A stretch of 64,000 nucleotides of DNA from contig JAHRHY010000012.1 of NCBI GenBank assembly GCA_019671135.1, positions 1,550,001 to 1,614,000 on the forward strand. The letters are read 5' to 3'. Below, piece after piece: positions 1-64,000 of this stretch. Each line of letters opens with the position of its first letter. The stretch's first letter is position 1. Source of the stretch: Linnemannia hyalina. Lineage: Eukaryota; Mortierellomycota; Mortierellomycetes; Mortierellales; Mortierellaceae. The notes beneath the pieces were generated by a model. It saw nothing but the letters and a program-made list of their open reading frames with translations. It searched no databases and was not told the origin of the DNA. A program made the translations under genes and the position numbers.

Positions 1-598
1 GGGGGATTGATTTTTAAACAAGCCTGGGCGGAGGGAGGGTGAGCTGTCTTTTGTTAATGGGAACGAGAGGATGTGAAGGATAGACCTTTTCATAGATTGA
101 TCATGGATTTTTGCATGTATTGTTCATTTTGCTTACCAATTGACGTGGTTCTTTGTCACCTCATGTCTTATACACGGGGGTGAGTAAAAGTATATATCTG
201 AAGAATGCACAACGGGGACAAAGGAAAAATGTAAACGACGACGCGGGTCTACCAAAATTTCTTGCGCGGTTCAGAGGATATGGTGGCTTAGCCGGTTAGA
301 GATCAGCTTTTCACTTTCGTTTTGCATGGGAGGCACAAACGTTCACGCGCATCCCTCTTGTTCTTCACATAAACTCCTTCGCCTCCGTTCATCCTGCTTG
401 CCCACCCATCCTTCCATCCTTCCGCACTCAGCCTTGGCTTGCCTCACATCACAAGCACATCAGGAACGCAGGAACACTGGAGAAACAATACCAGTCGCTA
501 CATAGCCATTGTCTGAACTGGAGCTTTAATTCCTTTCACACGAGCAACACACGACCGCCGTCTCTAGTGATCAACGAAGAAGGAAACAACTAGCAACA
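1..598. other. Intergenic region and 5' region of FIP1
   Basis: I see no convincing gene here. The last ~250 bases are CT-rich with repeated cttcc and ccatcc blocks, which fits a fungal core promoter and 5' UTR of the downstream FIP1 gene. A stretch near 286-297 (tggcttagccgg) looks like a tRNA A-box, but no B-box or cloverleaf follows, so no tRNA is called. Confidence 0.5.
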
Positions 599-3515
599 AT
601 GTCGCACATTGACGACGATGACGAGTTCTTATACGGCTCCTCGGAACCCACTACCAACGCCCCCGCTCCCGCAGTAGCTGGTAACTACACCAATCACAAG
701 AGCCTCAGGGGGCTTATCCTTTCGCGTTCGAATGAACCTTTTGTCGGGTGCCTTTCTTGGTGTGTATTGCAGCGGGACCTAACAGTGGTATTCTTTTTTT
801 TGCGGCTCTTTGATAATGTAGGCCAGGACAGCGATGCATTTGATCTCTACGGCGGCGAAGGCGGATCCAAGTATGTCACTTTTTTTTGTGGGGGCACAGG
901 ATGTTTGTTCAATGTTTGAGAAAGTCGCCGCCATCGAGTTTTTTTTTTATCGTCACTATTGTCTGACAAATCCATCACTGCTATTCTCTACCGCCTACAC
1001 TTTTTTTTTGTTCAAATTAGATCGACAGAGGTCAGGGTCATGCCAGGAACAACAGGCGCTACTCAAGATGCCTCAGATGCCGCGGCCAAGAATGGTGGAG
1101 CCGACGACGATGAGGCCAATGGTGACGGTGATGACGATGAGGAGGAGGAAGGGTCAGATGAGGATGAGGATGATGAAGACGAGGATAGCGAATCTGTAAG
1201 TTCTATCGCCTTTGCTTGATTGTTTTGCTCTTGTGGTTGATACCACAAACAGAATGTTATTTGGTTACTGATGATTGGTTTCATCACTTTGAATGTTATA
1301 GGATATCGAGATTGTTATGGATAACGAGGATAGTAGAGATGCCGCTGGACCCTCAAAGTAAACCACTGCGGCCTAATACTGTGTGCTCTCTCAGGTTCAT
1401 TTCATTCTGGACTGCACGTAATGAACTGCGCGTGCTCAACTTCTCTAACCTGTATCTTCCTTCCACATAACTAGACAGACAGTTGTGAACATCAAGGCGA
1501 CAACACCCGCCAAACCAGGAACGACGACAGTGACAAAGGCAGACGGTACAGTCGATGTAATCCCAGCAACAAAACCCGGCGGTGTCGACATCAATGCGGT
1601 CGGAGCAATAGACGGTGTCGAACTGTTTGATGTGGATCTGGATGGTGCCGAGGACAAGCCATGGCGCAAACCTGGAGCTGATTTGACGGATTACTTCAAT
1701 TATGGATTCAACGAGAATATCTGGAGGGCTTATTGTCATAAGCAAAAGATGATGCGCGATAACCCCTTTGCTGGCGGCAAGGTATATTATCATATCTGTT
1801 TTCAGCACCAAAATCCTCTTGTTTTTCTGTGTTATCCAAGACGACGAAAGCTAACGCATACACTTCAATATGATATGATAGGGCTTTGATATCGACCCAA
1901 GTTTGCTGATGGATCTGCCTCCAGAGCTGAGAATGGGCGTGCCAGGAATGCCAGGAATGCCGGGAATGCCAGGAATGCCAGGAATGATGCCCGGTATGCC
2001 CGGTATGCCCGGTATGATGCCAGGGATGCCACCAGGGATGATGGGCGGTATGCCTGGTATGCCAAACATGATGGGACGCCCAGGAATGCCGATGGGTATG
2101 AACATGGGGGGTATGCCCAACATGATGAACCAAATGAACCAGCAGCGTGGAGGTCCTCCTGGTGGCAGCGGTGCCGGTCGTGGTAACCGTTTCGCTCTGC
2201 CTAACAATCCTCAAGGTGGCCCTGGAGGTCCTGGAGGTCCTGGAGGTCCTGGCGGTCCTGGCGGTCCTGGTGGTGCTGGACGAGGCGATTTCGATGGACA
2301 GAATGATAGGAGCCCGAACCTTCAGCGGAATGGAAGCACTGGCCCCAACGGTGGGGATGACGATGATTCTTTCCAGGGCGGAGATTTCCAGCAGGGTGGT
2401 CGACCACCTCATTTTGGAGGAGATGGTGGATTCAACCGGCCTGGACCTGGCGGGTTTGGGGGCGGAGCTGGACGTGGAGGTAACGCTCCTGGTATGCGTG
2501 GAGGCATGATGGGAGGCGGCGCGGCTGGAGGTGCTGGTCGCGGCCGTGGTGGTCCTCCGTCTGATAACTTCCGTGCAGGTGCTCAAATACCTCGTGGACC
2601 GGCTGCAGGAGCGAGCGGAGGCAATTTCAACAACAACCAATGGGATGGCGCCAACAACAACAATAGCTTTGGATCAGGTCAAGGAGCAGGAGGTCAGGGC
2701 GGTAATACCGGTGGGCCTGGCTTCCCTGGAGGACGTGCGCCACCCAACCAAGGTATGAACTTTCAGCAAGGAGGAGGATCTTTTGGGCGTCAGGGGTCGC
2801 CTATGGTGAAGCATGAGCGTGATGAGGCAGACGGTAGCCCTCGAGGAGGTAGCATTGACCGTGACCAGCGTGAGTCGAGAGACGGCGGTGGAGGTAGCAG
2901 CCGTGGGGAGACCAGGGACCGTGAGAGCAGCCGCGATTACCACCGCGACAATCGGTCCAGTGGTGGTGATCGAGGAGATCGCGAGAAGGGTGACCGCGAC
3001 CGCGAGCGTGAACGTGACCGTGATCGTGATGGCAGCCGTGTGTCTAGCCGGGAAGGACGTGGAAGTAGTCGGGAGAGAGAGAGGAGTTCACGAACTGACA
3101 GAGACAGGGACCGTGGTGGCGAGTCGAGGGATCGCGATAGAAGTGACCGCGATCATCACCGGTCCTCGGATCGTGACAGGTCAGATCGGCATGATGACCG
3201 TCGTGGCGGAAGCGGAAGTGGAAGTGGCAGTGGTGGAAAGGACAAGTCGCAGTCTGATAAGGATAAGGTACCTTTCTCCACCTAAGCTTCCCTTGGCTTA
3301 ACTTGTTGGGACATTTTTGAAAAGGATCGTTTGCTTCTCAAAAGTCTTTTTTGCAGCAGGATATCTAACCATGACCGTTATTTTTCTTTTCTTCTTTCTT
3401 TATCGCATTACTAATTACGCTTTAGGAGCGATGGGATCGCGAAGATGAAATAAGGCGGAAGAGAGGAGCAAGTTCGACACCCCGAGATGACGAGCGCAAA
3501 CGTGGGCGCCATTGA
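599..3515 (+). CDS. FIP1: Fip1-like pre-mRNA 3'-end processing (polyadenylation) factor
   Basis: Subunit of the cleavage and polyadenylation machinery that tethers poly(A) polymerase in the nucleus. My join is 599-680, 822-870, 1021-1195, 1302-1357, 1475-1781, 1882-3267 and 3426-3515, giving about 714 residues; all joins keep frame. The N-terminus is acidic (DDDDEFLYG), followed by a long Asp/Glu run and an SESDIEIVMD block. The diagnostic Fip1 motif lies near residues 183-220 ([20 protein letters not shown], then a W-R-A-Y segment). The large sixth exon is low complexity: Met-Pro-Gly repeats, Gly-Gly-Pro repeats, Arg-Gly-Gly stretches and a long Arg/Asp/Ser tail like the RD-rich tails of animal FIP1L1. 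The last exon ends in a basic tail, KRGRH. It converges on the tepsin gene with about 175 bases between stop codons; an aataaa lies near 3605. Family assignment is firm, exact exon ends less so. Confidence 0.9.
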
Positions 3516-3690
3516 TAAGCATCAAGTGCATTGGCTATCTCCTGTTCCTGCATCTCTTTTTTTTTTTCCACACTTCAACTTTTGTTTATTTTCTCAATAC
3601 ATGTAATAAAACTACCCATTTTTAAGGCACAAAGAACACATGTTTACGTTTGCTTTATTTGCAGGCGCTAGAAAAAGCGAAAGGGAATAT

Positions 3691-6146
3691 TTAGGCACCA
3701 ATGTCGAGGAGCATGACATCTGGAAGCGTGATGGCTGGTGTTGGCGAGTCTTTGAGCCTAGACGTCGGGGAGTTTAAGTGGCGAAGTTCTTGCTCAATAT
3801 ATTCTGTCAGCTATTAAAAGACGAAAGTGAAGTTAGAAACGCACAGAAAGATAATATATATATATTGAAATCTGGACTCTTAGCAAAAGTAGGAGGGCAA
3901 TTCTTACGTGACGAGAAATGGCGCTGATCGATACTTGCGAGGCATTTTGACAGCGTGCGCCGGTTAGAGTCTGGACGAGTATTGGCAATGCCGTGCAGGA
4001 GATGACTTCTGGACGAGTCGTCCAATGGGCCAACAGAGCATCCAGCACAAACAGGTATCTCTAATCACAACATGGTAATCGGAGTGTGAGTTAAGAGGCG
4101 CCATATGACTTGGAAAGGCGCGAGAGTTGTCAACAAGGTGAGCTAAGATGACTTACGAGCCGTCGTTCCCAGGTCTCTTGTTCGATCCAATCAACCATAT
4201 CGCGCAAGATACCAGTCATCGTCGGGACTGCCGGCGGCTGTAGTACTGAGGCATAGTCAGTACTTTCGTTCTCATTGTTGAAAAGTTGAGGTTGCTCGGC
4301 AGAAATGAGCGACTCCTGCCTGATACCCTCAACCACCACCGCACACACCTCTCCAGCAACTCCCCAAACCGCAAGCCGATGGTCATTGTCATCCCTAACT
4401 GCCAACAACGTCTCCTGCTGTAGTTGCGTCCTGACATAGTTAGTCTGGATGTGCTGTGCAAGACTGTAAACCATCGCCGAGGTCGTGTTCCTGAACTGCG
4501 TATGATCCACGCGAGGGATCGAAAAAGTCCTATTCGTCGCGTACACATCCTGCTCTGTCCCAACTCCCGCACCTCCCGGTGTACTGTCAGCCCATCTCCC
4601 ACCAGCAAGACCCTGAACTCTGTGCGTTCGTTTAAAAGGATTCGTCCCCATCATCACAATACCGCCACTGTCTTTGGTGTTCCGTGGGTTACCGCTGTGT
4701 TGTCCGGGGTGGTGCATGCTATACTCGCCTACAAACAATTTCTGACGTCGTTGCTCCTGCTGGCGGTAGGCCGCTTGCATTGCTATTGGTGGTGGCGGTG
4801 CAGTCAGGTCCTGTATCCTATCAAACAGTTTTGACATCAGCGTCGGTTCTACTTACACGAACAGCAGAGCAAAGAGGATTAATAACCATGTAACTAATCT
4901 TTGCTCCGCAATTCACAGGGACGCGTGGTGGGTTTGACCATATTTTCTGTGGCAGTTACCTGATTGAGGGTTCAGCTGTTCGAATTCTGGGTTCCCGAAT
5001 CCCGGTAGTGGAGGTGACGCTGCGTCTTCTCTTTTCTTCTCTGTCTTCTTCCTTGGTTTCGTCTTTGACGTTGATGTAGTCTCCTGGAGAACACTGCTTG
5101 ATCGCCGTGTATTGCCATCACTGTCCGAGTCCTCGTAATCTAACATCATTTGGAGTTTGTGAATGGCAACTTGAGTTAGACGTAGTTTCGTGGTGATGGC
5201 AGATATGTTTTGGTCGATAGAAATTGAAGTAATGTACCTGAGTTGCCATATCCTGGGAGACCTTGGGTATTATTCCGCAAAACGGCTGACTCCCTGTCAG
5301 TCCATTTCTGTTGCGCCTCGAGGATTTCGTGGTCCTGGACTGGGTTCGAATGCATGTACTCAATCAGATCCTATTCCATGCAAGAACAAAACGACGTGGT
5401 TAGGGGCTTCACTTTTTCTTCTACTACAAAACACACACAGCGCGCCAGCCCATAATCGACAATTTCCAATAGCGTTGGTCAATGTACCTCGGCAATGGTC
5501 CTGATATCCTCGTTCAACCGGTCTCCATGGATCTCATCCCAAGCACCCCGATACCCAACCACTTCCGACAGAGGCCCCTTCCCGCCCCGCGCCAACTGGA
5601 TCCTGAACTCTACAGACCCACTCTGAGCCAATTGACGGAGGATCTTGAGTGCTTTCAGAATAACGTGCGGGGAGGACGCATAGGTTGAGGATGTTGATGA
5701 TTGCCCCTGTGAGAGTCCTGTCCCTGTTCCTGGTACTGCGGAGTTGCTTTGCCCAATGAATGTCGAAGTTGTGGTAGAGGTGGAGGAGGAGGCGGAGTAT
5801 CCGGTGGGTGTGATGGCTTTAAGGAGCTGGGAAAGGACAGCTGTGCAGGTCCCTGAGGATTGTGTCAGGCCTAAGAAGAGAAGCGCGTAAAGGCGAGCTT
5901 GTTAATCACGTTTGTTTCATAGGAGAGCTGACAGTTGCGATGAAGGGAGGTTGGTGTGTACTTACGAGCGAGTTCAGGGAAGAGGTAGCCAGGTGTGGGC
6001 TTTGGGTCATTGGCGAGAGCCTTGGAGAGGAGGGCATGAGCTTTTAGGGAGTTGATGGTTGCTCGGGTTGATTCCGCGAGTTGGTTCATGGCTGCTCTCG
6101 CGTGTTGAATGAATGCTGAGGTTGTAAGTTGATGAATGCGAGGCAA
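3691..6146 (-). CDS. Tepsin-like ENTH-domain protein (AP-4 accessory)
   Basis: Tepsin is an adaptor-associated ENTH/VHS-type protein that rides on AP-4 vesicles leaving the trans-Golgi. Reverse-strand join: 6146-5966, 5870-5488, 5370-5238, 5169-4960, 4893-4857, 4817-4157, 4060-3908 and 3810-3691, about 625 residues, frame kept throughout. The N-terminal ENTH-like part reads TPGYLFPELAR, then HVILKALKILRQLAQSGS and a GAWDEIHGD segment ending in an AEDLIEY helix, the pattern of animal and plant tepsins (PGYLFEEI, LKVLKILLYL). A Ser/Thr-rich linker interrupts the domain near residues 85-120. A second helical region follows in the 661-base exon. The C-terminus ends PDVMLLDIGA. The 37-base exon at 4857-4893 encodes a very hydrophobic peptide and is the least certain join. 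The start could also be the internal Met at 6089. Its promoter lies in the edge of the left inverted-repeat arm. Confidence 0.75.
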
Positions 6147-6689
6147 GGGAGTGAAGGAAGGAAGGTTGTTTTTGAAGAGCTGTCAGGGTCTCGCGTAGGG
6201 GGGTCGTTTTTTTGAGACCTTGATTTTTTATTGGCAACAAAAATAATTGTGGCCAGCCAGGTGCGGTCTTTCAAATTGATGGCGTTTTGTCGGAATCTCA
6301 ACAAACGAACTGTTTGGAGTCGAAGTATCCTCCTGAACACGTTTCTTAAAGACGACCCCTTTTTTTTTTTTTTTTTGCCTGTAAGGAGCTCCGATCGCAA
6401 TAGAACAGCGGCAATAGAGAGACCGTAATCATAGAGCGACTTCCTGCGACAGAAGATCACGATGTGTATCCACAATGGATGAGATTCTAGGAGGTATAAG
6501 TGAAACAAAAAGGCGATGGTTAAGACTGTATCTGACACTCGTACCTGAATATGTGTCGCGTGCTTTGGATACGTTTCTTTGTTGGTTGTGATGGAAGGAG
6601 AAGGAGAAAGGAGGAAGAGGAAGAGGGAGATTAGTTATAAGTCCCATGAACATTCAGAGGGCAATAGAGTTGCCATAGAAAAAAAAAGT

Positions 6690-8490
6690 GGTACCTTTAA
6701 TTGATATGCTAATTATCCTCGTGTTCACTAATACCATCGCTATGAACAGTCATGAACAAGGCCGTCTAAGCAACCAGAACAGCGACAAAAAAAATAGACT
6801 AGAAAGACCGACCGTCCAAAAGCGCATAAACTCATATAGCCCACATTCCTCCTACACATCACCCCATAAATTCCAACACTCAGGGACAAAGACATATAAC
6901 CCACCAAATTCAGTTAACCGACTGCCACGCTACCCGGTACACCTCCAAACACGGTTCCCAGTAGCAGTGGATAACGGAATTGCAAGTACCAAGAGCCCTT
7001 AGAAAGCAAACCACCCTCTGTAGTGCAAAAGCCCACAGAGCAGGGTCAAGGTTGCAGAGTGGGGTTTCTTGCACCCTACGATGGGCAGACATGGGCGCTA
7101 TCCAGAGGATTCCGCAATGCGTTGACGGAACTACGTTGCTTTAGCCAAGAGAACAAAAGCAAGACCACAGACATACTCTAGGGATCCTCCCAGCGAAGAT
7201 GCATCCAAGAAATGGTACCTTCAACGTGAAAGCAAATGGTTCCCGTGCAGAAATGGCAGCGCGTTTGAACCAATTGTTAACATCCTCGTACTTCCCTTTC
7301 GATCGAACAGGTTGTATATGAAAGATGGACCTAAAGAGGCTCCAAGCCAAACAAGAAAAAGACAATTGAAAAATGTATTAGAAAGACCGACTTTCTAGAG
7401 AGTGCATAGTCCATCCAACAAGTCTCCCGCAATTCTTCCTATTCGCTTCCCAACAATGAAGGACAATGACAATAAATATCAGAGGCAGTTGACCCCTGCT
7501 ACGGCTGCTCAGTGCACCTCCGAACCGGCCCCCAGTGCCTGTGGATAACGTAATTGAAAGTACGATGGTCCGCTGGAAGCGACTACCCTCTTTAGTCCAA
7601 GAAGGCACAGAGCAGGGTCAAGGCTGCAAAGTGGGATCTCTTGCACCCTAGGAGGGGCCATGAGTGCTTTTCCAGAGGATTCCGAAATACAATGACGGAA
7701 CTACGTTGCTTTTGCCAAGAGGACAAAAGCAAGATCACAGGTACTAAACCTAGGGGTCCTGCTAAGGACATCTGCATCCAAGAAACGGTACCGACAAAGT
7801 GTTGGCGAATAGTTCCTGTGAAAATAAAGCAGTGTCATTGAATCAATTGTTGACGTCCTTGCACTTCCCTTTTGATCGAACAGGTTGTTTATGGAAGATA
7901 GACCTAAAGAGGCTCCAAGTCAAACAAGGAAAATACAGTTGAAAAATCCGTTAGAAAGACCGACTTTCTAGAGAGTGCAGCGTCCATCCAACGAGTCTCC
8001 CGCAATTCTTCCTATTCGCTTCCCAACAATGAAGGACAATGACAATAAATATCAGAGGCAGTTGACCCCTGCTACGGCTGCTCAGTGCACCTCCGAACCG
8101 GCCCCCAGTTCCTGTGGATAACGTAAATGAATCTACCATGGGCCTCTGGAAGCGACTACCCTCTTTAGTCCAAGAGGCCACAGAGCAGGGTCAAAGCTGC
8201 AAAGTGGGATCTCTTGCACCCTAGGAGGGGCCATGAGTGCTTTTCCAGAGGATTCCGCAGTATGTTGGCGGGAAACAACGTTGCTTTTGCCAAGAGGACA
8301 AAAGCAAGACCACAGGTACTAAACCTAGGGGTCCTGCTAAGGACATCTGCATCCAAGAAACGGTACCAACAAAGTGTTGGCGAATAGTCCATGCGAGAGT
8401 TTCGTTGAAGGGAAGTCGATGGCGACGTTTTTTTGCACTTTCCTTGAGAAAATCTAGAAGACCGAGAGCAACGAATGCCAGCTCCTGAGT
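6690..8490. repeat. Tandem array of about three ~575-bp monomers (left arm)
   Basis: The marker 'gaaagaccgac' recurs at about 6803, 7381 and 7954, spacing 573-578 bases. Between markers the second and third units are almost identical (for example the block with ccgcaattcttcctattcgc). The first unit is more diverged. Monomers carry short reverse-strand open frames (76 residues at 7378-7608 and 7951-8181, 135 residues at 8165-8572) that resemble each other, but I cannot show they are genes. The array lies 5' of the kinase gene starting at 9070. Confidence 0.85.
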
Positions 8491-9069
8491 TTGGTCTTAG
8501 ATCGCGCAGATGATCGAGTCGAATCGAAGTGGTTGAAGACAGAGCAAACAGAGGAAACGAGGAATGGCGCACGAGATGTGTGATGGATTGCGTGTGAAAG
8601 GTGAAGATGGGAATAAGTTCATTTGACTGATGGTGGCTGGCCTGGTGGCTGAGACTATTAAGCCTTGAAACTGATAGGCTAAAGCTGGTTCAAATATCAC
8701 CAACCTGTCTTAAACCTGGAGCTGTTATCAATGGTGATGGTGCCTGGCAAACCTGTTCCTGGATTCAGAAACCGACATACATTCACTTTTATCAACGCCC
8801 ACCGTTGCCAATTTGAACCGTTCGTTTTGATACCCTCATCGTCGAGAATTCAACACCATGGCACCATCGACCTTAGGTCCTTAGGTCAGCCACATCAGCC
8901 ACATCAGCCACACGTTTCGGTGGCAGCGACGGCTTCCACATTCATTCACCGCAGCTGAGTCTCTGCGTCTATTTAACGTCAATTGAGAGCAAAGGTTGGC
9001 CAAAGCACATCATTTATTAAGACAGACGACACAAAGTTCACTAAACTGATTCCTCCTCAACCTCCAACC
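8491..9069. promoter_or_regulatory. Spacer between monomer array and kinase gene
   Basis: No gene seen. The segment is conserved with the right arm (45649-46190), including a short tandem 'cagccacat' triplet near 8885-8912 that is reduced to one copy in the right arm. It is the likely promoter and leader of the kinase gene. Confidence 0.4.
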
Positions 9070-11358
<2,289 letters not shown>

Positions 11359-12262
11359 TTTGATAGTCAGTACCGGCTCCGCAGCAAAGACACCCCTACC
11401 CTGTCTTCTCTTCATACTATACCCATTATGTTTTCTTCCATTCTTCTTTTCTTTTCCAACCCTTTGCACATTTGAGCGACAGTCCACGCGACTTCGTCCT
11501 CCTCTCCGGCCTTTGCGCCCCTACATGTATATAGCACACAACCCCAAATGTATATAGAGCACACAACCCAAAATAATAGACTCTTTTCCCTCGATGGCGC
11601 TGGTTATAACCGCCCACGACTTACCCCATATCATGAGCCCAGAGCCATGAAGTGCTATGCAATTGAGCGTCAACCAGAAACTATCATCCCATGGTATGCG
11701 GACAGCTGTAGAGTGACAAATAAACAAAGAGAGGAAACGGACAAGGAGGTGCGTAAGGAATAATTACGTGGTGTGAAAAACGAGGTAGTTGGAGAACAGA
11801 ACAACAGACGAGGTTTGGTTAAATACTTTGTGAGGTGACAAGAAACTTCTATTGGCGGCTGGGTAAATGAAGGAGGAGGAGGAGGCAAGGGTTTGTAAGA
11901 GAAGGGTGCCGTTTTGGTTGAGGTTCCTTCTGGTATCAAGAGAAGAGACAAAGAGCGGCCAAGTCGACAGACATACAGGTAGATACCTGGTGTTTATATT
12001 GTGAGTGTGTTCATAGAGCCAGACAAGGAAGGTATAGTGAGAGAAGTGATAAGAGAAATCGAGTGTGTTGCAGAATGAGAGGAGTTGTGTGTCGTTGGGG
12101 GAGTGGAGGAGATGGCGAGTTGGTGGTCATGCAGGCGTTGAAGAAAGAAACAAGAGGAGGAGTGTGAAGTGCAATGTGAAGTGAAAAAACGGCGTCGTTC
12201 ATGAGAGTGTTCACAATTTCACACACACTTGATGTTAGTAAGCTTACGGGGCATTTTTATTG
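11359..12262. other. 3' part of left arm, no gene recognised
   Basis: This segment pairs with 42587-43466 of the right arm. The two copies differ by indels that shift every short open frame I compared (for instance a reverse-strand frame starting MTTNSPSPPLPQRHT diverges after 15 residues). It therefore looks non-coding, or like the remains of a decayed gene. Confidence 0.5.
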
Positions 12263-12719
12263 CAGTCTTACGGGGCTTTTTAGTGGTCACTCTTCTGGTC
12301 ATTCTCATTACTGTCTGTCCAGCTCTGGTCACCTGGACATTCGTGCTTTGATTCGAGTTAGCCTGGTGTTCCTCTTCTTTTGGGCCACGATTAATCTTTA
12401 TCACGGTCTGACACCAGCATTCTTGACCAAGGAGTGGATCAAGCTGTTCAAGACGACGTCGAATATCGCATTACTGGTCCGACAGTTTGTGGGTGCGATT
12501 GAGAAATTTGGTCGGACGGAGATATGGCACGTACGTTGCAAGGCGACGGTTGAATGGAAGACCCAAGGAATAACACCTCGAGAAAAGAAGGCGGGAGTGA
12601 GCAAGGGAGGAAAACCGACAGGATTTGGCCTGCCAAGTCGACGAGCCGGTTCATCAAAACAAGGTCTGAGTGAGGCGAACGAGAGGGTTATGCAGCACAT
12701 TCATGGCAAGACTGCATAA
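12201..12719 (+). other. Unrecognised open frame spanning the inner edge of the left arm
   Basis: A 172-codon open frame. Its first ~20 codons lie inside the repeat arm, while the rest is single copy in this window. The C-terminal half looks protein-like (TKEWIKLFKTTSNIALLVRQ, then a basic Lys/Gly/Arg-rich tail ending HIHGKTA); the N-terminal half is less so. I do not recognise a family. It may be the 3' end of a gene cut by the duplication, or a mobile-element remnant. The broken position is inferred only from the repeat edge. Confidence 0.25.
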
Positions 12720-14403
12720 ATTTTTTGGCACGAGATCTCGACTAGCGGAGGACCCGACAGGTCGCGTAGGAGATGCGGAGGGCTGGCTCGGTGCTGGCCA
12801 GTCCAAGACATTCATGCGACCCAAGTTGTGCAACTATAGGCATTCGGGGCCCCAGGAGATAGGCCTATCTGACAGCTCAGTACCTTCAAAGCCGTCATCC
12901 GACACCTCCTTCCCTGAATTTAGCAGCTTGGATTAGTCAGGCTCGGCACGCCGACACGATGTGTAGGGGATCTGGCGTAAATAAAAAAAAGTAAAAAAAA
13001 AGGTGTTCCCTTCTTTCTTCATACAAAAGCGCACTTCACTACCATGCACCCCTAATGCCACGACCGCTGACAGGAGTGAACATCTTGTCATTATCTATCA
13101 AACGCTTTCATTCCCCCAGGTTTGTCACTTCAGAAAAAAGAAGCAAAAAGAACCGATCGATCGAACTGACCATTGGTTTGGATGCGTTTGAAATAAAAGC
13201 ATGATACATCATCTCTCCTCTGTGAGGCCTTTGTCCGTGATCCTTGCTTCCAGTTTTTTCCAGGCTTTTTTTGGCGGCAGCCTTGTCACTCTCTTATAAC
13301 AAAAATCGTTTGACTGATGAGCGTACTTCCCTTTGCATGCACAATCCGTCATATCTCCAACATGTCACATATATCAATTGTCCGCTTCCTCCTCATAGGA
13401 CGATCGCTCGAAGCCGTACCCAGGGAATGCATGAAACTTTATATGGTATGTGGTCCTCTCTGGGTGCCACAAAAGAAATGAAAGGTGTTGATATATGCTA
13501 CAACGAAGGATGAAGGAGAAAGGCGTGTACACTACAAAGGGGTTTTAAAAAACATAATAACGAAATGAAAAAAGTGCGCCTCACAGATGTGTCCCGAACA
13601 CGACGGTAATACGGTCTACTCAAATGGGAGTGGAGGTTCAGGCAGGAACATTCCATACTCAACTCCCTCTTCGCTAAAGGCGACTTTATCATTGGCATTG
13701 ACAGGGGGGGGGGCGATCGGGGTTCCCTGGATGTGGCCTGTGCCAGGGTATGGCGGGTCTGAGGCTCAGCCAACTTTACTCAACTGTGTAGGGCATCCAA
13801 TCTCCGAGATTCTCGGAAGAAGCCATCGAGGAAGAGGACTGTGAGGGCTCTTTGCAAGGGGTACTTCTACGCTGGAGAGCAGGCGCGGCAGGCGTAGTAG
13901 TTGGGAACATCTTGGACGACTTTGTCAAAGAGGGATTTGTACACGGCTGTAGGATTCGATACCGATTAGCCTGGCGATTGGACTGAGGAATGCTGACCTG
14001 AAGATGGAGTGGAGGGCAACGAAATGGTCGACAAATCTGTGGATCCAGATCTAGCTCTTGACACTTGGGCACTTCTGAAGAGCTGGAGAGAGGAATGGTA
14101 ATTGGCAATGAGAGGCTGAAGAGGCGACAGCGGAAGGAGACGGAGTTGCAGGAGACTGTGAACAGGGTGCAACGGAAGGAGTCAATACACAGTTGGCTGC
14201 TGCGGGGGGCGAAGGGGTGGACACAGCAGGGCGCTTCTGGGATGCTCATCATCGTCCTCATCGCTATCTTTCTCGCGTGGCCTTTTCGCATTCGAAGCTC
14301 TGGAAGTCCCGCTATGAATCTCGCAGGACAACAGCGTCTTGAACGATGATCATCCCCTAAATTAAAGAGATGGTTGAACTTACGTTAACATGAGGAATTC
14401 TAA
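12720..14403. other. Gene-poor stretch between left arm and kinase pseudogene
   Basis: Apart from the short inverted match at 13080-13215, I see no supported gene. A reverse-strand open frame at 13776-14291 is Ser/Pro/Arg-rich with no recognisable motif. It lies directly 3' of the broken kinase, so it could include decayed C-terminal kinase sequence. A G8 run lies at 13706-13713. Confidence 0.35.
13080..13215. repeat. Short inverted match to 50180-51095; empty site of the Harbinger element
   Basis: The segment tcattatctatcaaacgc..attcccccagg matches the reverse complement of 51055-51095, and its continuation (aaccgatcgatcgaactgac, then ttggatgcgtttg) matches the reverse complement of 50205-50289. 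In the right copy the two halves are separated by the 765-bp element at 50290-51054; here they are contiguous. This locus is therefore a natural unoccupied site. Confidence 0.85.
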
Positions 14404-15250
14404 TTAATTACATCCATAGATGAACGCGAACTTACATGGAATTCTGCGAACAAAGTTCTCGGTCAGCGTCTTAGCAGGCTCTGCCATATCCCCCAGGTTC
14501 AGAGACTCTACATCTTTGTGCTTTGGCGTTGTGCCCAGGAGAGGCAGAGCACCATCACGCCAAATGTATACACATTGATCTTTTCTCCGTACTCGGCGTT
14601 CTGTAAAACCTCTGGTGGTTGGTACCCTGTGGAGCCTCATGTGGCCATATTAAGCAGGTAAACATATACTCGGATTAATGAGTTGTCAATTTGTACACAG
14701 AGGGAATCAATAGAATCAAAGTTCTGTCACCTTACGTCTCCAGGCCGTCTTGCAAGCAGAAACTTTGGCCAAAGTCGCACACCTTCGCCAGACCAGAGGC
14801 ATCTACCACCACGTTTTCGGCTTTCAAGTCCCGATGGGCAAGACCCTGTGTCTCATGCAGATAGATGAAGGCCTCCGCGACGTTGGCCATCAAAGGTGCA
14901 ACAATCTCTTCGGACAGGCCAAGCACGTTGTCGTCTGTCCATCTCGCCACGAGTTTGGACTTGACACTCTATGGCTGCATGATTTAGTAGGTGAGTTTCT
15001 GAATGAAAATTCATCATTTCGCTAACATGTCCTTACTCCTCCGGTGCAGTACTCCATTGCTACGGCTCCAATTCATCCACTTGAAAATAATCCAAATAAC
15101 GCACGACGTGCTTGTTGTCGGCCAACTTCACAATCTCAGCTTCCTTTTTGTAGATCGCCCCGATCTTGTCGTTCGAACAATAGGATATCTTGATCGCAAC
15201 ACTGGTTCCATTGAGAGCTGCACGGAAGTACGTGCCGTATGTCCCCTATC
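14404..15250 (-). pseudogene. Broken protein kinase gene (third copy of the family)
   Basis: On the reverse strand a diverged kinase of the same family can be read in pieces: a glycine loop GTYGTYFRA, VAIKISYCSN, AEIVKLADNKHVVRYLDYF, then MEYCTGG; next VARWTDDNVLGLSEE, YLHETQGLAHRDLKAEN and CDFGQSFC; then GYQPPEVLQNAEYGEKINVY and FGVMV. The order and exon pattern match the intact kinases. Two reading-frame breaks are visible: one near 15061-15066, where the frame runs into TAG just before the MEYC block, and one near 14530-14560, after FGVMV. After the second break a conserved-looking LPLLGTTPKHK segment continues in another frame. The catalytic residues themselves are retained, so inactivation looks fairly recent. 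A diverged monomer array lies on its 5' side at 16100-17090. Confidence 0.75.
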
Positions 15251-16099
15251 AATCGTTTCGTTGGATCAATAGCTTTCCACTTAATAGACTTAACGCAAAC
15301 CAGCAACACAGAAAGCCTGGTATGCTCTATAGTTACTCCGCTGAGTCGTTCATTGAAACTGGTCCTTCTCCGTTATAAACGATGCGGGGCTTCTCATTGG
15401 TAAGAAATCGTCGCTAAATGGAGGTAGAAAACGAAACGTTTGTTGTTAACGCACGTTTGATTTACTTCTCAACGTGCAGTAGGAATATCCTTAACGGTAA
15501 TGCTATTACGTTCGTTTGTGTATTCAATACAAGAGCTGTGTCTCAGACATGCGCAAGGAATAACACGATATTTCTGGATAATATCACGACAGAGGACGAC
15601 TCGATACACAGCTGTCAATACGCGAGGTCAATGGACCTCGCCGAACTACAAAAATGCACTGGAAACGTTTCTCGACTCCACTGTTTAACCTTGAGCTCGA
15701 ACACAAATGCAAGGCAGTAGTGCATGGAGCAACACGGGGAGCCTCATGGGTTCTTTCATTCGCGTAATTAACTTTGAGTTACGGCGTGCAATAAGGTAAA
15801 AGCATTTAGGTGGGGATACCTGAACTGGGGCTTACCTGGGATCCGTGGTGGCAGATGGAGGAAAGGTCGACAAGGAACAGCAGAATAAATATGCATGCAT
15901 TGACCACCACGTTGTCAACTTGTATTCATGATGAAAGTAATAAAACGCGTCATCATCATTGGAGACGTCATTGTCTTGCAGCTGCATCGTTTCGATCAAT
16001 TTCAAGCACCTTTACTCAATCCCAGCAAGAATCAACTCGCCACGGTCAGGTTGCAATGGGAAGTACTACGATGATGTCTTCATATTCCTTACAGCTTTC
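15251..16099. other. Region 5' of the kinase pseudogene
   Basis: Contains a forward 100-codon open frame (15418-15720) with no recognisable features and no obvious conserved partner. I treat it as unproven. By position this is the broken kinase's promoter region. Confidence 0.3.
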
Positions 16100-17090
16100 T
16101 TGCACGGACTATTGCCAACACTGCGGGGTATTGTCTCAGTGCATCGGCGCCGGTTGGAGATCTCAGGGCAACCCGTGTGGCTACCACTTCTTGTTCTTGC
16201 AAGAAGTGACTATGTGCCGCTGGTGAGGGTCTCAGAGTTCTTGAGAGCAAGTCCCACTTTTTTTGACGGGCGGAGACCCCACATTGCAACCATGACCGTG
16301 CACTGTAGACTGTTATGATAGGAGTAGGCGCTCTTGAGGGTCTTGGCCAGCACAAGCCTAGTCACTGGACTTTGTGTACTGCTTCTGGGAGGTGTATTTG
16401 TGGCAATAGCAGCGGTTAACAGCCTTTTTATTAAGAAGTCCTCTGTCGTGGAAGCAATGGGATGATGGGTGAGGAAGCTATGGGCGGTACGAGATACGAC
16501 TAGTGTACTCCTACGGAGAGTCGGCTCTCTATTGCATTTTTTTTCTCTTCTCCATGTGTTTGACTTTGGTTCCTCGTCTTTTTTAAGGAAGTACGTTTCT
16601 ATCTACCCCTCGCAGCTCTCTCACCTGGACTGTTGCCAACACGGTGGGGTATTGTTTCAGTGCATCGATCCCGTTTGAAGATTACAAGAACATCCGTGTG
16701 GCTCTTGCCTATGCCCTCTTGCAAAAGGCGATGTTGTGCCTGTGAGGCATCTCGGAGTCTTTGAAGCCAGGGTCCTTCCCTTTTGATGGGCAGTGACCTG
16801 CCTTGCAACTTGATCTTGCTCTTTGGACTCTGTATTGATGAGGGTGGGCGCGTTCAGGAGTCCTCGGCATCCATTAGACCTAACAATCGGCCTTGTGCAT
16901 CACTATGAAGGGGGGTACCTAATGCAGTAGCAGAGGTCAACTGCCTTTTTTCTCTAAGAAATGTCTTTCACCTTGGAAGCAATGGGACAAAAGGTGGTGG
17001 AGCGGGCCAGATTATGGCTATGTTCTTTCTGAGGTCGGTCTTTCTAACCTTTTTTTGACCCTCTTTGTTAGGGAGTTCCTGTGTGCCTTG
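16100..17090. repeat. Diverged tandem pair of ~520-bp monomers
   Basis: Two units start near 16112 and 16632, sharing 'ttgccaacac.g.ggggtattgt.tcagtgcatc'. Later blocks match the arm monomers in order: the caagaggtc/ccttgcaac block, the 'ggtcaactgcc' block, the 'gaagcaatggga' block and the ggtctttctaac end. Orientation relative to the kinase pseudogene is the same as in the two arms: array on the 5' side. It is clearly older and more diverged than the arm arrays. Confidence 0.7.
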
Positions 17091-17424
17091 ACGTATTAAA
17101 GTGAGTTGTATTTAAGAAATAAAGCACGGCTTTTTATTGTTTTAGCCGCAACAAAACACATTATTATATTCACCACAAGGGATCCGGCGACTAAAAAGCT
17201 CGCAGTACTACTGGCATTAGGATGGATGCTTGTCGAAGGACAAGGTGTGCCTCCCCTTGGATGCTTGCTTGACTATGAAGCCGCCTCATTATTTTCTCCT
17301 TTAGACTCCTGCCTCCCTTAATGAACAAGTACTCTCCCGCCTCTTCTTTCCTTCCTTTTCCTTCACAACCATATCGCTCAAACACCACCCACAGAACACT
17401 TCATCAAATAACAATACCTCAACC

Positions 17425-17808
17425 ATGACCAAATCCACCACCCTCCTTCTCGCCTTAGCCCTCTTGGCGCCACTCTTCATCGCCACCTCTCCAGTTCAAG
17501 CAGCGTCCATCCCATCATCATTATTATCATCATCATCATCATCACAACACACCAAGCGCGGCGCCGTTCTTGATCACTTTGTTCCGCTGATGACAGCCTT
17601 CCGCCCATTCGCCAACATGGCTGAACAAGGTTTACAGGCCGAGTCCTCACAGCTCGCTGGTAGCCGTCCAGGATGCAGGATCGTCGATCAAAAAAAACAA
17701 CCCGACAGAACTAGCGATATAACCCAAGAGTCGCTTTTTGGAGCCGGTCAAGGAATTGTTAATTCTCCAGGGAATCTTCGTGGGCTCGCCCAAGTCGCTC
17801 CTTTCTGA
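17425..17808 (+). CDS. Small secreted protein with signal peptide and possible Kex2 site
   Basis: A single-exon frame of 127 residues. The N-terminus is a clear signal peptide: short basic start, a Leu/Ala core (TLLLALALLAPLFIATSP) and a cleavage region after VQAAS. A Ser-rich stretch follows and then KRGAVLDHF, where Lys-Arg at about 47-48 suits Kex2 processing in the Golgi. The mature part has two small polar segments and no cysteine pattern; no family recognised. The leader before the ATG is CT- and CA-rich like other promoters here. It could be an effector-like or prepro-peptide gene; a shifted 3' end cannot be excluded. Confidence 0.55.
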   Translation: MTKSTTLLLALALLAPLFIATSPVQAASIPSSLLSSSSSSQHTKRGAVLDHFVPLMTAFRPFANMAEQGLQAESSQLAGSRPGCRIVDQKKQPDRTSDITQESLFGAGQGIVNSPGNLRGLAQVAPF

Positions 17809-18146
17809 GTTTGTTGTGTGCACCAATGAAGATTCTATGTACAGCAGAAGACTAAAAAGCGCGAGAGAAAATAAAGAGGGCTTGTCCTTTGATGGCGGTA
17901 TTTTCTTTCTCCTTTGGGCTCGCAGATTATGAACAGGGTTTTTTGACAGGGTGACACAACTATGTGTAACAAAGGGCAGGATCTTTTTTTTTTCCTTTCG
18001 CCTCTGTCCCCCCCTGCCCTCCTTCGAAATGTCATACTTGAGCAATTAGCGACACCATGTGTCAAGGGTTCGAGACTAATTTTTTTTTTATTCTGGGTAT
18101 CAAAACTCAACGTCCTGCATGGCAATGACCCGATCCCCCTCCCATT
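17809..18146. other. Convergent 3' region
   Basis: Intergenic sequence between the secreted-protein gene and carbonic anhydrase, which converge. It contains short T and A runs and no gene that I can support. Confidence 0.5.
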
Positions 18147-18766
18147 TTACTCCGAGTTGACAGGCACAAGCCGCCCCGTCTCAACATCATAAATATACCC
18201 ATGAATATCCACCGCCTTTGGGATCAACTCATGGTTCCTCAGAAACGCCACATCATCCCTCACATTCTGCTCCAAGTTGGCAAACGGCAAGAAATCAATA
18301 TGAGTCGCATCGGCGCCATGCAAGTTCTTGTGGATCACTGCATGGATATCTTTGTTTTCGAACGTCAACATCCCACAATCGGTGTGTTGTGCCACAATGA
18401 TGGTCTCGGTGCCCAGGAGCTGTTGGGAGATGACAAGGGACCGGAGAGCTTCGGGGGTTCGGCCGCCGGCGTTGCGGATGACGTGGGCGTCGCCTTCTTG
18501 AAGGCCGAATGCGCTTTCGGGGAGGATTCTTGCGTCCATGCACTGGAAAGGGAGGTGAGACAAAAGAGTTAGCGAGGCACTTCCTTTATGTAAGAGTGAT
18601 TGATACAAAGCAAACGACTGCGCCGAAAAGAAAGAGGAAAGAGTGAGAAGGAAAGACTTACGGTAACGATAGCGACCTTGCGAGCTGGTGGGAGGGGTAA
18701 CTGACCCTTGGGACGGTGGTTAACATAGGCGGCGTTGGCGGCGTGGATTTCTTCAACAAAGGTCAT
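18147..18766 (-). CDS. Beta-class carbonic anhydrase
   Basis: Zinc enzyme interconverting CO2 and bicarbonate, probably cytosolic since no targeting signal is seen. Two exons on the reverse strand, 18766-18662 and 18542-18147, give 166 residues, in frame. Zinc ligands are visible as Cys36 (CMDAR, with Asp38 and Arg40), His88 and Cys91 (HTDCGM). The VIRNAGGRTPEALRSL segment is the family's conserved helix start. The intron falls exactly before the first zinc-ligand cysteine. At 166 residues it belongs to the short type of beta enzymes, common in bacteria and some fungi, and lacks a long N-terminal arm. The C-terminus reads YIYDVETGRLVPV. Confidence 0.9.
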
Positions 18767-20323
18767 GGTGTAGCTTGCGAGTGTGTCTTTGTTGTATGGT
18801 AGGAGAGAGAAGGTAGAGAGTTGTGAAGAAGGGGCTTCTCTGGGTAGGACAGGGGTATCAGAATGTTAGAGTGTGAGATGAAGAGTGGGAGCCGGCCTGT
18901 CTTTTAAATGCTGTCTGCTCAAGGGCTGGGATTTATGGCGCGATTTGCACTAAATCCGACGTCTTTCTGTTCAGTGCACGGATCCATAGTTCCTGCCTTC
19001 CCACTCTTGATAGCAAATAATTTTTTTTCCCGCCATCGTTGCTTTTGATATGCCCGTGTTTGCTGAGATCTCGTTTTCTAGATAGTAAACAATGACAACG
19101 ACCAAACAGAAATCGGCGCACAAACAGACAGATTCTAGGCATGTCGCATAAATAAAAAAAACTCAAAAAAAAACGAGGGTCGTGGCGTGGAGGAAGTGGG
19201 AAAAGGACAGAAGCTCGCCAGAAAAATATAATCACCTCAATCGCGGAAATCAAGCGTCATTCTTCAAGCTGTTTTTACTCCCCCACCTTGATACCCCTTC
19301 TTTCTAGAAACGCGTTACGGCGTACTTTTCCTTTTCGCGTCACAAACGTGCACAAAAAAGAAAAAAAAAGCGTTCACACGTGTGTTCTCTTGAGGTTTTT
19401 TTTCTTCCTGCTTTGTGCATCAATCGCCACTCTCTTGCAATACCACTATGCTAAAAAGAAAGGAGTCAAAGATGTCACTTCACAACCAACTCGTTGAATA
19501 ATAATAATACCGTCTTTTGTTTTGCTGTCGCAGTTGGGAACAACCTTGCGTTGATGTTCTTCTAGGCTCTTGAAGGGCGCATACACAAAAAGGAACAGTG
19601 GTTTTTGTTGATAATGGTGTTTTTGTTGTTCATGGTTGCATTGGACCTACATAGATGTACTCTACTTCAAAGTTAAGATTGGTCGGTGGTGCATTCCGTC
19701 GTTCCTCGACGGTCAAGTGGCGATAATAAAGCGAGTGCTGCTTGGACAATGGATGAGGTACTGGAGAGGGTCATGAGAGACATGATGGCATCAGCGGATG
19801 ACGACAGAAAGGAGAATAGACTTGCGGGTACTTGAGAAGCGAATCATGCTGATTTGGATCCGTAAAGGGTTGTTAGCACCATAGGAGGATCCGAGAGGAT
19901 ATTCTCTGTCGTAGTCCCTCAAAAAAGAGGACCCCGATTCCCTTGACCCCCCCCCCCAACCCCCCAATTTCTTTTCTTCTACTAAATGGTATACGTTGAA
20001 ACGCGAAGAACCGCGTAGTGAAGATAAATACCGCGTGCTTTTGGTAATAGGTGATTCATGCCCAACCATTTCTTTTCGTATCAGCCACCTATTGAATCAA
20101 CAGATCAACAGGTAATTTACAGTGCATGAGTGGTTTATTACGGTTGGGGTATAGAACAAGGGGGGGGGGGGCCGAAGACCTGTTCATTTCCCACCTCCCG
20201 TCAAAATGATATATGAATGTCTATTTCGATATCATACTAAGGGAGTCCTTCCAAACAACAAAATGAGTAGGATGAGAAGGAGGAGGAGTGGTATCTAGTT
20301 CAACTTTTCTAATGCGTCTTCTT
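18767..20323. other. Intergenic region with homopolymer runs
   Basis: The first ~150 bases are the carbonic anhydrase promoter. Beyond that I see no supported gene; a 69-codon forward frame at 19288-19497 has a hydrophobic stretch but no other sign of coding. Notable simple sequence: C9 near 19950 and G12 at about 20161-20172. Confidence 0.45.
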
Positions 20324-20785
20324 CTACCTCTTCTCCTGATTACCACCATGCTTCTTCGACTTATTTCCACCATGCTTCTTCGACTTATTTCCACCATGCT
20401 TCTTCGACTTATTTCCACCATGCTTCTTCGACTTATTTCCACCAAGTTTCTTCGACTTATTCCCACCCCCAACCTTGGCGTTCGCCTCCACCTCGAGTCC
20501 TAAGATCCCCTTGGGGTGAACCTCAAGCTTTACAGACGCGTTACCGCCGCCCTGGATGACTCCTGTTTCTTTGCGTCGGTGGAGTTTACTGTTGCGGCGG
20601 CTCAAGGAAGATAAAGAGGATTGAAAAGAGGGGAAGAAAAGGGAATCGGGGGGGATGTCGGAGGTTCCGGCGGAGATGAGCCGCGGGCTTAGGATTGGCG
20701 CTGCGGAGACTGGTGACGTTGCGGAGAGGCCTAGGAGGACCAGGGCGGCGAGGAAGGTGAGCTTGTGGAGGGAAAGGTTCGTCAT
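20324..20785 (-). CDS. Secreted Lys/Gly/His tandem-repeat protein
   Basis: A single-exon frame of 153 residues. A signal peptide is clear (LTFLAALVLLGLSATSPVSA, then AP). Dibasic sites follow at SRRNSK and HRRKETG, which suit Kex2. The C-terminal third is a tandem array with unit KKHGGNKS, 8 residues or 24 bases, about five units, the first with Leu in place of His, ending GGNQEKR. Each unit carries two to three lysines including a Lys-Lys pair, so serial cleavage into short basic peptides is conceivable. This layout (secretion signal, basic cleavage sites, near-identical repeats) resembles fungal Kex2-processed repeat proteins; the function is not known and that comparison is inference. The promoter has a (ggta)n tract at 20812-20855. 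Confidence 0.65.
   Translation of the reverse strand: MTNLSLHKLTFLAALVLLGLSATSPVSAAPILSPRLISAGTSDIPPDSLFFPSFQSSLSSLSRRNSKLHRRKETGVIQGGGNASVKLEVHPKGILGLEVEANAKVGGGNKSKKLGGNKSKKHGGNKSKKHGGNKSKKHGGNKSKKHGGNQEKR
20337..20470. repeat. 24-bp coding minisatellite
   Basis: Unit 'ttcttcgacttatttccacc' plus 'atgc', repeated about five times with almost no change between the middle units. The low divergence suggests recent expansion or homogenisation. It encodes the KKHGGNKS repeats on the reverse strand. Confidence 0.9.
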
Positions 20786-22237
20786 CTTGGGAGGAATGTT
20801 ACGGTTGTTTGGTAGGTAGGTAGGTAGGTAGGTAGGTGGGTAGGTGGGTAGGTAATTAGGTAGAAGGAGAATTGGTAGGAAGAAGTGGAGGAGGAGGAGG
20901 AGAGGGGGGAATGTGAAAGGTGTGGGGAGGAGAGTAATCGTGAAAATTCCTGAAGAAAAAAAAAAAGATTCAGGTTACCGACTTGGGCGATCCCTTTTAT
21001 CCCATTTCCTTGTTTCATTCTGTTGATTCAAGGAGCAGCGGGGCAACGTTCACTGAGCGGGGCTAAAAAGTACCTGGGGTGTTTTGTTTGCAAAAAAAAA
21101 AAGGTATTTGAAATTACTGGTGGAACTCGGGGAGTGAGGGGGCTGAAAAGAGAGGTAGTTTAATGGCCAATTGTGTGCTTGCTCCAGAGTATGTCCTTTG
21201 AATTCTTCCGAGAATGCTTGTTTGATTCTCTGGCGCCAGTCTGGACACGTTTTGTTCATTGTCGGTGGCAACGAATAATAACATTCAGGAGTTAAACAAG
21301 GAGAGAGAAAAAAGGGACACAATAACCTTGCGGCTCATATTATCAACAAATAAAAAATTAAGGAGAGAAAGGAATGACTATGCGTCTCTCATGAAAAAGA
21401 CAGTACAATAAAAACAACGGAAACGCATATAGATCATGCCACAAGATCATCCAATTTTACTCTCGATCGCTACGATAGTGGGGTTTATGTACTTCCCTTT
21501 TGCAGAAAAGCTGCACAGGCGAGCAAAGAAAACGAAAAGATAAAAAAATGTAAAAAGCCAACTCGTTTGATACAATGACTTTTGAAAGTTTCAAGGAGAC
21601 ACTTTTTTTTTGACCGTTCAAATACCTTTTTCTCTTTTTCCCTTTCTTTGCTCACGTTTAACTACCTCTTCTGTTTCTCCATGTTTCTCAATACAAGATA
21701 TGAAAAAAACTGCCTTGGCTTGCCGAGGTATCGATAACCAAAAACCGACAGGCATGGCACAGCAAAAGAAATCACAAAAACAGCTAAGGGGAGAGGATGA
21801 GTGAGCCGCGAAAGGAGACAGGCGAAGAATACACTACACAACGAACATGCCATTTTTTTTTCGAGAAATAGACGGGATCACAAGGATGTGAAGGGGTTGC
21901 CTTCTTTTGAAAAACAAACAGGAACACCGTTGAAACTGGCACAACACTTGTAGTGCTCCGGCAGTTCACCACAGCGACTGCGATCTCGGTCTTGCAAAAA
22001 GCGCGTCCCATCTCTCGCGTCAAAAATCGAAGATCTTGATCGCGATCATAAACGCCACCAAAATTGATATTTGATATTTGATAACTTTTAATGAGTACTG
22101 TACAATGCAAGAAAAATAAAAATAAACAGGTCGAACGTTTCGACCATGGATGCTAAATGAAAGAAATGAATGAGAAAAAAAAGTGGACGCGGGGGTAATG
22201 TGATGAAGAGCGAAAATAAAAGAAGGAAAATAAGCAT
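20786..22237. other. Intergenic region
   Basis: Contains the promoter of the repeat protein (TAGG-type tract at 20812-20855, gga-rich block at 20885-20910) and the 3' region of the mitochondrial RNA polymerase gene. Many A and T runs; no supported gene. Confidence 0.45.
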
Positions 22238-25200
22238 CTAAGAGAAGAAGTAGTCAGACTCGGCAACGTTGCGGACATCAAACTCGCCCTTATCGGGGAG
22301 AGGAGGGAACGAGATGGGGTTCCAGGAATGGAACAGCTTGTTGGCAGCCTTCTTCTTGATCGCACCACCCTTCTTCCTCAACGCCTTGCCCATTGCCCGA
22401 GCCTCAGCCTCGAGTTCCTCCTCATCCTCATCAATCATCACATTCGACAAATCGTGCTCGTCCTCCTCGTCATCGCCAAACTCAAACACATTCTCTGGGC
22501 TCTTCGACGGGCCATTCTTGCTCGTCCTAGGTTTCCTTGCCTTCTTGTTCGAGTCGGTCGTCATGGGCTCATCAAGAAGCTCAGCTGGATCGGCCAAGAA
22601 CTCGGACGACTCCTCATCTGCCCTCATGGTCGTCGATTCAGGCTTCATGTACCTGCGACGAAGACGCTCATCGTCCCAGGCAATCATGCCCTCGCCCACC
22701 TCCTCACCAGGGTTGGCGATCACCAAGGTAACGGGGTAGAGGTAGTCCTTGTAGCGCTCCATGAACTCGGCCTGGAGGTTCTTCATAATGTTGTTGCTGT
22801 GGAGAGCAATGAACTGGTTACGGAGGACCTCGTTCATGATCTCGATATCGCAGGCGTGTGTCCAGTAAGAATCGTGAACAGACGCAAACGTCAAACCTGC
22901 CTCAACACATCCAGTAGCCGACATCAACATGTGGGTGGCATCCAGCGAGTGAATAAAGTTGGGTGGGAATGCCGTCCTCTGCTTCTGAACATTGACAGGG
23001 CTCGCCTGCGAAGGATCCTTGATCGTCAGCGACTGAAGATTCGTGCGGACCTATTATCATCGAGTATATATAAACCGTAAGGTTAACGGTCGATTTCCAG
23101 CAGTAATACATGTATAACAAAGAAAATGTTTGAACGAGAATCCGATGCATACCTGCTTGTGCTCCATCTTGCGGTAGGGCTGGACAATGGGAAGGTTCAA
23201 GGGAGTGGTCCAGATGACACTGGTCATCTGCTGATCGGCAATGGCTTGCTTAGAGGTCTGCTTCTTGCGCTTGTTGAGAAGGCTCTCCTGAATTTCGTCC
23301 GTCTCGGGGTTGACCACAGACATGGGCACACTCTTGGCAATACGGCGGGCACTCTCTGCCAACCAGTCCTGAATTGCACGAGCTCCTGTGAACATCTCTC
23401 CGATCGAAGCAAACACTTGCTGGGTCAAGTACGTACTGAGACCGCGCACTTGGTCCTCAGGGATACCGGGTGTTTCTTTCAACCTGTTTTCGATCTGAGC
23501 ACGGGCTCCAATAAAGGTCACTCCATAGACGTTGGTCATGACGGTCTGCTTGACAATCTTACGACTGATCTTGCCAACCAACATCTGAGCGGCCTCGATA
23601 CCTCCAGCAGCCTGAGTCTCAAGCATGCGCTCGACTGCTCTGGCGACTCCAGAGTACACATCCTGAGGCGCATCCGAGGGGACCAAGTTGACTTGCTGAG
23701 CTCCTGCCATATCTCCTCCCAAGGCGGCATAATGCTGAAGACCGTTACAGGTTCCATCCTGGTGGACAGGGACTCTGCTCATGAATGTCTCGGGATCTCC
23801 ACTGCGGATTGCATCGGTGATCTCGATACAGGTGGCTAGACACTGCCAGGGATCCTCTGCCTTGAGCCACCAACGGCTGCCGTCCATAGGCTTGTCGGCG
23901 CTGTCAAAAATCTCGTCCAGGTGATCCATGGTAAACTGAGCACGGGCCGAGAGTGAGTGCTTGTCGAATCCTGCCAAATTGGCCAAATGAATCTTGAGCC
24001 AGGTAAAGCCCTTGGCGCCGAGAGGTTTGGCCTCATCAAACACCAACAAACCACGGCACAAATCGTTACCAAGGTGGTTGAACAGTGGGGGAATGGGGTA
24101 CGCACGTCCACGGAAATCCATGTTGTGAGGGAAGTACATTGGGTCATCGGCAAACTATTTGAGAAAAAAATAAACGGTGTCAGTTTCGGAATGAAAAAGA
24201 GCATTATTTACATATTTTCGTCATCAAATGCTGACAGATGACTTACAGCACGGGCAATCTCGATTTTGTAGTTGACATCACAACGCAAACTGTGGTGGTT
24301 CTTGGCATCCAACTTGAGTTTGCGGTTCTCGGCGATCCACTTGGATTTTGCCTTGGTGCTTGACTCGTAATCGGCAGGCTTGGGGAGCTCTTCGACCTCT
24401 CCTGCAGCAGCCGGAATCTTTCCAAACTCCTTGCCAGTGTTCCATGCCTCAAGGACAGTGTTCAGGACTTTCTTGTTGACAGCCCAGCGGGTGCGGCCCA
24501 ACACATCGAGACCGTTGTAAACACGGTAGAGAAGACCTTCTTCGTGAGCCTTCTTGAGGTAGTCATATTGTTGAGGGCAGTGACGGATACGCATGATGAT
24601 CGACTGAGCGTTGAGGTAACCTCCGTTGTTGTAAGTCAACCAAGGGCGAGGGTGAATCAGCATGGGGAGCAGGCGCGGATGGATGACAGCACCGACAGGT
24701 TCCTTGGAGAGGATCTCTGAGATGTGGTTGTGGACCTTGATGACACCGATACGCTGACCCTTGGAGTACTGGTAGGCGTGATAGAATGCTGGGATATCCT
24801 CGACAATGCTCTCGTTGGTCTCGGGGTCGTAACTGGGGATCTGAACCTTGGCGCAGTCCATGAGAAGCGTAGTCAAAACGGACCCGACCTTGGCGCGAGT
24901 GCTCTCAGGCCACACTGGGGTCCAGTCTGTCGGGTGCATCGCCTCGGATCTCTTTGTCTCTGCCTTGCGCACTGCCATATTGAAAAGACGTCCATTTCCG
25001 TACAACTCATGAACGTTGACTCTTTGGTCAAACTATAAAAAGAAAAACCACAAAAAAGTGAGGACTCTGTTAGCGAACTCCGAATGACAAGGCATTGGAA
25101 ATTGAGAATGGTAGAGAAGGTAAGATTGCTTACCAGAGCCTTGTTGGATTTTTTGGTCATTTGTTCGGCGTTGTACTCGGACTCGATGGCTTTTCCGATT

Positions 25201-26664
25201 CCGATCAGGGCGCGGGCAGACTTCATGCCCTCAATGATACCACCGGAGTTGTTCAGGCGCAAGAGTTCCAGAATGGTGATGATGGACATCTTGTCGGGCG
25301 AAAGCAGCTTGAGGAAAGGGCCGTAGTGCATGCGATCCTTGTCCAAGATAAGATCGTCCGAGACTGACCTCTTCTCCATCACGGCTTCAACGCGCTTGAG
25401 CTCTAGTTTGATAGAGGCCTTGAGGGCCTGGTGCCACTGCCAGAGATAACCCTTCAGGGGCTTGACGTTCATCTGGTTCAACTGGTCGGGAATACTGCTG
25501 CGGTCATGCTCCAGCTTGTCGAGTGCTGATTCGTAGGATCGCTCCTCCAGCTTGAGCTGCTTTTCGTAGAGATCGAGATTGTCGAGGGCCAGGGCGTCCA
25601 GAGTATGGCGCATCAGTTTGACACCGATGACGGGCTCGTTTTTAGAGTTCTTGACGGGGGTGACCTCGGCAAAAGTTGAGGTCTTTGTTGGGATCAGTTT
25701 GTCGTCCATGAAGGGGGAGAGTTTTGCCTGTTCTGGTTGGAGCATCCTGATGACCGGCTCGATCTTTTCCAAGTCGTCGCCGTGCAAGTTGGGGCAGTGT
25801 CTGAGTTCGTCGATAGTATATCCTGCTTTTTGCATCTCCATCATCATCACCTTTGCCGTATGTTTGCTGTCCAATCTAATCCATGGTAGTATGATAGTAA
25901 AAGTAATGTTAGTTACGCTGTTCATAACTCGATCCCTTCGTTTTCTTTGTCTCTCGAAGTCATTTTTGATATTAGTAACTTTGCTTTCCATCCCGTCGTT
26001 TTCCATGTCTACAAACTCATTTTGATACAAAAAAAAAGGCGTACCGGATGAATCCTTTGATGAGGATGGCAAAGGTGGTAAGGTCAGGTTTGACCTTGTA
26101 CTTTGTAAGAGACTCAAACCATTTGAGGGCCTCCTTGGTCTTGGGGCTAGGCTCGGCCGTCATATAACTCTCCATGAAGCTGTTATGCATCTTGATATCA
26201 GCCAGGACCAACATATCCTCAGGGTTGTTCTTGTGGAGGAGGAGAAAGACTCTGCGGGCACGATCCAACTCCCCTGTAGAGAGACATGCATACATGATGG
26301 CCATCTGCTCCGACAGCTGATGTTCGGCAAACTTGCCAGCCTCCCTGGGTTCGCTGGGTTTGAGCTCTGGAAGACAGACGATGCGGATGGGCTCGAAACG
26401 GGTGGGTTTGAGGGTGTAGGAGTGTAGGGTTGAGTTTGCCTCTGCGCGGAGGGGTGGTACAGAGGAGATTGAGGAGTGGATCGATTGGGTAGCCTCCTCA
26501 GTGGCGACGGTTGAGTGGAGTCTGTTGGTTAGGCGAGAGGAGGAAGGGGAGGATCGAGGTTTTAATCCAGAAAGGGTGGCGTTGTTCCTGAAGGCGGTCG
26601 TCTGTCGAGTGGTGCGGGACAGGGTTGCCCTGGAGCCTCGAAGTGTAGCAGCGACCGACAGCAT
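22238..26664 (-). CDS. RPO41: Mitochondrial DNA-directed RNA polymerase
   Basis: Single-subunit T7-like polymerase transcribing mitochondrial DNA. Five exons, 26664-26045, 25875-25134, 25032-24247, 24154-23153 and 23050-22238, give about 1320 residues with every join in frame. The N-terminus is basic, Ser/Thr-rich and lacks acids, as in a mitochondrial presequence. A pentatricopeptide-like region follows ([35 protein letters not shown]). Catalytic motifs: [18 protein letters not shown] (motif A), [20 protein letters not shown] (motif B) and [13 protein letters not shown] (motif C, HDSY). The conserved C-terminal end [14 protein letters not shown] is intact. An unusual highly charged stretch of ~120 residues, with acidic and Lys-rich clusters, sits just before that end. 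It is divergent from the PP2C gene across about 1 kb. Confidence 0.95.
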
Positions 26665-27679
26665 GGTATTGTAGGGGTATTATTGCATATACAACCGAGG
26701 TCAAGGGTGCGTCGCTGTCTATTGTTTAGTTACGAAGGAAAAGGTGTGAGTTTTTGGGTTACAGTGGATGACTTTAGGTGGGCCAGCACACTGTGGAAGG
26801 GAACTTACGTCTTGGACCGTGAAAAAGAAAAAAAAAGTGCGAGTAAAGGGACGACAGCAACAACAACAACAACAGCAACAAAGAGAAAAGGGAAGAAAAG
26901 AAAAAGAAAAAACAAAAGAGGAAGGAAGAGAGAGAGGCGTCGAGGAGAGGTGTTGTCCTGGAGTTGGAAGAGAGTGAGGAGAGGGACAAGGAAAGGAGGA
27001 AAGGAGGAAGGCAGGGACGGAAAAAGAAAAAGGAAAAAAAAACAAAACGAGCGTAGGAGACCCATTCAGCACAGGGGTGTGTTGCTACAAGGAAAACAAC
27101 GAGTGTTGACACACAGGACTGCTTTTTTTGCTTTATTTAAAGGAAGGACACCCGATCACATACGATACGTACAACGGAACTCGATCTGTAATTGAATGTC
27201 ACGTAAACAAAGTCATCACGTGTACTACACTTAGACTTACAGCCCGCCGCTGGAGTTCCCAGGGGGAACACAGAAGGAAAGCTATCCTCTGTATGCCGGC
27301 CGAATTGGAGCGACGACGAGGGTGAAGGGAGAGAGAGAGAGGCATTCGCCGTAGATGCAAGCATGGATTTCCATGAAGAATCTTCGCGAATACCGGCTGG
27401 AGAATAGAGCGTTCCATGATACACAATATTATATGTGTATACGGTGAAATCAGATCGCACACAAAGAATGAACAAAAGCGCGCGCGCATTTTCCAGGTTT
27501 ATTTTCATACCGGGTCCCCTTTTTTTGTCTTCTTCTTTCTTTCTCCTTTTTTCCTTCTCAACCTCTGCAACCTTCTTCAGCTACCTCAACTCCACTCGAC
27601 ATTCCTCACACCCGCTATTCACCCACCAGCGCCTTCTTCCCACTCACTCCTCACAACAACAGCAACCACCAACCAACAA
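26665..27679. promoter_or_regulatory. Divergent promoter region (RPO41 / PP2C)
   Basis: About 1 kb separates two divergent start codons. It holds an AAC/CAG-like stretch near 26852-26880, long purine-rich blocks at 26880-27050 and, before the PP2C gene, a TC-rich leader with repeated cttcttcc. Open frames here are low-complexity artefacts. Confidence 0.5.
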
Positions 27680-30320
27680 ATGACTCGTCGGAGCAGCGAA
27701 CCTGGCCGGGATACATCCACCGCCCAACCCTTGGCCACCGCAGAGCCACACACTCACTCTCACTCTCACTCCCACTCTCACTCCCATAACAATGCAAGCA
27801 CACATGGACACTCTTCTACCTCCACCATCCCACAGCTCAACCAACAACCGCAACACCACCACCACCACAATAGCCACCACAGTCACCACCACCACCACCA
27901 TATCAGTCATACCTCTTCAACCCAACCAACACCAGCAGCAACAGGAGGAGTAACAGGTGCAGGAGCAGCAGCAGTGGCACGTCACCGGCTCAGTTCCGGA
28001 GCTGAACGCCTCGATGCCAGTCTGGCAACCTCCATTACAAGCTCAGTCATCGAAAAGTGTGACAGTCCCGACGACACTAGCTCAATCGAGGGTTCGACCA
28101 CCCACAGTCTGATCGAGGCCGAGTCTTCCTCCACCACTGCCGACGACGACCTCCAGTGCGTGCTCAAGGACATAGACGAGTATGAGTTTGTTGTTGGTGT
28201 TGCTGAAGACAGGAACAAGCGCTGCAGGAGAACCATGGAGGTAAGCTTGTTGGACTCTCTGGTTGGCGGCCTGATTGGCTCTTCCTCCTTATATAAGCAG
28301 CTCTGCTACTTTTTTCATTCTGGGCTATATTACGAAACAACAAGACAGGATGAAAGGAGGAGAGAGAGGAGGGGTCAGTGGGTGTCAGAGTGTCTGGGTG
28401 GGTAGGAGGTAGGGTGGGCGGGGGGCAAAGGCTAAGGTCAAGAATAGTAATAGGAATAATAGGAACGCCACAAAGAGTACCACAGAGACCACACGGACAC
28501 CAGATCTGAGAATTGAATAAGAGGAGGCAAATGGCCATAGGATACCGGATCACAAGAGGACAACAAGGCATGGATGATACTCCACACTCACTGGATATTG
28601 GAGTGGACGAAGGAGCGCGTTTTGTACTGCCCCTTGTGGAGTTGGAGCTTCAGTTTTCTTTTTGTTCTCAGCCCTTTGTCCTTCCACACCACCCAGACCA
28701 CAGACCATGGGATGGACAGACTGACAGACAGACAGGTTATCTGTATGACCCAGGAAGGACCCCTACTTGACATATTATGACTGTGCCCACAGTCCGTGAC
28801 TTGATTCCTCTTTGCCCCCTCCTCATTTGTCTGTCTTTCCTTCCTCCCCCTCATTCTCTCCCGTCAGACGATTACATACGACTTTGAGGATATTTATAGC
28901 TCACCCCGAGTTCTCTATTTTTTTTCCTTTGCTGTTTTGCTATCACCCCGTCATATTCGAACCCATTGTAGGATACACACGCTTTCATCTACAACTATGA
29001 GGGCATCACCGGCCATGGCTTCTTTGCCATCTTTGATGGGCACGCAGGAAAGGCTGCCGCCGACTGGTGTGGTCAGCACTTTCACGAGGTATGATCGCTC
29101 ACTCTTGAAACAAAAAAAGCTAAAACGCGCGTTCGTCTCTTGGCTTGCCTTTTGGTCTCTGGAAAATACTGAATGCCTCACCCTTCTTTTCCTTCTTCTC
29201 CTTCTCAATATTAGGTGTTTGGTCGTATTCTGGAAGAAAAGTCAGAGCAGGCAGGCGCGGATTTCCAGGAATTGGTGAACGAGGCATTTTTAGAAGTGGA
29301 TCGACAATTGGCTGAGGCCCTTCAGCAGGGGCGGTCGAGTGGTTGCACTGCCATCATGGCTTACATCAGGAAAGAAGGCGACAAGGTAATTTTTAGGCAT
29401 GCTTTGGGACTCTGGACAGGACTGGGGCTCTGAAAGGATCCAATGCAAACACGACGCCTATCATTTTGTTATTTTTGGTTCTTTCGTGACGATGGGTCGA
29501 CAGTTTTCCCGCTGAACTCTTTTTCCCCCCCTCTCTCATTTGTGTAACACTATCAGCTAACATTACTTCCACTGCTCTTTGTTGTAACAAAAAAATAGCG
29601 CGTTCTTTACACTGGAAATGTAGGCGATGCCAGAGCAGTGTTGAGCCATAAGGAACGCGCAGTTCGTCTGTCGTATGACCATAAGGGAAGCGATCATACG
29701 GAAGCACAACGGATCCTGGACGTAGGCGGTTTTGTCATGAACAACCGCGTCAATGGTACTTTTTTGTTTTCGTGTCTTGGCAAAAGGATGATATCAAGGA
29801 ATATGAAAAGCAAAGATTCGTGACTTTACTGACATTCAATTTATTCTAATTTTGAATGGTTTGCCGAATAGGTGTGTTGGCTGTTACGAGGGCATTGGGA
29901 GACAGTTCGATGAAAGAGTTCATTATTGGCGCGCCCTATACGACCAGGACAGAAATTAGCGCCGACAACCCATATCTCATTCTCGCCTGCGACGGAGTAA
30001 GTTTCCCCCCATTAATTTACCCCCCCTCCTCTACAACGCGCAGACTTGCAACCACGCCACGAGGGAGGATAATGAGAGAATAGGAACAGCGCAGTCAGCC
30101 AATGATGATGAAGTGGAGAGGATGCTAATCAGCGCCCATTTGGGGTCTTCCTTTTCGTATTTGATTTTAGTTGTGGGATGTGTGCAGCGACCAGGAGGCT
30201 GTAGAGTTGGTCAAGGAGGTTGTCTGTCCGACCAAGGCCAGTCAGCTCCTGTTGGAGCATGCACTTCAAAAGTTTAGCACGGATAATATTAGTGTCATGG
30301 TCGTAAGGCTAAACGTGTGA
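27680..30320 (+). CDS. PTC1: PP2C-type protein phosphatase
   Basis: Metal-dependent Ser/Thr phosphatase of the PTC1/PPM group. Exons 27680-28240, 28972-29088, 29215-29385, 29599-29755, 29872-29996 and 30171-30320 give 426 residues, in frame. Core motifs: [25 protein letters not shown] with the metal-binding Asp near residue 209, [29 protein letters not shown], the ACDG-LWDV metal site near 374-381 and DNISVMVV close to the end. The first ~100 residues are unusual: alternating His-Ser ([13 protein letters not shown]) and poly-His blocks, absent from yeast Ptc1 as I know it. The first intron is long (731 bases). The gene symbol is by similarity only; other PP2C paralogues are possible. Confidence 0.85.
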
Positions 30321-30593
30321 TATCTCTCCACACATTCTTTACGAGGGGATGCATGCACATGTGGCATCTGTCCCCTATCTTCTTTCTTTTCTTCCGCCGT
30401 TCGTTTCATTCTCCCATTTGACTACTTTTTTTTTTTTTTTGCCTTTTTGTAGTATGCGCGTGCCTCGTGTTGTTTTTCTTTTCTATTTCGTCTCTTCGGT
30501 TGCCTGGTTGCAGCATGGAGGAGGCAGTTAGTTCTTTTTTTCGTCTTGTAATTAAAAAAGGATGAATTGATCTTGAAGCATTGCGATTGAAAC

Positions 30594-30627
<34 letters not shown>
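30594..30627. repeat. (TG)n microsatellite
   Basis: About 17 uninterrupted TG dinucleotides, about 275 bases 3' of the PP2C stop codon. Confidence 0.95.
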
Positions 30628-30630
<3 letters not shown>

Positions 30631-31045
30631 GTTTGTTGATGTTTGTGCATTTGTGTGCCTGTGTAGGTTTGTTGTTTGTGTGAATGTGCATGTGGAATCG
30701 CACAGCTCATAGATTGTTGATGTTTTTTAAGTGCTGCAAGTAAACAAAAAAAACAACCGTGAAACAATCAAAGCATACATAGCTGTGTTGGTCAATTGAT
30801 GAAATTAGCGAAAGGAAAGTTACAAGAAGGTGAAGGAAAGGAGAGAGGAATAAAATAAATGATGTCGAGCTCATTTTTGCTGGGGTCTTGGGTGTGGAAG
30901 GATGATCAATCCTTTTTTTTTTTTTTTTTTTTAGTTCTATATTCGTCTACACGTTGATGAAAGAGGATTTAAAAAAAAAGTATGAATAATTATGAAAGTA
31001 TGAACGATGCAAGTTGACAACAGTAGTCTATCAGTCAATGACAAC

Positions 31046-31087
31046 GGTCAGGGTCAGGGTCAGGGTCAGGGTCAGGGTCAGGGTCAG
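31046..31087. repeat. Perfect (GGTCAG)7 hexamer array
   Basis: Seven exact GGTCAG units in 42 bases, G-rich on the + strand and with the 6-base period of telomere repeats, but not the TTAGGG sequence. Confidence 0.95.
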
Positions 31088-31840
31088 TCGTGTGTGTTCT
31101 CGGTAAGTTTTCATCCGAAATTCTGGGGTGTGTGCCAAGGGTGTCGAAAAAAGAATTAATCATTCGTTAAAGGGATTTGAATGTCACGGAGTCGATCGAA
31201 GGAATTATACAGGTGGGCGAGTGAGGGATAGAGGAAAGGTGATCTGACAGATAAGGGAGAGGTTTAGATGTGGGACAGGGATTAGATGTGGGACAGGGAG
31301 AGAGAGACGTTGCTGTGTGCGCGAATGGAATTGGAGAGGGGAGAAGAATGAAAAATGAAGGTTCGCATGTGGCGTGTTGGCGGTTAATCTAAGGAAGCAA
31401 TTGAAGCGTGTTTTACCTAACTGATGATTACAGTACTGCACCTGCTTGAACCCCAAGAAAACAAAGAAAAAAAGGTGCCATAATTTCAAGGGGAGTGTGC
31501 GTCTGACCCTGGAGATTGCCTGAGTGTGGGTTGGGTGACTGGGTCGTGGGGTTGGTTGGCTACCTAAAAAAAAAAAAAAAAAAAAAAAGAGCTGAGTACT
31601 TCCCACCTGGGCTGCATGTTTCTTTGTCTCTCCCCTCCTTCCTTCTCCTCGCCCTTGTGTTTGATCGAAGGGGCGGAGCACGAATGGAAAATAATTTTGC
31701 CAAAAGACACAAAAGAATGCGGCGGTCATGTCATTTCTAATATATCTTTGCTTGCTTGCCTTGCTCCTTTTCCTTTTTGGCTTTGCTCTTCTATATCGAA
31801 TCAGTTCATGTCCGTTCGATCGTTTCTTCGGCCTCTACAC

Positions 31841-31848
31841 TATAAAAA
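31841..31848 (+). promoter_or_regulatory. TATA box of the thioesterase gene
   Basis: The sequence tataaaaa lies 177 bases upstream of the start codon and is followed by a long cttt-rich and acc-rich leader, the layout of strong fungal promoters. Confidence 0.6.
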
Positions 31849-32017
31849 GGATCCGTTCCTTCTCTCTTTTTTCTTTCTTTCTTTCTTCTTCATCTTTCAC
31901 CTCCACTCTCTCTACTCTACAACGACAGCAGGACAAACCTCACGCCAGGAACAGCACCAGGAACACAAGGAAAACCAAATCAACCCTCCACCAACAACAA
32001 CAACCATAAGCATCACC

Positions 32018-33114
32018 ATGCCTGCAGCAAACGCAACCATCCTCGCAGAGTCAGACTCCTCAATCACCCTCCCCTCCATCGCTGCACCCACTGCATCTAT
32101 CGCAGCGCCCATCAAAACCCTCGTCGAAGCCATCAACAACCCCTCCCCCACTCCCTCTCGTCCCGTCTCCCCTCCCGTCTCCGAAAAGGAACTACTCCTC
32201 CAACAGGAACTCGAATCTTTGGAGGTCGTTGTCAAGCACGCAGAGGATCCCGAGAGCTGGACACGTCGGACTGCATACTCGCTCGTCACGGATGATTACC
32301 GGATTCATCATCTTACGGCTGGCACCTTGCGCGGGGACGGGATGCTTAGTGTAAAGCCGGCGTTGTTCCAGAGCAAGGATCAGTTGCAAGTCATGTCGGT
32401 GTTGCATGTCGGGTCTGATCTGTGTGGGCATCCTACTATCGTCCACGGTGGTCTTCTTGCTACACTTCTTGAGTAAGTCTTCTTGTTTGCTTTGTTCAAT
32501 TGAAAGGGAGAGTTCGGATAATGCTGATCAATTATTAATCGCCTTTGTGTCTCTTTTTTTACTTTATGGTGCGCTCTTTTCTTGAATAGTGAAATCACCG
32601 CAATGACTGTAAGTGGATGTCGCACCAATCATCCCACGCTCCCTTCTTTCCCATTGTCCGAACCCCTTACCTTTCTTTTTTTTCCGTTTTGCCCCCTTAC
32701 CTTCCTTTTCCCGGTCATGCCCAACTTTCACCCCCCCCCCCACCCACTCATTAATAACCACCATAGAAAACTAACTAATCTCTCCGCCTCCATCTTCTCC
32801 CAACCAAATACCCTCTCTCTCAATAGGCAATCCCAAACCTCCCCGGAAAGACAGGCTTCACCGCCAACCTCAACATCAACTACCGCCACCCTTGCATCGC
32901 TGACCAGTTTCTCATCGCTCACTCTGAAGTCACCTCTGTCGAGGGCAGAAAGGCCTTCGTCAAGGCTACCCTCAAGACCGTCTCGGGTACATTATTGGCC
33001 GATGCGACGGCACTGTTTGTCGCGCCCCGTGTTCCTGTGAGCCAGATCACTGAGCAGTTGGCCCAGGATAAGAATGCCGCTTCCAACGGTACTGCTGTTG
33101 CTGCTCAGGCCTAA
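32018..33114 (+). CDS. PaaI/THEM4-type hotdog-fold acyl-CoA thioesterase
   Basis: Likely hydrolyses acyl-CoA thioesters. Exons 32018-32472, 32590-32608 and 32827-33114 give 253 residues, in frame. The catalytic hotdog signature is HPTIVHGGLLATLLDE near residues 138-153, split across the first intron. It continues with the strands LNINYRHPCIADQFL and GRKAFVKATLKTVSG and the end strand TALFVAPRVP. The N-terminal ~60 residues are Pro/Ser/Ala-rich and may be a linker or weak targeting segment. The middle exon is only 19 bases long and encodes EITAMT, the residues right after the catalytic helix start. A TATA box lies at 31841. Substrate length cannot be told from sequence. Confidence 0.85.
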
Positions 33115-33524
33115 GATATGAGGAAACACGCAATAGCTGCAACCATTTAGACTTCTTTTTTATTATTATTGTAATATACCACACACTCTTACCTGTAACC
33201 ATGCCATTTTTTTTATTGTTGGTTGTGTCCCTGTTTCTTTATACCTTGTTAGCCGGTTTTCGTGTTTGTTGATTATTTATGTCTTTTTATTTTATTTTTG
33301 AGCTGATTTTTTTTTCGAATGAGGATGGTAAACGGTGATATAGTACTGGCGAAGAAGTGTGAATGTGCCGTGCATGCGAATGCGAGCAGGGTGTGAGGAA
33401 TGTGTGTGGGCTGTTGTGTGCAAAAGCGTCAAGGTGTTTGCGAAGGAGAAAGAAAAAAAGAACCCCAACGCCACAAGCAAAAATGACTCTTGTGTTCATA
33501 AAAAAAATACAGGAGAACCTCACT
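33115..33524. other. Convergent 3' region (thioesterase / SIP5)
   Basis: AT-rich 3' sequence with tttta runs; no gene supported. Confidence 0.5.
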
Positions 33525-36003
33525 TCAAACAGCCTCGGGTGTGTTACGCGATCCAGGTCCCTCGGCTTGACGATGATGTTTGGGATGATCTGACCCCTCA
33601 CGAACACTACCATTACCAGTAACAGCAGTAGCAGTACCAATGTTTACCTGCGCATACCGGATCGCACGGTTATCCAGCAACGCTGGCGAATCCTCCTGAT
33701 CGCTGTCCGAATCATCATCATGTCTAACACCGCGGTCACTCAAACTCTCCAGACTGCCATTGTCACTCCGGCTGAGTGCCAATGCCGGACCTGGCGTCGA
33801 TCCACCATGAACAGTGCTCGATTGCGTCGACGACCGAGAATGTCCCGTCGCCGGTGACGCCGTTGACCCTCCCACGCGTGCAGCTGCTCCTCGTGCTCCC
33901 GGACTACCACGACTGCGATTCTGCTGAGTGGGTGAAGAAGGCGATGATGATCCTGTAGTACTCCCCTCACCAGTTTGGCCAGCGGTAGCATTCGAATCAC
34001 CGGCAGCGGCAGCAGTAGCTGCTGCTGCAGCTTCACGCGCCAAACGCTCCTCCTCATCCTGAAGACTCTGTCGCATGGCCTCCATAATCATCAATTCCTC
34101 CAGGTCTGTGCCCATGTTGCGCATGGCTGACAAGTATCCATTGTAGTCCTGTGCCGCCGCCGACGAATTGGACCGTCGAGAGCTCGTTCCCTGTCGTCCC
34201 ACCGCCAATCGTCTTCCCAGCGCAAAAGTCGAATTCGACACTGATGATGATGTTGACGCCCGCCTTGATCCAGGCTGGCGCTGTACTGCAGCCAAAATCC
34301 TGCGATTCCAATCAGGCCTCAAATCATCTATCGTTTCACGAGAGAATAGGAGTGAGTAACGATAGTGACGACAATTATGCGCAAGGGAGCTACATGACCG
34401 ATGTTTTAGAGTCAGCAACAATAATATATATCGTCCCGAAAAAGTAGACAAGCAATCTTCACGAGTGAGCAGTTGGCGCACCGATCGCAGACAGCTGCCT
34501 GGCCTGTGTTTTTTTGGTCAAATACATACCTGCGGCGACTACTTCTGGGCTCTTATGGCTGGTGCTTCGTCGGCGAGTAGAAGGTGATGAAGGGCTTTGA
34601 GCATCCGCACCCCTGTCCAGCAAACTGCTTGATGGCGAGCCGGTCATGGTTGTGGCAGTCTAATAAACAAAAGAGTGGTATATCGGTGAGTGGGTTGATC
34701 GGTCAAACAAGACAAAGGGGCTGATAGTCCACTCCCCCAAAGCAAACAAAAGGGGTGAATTGAACGGGAAGAACATATTTTACCATGTGCCCTGGAATAG
34801 GTGATCCTGGAAGAGCGCTCGGCAAAAGGGCCGGGGAATAAATGACTCCGAAATGTGGCTCGACGCAGTAAGGACAGGCAGGCGATTCGGTGGGTGCGCT
34901 CTCCAGGCGCTTGAGTTGTACGAAGCACTCGGTGCACATGGGCTTGTCGCAACACCGTGTCCGGTTGATATTACGGGGATAGTACTATTCTCATCCCAAA
35001 AACAAGTCAAGTATCATCCCAATGGTTAGTATGAAGTGGAAAAAATAGTGGCGCCATGATTATGGCAGGTTCGGGCACCGCCGTTGTGAGCATGACTGTT
35101 GCTCTCTTTGAATGGTTAGTATTGTTCATGGATTGGTGGTATTGGTCTCCAGTCTGAGGTCATTGTGCTCTCAACAACCACTCCTCGGTTTCTGAAGGCG
35201 TGGAGAAAACAGCGGAGGAAGAGTAGAAAAAAAATATGTTTCTGCACTTGTCGTTCGTGAGGTAGGGTGGAGAGAAGACAGTTGAGTGAGAGGAGCATGA
35301 GTTGGAAAAAAGGGTGTCGTTCTTCTTATTGTTGTTCGTTCTGCTCCCATTGTCGTTGCCAGTTCTTCTTGTTGTTGTCGTTCTTCAAGCTATTGTCGTT
35401 CTTCTAGTTGTTGACGTAAGTGCCACTGTCACTCCTGGTCTGCCCTGTCTCACTTTATCAACCAAAAATAACACATAGTGGTGGCCAGGGCGGGGCGAAG
35501 TGTTCATCCAATGCTTCCCTTCCAAAACAAAGAGGTAAAAAAAAGTAACAAAAGTTTACCAAGAAGCAGATGGGACACTCGATTGCACCCTGGTACAGTC
35601 GCCTCATTTCACGCTCTGAGTCTGCCACCATTGACCTCTCAGTATAGCCTTGGCTGTTGTTATGACTGGAGCTGTTGCCTCGGGTATGTCCTTGCAAAGA
35701 AGAGGAATGTGAGTGGGAATGAGCATGGGCGCTCTTTTGTTGTTGTTGTTGTTGTTGAGTTGACTTCGAGGTGGCAGAAACAGAGGCAGAGGCAGAAGCG
35801 GCGGCGGCGGCACGTTCTTCAAGGGCATCCTCGCTATCGTCCCAGTCTTCTAGTCCTTTATAGAAGGGAGCGAGTCTACGTTGGTGGATGAGTCGTTGGA
35901 CGATCCGGAAGTCATAATCCTGTGGACCCGAGTAGATTCCGTTTGGGAGGAGGTTTCCCCCGTCGACATGGTCAGATTTTTCCTTTGTCGTTGTGTTTCC
36001 CAT
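33525..36003 (-). CDS. SIP5: SIP5-like protein with a zinc/RING-type domain
   Basis: SIP5 of yeast interacts with the Snf1 kinase and the Reg1/Glc7 phosphatase in glucose signalling. Exons on the reverse strand, 36003-35560, 34984-34784, 34659-34530 and 34327-33525, give 525 residues, in frame. The N-terminus MGNTTTKEK has a Gly2 suitable for myristoylation. The family core is IECPICFL, then YYPRNINRTRCCDKPMCTEC, FVQLKRLESAP, CPYCVEPHFGVIY, a cross-brace cysteine arrangement interrupted by an intron after ICFL. A poly-Gln run and His-Ser repeats precede it. The long C-terminal exon is Ser/Ala-rich, with LEELMIMEAMRQSLQDEEER (a ubiquitin-interacting-motif-like helix) and a disordered acidic tail. 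The symbol rests on the core domain; the regulatory role here is inferred. Confidence 0.85.
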
Positions 36004-37025
36004 GCTGCGCAGAGAAGTGTGTTAGAGTGAGTGTGAATGTGATTGATCGCTGTCTCAGGTGAGAAGGAGGAAGAGGAGGAAGAGGAGGAGGAGGAGGAAG
36101 AGGAAGTTGAAGAAGGAAAAGTGGAGTGGCGGACGAGCGAAGAGAAGAGAGGAGAGGAGAAGAGAAGGGAATAAACAGAAAAGGTAGAAAGGTAGCGGCG
36201 TAAAAATGAAAAAGAGACAAAGGGAAAAGAGAGCAAGAAAAGTGACCTATGGGGGTTGCAGGGAAGGACGTCAATAGGTCAGGGACTGAGGGACTGATGG
36301 CTCATACATCATACATTCATACATATCAATCAATATTGACTTTTTGAGCATGGGCCTTGTTTGGCCTTGTTGGTCTTGCTGGCCGTAGAAGCATAATATT
36401 GCTTTCACACCCTCTCGCTTGGCGCTCTACTTTTTACTCAGTCTACCGACTCACTCTTGTCTCCCTTCCTTCTCCTGAGTGCGAATGGACAACAGCACTA
36501 CTGTACCTTGTTATTTCCTTTCTATGCAAGACAGAGAGCGAGACAAAAGAAGCACGGACACAATGAGAAAAAAAGTGTCAAGAAGGGTGTGATGTGTGTA
36601 TGAATGCGGAGTGTGCGCGTGTGGTGGGTGATGGGCGATGGGTGATGAGCAAAGACAGGAAAGCAGACGGCGAGGAGGGTGAAAGGTGAATGAAAGAAAG
36701 AAAGAAAGGAAAAAAGGAAAAAGGACAAAGAGTGAAAGAAAAGAAAAATATGGCGCCTTTTTTTTCGGTCAGACCTGTGGCGAAATGGATTGGTCACTTG
36801 CCGCCCCCTTGCCTGTGCTTACCTTACCTTGCCTTACTCACACTGTTGGCCCGATCCCATGTTAGATGGTAATATGATGCCTCCACCCCTTTCTCTAACT
36901 CTCTTCTTCTGACAACAAGCTGTTTCTTGCTCTTTTTTTTAACTTTCATCATCCATACTCATATGACCCTCTCTCTGTCCTCGAGGATATGTGTTGATAC
37001 CTATAGTTTCGTCGTTTCCTGTCTT

Positions 37026-37050
37026 TTGTCGTTGTTGCTGTTGTTGTTGC

Positions 37051-37083
<33 letters not shown>

Positions 37084-37120
37084 AGTTGTTGCTGTTGTTG
37101 TTGTTGTTGTTGTTGACGGC
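37026..37120. repeat. (GTT)n microsatellite with GCT interruptions
   Basis: About 30 GTT-type triplets broken by a few GCT/GTA units. Read as Gln codons on the reverse strand it gives a poly-Gln open frame with no gene context. Confidence 0.9.
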
Positions 37121-37287
37121 AACAACAAGGACGCAATTGCTGCTGAAGTCAGTTAAAAAAAAAGAGGTCTTTTTCTTTCTATTAACCTTTGAATGGCTTT
37201 ACCGCCTTTTATCACATTTCTTTGTTGTAAGCCTTCGCGTCTTCCTTTATCTTGTGTCAAAGGTTGCCACAACCCTTCTCGTTCAAC

Positions 37288-37295
37288 TATAAAAG
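37288..37295 (+). promoter_or_regulatory. TATA box of the threonine aldolase gene
   Basis: The sequence tataaaag lies 247 bases before the proposed start codon. The assignment is by motif and distance only. Confidence 0.4.
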
Positions 37296-37534
37296 CGAGG
37301 CAAAAGGCATGGGTCCTTATTACTATCGATTGCATGGTTGTCTGGAAGCATCCACCCCAACCCTTCTTTTTTTCTTTTCCACGACTTCTCACAGATCCAT
37401 GTGACTACTCATATGACTGGTCACGCCAGAACGGCCGCTCATTGGCTACCAGTCCCACATCCCTTCCCTCCAACGTCTTTTTTTATTCCGTCGGTCTACT
37501 TTCCTCCTTCCTTTGTGCATTCATTCCAACGACC

Positions 37535-38912
37535 ATGTCGACTCTCATCCAGCCATGGGCCACTCGAGCACAACGCCTTCTCTCAACTCGCGCCTTTCTT
37601 CTCACCAACAAAGTCAATGTTGCACCTGCACGCTCATCACTCGCGACATTCTCTTCTCTTCCTGCTCTGCACCATCGGATCGTCGCCGACTTTCGTAGTG
37701 ACACCTGTAAGCATTTTTTCTCAGACCGAATATATGCAATTGGTATTGATAAACATGCCAATACTAACAGTCCAACTTCCTTGCTAATACGAAAATATAG
37801 TGACAAAGCCGACGGATGAAATGATCAAGGAGGTGATGCTGAATGCGTCAAGAGGAGACGATGTCTACGAGGAAGACGAAGCAGTCCGATCATTAGAACA
37901 CCATGTCGCACAATTGGCAGGACACGAGGCAGGACTCTTTTGCGCATCAGGAACCATGACCAACCAATTGGCCTTCAAGGCCTCACTCTTGACCCCACCA
38001 GCGTCCATCCTTTGTGATCGCCGCTCACACGTCTATCGGTACGAAGCCGGAGGACTCGCCTCTCACTCTCAGACAACCGTCTACCCTGTCCAGGCGATAG
38101 CCAACAAGGGTCATCATATCACTGTCCAAGATCTGGAACGCGAGTTTGTAGTCGACGATAGCGATGTTCATATGGCGCCGACACGATTGATCTCGTTGGA
38201 GAACACATTGGATGGGACTGTGATGCCGCTGCAGGAAGTCCGGGCGATCCGTCGGTTTGCGAACGAGAACAAGGTCCGGTTGCATCTGGATGGAGCTCGG
38301 ATATGGAATGCGGCTATTGCGGCTGGTTGTGACTTGAAGGATTATACTCAGGAGTTTGACAGTGCCTCGCTCTGTGTTTCCAAAGGAATTGGTGCGCCTA
38401 TCGGGAGTGTCCTGGTCGGTGACAAGGGTTTGATCAAGAAGGCACGACACTTCCGAAAGATGTTTGGAGGAGGGTGGAGACAGGCTGGTGGATTGGCAGC
38501 GGCAGCGCATTGGTGTATTGATAATGTCTGGCCGACGATGAAGGAGACTCATGGGTTGGCAAGGTATCTTGCAGAAGGGATTGAGAGAGTAGGAATGGGG
38601 GCGTCGATCTATCAGCCGGTGGAGAGCAATATGGTGTTTTTGGATTTGGCAAGGTCGGGGGTGTTGTTGAGAGATTTGAGCAAGACATTGTTGAGAGAGA
38701 AGGGGATCCGGATTGGAAATGAGGATGCGGCAGAGGGTCAGACGCAGGTGCGGCTTGTGCTGCATTGGCAGATCAGTCGGAAGGCAGTGGATGATTTTAT
38801 TGAAGTTGTGGGTGTTCTTGCCGAGGCGAGTACCAGAGAAGGTCGGGTGTCGTCAGGAAACGATGTTGAGAACAACAACAAGAAGCAGCAGTCTGTCTAT
38901 GGCCGTCGGTGA
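37535..38912 (+). CDS. GLY1: L-threonine aldolase with mitochondrial-type presequence
   Basis: PLP enzyme that cleaves L-threonine (or allo-threonine) to glycine and acetaldehyde. Exons 37535-37706 and 37801-38912 give 427 residues, in frame. The core begins at FRSDTLTKPTDEM, the family's canonical start, and runs through GDDVYEEDEAV, FCASGTMTNQLA, HLDGARIWNAA and SKGIGAPIGS, whose lysine near residue 251 is the PLP Schiff base. The first ~50 residues (RAQRLLSTRAFLL.. with Arg, Ser and Leu and no acids) look like a cleavable mitochondrial presequence; yeast Gly1 starts directly with the core, so organellar location is inferred. The ~25 C-terminal residues after the conserved fold are Asn/Gln/Lys-rich. 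Confidence 0.9.
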
Positions 38913-39406
38913 TTTTGTCCCTGACTGTAGTATCCAACACTCACATAGAAAATAAATAAAAAACATGCCATGGCCATGAGGATGAATGTGATTGGCCAGT
39001 AGTCCCTGTTCATACCCCAACGCAACGGCTGCCCTGTCTGACTGGCATTTTATTCGATGTCTGAATGGGCGGGAAAGAAAGGCACTCTTTTTTTCACTCA
39101 GGGGTAACCTGCTGCTCTTTCTTTTGTTGGCGGCTAGGAACCTCTTTCCTTTTCTTTCTTCTTGTTATTCTCCTGCTCTCATCCATCTGACCCAACGCCA
39201 CCTCCCGCCCCCCTGCAGGATTCCATCATCACTCTCCGTGCAGGATCATCTCTCTCTTTTCCCAGGAAGGACCTTACTCATCCGCTCAGTCCATCACAAA
39301 ACCCCAGCTAATCAGGAGGAACTCATCATCTGGAAAACCTGCAAGGACATTTCAACCATCCTCTCAAACCTTTATCCCAAACAGAACCCAAAAAAGATAA
39401 TCAACC
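38913..39406. other. Intergenic region and leader of the EHD-like gene
   Basis: No supported gene. The second half is CT-rich with ctttcc blocks and ends in an A-rich stretch just before the ATG at 39407. Confidence 0.5.
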
Positions 39407-41417
39407 ATGGGAGAAATCGACGCCCGCAAGGCAGTGGCCGCTACACCCTCGCCAACCGCAGACTTTGAAGTCGCCTCTCTCAAGAACCCAGACTACGTGC
39501 GCAAGTTTGACCGAGTCATCGACGACCTCCAGGACGTCTACACCCACAAGATCAGACCTCTCGAGAAGGCTTACAACTATGAGCACTTTTCTTCTTCTGC
39601 TCCTCTGGGAAATGATGATATTGCGGCCAAGCCTATGGTCTTGCTTATTGGACAGTACTCTACCGTACGTTGTAGTATTGTTTTGCGATGGACGTATATG
39701 TTGAAGAAAGTGGAGAGAGAAGGGGAGTCCGATTTCTGACATACATTTTCTGTCTCTTATTTATGCAACATAATAGGGCAAGACGACGTTCATTAACTCA
39801 CTGTTGAAAAAGTCATACCCCAGCTCGCACATTGGTGTCGAGCCAACTGTACGTAAACAATTTGCTCCTTGTGTATCATTTACTTGCGCCTGTTATTATT
39901 TCAACCTTTTCTTCCCATTAACTGACAATCACGCATACTCTTTCAACAACAACACAACAACAAACAGACGGACAGATTTGTGGCGGTGATGGACAACCCA
40001 ACAGACAGGATCATCCCCGGAAATGCGGCTGCCGTCTCTTCAGCCCTCCCTTTCAAGGGCCTCGACAAATTCGGACAAGCCTTCCTCTCTCGCTTCCAAG
40101 TCTCTCAGACTCCTTCCCCTGTCCTCCAGAATTTCACAATTGTCGATACCCCCGGTATTCTGTCGGGCGACAAGCAGCGTGATCGTGGATACGACTACAC
40201 TTCGGTGATTGAGTGGTTTGCAGAGAGGGCAGATCTGGTCTTGTTGTTGTTTGATTCCCACAAGTTGGATATCTCGAACGAACTCAAGGCTGCTATTCAT
40301 GCACTGAAGGGCCATGAGGAGAAGGTCAGAGTTGTCTTGAATAAGTCGGATATGGTCAACCAGCAACAGCTCATGCGCGTGTAAGTCCTCTCCCCTTTCT
40401 TATTGCTCTTGGTCTGTGGAACACATGAGCGAGAAGGTCGATTATGGCAAATGACGACAATTAACACGATGTTCAATTTCTAATGCTTTCGAATAGATAC
40501 GGAGCATTGATGTGGTCGTTGGGAAAGGTGGTCCACACTCCCGAGGTGATGCGGGTGTACTTGGTTTCGATCTGGTTGGAGAGACCCCCGAACGCCTTTG
40601 ACGACTGCAGGACACTCTTGGACTCTGAAAAGAAGGATCTCCTCATGGACTTGCAGCAATTACCCATCAACGCCGCCATCCGCAAAGTCAACGAGATTGT
40701 CAAGCGTGCTCGTCTGGCCCGTGTCCATGCTCTGATCATGGCCCATTTGCGTGACCAGATGCCTTCTTTCTATGGCAAGGCAGCTGCCCTCAAGCAGTTG
40801 TCGGATAACCTCCCTCGCGAGTTCAAGGAGGTCTCGAAGAAGTTCAGACTTCCTATGGGAGACTTCCCGGATGTTGAAAAGTTCCGTGAGGCGTTACATG
40901 GCATGAAGTTTGAGCAGTTTGGAGCTCTGAATGAGAAACTTCTCATGGCCTCTGATGAGGTATGTTACATTCGATTGATGATGGTGCCTGAAAATTAGTG
41001 GCGCGCATGAAGATGCATGATTAATTAATTAGCGCTAACCCCTCTTTCACTTCCCCTACATTTGCAATCTCTTCCTAATAGGCGTTGGGCACAGATCTCC
41101 CAGAGTTGCTGCAGAGACTCCCCCATCACTCATCATTCACAGGAACAACTGCCCGCCCAGAACTGGATTCCGAGGATGAGGATCTCGAAAACGATGACCT
41201 CAGACAGCCACTGAAGCGCAACCTTACACGCACTGGAACCCGTTCGCGGTACGCACCCGTCAAGCCCGAGCGCGACTTGTCGGCGATCATCTACAGCATT
41301 GTTCTGTTCACGCTGGTGCTGTTCTTTACGACGGTTGTCGGAGGCGGTATTGCGATGAAGATGGGGTGGGTTGATGGCTTGGGGCCTCTGATCGAGTTAT
41401 TGAAACCTCAGGTCTGA
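39407..41417 (+). CDS. EHD-like dynamin-superfamily GTPase with C-terminal membrane anchor
   Basis: Membrane-remodelling GTPase of the EHD/sarcalumenin group. Exons 39407-39664, 39777-39848, 39968-40380, 40497-40959 and 41082-41417 give 513 residues, in frame. An EHD N-terminal helix region (YTHKIRPLEKAYNYEHFSS) is followed by the P-loop GQYSTGKTTFI, GVEPTTDRFVAVM (switch I), DTPGILSGDKQR (switch II) and NKSDMV. The helical stalk includes LLMDLQQLPINAAIRKVNEI and RVHALIMAHLRDQMPSFYGK, all closely EHD-like. The C-terminal EH domain of animal EHDs is missing. Instead there is an acidic patch (DSEDEDLEND), a basic stretch and one hydrophobic segment (IIYSIVLFTLVLFFTTVVGG), then a short tail. The anchor and loss of the EH domain are read directly; organelle is unknown. 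Confidence 0.85.
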
Positions 41418-42586
41418 GAGGGGTTATTCTCGGGGACACTCATTGTGTTTGCTGTAGATGGCGCGTTTGTCGCGTATATATTGCTTTTTATGTAGAAATT
41501 TACTTCCGAATATTAATATGAATCCAAAGTGCAACGCGTTCGTGAGCAGGTAGGAGAAACTTCTCAATGAAGCCACCACCCAGCTCTTTTATGTTTTAAA
41601 TGGTAGTCAAGACATCAAATAGGCTAATTGACTAAGGAATTGGTCCTCTCTGCCCTGTACATTGATGTAAAGATGTTACTATGTTGTTGCTTCTTTCTTT
41701 TGTTTCCGCTCCCCTCTTCTATGAGCGTGTGCCCCATTGGTCGTCAAGAAAAGGGGAAAAGAGGAAAAGAGATAAAGAGAAAAAGAGAAAAGTGATGAAG
41801 ATTGGCCGTTTTTTGTCGATGTAGTTGACCTGATGAGAAGAAAAAAAAATGACCATTTCGTTATGGTATTGTGGATGGTAGGAGCCAAGAGTACTTCGAA
41901 AGTCACGGGCCCGAGATGAAGAAAGTAGGCTTTCTAGCGTTAAGAATTCACACGACAGATAGACAAGCAGGACGCGGGTTGATTTTGTTTGAGACGATCT
42001 GGATTACGTTTGATCCCTTGGCTACGAACATACAAGACAAACGCGTTTTTATGAATGGTCAATGGTCAATGATATGACGACAACGCGTAGTCGCCTTCTT
42101 TCTTTTCCTTTCTTTCGTCTTTCTTCTTTCTTTTTGCGTTTTCTTTCCCTCCCTTTCTTCTTTTCTTTCCTTCTTCTTTCCTTTCTTTCTTTCTTTCTTT
42201 GTAGCCTTTCTCCCCCTTTATTTCTTACTATGCCATACACATACTTTTCTTTTTTCTTTATATCGTTTTATCCTAGTTCTACCACCCTCTCACGCCTCGT
42301 CTTCCTTGTGATCCAAGGCCCTCCACTCCCACCTACACATCCAACACTCGAGTCGTCTTGGAAGAACGCGGAATCACCACCAACGCCTCCCGCTCTCAAA
42401 TAAGACCAATCCTCCTCTACCTCTCGCAACTAGCTTGGAACTAGAAAGGGAGAAGAGAAATGGACGAACAGACGAGTAGACGAGCAGCACCAACGAAGGG
42501 CATGAGAACAAAATACTAGAGAGGAAGTGATATGTCATGTGGTGCTGACAGACAACAATAAAAACACCCTGTAAAATGTAAAATCA
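41418..42586. other. Intergenic region up to the right arm
   Basis: No supported gene. It contains gaaa-rich and ttct-rich blocks (41745-41800; 42095-42200) that give artefactual open frames, and ends at the inner edge of the inverted duplication. Confidence 0.5.
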
Positions 42587-43466
42587 CTATAAAATGCCCC
42601 GTAAGCTTACTAACATCAAATGTTTGAAGTTTGAAGTTTGAACACTTGACACCGTTTTTTGAGTCTTTTTTCTTTGCACTTCACCACTTAGCACTTCACA
42701 CTCTTCCTCCGTCCTTTCCTCAACGCCATGACCACCAACTCGCCATCTCCTCCACTTCCCCAACGACACACAAACTCCTCTCACTCTGCAACACACTCGA
42801 TTTCTCTTATCACTTCTCTCGCTAAACCTTCCTCGTCTGGCGCTATGAACACACTCACAATGTAGACACCAGATATCTACCTGTGTGTCTGTCGACTTGG
42901 CCGCTCTTTGTCCCTTCACTTGACACCCGTAAGAACCTCAACCAGAACGACACCCTTCTCATACACACCCTTGCCTCCTCCTCCTTCGTTTATCCAGCCG
43001 CCAACAGAAGTGTCTTGTCTCCTCACAAAGTATTTGGCTGTTCTCCAACTACCTCGTTTTTCACACCACGTAATTATTCCTTACGCATCCCCTTGTCCGC
43101 TTCCTCTTTTTTTTTTGTTTGTCACTCTACAGCTATTCGCATACCATGGGATGATAGTTTCTGGTTGACGCTCAATTGCATAGCACTTCATGGCTCTGGG
43201 TTCATGATATGGGGTAAGTCGTGGGCGGTTATAACCAGCGCCATCGAGGGAAAAGAGTATTATTTTGGGGTTGTGTGTTATATACATTATATACATGTAG
43301 TGGCGCAAAGGCCGGAGAGGATGACGAAGTCGTGTGGACTGTCGCCCATATGTGCAAAGGGTTGGAAAATTAAAGAAAAATGGAAGGAAACATAATGGGT
43401 GTAATATGAAGAGAAGACAGAGTAGGGGCGTCTTTGCTGCGGAAGGAGCCGACACTGGCCATCAAA

Positions 43467-45648
<2,182 letters not shown>

Positions 45649-46189
45649 GGGAGTTGGAGGAATCGGTTTGAGTTTGAGTGAACTTTGTGTCGTCTGTGTC
45701 TTAATAAATGTGCTTTGGCCAACCTTGCTCTCAATTGACGCCGAGACTCAGCTGCGGTGAATGAATGTGCAAGCCGCCGCCGCCACCGAAACGTGTGGCT
45801 GACCTAAGGACCTAAGGTCAATGGTGCCATGGTGTTGATTTCTCGACGATGATGGTACCAAAACGAGCGGTTCAAAATGGCAACGATGAACGTTGATAAA
45901 AGTGAATGGGCATCGGTTTCTGAATCCAGGAACAGGTTTGCCAGGCACCATCACCATTGATAGCAGCTCCAGGTTTTAGACAGGCTGGTGATATTTGAAC
46001 CAGGCTTAATAGTCTCAGCCACCAGGCCAGCCACCATCAGTCATATGAACAATTTCCATCTTCACCTTTCCCACGCAATCCATCACACATCTCGTGCGCC
46101 ATTACTCCTTTCCTCTGTTTGCTCTGTCTTCAACCATTCTGATTCGACTCGATCATCAGCGCGATCCAAAACCAAACTCAGGAGTCTGG

Positions 46190-47990
46190 CATCTGCTGTT
46201 TTCGGTCTTCCATATTTTCTCAAGGAAAGTGCAAAAAAACGTCGCCATCGACTTCCCTTCAACGAAACTCTCGCATGGACTATTCGCCAACACTTTGTTG
46301 GTACCGTTTCTTGGATGCATGGTCCCTACGAGGATCCCCAGCTTTATGACCTGTGGTCTTACTTTTGTCCTCTTGGCAAAAGCAACGTTGTTTCCTGACA
46401 AGCTACTGCGGAATCCTCTGGAAAAGCACTCATGGCCCCTCCTAGGGTGCAAGAGACCCCACTTTGCTGCCTTGACCCTGCTCTGTGGCCTCTTGGACTA
46501 AAGAGGGTAGTCGCTTCCAGCGGCCCTGGTAGATTCATTTACGTTATCCACAGACACTTCGGACCGTGTTGGGAGGTGCACTGAGCAGCCGTAGCAGGGG
46601 TCAACTGCCTCTGATATTTATTGTCATTGTCCTTCATTGTTGGGAAGCGAATAGGAAGAATTGCGGGAGACTCATTGGATGGACTTTGCACTCTCTAGAA
46701 AGTCGGTCTTCCTAACACATTTTTGTATTGTCTTTTTCTTGTTTGGCTTGGAGCCTCTTTAGGTTCATCTTTCATAAGCAGCCTGTTCGATCAAAAGGGA
46801 AGTGCAAGGACGTTAACAATTGAATCAAAGGCACTGCTTTCTTTTCACGAGAACTATTCGCCAACACTTTGTCGGTACCGTTTCTTGGATGCATGGTCCC
46901 TACGAGGATCCCCAGCTTTATGACCTGTGGTCTTGCTTTTGTCCTCTTGGCAAAAGCAACGTAGTTCCGCTAAGTATTTCGGAATCCTCTGGAAAAGCAC
47001 TCATGGCCCCTCCTAGGGTGCAAGAGACCCCACTTTGCAGCCTTGACCCTGCTTTGTGGCCTCTTGGACTAAAGAGGGTAGTCGCTTCCAGCGGCCCTGG
47101 TACTTCCAATTACGTTATCCGCAGGCACTAGGGAGCGTGTGTGGAGGTGCACTGGGCGGCCGTAGCAGGGGTCAACTGCCTCTGATATTTACTGTCATTG
47201 TCCTTCATCGTTGGGAAGCGAATAGGAAGAATTGCAGGAGATCGGTTGGATGGACTTTGCGCTCTCTAGAAAGGCGGTCTTTCTAACACTTTTTTCGATT
47301 GTCTTTTTCTTGTTTGACTTGGAGCCTCTTTAGGTCCATCTTTCATAAACAACCTGTTCGATCGAAAGGGAAGTACGAGGATGCTAACAATTGATTCAAA
47401 CGCGCTGCCTTTTCTGCACGAGAACCACTTGCTTTCACGTTGAAGGTACCGTTTCTTGGATGTATCGTCCCTAGGAGGATTCCTAAAGTATGCCTGTGAT
47501 CTTGCTTTTGTTCTGTTGGCTAAAGCAACGTAGTTCCGTCAACGCATTGCGGAATCCTCTGGAGAGCGCCCATGTCTGCCCATCGTAGGGTGCAAGAGAC
47601 CCCACTCTGCAACCTTGATCCTGCTATGTGGGCTTTTGCGCTATAGAGGGTTTGCTTTCCAAGGGCTCTTGGTACTTTCAATTACGTTATCCAAAGGCAC
47701 TGGAAACCATGTTTGGAAGTGTACTGGGCGGCGTAGCGGTCGGTCAACTGCCTTTGAAGGGTTATATGTCTTTGTCCCTGGTGTTGGAAGCAATGTGGTG
47801 ATGGGTAGGGGGAATGTAGGCTGGAGATGAGTTTATGCGCTTTTGAAGGGTCGGTCTCTCCAGTCTATTTTTTTCATCGCTGTTCTGGTTGCTTAGACGG
47901 CCTTGTTCATGGCTGTTCACAGCGATGGTATTAGCGAACGCGAGGATAATTAGCATATCAAATAAAGGTACCACTCTTTTTTTCTTCGCT
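46190..47990. repeat. Tandem array of about three ~575-bp monomers (right arm)
   Basis: The marker 'tctctagaaagtcggtctt' recurs near 46690 and in slightly changed form near 47264 and 47847, spacing about 574-583. It is the mirror of the 6690-8490 array and again lies on the 5' side of the kinase. The 135-residue and 76-residue open frames of the left monomers have counterparts here (46094-46501, 47056-47286). Confidence 0.85.
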
Positions 47991-48452
47991 ATTGCCCTCT
48001 GAATGTCCACGGGACTTACAACTAATCTCCCTCTTCCTCTTCCTCCTTTCTCCCTCTCCTTCCATCATAACCAACAAAGAAACGCATCCAAAGCACGCGG
48101 CCACGTATTCGGGTACGAGTGTCAGATACAGTCCTAACCATCGCCTTTTGTTTCACTTATACCTCCTAGAATTTCATCCATTGTGGATACAGGTCGGGAT
48201 CTTCTGTCGCAGATAGTCGCTCTAATCACGGCAGAATCAATTGAGTGTTAACAACATGATCACCGTCTCTCTATCGACGCTGTTCTATTGTGATCGGAGC
48301 TCCTTACAGGGGAAAAATGGAGCCATCTTCAAGGAACGTTTTCAGGATGATACTTCAACTCCAAACAGTTCATTTGTTGAGATTCCGACAAAACGCTATC
48401 AATTTGAGAGACCGCGCCTGGCTGTCACTATTATTTTGCTACCAAAAATAAA

Positions 48453-49285
48453 GAGCATAACGAAGAGAAGGCTTTCCAGGAACCAACAATGAAATCGACC
48501 AAGTCGCGACTGAGGATTCATAGGAACAAAATGTCACTCGATAACTTAAAGGATCCGCTAGGCGCCTGACTATAGACCATGGATCATGCTTCACTCAAGG
48601 AACCAGAAATACCGACTGACAAACATTCTCTTCACCATTTCAGCTTACACCTTTATACCACATCGTATGTTCGAAGGCTTGTGTCTCCCCGTACGTAACG
48701 CAAGAACAATAAACTCTAGAAGCAATTGAACATTATCAAACGATAGAGCGTGTTTTTATGATACCAACGAAGCTCCTGTAGTGCGGTTTCGGTGCGTCCC
48801 CTTGAAAAGTAAAGACCGTTCCTGTCAGCAAGTAGATGGATGTCTCTTTGCCCTAGAAGAAAAAAACGTGAAAGTGGAAGAGTCTTATTGGTGATCGTAG
48901 ACGTAGCTGGTCAACTACTCTAGCGATTTTTCCATTTGAGCCGCCACTACCGGCCACTTGGACGCGTCCTGAAATATCAAGTTGAGAGATGCACATACCA
49001 CAGACGGTATACATCCTTCTGGGGTCTGGGTCCACTTCTTTTCTCAAAAACGCATGAAGCTCTCAACCTTGCTTTCGAAAGGACAAAAGTCCAGAGTTGA
49101 GCGCCATTTTTTGTCCAACAGATGCGCACCAGCTAAATTGCAACGGAGGAGATGTCCCTCATCCCTACTCATTCCTTCTCGAATATATGTCCTTCATTCA
49201 CATCTTTGCTTCTTTCTTCTTTGCTTCGCTCTTTGTCAACCCCTATCTTCCCTTCCATCCTCATACCACCATTTTTTTTCTGACC
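48453..49285. other. Spacer outside the right arm
   Basis: No gene supported. The last ~150 bases are CT-rich and look like the promoter or leader of the decayed secreted-protein gene that follows. Confidence 0.45.
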
Positions 49286-49890
49286 ATGGCTGTCCAGAAC
49301 AAGGCCGCACGTCGCATGATCACCAAGAGAGTCGCGGCCATTTTACTCTTGGCCCCATTCCTGGTTGTCCAAACCTACGGACAGCAGGACTCGACCTGTG
49401 TCACGGCCTACGACCCACCGAGGACTACTTCCCTGACAAGTCCCAAGGTAACCCTCTGCACATGCCATGCTCGTCCGACCACAGAGAACAACACCCTTCC
49501 TTCACCTCTCAACCAACCAGTCGATGGCGGCGCATTGTTCAGCATCACCCACAACCTGAACTACAAAGCCCTCAAAAACACCTTCCTCAACACAACCTAC
49601 ATTCTTACTCAATGTGGGGACCCCCACCCCAAACACAACCATCATCCCTCGAACAAACACCACCATCTTTATCCAAATTCCTCGTCACCGACCTTGCCTC
49701 CTTCGCCACCACCGCTGTCTCTTATATCGAGATGCTTGAGACATAGGCTGCCATCAAGGCTGTTGATACTGATGTCTATCAATGGATGAATCCGGTGACG
49801 CTCGTTGAGAGACTACAAATTAACAGTCGCCTTCGCCCTGATCTTCAACTGCGAGTTCCTAACGTTCGACAATTATTTTGTATCGGGACT
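49286..49890 (+). pseudogene. Decayed secreted-protein gene (solute-binding-protein-like remnant)
   Basis: Starts with a good signal peptide (RVAAILLLAPFLVVQTYGQQ), then DSTCVTAYDP. From there the coherent protein is spread over different frames. EDYFPDKSQ continues in another frame after about 49430. FSITHNLNYKALKN and TTYILTQCG come back in the first frame. KFLVTDLASFATTAVSYIEM lies in the other frame again and ends at a TAG (49743-49745), after which AAIKAVDTDVYQ and LVERLQINSRLRPDLQL continue. The pattern Cys..DYFPDKS..YFQVQY-like..LTQCG..VSYIEMLG..AIKAVD resembles a fungal secreted family related to periplasmic solute-binding proteins, from memory and so tentative. At least two frameshifts and one stop make it a pseudogene. 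Confidence 0.55.
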
Positions 49891-50289
49891 GTGATTGCCT
49901 GCGATCACCTATACAACTCATTTTCTTGCAGGCCTGCTATCGCAACGGTTTGCGTTGCATCCGTTAACCTCCCGCTCTTGCTTACTCTGCTCCATGATTG
50001 TACCTATCTAAGGCGGACAGACGGAGGAACCAAGAACCACGCCAATTTTTTTTTTTGCCGGTTGCCATCACGAAAAATTCACCGGGGTTAATTTCTCTGC
50101 TTGACATTTGTCCGTCAATGCAGTGGACAAAGGCAAAAAAAAAAGGGGGGGTGCCAGTGAGCACGGTCTTTTCAAGTGGACTTTCAGAAAGGAGATGCTG
50201 AACCATGGTTTATTACAAACGCATCCAAACTAATGGTCAGTTCGATCGATCGGTTCTTTTTTCTTCGTTTTCCTGAAGGGACAAACCTG

Positions 50290-51054
50290 AGCCTCGCTCA
50301 CGGCATGTGAAGTGGAAAGTGGTAAGTGGATAAAAAACCTATACAATAATTGGTCAATTCAATTTTCCACGTTTGCTAATGGTAAATGGACTTGGCCAAT
50401 CAGTAGTAGCAAAAAAAAAAAAAAAAAAAAAAAAACGAGCGCGTTGATTCATTCCTTTTTACTATCCACGTCCAGTAAAGTGAGGGCGCAATCAGTGCAA
50501 CCAACTGGTCAAACTGCTCCCGTGAAAGACGAACGATATCCTGAAACCGCTTATCCTTATACGCGATCTTGAAGATCAGTGGAATTGGGTACGGGATCGT
50601 GGGTAGTAAGGTACCGGTTTCTGCAAATGTACAAAATGATAGCGAAATAGATAGCGATTTTTGTAAGTGGAGTAGGTGTATAGTCGCGACCAAGGGATTC
50701 TTCAGCCATTGATTTGAGAAGAAGGGATAGATACTTGAGTAGACTTTCTCTTCGAGAGCGTCTGATTGCCATTTCAACAATGAGGAGTTAAGAAAAAAAG
50801 GAAGGATAAGGAAAAAGCTGAGGAGGAAAGGGTGGGAGAATAAGAGAGAAATGCATCGCTCTTTCACGTTTCTCTTTTATTCTCGTTTTGTCCTTTCTTT
50901 TCCACTGCAAAAAGGAGTGAAAGAAAGGTGGAAAGCGCTTGTTTACTTTTTGGCTACTTCGTTTTCTACTTGCAGAGGTGGAAAATTGAGTTGACCAATT
51001 ATTGTATAGGTTTTTTTTCCACTTTCCACTTTCCATGCCGTGAACGAGGCTTAG
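50290..51054. mobile_element. Non-autonomous PIF/Harbinger-type DNA transposon
   Basis: A 765-bp element bounded by ~80-bp terminal inverted repeats: left AGCCTCGCTCACGGCATG.., right (complemented) AGCCTCGTTCACGGCATG.., both continuing into AACCTATACAATAATTGGTC. It is flanked on both sides by CTG (50287-50289 and 51055-51057). The unoccupied sequence at 13118 has a single CTG between the same flanks. A 3-bp CWG-type duplication is typical of Harbinger elements. The right end can also be read as starting CTAAGCC, which would place the left CTG inside the repeat, so target-site duplication is likely but not certain. A poly-A run (50410-50432) sits inside. Confidence 0.85.
50440..50772 (-). pseudogene. 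Truncated Harbinger-type transposase fragment
   Basis: Inside the element the reverse strand reads MAIRRSRRESLLKYLSLLLK and onward to ICRNRYL. In a second frame, probably across a small intron or a frameshift, it reads KRFQDIVRLSREQFDQLVAL ending IAPS. The latter is the N-terminal helix pattern of PIF/Harbinger transposases. No DDE catalytic domain fits in the remaining sequence, so the element cannot move itself. The fragment ends at the poly-A/T run near the terminal repeat. Confidence 0.6.
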
Positions 51055-51057
51055 CTG

Positions 51058-51670
51058 GGGGAATGAAGGCGTTTGATAGATAATGGCTAGATTTTCTTCT
51101 TATTTGATGGAAAACAAATAGGCATAATAGTTTTCTCAGCCCAAAAAACGCGTCTGCCCATTTATTGTGGCGTATTTGAAAAACAAACTACAAAGGCGGT
51201 AGGTACACCCCCGCTTTTTCCATATGTGTCCCTTCCCCCCCTTTATATCTGATGTTGCTGCTCCATTTTGTACGCGTGCCAGCGCCAGATGGTCTAGGTC
51301 TTTGCAGGAGAAGGAAGGAGGGGTGTGGAAGTCGCGCATGTCAAAGATATTTTTTCCCTTGTCAATGTTCTTATAGTAGTTTGTCGGTCGTTCTTCCCGC
51401 GTGTCCGTAGATGTCAAAAACTTGGTCTGTTTGTTTCCCTTGGAATCGTGAGCTGTATAGGGGCATGGTTTAATATCAGGGCCAAGGGGGAAGAAGCAAT
51501 GGAAAGATGAAGAAAAAAAGGTGCGCAATCATAAATTACTCTTCTCCCCTTGCTCTCTCTTGACATTTCTGCATGCACTCTAACGACATTACACTCCCCT
51601 TTTTTCTCTACTTTCTCATAGCTTCAAAAAAACCACCTAGACATCATCCCTCCCCCACCAGACCCCGACC
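51058..51670. other. Spacer 3' of the Harbinger element
   Basis: The first ~40 bases match 13080-13118 in inverse. A 130-codon reverse frame at 51136-51528 has no recognisable motif and no strong coding signs; not called. Confidence 0.4.
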
Positions 51671-51850
51671 ATGACACACTCTGGTCCGGAACGTATTCCT
51701 CGCCATCGTCGTTGTTTTCCTATACGCCCCACCCATAGCACAGGCCTCCCCCGCCCCAGCCTCGACCCCTGCACCATTCATCGGCATTGGTAGCAGAATA
51801 TCCATTGACGGCTACAGGCCTTCAAAAATAATGGAAACCGTGGCCTGTTA
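51671..51850 (+). pseudogene. Remnant of a small secreted-protein gene
   Basis: ATG and four codons (MTHS) are followed, one base out of frame, by a signal-peptide-like stretch VRNVFLAIVVVFLYAPPIAQ and ASPAPASTP, then GIGSRISIDGYRPSK and stop after VAC. The hydrophobic core and AQA-S cleavage region are convincing, but the frame has no in-frame start, pointing to a one-base indel. Splicing could in principle rescue it, though no good donor is seen between. Confidence 0.45.
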
Positions 51851-52562
51851 ATTGAAATAGGCACTTGGTTCTGTCTTCAACCTCTGGCCTCCTCCGCCGC
51901 GATGGAGACAATAGGGATAACTTAAGTTTGTTAGAACCCTTAAAGTCCCTCCAGTCCTAAAATTGATGGCGAAGGTGGTATATAAGAGACCCGAGAACTC
52001 TGAGTAATAAAAGCTCCCACCTATATCAAACCCATCCGCAACAAAAACCTAAACGTTAGACGCCCTCTATTGACAAGCATCTTTCCGATTATTCTCCTTC
52101 TCTCATTGCAAGTATAAGTATGAAAGACAATGAGAGGGTGAATGTGAAGTAACAAACACGTAGACACTACACTTTGCTATCTCGCATGGGGTTTGCTCTC
52201 TTTTTTCCTTTTTTTTTGGTTTTGCAATGGGATGTGTTGCATCAATATCTACCTGCAACCAACTCATCCCACACCTTCCCTCGCTCTACACCCACTTCGT
52301 ACCCCTTGCATATAGTAAGCATTGAGAGTCAAGGCACCATTTTTCTACTCAATCCTTCTTCTTCTTCTATTCTTTTTCCACAACACATGATTTTTTATTC
52401 CATCAAAACTCATTTCCACTCAATTCGTCATTCATCTACTCACCCATTGCCCCAGTCCACGGATTCCCTACCTCCGAATTTTTCTCACACTCGCATATAC
52501 ACAAAAACAGACCATTATCTCTCCTTTTTTTGGATTATACATCCCATTCCTTGTCTATTTTA

Positions 52563-52769
52563 ATGACTAGCAAGTTCGTCTGCTTGACACGCAAATCGAC
52601 AGTCCTCGTCGCAGCTATCACTTTGGCGCCCCTGACGTTTATCAACCTTCTTGCCTCCAACTACGCCGCCGTTATTCACGCAGCTACCATCGGTCCTAAC
52701 CAAGATACCGCCATCTCTTTTCCTCGGGCGAGCACCCCTGTCGCATTTGCAGTTCATGGTCGGCAGTAG
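52563..52769 (+). CDS. Putative very small secreted protein
   Basis: A 68-residue frame preceded by a CA/CT-rich leader. The N-terminus has a basic start (CLTRKS) and an Ala/Leu/Ile-rich core (TVLVAAITLAPLTFINLLAS), then a VIHAATI cleavage-like region, leaving about 30 mature residues without cysteines. No family recognised. The opposite strand carries a longer 184-codon frame over the same bases, which looks less protein-like; either could be spurious. Confidence 0.35.
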   Translation: MTSKFVCLTRKSTVLVAAITLAPLTFINLLASNYAAVIHAATIGPNQDTAISFPRASTPVAFAVHGRQ

Positions 52770-53116
52770 CAGGCCAAAAGACGAGCCACCAGAGATAGCG
52801 ATGGTGTTGAAGACGACGGAAGCGGCGGCTTGACCCTCAGTCTCGGAAAAATTAGAGGCTATCTCAGACGAACAAGGATGTTCTGGTGACGCGATCCCAC
52901 CGTATGAAAGAGCCTCATCTTCCTTCTCCCTTTGAATTTCCTTGACCTTTTCTTCTTTTAGTCGCATTACAAGGCGGGAAGTGCGCGAGTTGTTTTTTCT
53001 CGTAAAACACATATATTTTTTTGCCATTGCCTCACTGACTATCGCGCACACTTCTCGGAGTGATCTCGCGTCGGTGTGTGTCATGGACTTGTCTTTTGTC
53101 GTACGGGTCTCCATTG

Positions 53117-53126
53117 CATAAAAAGG
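53117..53126 (+). promoter_or_regulatory. TATA-like element upstream of the decayed secreted gene
   Basis: The sequence cataaaaagg lies 137 bases before the ATG at 53254 and is followed by a CA-rich leader with many acacaaac units. The same cataaaaagg occurs before the glutathione peroxidase gene, which supports it as this genome's TATA variant. Confidence 0.4.
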
Positions 53127-53253
53127 TCTAATATTTCCGTTCTCTCAGCATCACTCTTTCATACTCTCCTACAGGCCTCACACACCGACACAAACAAACA
53201 CAAACACAAATACGCATCGTTTCCTCCGCAGGCATCTTCACAAAACCTCAAAA

Positions 53254-53416
53254 TGACCAAGTTCCCGATTCGCAAGCTCTCTAGTTCAGTTCCCCCTCTT
53301 GGTCCTCCTCCTCCTCCTTGCCGTCGTCGCTGCTGTCAACTCGTCATTGTCTTCATCGTCGGTGGTGGGTCTCCTCGGCGCCTATTCCCGACGAACCATA
53401 CTTGTCTCCTTGTGAT
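53254..53416 (+). pseudogene. Frameshifted small secreted-protein gene
   Basis: The ATG opens MTKFPIRKLSS. A textbook signal-peptide core (FPLLVLLLLLAVVAAVNSS) and a mature segment (VVGLLGAYSRRTILVSL, stop) then follow in the next frame. The in-frame continuation is instead a Pro/Arg/Cys jumble. A TATA-like box and a good leader are still present, so the break is probably a single small indel in recent time. A sequencing error is an alternative. Confidence 0.5.
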
Positions 53417-53469
53417 GGATAGGCGCGTTTCTCTCTATGAGTTCGCTTCCTTTTCTTTTATTTAACGAA

Positions 53470-55152
53470 GACAGCAGTCTTGTCCTCGTCTAGGCTATAA
53501 AAGCTAGCTGAGGACAATTCTCGTTACACTTTCACCGATCCACCTCATCCTCCCATCGGTAGCTTGGGCAGCTGTCTTTTTGGGGTACCTCGTAGAACAC
53601 TGTCAAAAGGATATATCGGCCAATTAGACAAGCTCAGTTCAATGGGCAATTTGAACTCTGATCCTCCACAGGATACCCTTGAAATAAATCGAACGCCGGA
53701 AATTAACAGTTCAAAAAACTGAACGTGCCGAAGAAAAAAGGAAATATATAAATATCCTAGCGCAAAAAATAAATAAGGTCAAGTTACTGTGGGTGCCAAT
53801 TGAAGGAGAAGAGAGAAAGGTGATGGGAGAAGGATGGGGTGGGGGGGAAGGGAAAGACATGTATTTCTGGATACTTGGAATAGCCTCAATTTTTTACCAA
53901 GAGAGACAATGGAGGACGGTGCAGTGGAAAGAAGAAAAAAAAAGTGGGACGATGTAAATCGGATTGGCCCAAAGAAGTGGATGACAGGTCTGGATGAAGA
54001 AGTGAGGGATGTTGAGCTGCGCCTTGGAAGCTTATTCTTTTTTTTTTCTTGTTTAGAGAACGTCTTTCTTTCCTTGACTCAAGTCTCCTCGTTCAATCGC
54101 ACACCTCATGTGGGTATAATGTGACACAAACAACTCAAGTGTGGGGGTTATACTAGGGTGCACGAAAAACGGGAGGAGGTACGATGGTAGGAAGGGGTAA
54201 AATGTTCATCCTAACATCGGAAGGGTTGAATATTGTTCCTGAAAGCAGCGCGGTAAGGGAATACGTTTTCTCGGCACTGTCGAGATTCAAAAGGAACCAA
54301 GGCAGTGGAGGGGGTGTGTGAAATGGAAGAAAAAAGGAGAGGGGTAAGGGGAAAGAGGAATATAGCCGTTGCATCCATCCAATGAGATGGAGTGCCAACT
54401 TCCCTCCCCCAAGAATCGACGCACCAGACGACATTACGGAGACCGATGGCCGATCGCCTTTTTTTTTTTTTTTTTTTTTTATATTGCCCAATCCATTTTG
54501 AGCAGACAATTGAGAAAAAAGAGTAAAACGCTTTTTTTGCTTCGAGAGTTCAGAAAGAGAGAAAAAAGAAGGCAGGGTGAATGCGCAATAATCTTGTTTG
54601 TTTTTATGAGCGGAGTGAGAGACTGATAAGGGCAAAAAAGAAAAGTGATCGAAGAATTGAAAATGTGCGACCGGGCTTTGCAGTTTTGCGAGAATTGTCG
54701 CAGAAATGAAAAAAATGAGGAGGGTGTATGATGACATATCGTCCCATGCACTGTACCTTTCATTTTCTTTCTTCGTTCATTGACGACGGAGAGAATGTCA
54801 TTCGCGCGATTGGGTTCTTATTTCTTCTTTGGTGGCGAGAAAGGGCGAGAACGTTCTTCTTCTTTCGAGCTCGATCGTGGGTAGAAGGTTGACGTGTATC
54901 AGCATGTCATATCATCATCGACGCTTAATTGTGGGATGATGCCTCATACAACATCAACATATCCCAGACTTACAACGGTGAGAGTCCAACGGCGCGTTGC
55001 CCATTCGTGGACAAATCAATTTTTTTTTCTCATGCCATAAAAAGGACTCGGCCCTCCTCTCTTTTTCTTTTTCTTCTCCATTCATTCATACACATCAAAC
55101 CACAACACAACCCACCACAACACACTCTCATCAACCAACTTTACATTCAACA
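53470..55152. other. Intergenic region up to the peroxidase gene
   Basis: A second TATA-like ctataaaagc at 53494 has no recognisable gene after it, perhaps another lost small gene. T-rich and A-rich runs (T20 at 54461-54480) create low-quality open frames. The final ~150 bases hold cataaaaagg at 55036 and the CA-rich leader of the peroxidase gene. Confidence 0.45.
55036..55045 (+). promoter_or_regulatory. TATA-like element of the peroxidase gene
   Basis: The sequence cataaaaagg lies 117 bases before the ATG and is followed by a ttctttttc pyrimidine tract and a CA-rich leader. Confidence 0.5.
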
Positions 55153-56154
55153 ATGGCTGCCGTTCCCAACTTTTTCGCTTTGACCGCCAAGGACAAGAAG
55201 CACCAGGAGATCTCCATGAAGGAGTTCGAGGGCAAGGTCGTCCTTGTCGTCAACGTCGCCTCAAAGTGCGGCTTCACCAAGCAGTACGCCGGTCTCGAGG
55301 AGCTCTACAAGAAGTACAAGGATGAGGGCTTCGTCATCCTCGGCTTCCCCTGCAACCAGTTCGGCGGCCAGGTAAGCTTTTACTTCTTATCTACACGCAC
55401 GTTACATATTCACTTCACTGCGCAGCTTGCCTATGGCTTCTTGGAGCATGTTGGCATCATTACTTCTCGTTGTCCGCGTTTGACGAGTGGTTCGTTATTG
55501 TTATCGTTGCGAGTGAATGATGTCTACCGGTACACACCATGCGACGGTGGCAACGACAGTAACAATATCAAAAGGATTCTCGTTCTCGGACGTTTTTCTT
55601 CCCTCGCTCAGTATGACCGATTCGGTCATGGACGCATGATGCGCCTCCCCCAGCTCATCTTCCCAATAGGCGCGCTGACACCTTTTTTTCTTTTCTTCTT
55701 TTCCCTTCTCTCTCAACCCTCTTGTCCATAGGAACCCGGCGATGAAGAAGGTACGGTGACGATTGAATGGCTCACTTTCTTTTTAAAAACGTTTACATCT
55801 GGGTTCATTACCAAGCGCTGTAAGCATGTCTTGGCGCTCCATTATCACAAGGAATTGACACTAACCCTCTCTCTTTTGCACACACCTACAACCTCAATAG
55901 AGATCGAGTCGTTCTGCCAGCTCAACTTTGGAGTGACGTTCCCTTTGATGGCCAAGATCGATGTCAACGGCAACAACGAGGACCCCGTCTACAGCTACTT
56001 GAAGGCCCAGAAGAAGTCGTTGATGATGAGCCGTATCAAGTGGAACTTTGAAAAGTTCTTGATCGCCAAGGACGGTACCGTCTATGAGCGCTATGCCTCT
56101 GTCTCCACCCCCGAGGCCATCGCCAAGGATGTCGAGAAGCTCCTCCGCGCCTAA
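55153..56154 (+). CDS. Glutathione peroxidase-like thiol peroxidase
   Basis: Reduces peroxides; fungal members generally use thioredoxin rather than glutathione. Exons 55153-55371, 55732-55750 and 55901-56154 give 163 residues, in frame. Conserved blocks: [13 protein letters not shown] with peroxidatic Cys39 (Cys, not selenocysteine), [13 protein letters not shown] (Cys67) and [12 protein letters not shown] (Cys85, the usual resolving position), followed by [14 protein letters not shown]. No targeting signal, so probably cytosolic. The middle exon is 19 bases and encodes EPGDEE, right after the catalytic glutamine. Codons are strongly C-ending (gtc, aag, ctc), unlike the accessory region before it, which suggests high expression. 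Confidence 0.92.
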
Positions 56155-57035
56155 GAGTCTGGATTCGACTCGACAAATAACCACATCACCTTTCACCTTC
56201 ACCTTCACCACCATCATCATTACCACCAGCGAAACTGCCAACCTTTTAGCGAGTAGTTTGCAGCTGGATTGACGACAGGGTGCAAGTGGCGACAATTATT
56301 TCTTGTACATACATAACCATCGAAAAAAATAATAAAAAAAACGAATAATCCAGCGCACGCATGAAAGTACACACTGACTGACAGGAGCGAGAGAGTATGG
56401 TCCTCAAAGACGCTTATCTGCATGACATATTTCACACCCACATACACCCCATCCAAACACGTTCTTATGGCATTGTTGTATTGATTGTTGTTATTTTTTT
56501 GTAAGAGAAGGAGAGAATATACCAAAATGCCAAATTCCAATCCGGCTGTAGAGAAGATATCAACCGAGTCGGACTCATGGCCTGGCGACTATTGCTAGCC
56601 ATGCTCTTCCACCCCCACATAATGTCCAGCGAGTAGATAATATAAATATTTTCTACCCTACCAGCCGAGCGACATGGACCCAATGTGGGATCTTAGTACA
56701 GCATCAAGGGGAGTGGAATGGTTGATTCGAAAGATCATCTGAGTCGGCGGTTATTTATGTCGGCGGGGGTTGGTGGCTTGGGTTGGTTAGTATGAGGAGG
56801 GGGAAGAAAAAAAAGAAAAAAAAAAACTTCCCTTTTGTGACATTTTTGACAGTCCCCACCAAGACACGCTCACCTTCTGATCATTTGGACCTGTTTGGCG
56901 ATACGACCATTTTCCATCCTTTGTTTCCCGACTCCTTACAACAAACAACAAGCAAGCAAGCAAACAAGCATACCGTCTGCCGTTTAACCGTTCGAGTGCA
57001 TATAACAAAAGACATAATATCTACAGGACGAGACA
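56155..57035. other. Intergenic region and RsfS-gene promoter
   Basis: No supported gene. Contains 'caccttcacc' repeats just after the peroxidase stop, A-rich runs at 56325-56342 and 56806-56826, and a CA/AAC-rich leader. Confidence 0.5.
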
Positions 57036-58472
57036 ATGATCAGCGCATCATCATCGTTCAGCCGTGCAGGAAGAAGGGTCCTGACGACAACCACCACCAC
57101 CTCAAACAGTCGTCACCTCTGCACCCTCCTCCACAACACTCGTTCCACCACCGCGCGTATCCCCTCTATCACCACCATCAAGTCTCTCACAGCAACAACA
57201 ACAACATCATCATCAACAGCGAGGTCATGGTACACAACAACACCAACCCTCTTCCGTAAATTCGAATCCCACCACGACCACGCCAACATCCACAACCCCT
57301 CCCCCTCCTCTACCAAATCCGCCCCAGCCTCCGCCTCCGCATCAGGATCGCAGGAACAAGAAGACGACGGCGAGATCCCTCCCAAGGACGCTGTAAACAA
57401 GGCCCTCCTGACAGATGCCGACGATCTGATGGTCGGGAACGAAGGTCTGGAAACCATTGATCCCAAGGACTTTCCCGAGTTGTATCCCCATGAGCATGAG
57501 ATTGAAGGGTTGAGTCAGGAATCTCACCCAGATAATGAGCGGGATTTCGAAGGGTTCCGGGAGGGTGAGGATGTGGAGATCGAGGTACAGGAGATGGAAG
57601 AGAGAAGGTCGGTGCTGTTGTCGGATAAGCCCCGGTCGGAGGATGAGTTCTCGTGGTTCGTGGATGAGTCTTACCCCGACAAGGCTACCACTGGCCAGGA
57701 AGAAGAGTTTATCCCCCTGTGGCAAAAGAACGCTCAACGCTCGCCTGATGGCGCTATTGACGAACAATCGGGAGCTGGAGAGCCAGAATACACACCAGAC
57801 TCGATCCCGGGGCTGGTGAAGCTGTTGGAATCGGAGCGGGCAAAGAACATCAAAGTGATTGATATGCGAGATAAGTGCGATTGGACCAATTGGATGGTCA
57901 TTGCTGAGGGCTTGAGTGAGCGCCATTTGGGGAATGTTGCTGATGAGGTCTACAGTGCCGTAAGTCCCCTCTTCCCTCCACTTTTTTTTATGCATGTTTT
58001 CTATGTGTGCATTTTGTTTTTGTAAGGCCGTATTGGGCAATGCCGATCCGGATTTCTTGTCTTTTCTCCGTTTGCGGAGATAATAACTACATCATACGGA
58101 CTTGACACCTTAACTCTTCCTCATTTCTCAATCCTCTTCCCTCTTCAATAGTTGAAGAAGACATCCCCAAGCACAAGCCCACCAGTCATGGAAGGACGCG
58201 ACACCTCGGATTGGGTAGTGATCGACGCTGGATCCGTCGTGATCCACTTTATGACCCCCGAGGCCCGGAAAGAACGTGACCTCGAAGGATTGTGGGCTTC
58301 GGTCAAGAACCCGTTGAAGATGAAGGATGTGGATGAGATCTCGTGGGAGGATGTGAAGGGCAAGATGACCAAGAGTTGGAAGGAGGATCACGGACGGTCG
58401 AGGGGAGAGGATGGCAAGAGGGGCCGGAGGGGTGAGAGGGATATTCCTTTGTCGGATGTCGTCAAGTGGTAG
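57036..58472 (+). CDS. Mitochondrial ribosome silencing factor (RsfS/MALSU1/ATP25 N-domain type)
   Basis: RsfS-family proteins bind the large ribosomal subunit and prevent premature joining; MALSU1 does this in mitochondria. Exons 57036-57959 and 58152-58472 give 414 residues, in frame. The N-terminus is Arg/Ser/Thr-rich without acids, a probable mitochondrial presequence. A long acidic, disordered region follows (about 110-230). The RsfS domain starts near PGLVKLLESERAKNIKVIDM and runs through CDWTNWMVIAEGLSERHLGN, then, after the intron, DWVVIDAGSVVIHFMTPEAR, ending DLEGLWA. The C-terminal ~70 residues are highly basic. Yeast ATP25 has the same domain with a long C-terminal half, missing here. 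Family firm, exact role inferred. Confidence 0.85.
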
Positions 58473-58688
58473 ATGGAAGTGCTTACTTTTTTTTTTTTTT
58501 TTGCAGATGGGTGGAAGAGAGAGTGCGTGGAAAAAAAACAAATACTAAAGTATTGCTCGATCGCATAAACCGTTCCTTGTTGTCGTCATATTGAACATTT
58601 TTTTTTTATTCGTGCCGTTGTGTGAAAAGCTCTGCACTGTTTGATATCCTGAAAGATCCATGGACATGTAAGAAGCAGCGCCTGATGA

Positions 58689-60069
58689 CTACGCCCAAAA
58701 GTAAATGTTGGCAATAATACAAAGAAGCGTGAGGAGGACAGTTTGCGTAAGGATCTAGAAGATGATCACAAAGGAAAGAAAAAAATGTCAGTTTTCTTTC
58801 TGTCTCGGCAAAGATGTGCTGTCCTATGTCCTTGCGAAGCTCCGATCCTGTCGACGGTTGACTTACAAAGTACTTGAACTTTGGATCTATGAGTTGTAAA
58901 AATATCATGAAGAAGAGGGTAAATGACAGTGCTCGTTAGTACTTCCGAATAGCAAAAAAACGTAGAAAGCAAAGGCGTCCATGACTTTCGGTTCCACAGT
59001 GAAAAAGAGCGTACCCAAGTCGCCGTTTCTCCATGCCCTGAGCTGATATCATCCGAATGTCCCGAGGAGAAGGTAATTGAAAAGAGAACGAAAAAACAGT
59101 CAGTACAACGCGTTGGAAGTCCATCATCATCCCCCATTTTTTCGAATTGAACAACGGCAAGCGAACTAACTGCCTTTCTCGTACCAAGTGTCCTAGGCAT
59201 AATGCGAATCCAGTGATGATAAGGCCCAGCATGAAATGCGCTCCTGACTTGTGAGTGTTGATAATTGAGAACAGAAGCGTCAACGACACAAAGACCAGCA
59301 CCGTGATGCCTAAAATGAAAAGAGTTGTTTCCAATAAGAATTGAGGAGTCAGCAGGTTATTCTGTCAAGGAATGTAGCTCCAGGTGAATTCTCTTCTGGG
59401 ACGCAGGTTTGCCCTGTTCCTGTTCGTGAGTAGTCCCTGAGAAAATTGAAAGGGGATGTCCGTTGCTTTGCGCTGTTGTCATGCCCCTGAGGTATCGTTC
59501 CGTACCTGCTCCCTGCTCGATCATCCGTTCCTATTCAAGCAAGAATCGTGGTTTGAAAAGAGACGGTCAGCGTGTTTTTCGAGATAGAAGTGTAAGGTTT
59601 TCGATGTACTGTACAGCAAGTCATCTGGCCAGGTCTTCCTTTTTCTTTTTGTTTCGACTATTCGCCCCTCTTCACGTGTGTGTTTTGGTGGATTGAGATG
59701 TCGCCACACGACTGACTGACTGACTGACTGACTGACTGATGGAATATTTTTTTATCCTTGATTTGGCGGGAAGAGACAACAGTCAGGTCAGGTACTATCA
59801 CTTTTTTGTGCCAAGACTTGTTAAAGCAAAGCTTTATCCCCCACTCGGAATCCTTTGTCCATGAAATAGAGTATCTTAGACGTGTGGTTCCCCCTGCTGT
59901 CACGAAGAGAGTCGGCGCTATGGCAGGTCTTATATTTTTGAGGACACAAAAAGGGGGCAGGTTAGGTAGGTAGGTAGGTAGGGTTTACCTGGTCAGTTGA
60001 ACCTCCGAAGAGGACGTCATGCGAGGACCAGGACTGGGAGTCGTTGTCGATGGGTTGGTAGGATGACAT
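58689..60069 (-). CDS. TMEM243-family small membrane protein
   Basis: A protein of 114 residues from six exons: 60069-59989, 59530-59506, 59309-59185, 59042-59015, 58886-58867 and 58754-58689, all frames kept. Despite tiny exons (25, 28, 20 bases) the product matches the human TMEM243 layout in length and motifs. A polar N-terminus has DVLFGGSTDQERMIEQ (human LFGETSAKDRI). Helices follow (ITVLVFVSLTLLFSIINT; MLGLIITGFALCLGHL). Then come a GDLDPKFKYF loop (human GDLEPKF) and a last helix ending CIIANIYFWA (human CICANLYF). Cellular role unknown. It is divergent from COPG across ~650 bases. Confidence 0.8.
59713..59742. repeat. (GACT)n microsatellite in TMEM243 intron 1
   Basis: Seven tandem gact units; a second (TAGG)n tract lies at 59962-59982 in the same intron, next to the donor site. 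Confidence 0.9.
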
Positions 60070-60723
60070 TTTATAAGTTTAGGGTGTGAGAGAGTGAAAA
60101 AAAAGTAGCTTGGAGTGTGAAGTAGAGGAAAGGAAGAGGGTTTGAGAGTAAGAAGAAGACGAAGAATGAGCCTGTTGTGTGTGTGAGTGGCGTCGAGCGG
60201 AGAGGGGAATGGTGAGGGTGAGGGTGATGACGAGAAAGCGGGTCGAGAGAAGGCGAAATAGAAAAACGAGTGAGAGGCGAGAAAGTAAGGCATGAATCAC
60301 GTGATTGATCAGGTTGGGACGGCTGTTTCCCTTTGGATGGCTGGCTGGCTGGCTGGCCACTTCAGGTCGACGTGTCAAGTCCAGGCAACAGCAGCGTGCG
60401 CCAAATTAGTGACCCTAAAGGAAAGGACATCATCCCTCTTTCACTTTCACATCCCTCTCTTTTTCTCTCTTCTCTCTCTTCATCCTTCGTCCTTCCCATC
60501 GCTCTAATCCTCCTCTTCTTCCTCCTCTTCTGCGCCTACACACGCTCAACTCATCTCCTTCCCTTCTTCCTTTCTCTCGCATCCTTCCTCCCTAGCTGCG
60601 ATTGCGTGCTGAACACACACCCACACACCCCTCACCCGTTCTCATCAGACGCGCGATCAACAACACTCCTTTACTCCCACTCAACCACCTTATTTCACAC
60701 TTCTCGACTGATTACTCTCCTTC
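60070..60723. promoter_or_regulatory. Divergent promoter region (TMEM243 / COPG)
   Basis: About 650 bases between start codons. A 'ggctggctggctggc' repeat lies near 60339-60356 and a long CT-rich block (60440-60600) precedes COPG. No supported gene. Confidence 0.5.
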
Positions 60724-63700
60724 ATGATGAGTTACTCTAAAAGAGATGAAGACTCTGGTAATATACATCACTCACTCTCACACACATCTCATCCCGCTGT
60801 TTATCAAGAAGGGAGAAAAGACAGTGCACCCTGCTGTAAAAATAGATGAAAGATGCAAGGCGGATGATGAAAAGTATAAAACTAATCGCAATGGCCACGT
60901 CGCTTCTACTCACAATAGGCAGGATAGGCTATCACCACTACTTTGACAAGACGACTGTGCTGCAGGAGGCACGCGTCTTCAACGAGTCGCCCATCAATGC
61001 CCGTAAATGCCGTGCACTCCTCACAAAGATCCTCTACCTTATCTCCCTGGGAGAGACCTTTGGCACCACCGAGGCCACCGAGCTCTTCTTCAGCGTCACA
61101 AAGCTCTTCCAGTCCAAGGACGTAAGTGTCTTGATAAGGTCATTGGTGTTGTTATTCGTGTTTAAGATCTATCCCTCAGCAACAAAACAACGAACAACAA
61201 AGGACAAACGAGACACGTATTACGTGGCGTTCTAAAGAGCCGGACCTGATCCTTTGTCGATTTTTCTAATGAGAAAGTCGCGCGCCTATCCCAGCAACAA
61301 AGAGACCTAACAGATCCCATTGCTTTTTTTTCTTCTTCTCTCTTTCAACTTGTTCACTGTAATAGTCAGCTTTGCGTCAGATGGTCTACCTGGTTATCAA
61401 GGAGCTTTCGACTGTTGCCGAGGATGTCATCATGGTCACCAGCAGTTTGATGAAGGACATGCAGCCCACCTCCGAGGTCATGTACCGCGCCAATGCCATC
61501 AGGGTTCTTCGCAAGATCACCGATGTAAGTTCCTCGTTTTGCCTTATTATTCATATCGATCGACACTTGAGATCTGCCTTTGTTTGAAGAGGCACACTGA
61601 CGCATATTTAATTGGTTCACTTTTATATAGGCATCAATGTTGCAGGGATTGGAGCGATTCTTGAAGGCGGCTATTGTGGACAAGAACGCCAAGGTTTCAT
61701 CGGCTGCATTGGTTTCGTCCTACCACTTGTACGGCATTGCTCGTGAGGTCGTGAAGCGTTGGGCGAATGAGGCACAGGAGGCCATTAACGCCAAGCCCCA
61801 GTCGGCTGTCTCGGCCGCCACCTCATATGTCACCTCGTTCGGTGGCAGCGCGCCCCAGACCTACACCGCCGTCTCCAACTCCAACATTGTTCAGTACCAC
61901 GCCCTCGGTCTCTTGTACGCCATTCGCCAAAAAGATCGCATGGCCGTCTCCAAGTTAGTCCAGAACTATGCTGCAAAGAGTGGCATGAGCGGCTCTGTCC
62001 TCCGTTCGCCCTTTGCTCAGTGTCTCTTGGTCCGCTACGCCTGCAAGGTCATGGAAGAGGATCCTAGGTAAACCATTGATCATTATCTCATGCTCTGTGC
62101 TTGGTATTATTGTATGGAGCATCCCCCTAACAGCGTGGATTTTCAATGTATTATAATAGCTCGACCCGCGCAGTGTACGAGTTGCTGGAGGGATGGTTGC
62201 GCCACAAGAGCGAGATGGTCAACTTGGAGGCTGCTAAGGCTATTTGCGAAATCAAGGATGCTACAGCCAAGGAATTGTTCCCCGCCGTCACCACCCTTCA
62301 AAACTTCCTCTCCTCCGGTAAACCCAGCATCAAGTTCGCCGCCATTCGCGCCTTGAACAAGCTGGCCATGACTCAGCCCGCTGCCGTCGCCCCCTGCAAC
62401 ATTGACATGGAGAACATGATTACCGACCAGAACAGGAGCATTTCGACGTTTGCCATCACCACCCTCTTGAAGACCGGTAACGAGGCCTCAGTCGAGCGTT
62501 TGATGAAGCAGATCAGTGGATTCATGTCAGAGATCACGGACGAGTCCAAGGTCTTGGTCGTCGAGGCTGTTGGCTCGCTCTGCATCAAGTTCCCCGCCAA
62601 GCACCACGTCATGTTGAGCTTCTTGAGCGGTGCTCTCCGTGATGATGGCGGCTATGACTTTAAGCGCGCCGTTGTCGAGGCTATCTTCAACTTTGTCAAA
62701 TACATTCCCGAGTCCAAGGAGGCTGCTCTCTCACACTTGTGCGAAATCATTGAGGACTGCGAGTACTCCAAGCTGTCGGTCAAGATCTTGCACTTGCTCG
62801 GAGTCGAGGGTCCCAAGTGCCCCCAACCCACCAAATATATCCGCTACATCTACAACCGCGTCATCCTTGAGAACGCCGTTGTCCGTGGAGCCGCCGTCAG
62901 CGCCTTGGCCAAGTTTGGTGTCAATGTTGAGGATGAGGCTGTCAAGCAGAGCGTCAAGGTTCTTTTGAGCCGCTGCTTGGATGATGCTGACGACGAAGTC
63001 CGTGACAGAGCCACCATGTACCTTAACGTCATCAATACTGGCGACGAGAAGGGCTATGTCAAGGATGGTATGTTCTACCCTTTCTTTGCGCCTCAAATAT
63101 GTTCATTGCACTCGAAGTCATAAGGCAACAACGCCTAACAAGCATTTTTTTTTTTTTTTGGTGGAAATAGATTCGACGTATGCTCTTGCTTACCTTGAGC
63201 GCCAGCTTCTTACGTATGTCTCCAACCCCGAGATGGCCGAGACTCCCTTCGATTTGTCGGCTATTCCCAAGATTTCCCGTCAGGACGAGCAGGAGCGTGG
63301 CACACAGGAATTAGGCGGCGCTCTCCCCAGCCTCGGAGGACGTTCGAACACGCCCCCTCATTCTGGAAGCGCCTCGAACGGCGCTGGCTCGCGCCCCGCT
63401 ATCTCGAGCGCACCCTCTCTGGATCAGCAGGCATTATATGCCCAAAAGTTGGCCGAGGTGCCCGAGTTTGCCTCGTTTGGACCTTTGTTCAAGTCGACTG
63501 CCAAGCCCGTCGAGTTGACCGAGTCCGAGACCGAATACGCTGTCTCTTGCGTCAAGCATGTCTTCTCTCACCATGTCGTCTTCCAGGTACGACTTGTCTC
63601 CTTTGTTTCGTTCGAATATTTTGTGCATGATCTGAAGGTACACTAACATTTTTTCTTCTTTCTGATATTGTAGTTTAACATCAAGAACACTTTGAACGAC

Positions 63701-64000
63701 AGTGTGTTGGAGGATGTGAACGTGTTGATGACCCCCGATAACGATGATGTTTCGTTGGTGGAGAAGGTATTGATCCCTGCACCCCAGCTCGTTTACGATG
63801 TTCCCGGTGTCGCCTATGTCGCCTACGAGAGAACCGTTCTCGACGACTACCCCGAATGTAAGTTTCTTCACCGTCTAGATTGTTTCGGAAATGCTCAAGT
63901 CATACATGGTCAATTGCTCCGGTACTAATTTAACCTTCTTCATAATAGGCACGTTCACGAACGAGCTCAAGTTTATTGTCAAGGATTGCGATCCTCAGAC
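60724..64000 (+). CDS. SEC21: Coatomer subunit gamma (COPI), 5' part
   Basis: Gamma-COP of the COPI coat, acting in Golgi-to-ER and intra-Golgi transport. Exons 60724-60757, 60919-61121, 61366-61524, 61631-62067, 62160-63067, 63171-63586, 63674-63857 and 63949 to the window edge, all in frame; about 797 codons visible. Landmarks: [72 protein letters not shown] and [14 protein letters not shown]. Then a Ser/Gly-rich hinge and the appendage start [20 protein letters not shown]. Extra ~25 residues ([19 protein letters not shown] region) are inserted after the EAQEA helix compared with the human protein as I remember it. The second exon has two in-frame acceptors 9 bases apart (60919 or 60928). 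The gene continues past 64000. Confidence 0.95.

Follow-up and report, generated by a model that had tools for sequence, protein, structure and literature searches.

A non-coding element, often repeated in tandem, upstream of a protein kinase family in Linnemannia hyalina: a candidate cis-regulatory sequence

Arrays and kinases in the window

The window, a 64,000-nucleotide stretch of Linnemannia hyalina DNA that is part of contig C4 (the genome comprises 51.5 Mb in 50 contigs), holds three places where tandem monomers lie 5' of a protein kinase gene and on its strand (Table 1), just as the first-pass annotation had described. Loci bearing the monomer are given letters here, F, G and H being those of the window. 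The left and right units, F and G, are inverted copies of one another, BLASTN aligning F with 48452-42591 at 84-88% identity, and F is likewise homologous to parts of C4:1284863-1296132, 1347806-1355842 and 1358169-1367376. Similarity includes the segment between the array and the ATG of F, which is 77-87% identical in A, B, C, E and G, 91% identical over 283 bp in D, and 76% identical over ~190 bp at kinase K. Upstream of the left array, the weak monomer remnant scores E 0.0095 in a search of 1,561 bp and E 2.5 in the full search.

Kinase F is identical to public protein P0001, and three of its exons match PF00069 above the Pfam cut-off (E 1.8e-10, 1.6e-17 and 1.1e-9). In kinase G an in-frame stop stands at the start of exon 2, and the public model, P0003, begins at a later Met. 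Kinase H, whose reading frame changes near 15.06 kb, looks broken; one of its exons matches PF00069 at E 1.1e-12. The two halves of the third array (16087-16543 versus 16608-17056) are 65% identical over 469 bp and lie 521 bp apart, and the claimed kinship of this array with the others is upheld both by the monomer profile (Table 1) and by BLASTN with lenient scoring, which aligns it with the left array at 61% identity (E 6e-16).

Table 1. Monomers, inverted repeats and kinase genes, in window positions
Feature	Position	Strand	Remarks
Left segmental-duplication copy, F	6224..12257	+	array, promoter segment, kinase, 3' flank
Weak further-distal monomer remnant	6689..6827	+	profile positions 340-514; nhmmer
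Left array	6873-8396	+	periods 577 and 573
Distal monomer F1	6873..7449	+	inverted repeat broken
Middle monomer F2	7450..8022	+	
Gene-proximal partial monomer F3	8023..8396	+	monomer positions 1-372
Inverted repeat in F3	8281..8307	+	TTGCTTTTG-N9-CAAAAGCAA; longest Watson-Crick hairpin of core
Array-to-start-codon segment, F	8397..9069	+	
Kinase F	9070..11358	+	5 exons, 486 aa; HRD/DFG/APE present
Kinase F exons	9070-9108, 9631-9927, 10019-10251, 10358-10557, 10667-11358	+	
Apparently broken kinase H	14404..15245	-	kinase frames 15245-15060 and 14968-14735
Proximal monomer H2	16056..16427	-	nhmmer E 1.2e-10
Inverted repeat in H2	16185..16208	-	CACTTCTTG-N6-CAAGAAGTG; Watson-Crick pairs only
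Distal monomer H1	16512..16974	-	nhmmer E 1.9e-19
Right segmental-duplication copy, G	42591..48452	-	
Kinase G, approximate limits	43470..45644	-	
Right array	46271-47780	-	lies in the inverted copy (88% identity across 4.5 kb)
Proximal partial monomer G3	46271..46643	-	
Middle monomer G2	46644..47214	-	
Distal monomer G1	47215..47780	-	inverted repeat broken

The monomer and the kinase family across the genome

About 20 monomer copies were found in the genome, at 11 places that all lie on C4 between 0.98 and 1.60 Mb. Genome-wide BLAST placed every match (16/16) on this contig, in seven clusters, and exact matches to two core motifs, chosen from known monomer copies, fell inside monomer places without exception (11/11 and 11/11; reversed controls, 0). 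Loci H, J and K were added by a profile search confined to the loci under study, and at all three the monomer is 5' of a family kinase on the same strand. A family kinase follows on the 3' side, on the same strand, at 8 of the 11 places, namely the five close copies, the broken-looking H and two loci outside the window (976 and 1024 kb). The kinase-less remainder consists of D and E, which make up an inverted pair truncated at exon 1 of the kinase, and of a diverged copy at C4:1101216-1101401, downstream of which no kinase appeared among the best 88 of 158 candidates with F as the query or the best 117 of 137 with J. Counted from the kinases, eight of the nine family loci found among the best-scoring candidates of the genome searches carry the monomer; the ninth, at 1.184 Mb, is 5'-truncated, and the element, ~370 non-coding bp, is present upstream of every family kinase found with its 5' part retained. 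The proposal that array and kinase travel together is thus sustained by the counts from both sides, and the genome-wide search, again over the best candidates, revealed neither monomers mostly elsewhere nor kinases mostly without arrays.

Tandem monomers have a unit length of 516-577 bp, and the arrays are short, the element often occurring two or three times. J and K possess one recognisable copy each, so the constant part is the element and not the array. The end of the element lies 393 bp (J), 659 bp (K) and 674 bp (F) from the ATG, the gene-nearest copy of the close family is cut at monomer position ~364-375, and TATATAAA occurs at J and K, 79 and 65 bp upstream of the start codon, respectively. 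The profile detected no distal copy at J or K, the only traces being an in-register spacer-like stretch at J, with a profile score of E 0.81, and a local alignment that ranked above 200 of 200 simple shuffles. The profile comprised 15 monomer rows, alignment A1 used 13 of these (without B1 and B2) and later work used 19; the 1.101-Mb copy is in none of these sets.

The genes concerned are eukaryotic protein kinases by their match to PF00069 and their HRD, DFG and APE motifs, which are found in F, A, B and C, HRD being replaced by RQD, HQD or HHD in the J/K-type kinases. A tree separated ten other kinases of this genome from those of F, H and J/K at 97% ultrafast bootstrap, with H entered as one exon only and P0126-P0129 left out as partial or diverged; J and K are sisters (97%). 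With J as the query, the A and F kinases came out ahead of all others among the 117 of 137 candidates scored. Among the protein matches listed, the family that the element marks is restricted to Linnemannia and Mortierella hygrophila, L. elongata contributing J/K-type kinases; no description of the kinases or the array was found in literature outside most subscription journals. Introns of the kinase are more alike than its exons. Positive selection, suspected for this reason, was rejected, because dN/dS is 0.33-0.46 over ten pairs and selection is therefore purifying.

Duplication, conservation and the candidate role of the element

The five close units are segmental duplications that share ~6-9 kb of common sequence and differ in their ends, and their joint travel can be explained without any special module. 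A mobile or selfish element that carries kinase and array with it might be suggested by the orphan arrays and by the several inverted and tandem copies, yet this is very improbable: in place of the fixed common ends of a transposable element, homology to unit A has five left limits (1284863, 1285802, 1286507, 1287820 and 1288057) and four right limits (1293339, 1293740, 1294145 and 1296132), all copies found are confined to one contig of 50, and five open reading frames in or overlapping the window unit have no Pfam domain. A transposon or satellite was likewise set aside in view of the differing ends and the location. The first-pass suggestion that the array drives duplication found no support either, since the arrays do not contain most of the ends of duplicated units and D and E are joined, in inversion, at exon 1 of the kinase. 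Two observations count against rejecting such a role: the outer end of E (C4:1508183) is inside a monomer, and it was within arrays that two copies became three. Very improbable, too, is a small protein or peptide encoded by the monomer. Single monomers do contain, or take part in, open frames of 79-90 codons, but the lengths of 661 of the 775 pairwise core indels are not multiples of three (477 + 184; 114 are divisible) and none of the three array frames tried has a Pfam match, and coding was discarded on both grounds.

Is the array, then, no more than functionless upstream DNA that was duplicated in tandem by chance and carried along passively by the segmental duplications? We consider this rather unlikely, but to be taken seriously: the close units are indeed plain duplications with differing ends, the divergence of their distal copies equals or exceeds that of the flanks, and an array persists beside the dead-looking kinase H. 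What such passive transport does not readily explain is that the core is still matched across F, H and J/K (profile E 1.9e-19, 1.2e-10, 8e-6 and 0.0024; just 41-57% identity on alignment between lineages), despite the fact that the left flank and most of the array-to-gene DNA of these lineages can no longer be aligned. Between F and A, moreover, divergence is 0.12 in the proximal copy, 0.13 from array to ATG, 0.18 in the flanks and 0.22 in the distal core, and the proximal copy is slower than the flanks at p 0.02 (left-flank distances cover F, G, A and C only). Relative-rate tests at the five close loci found more distal than proximal changes in 15 of 15 comparisons, nine of them at p<0.05, which are not independent of one another; a pooled majority test gave 27 versus 15, p 0.09 only, and at H it is the proximal copy that is faster (52 versus 45 and 60 versus 42 changes). 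The claim that the most diverged kinase has the most diverged array survives in coarse form: H, J and K, taken as one group, have both diverged kinases and diverged monomers. No weight is placed on agreement between the monomer and kinase trees, since three lineages in an unrooted tree provide no test of it.

The retention of an inverted repeat, with paired changes, also speaks against passive carriage. At least nine pairs, with G-U allowed, are present in eight of nine proximal and none of six distal copies, a tally that leaves aside mixed copy D and the middle copies F2, G2 and E2, each of which has nine pairs or more, and that amounts to few independent events, since J and K form a sister pair and the close copies share recent ancestry; proximal copy B2 has five pairs only, and four distal copies keep seven. 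Hairpin length was reached in 2 of 150 shuffles for F3 and, counting Watson-Crick pairs only, in 1 of 150 for H2. It is possible, though doubtful, that the monomers are transcribed into structured non-coding or small RNAs affecting the kinases, whether in cis or in trans, with the repeat as an RNA hairpin. In keeping with this, F, H2 and J/K have the stem of at least nine pairs at one and the same position, and in H2 and J/K the changes in its arms compensate each other. The simulated chance of keeping all nine pairs is 0.001-0.01 per lineage (assuming independent change, and with the arms first chosen by eye), and among 20 tests of windows and strands the alignment window over the repeat scored best, at z -2.74. 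The core as a whole, however, has no consensus structure beyond that of shuffles (z -0.66 and -1.68), single-sequence folds give no signal beyond shuffles (z -1.27 and -0.92), and the longest stem of J, taken by itself, is unremarkable, being reached in 14 or 21 of 150 shuffles. Furthermore, Rfam has no match in the window at the gathering threshold, the array yielding one sub-threshold match at E 0.32, and paired changes of a similar kind would also arise in the two half-sites of a DNA-binding protein dimer. Slimmer still is the prospect that each monomer is one unit of a regulatory RNA gene, self-contained and coupled to a kinase, whose gene-proximal copy would yield the conserved hairpin as an RNA controlling the kinase paralogues, with array number setting dosage; if true, this RNA-kinase module would be peculiar to a single fungal lineage.

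The explanation we prefer, to which we give about an even chance, is that the monomer serves the kinase family as a cis-regulatory element, non-coding and located upstream, that was secondarily duplicated in tandem. Across F, H and J/K the core aligns where most flanks tested no longer do, and the non-coding monomers are homologous and lie next to family kinases, in the same position and on the same strand, in three diverged kinase lineages; among the mechanisms offered in the first-pass annotation, a promoter or regulatory domain fits best. The ancestor would have had one copy of this element, with a core of ~370 bp ending ~390-675 bp before the start codon (as at F, J and K), and later tandem duplication to two or three copies would have produced the arrays. 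The gene-adjacent copy would be under selection, whereas the distal copies, being partly redundant, would decay. The element may bind factors and set kinase expression, which copy number might tune. Once formed, the array would have been multiplied, together with its kinase, by the segmental duplications that lie within ~0.6 Mb of one contig.

Relation to known repeats

Within a single genome, this non-coding element and its gene family can be followed together across several duplications and three diverged lineages. It therefore offers a natural series, with one, two or three copies, live and dead-looking kinases, and orphan arrays, for the effect of tandem copies on expression and for the survival of redundant copies.

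Divergent MAL promoters of Saccharomyces contain 147-bp tandem repeats whose copy number differs between loci and which widen the distance from the activator sites to one TATA box and lower expression (PMC12250536). The likeness lies in a non-coding element that is tandemly repeated upstream of the genes of a fungal multicopy family, in numbers that vary from locus to locus, an arrangement found at F, with J and K as single-copy loci; the Linnemannia unit differs in its length and in being recognisable across deeply diverged paralogues. The repeats at maize b1 number seven copies and lie ~100 kb from the gene. They are 853 bp long, control b1 expression, and are associated with siRNA production and paramutation (PMC3798267, PMC12196572). 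Both cases are short non-coding repeat arrays tied to one locus, and the Linnemannia repeat is similarly restricted (16 BLAST and 22 of 22 motif matches), with 3 of 11 places lacking a kinase; the b1 repeats are far from their gene, whereas the Linnemannia element is close to its own. Satellites and transposon-derived repeats also form tandem monomers of several hundred bp, from which the Linnemannia monomer is set apart by the ~20 copies found, which are not dispersed and which sit beside one gene family.

Distribution of the element and of its kinase family

The picture that emerges from this part of Linnemannia hyalina contig JAHRHY010000012.1 (C4) is that of a non-coding upstream element that was tandem-duplicated and then multiplied together with its kinase family. 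Across the genome analysed (51.5 Mb, 50 contigs), a single monomer used as BLAST query matched 16 times, each time on C4 (1.288-1.597 Mb). The matches form seven clusters (A-G); F and G are the left and right arrays of the window (C4:1550001-1614000). When the whole third array (H) is run by BLAST against the genome, it matches itself alone, but a profile built from the 15 close monomers and searched against selected loci does recover it (E 1.9e-19 and 1.2e-10), in the orientation of the broken kinase; all three arrays therefore form one family, as the first-pass annotation had proposed. Besides H, at 16 kb, the profile matches one copy 5' of each of two further kinases outside the window (J and K), on the same strand as the gene.

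Features in the window and elsewhere on C4
Feature	Position	Strand	Description
Left array (F)	window 6873-8396	+	two full monomers, 577 and 573 bp, plus proximal copy cut at position 372
Right array (G)	window 46271-47780	-	same composition as left array, inverted
Third array (H)	window 16.06-17.06 kb	that of broken kinase	two copies 521 bp apart
Monomer J	C4:1022947-1023218		one copy, profile E 8e-6
Monomer K	C4:978364-978055		one copy, profile E 0.0024
Diverged monomer	C4:1101216-1101401		profile E 2.1e-9 in 421 bp, ~3e-4 scaled to genome
D/E	C4:1505839-1508183		inverted array pair
Carbonic anhydrase domain	window 18147-18719	-	Pfam Pro_CA, E 1.1e-14
Open frame	window 20324-20974	-	hydrophobic N-terminal part and 8-residue repeat KHGGNKSK, encoded by a 24-bp tandem repeat (5.4 copies)

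Two motifs chosen from already known copies and run genome-wide, GGCAGTTGRCCN{1,4}CTGCTAC and GTGTTGGCN{0,1}AAYAGTYC, each gave 11 exact matches, every one at a known monomer place, and their reversed controls gave none. With two mismatches allowed, GGCAGTTGACCNCTGCTAC yielded 13 genome-wide matches, comprising ten known places, a new one at 1.101 Mb of C4 that proved to be a diverged monomer, and two on other contigs, which carry two mismatches each and equal the reversed control in number (2). Since copies that have diverged as far as H or J escape BLAST, others of that kind may exist.

Among the best 88 of 158 candidates, a search with the F kinase recovers the family at A, B, C, F and G and, as a fragment (66%), at 1184159; next come H, J and K, whose exons match at 26-53%, interspersed with ordinary kinases. 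When the J kinase is the query, A and F come top outside J/K, above all other kinases scored (best 117 of 137 candidates), with G, C, H and B lower down within the first 20 rows, again interspersed with ordinary kinases. Ten other kinases of the genome split from those of F, H and J/K in a tree with 97% ultrafast bootstrap, H grouping with J/K at 73%; moreover, the F and J kinases, and apparently H too, have an intron after an EGG/QGG motif that is absent from ordinary kinases matching through that point in one open frame. The 1.184-Mb fragment lacks its 5' part, homology starting only towards the end of F exon 2, and no monomer was found in the 4.1 kb preceding it. No kinase was found downstream of the 1.101-Mb monomer among the best 88 of 158 (F query) or 117 of 137 (J query) candidates. 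Checked across the genome among the best-scoring candidates, the co-occurrence seen in the window holds: the element is present at 8 of the 9 kinase loci found, and a kinase at 8 of the 11 element places found, the remaining three being D, E and the 1.101-Mb copy.

How the copies and the kinase genes arose

What does this co-occurrence signify? Units A and C have 9.3 kb in common (94% identical) and A and B 8.1 kb (95%); the match between F and G consists of 4.5 kb at 88% and 1.2 kb at 84%. Where homology to unit A stops depends on the partner, both on the left (1284863, 1285802, 1286507, 1287820 and 1288057) and on the right (1293339, 1293740, 1294145 and 1296132), which marks the copies as segmental duplications and makes a single mobile element very improbable. 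That array and kinase travelled together, as the first-pass annotation had it, is thus plain segmental duplication in the case of A, B, C, F and G, expected and uninformative alone; the comparison that can inform is the one with H, J and K. Within the DNA compared, only monomer and kinase still match between these and the left unit of the window, except for a block in K: of ~290 bp before its kinase (C4:977424-977715), ~190-250 bp are 72-76% like window 8633-8879, and the stretch is missing (about 1023565) from J, its 93% identical sister. The arrays of D/E, 90% identical over 668 bp, are joined at kinase exon 1; the kinase body is lost and the outer end of E falls within a monomer.

Over 486 aa the left kinase matches a public L. 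hyalina protein (P0001) exactly. With exons mapped by aligning the genes to F, kinases F, A, B and C have open frames. In G a stop stands at the beginning of exon 2 and the public model sets in later; H looks broken. Between F and A, dN/dS is 0.173/0.393. Among 7,991 candidates scored, the close relatives of F are four L. hyalina rows (F included) and one from Mortierella hygrophila, after which E drops from 6e-145 to 2.5e-40; J-type relatives, among the matches listed, comprise nine rows (L. hyalina, L. elongata and M. hygrophila) before E falls to 2e-16. In the J/K-type proteins P0121, P0122, P0123 and P0124 the HRD position reads RQD, HHD, HHD and HQD, with DFG and APE kept.

Kinase introns are closer than synonymous sites between F and its paralogues A, B, C and G (for F-A, window 9070-11358, 86-91% versus 75% at fourfold sites), with conversion, intron constraint or mutation bias as candidate causes. 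Divergence between A (C4:1290594-1292087) and C (1360247-1361738) is patchy along the gene: the initial ten stretches show 1-6 differences per 100 bases, the nine after them 6-21 and the final three 1-3, a pattern resembling a mosaic from conversion among paralogues.

Possible constraint on the element and its likely role

In pairwise comparison of the 15 close copies, core indels with lengths of 1, 2 and 0 modulo 3 occur 477, 184 and 114 times. The core is therefore non-coding, and the earlier suggestion that the array may encode a peptide did not survive; it is the least probable reading of all. The longest Watson-Crick hairpin of the core occupies one shared position in F2, F3, G2, E2, E3, D, A2, C2, C1, H2, J and K (copies numbered from the distal end). 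Its arms are TTGCTTTTG/CAAAAGCAA in F, CACTTCTTG/CAAGAAGTG in H2 and CGCTTTTTG/CAAAAAGTG in J, all nine pairs being kept despite five and four changes per arm. With G-U allowed at this place, nine or more pairs form in eight of the nine proximal copies (F3, G3, A2, C2, E3, H2, J and K; B2 has five) and in none of six distal ones (four pairs in F1 and G1, seven in A1, B1, C1 and H1). Counting Watson-Crick pairs only, the stem length of F2, F3 and H2 is reached by 1-2 of 150 shuffles; that of J is not unusual (21 of 150, or 14 with G-U). Judged from sequence, the paired changes would fit an RNA hairpin and a pair of half-sites for a dimeric DNA-binding protein equally well. That the element acts as an RNA appears rather doubtful; Rfam gave no match at gathering scores and one below threshold.

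Might the element, then, simply have been carried along with the duplicated genes? This is a possibility of some weight, if clearly the lesser one. Between F and A, the proximal copy shows a distance of 0.12, the stretch from array to ATG 0.13, the flanks on both sides 0.18 and the distal core 0.22 (proximal copy versus flanks, p 0.02). In relative-rate comparisons at the five close loci (outgroup J, H1 or H2), distal copies have more changes than proximal ones in 15 of 15, nine at p < 0.05, these comparisons having history in common and not being independent; a pooled majority test gives p 0.09, and in H the direction is reversed. Such figures suggest, and do not prove, constraint on the gene-proximal copy. 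From the end of the element it is 393 bp in J, 659 bp in K and 674 bp in F to the ATG, with TATATAAA in between at 79 bp (J) and 65 bp (K) before it and TATTTAA at 100 bp in F, a placing as expected for an upstream activating region. Cis-regulation of the kinase is the likeliest role, to which we give about even chances.

No description of this L. hyalina instance was found in the literature searched. Tandem-duplicated upstream elements are known in yeast MAL promoters (PMC12250536) and at maize b1 (PMC3798267, PMC12196572), and the L. hyalina element is of the same kind.
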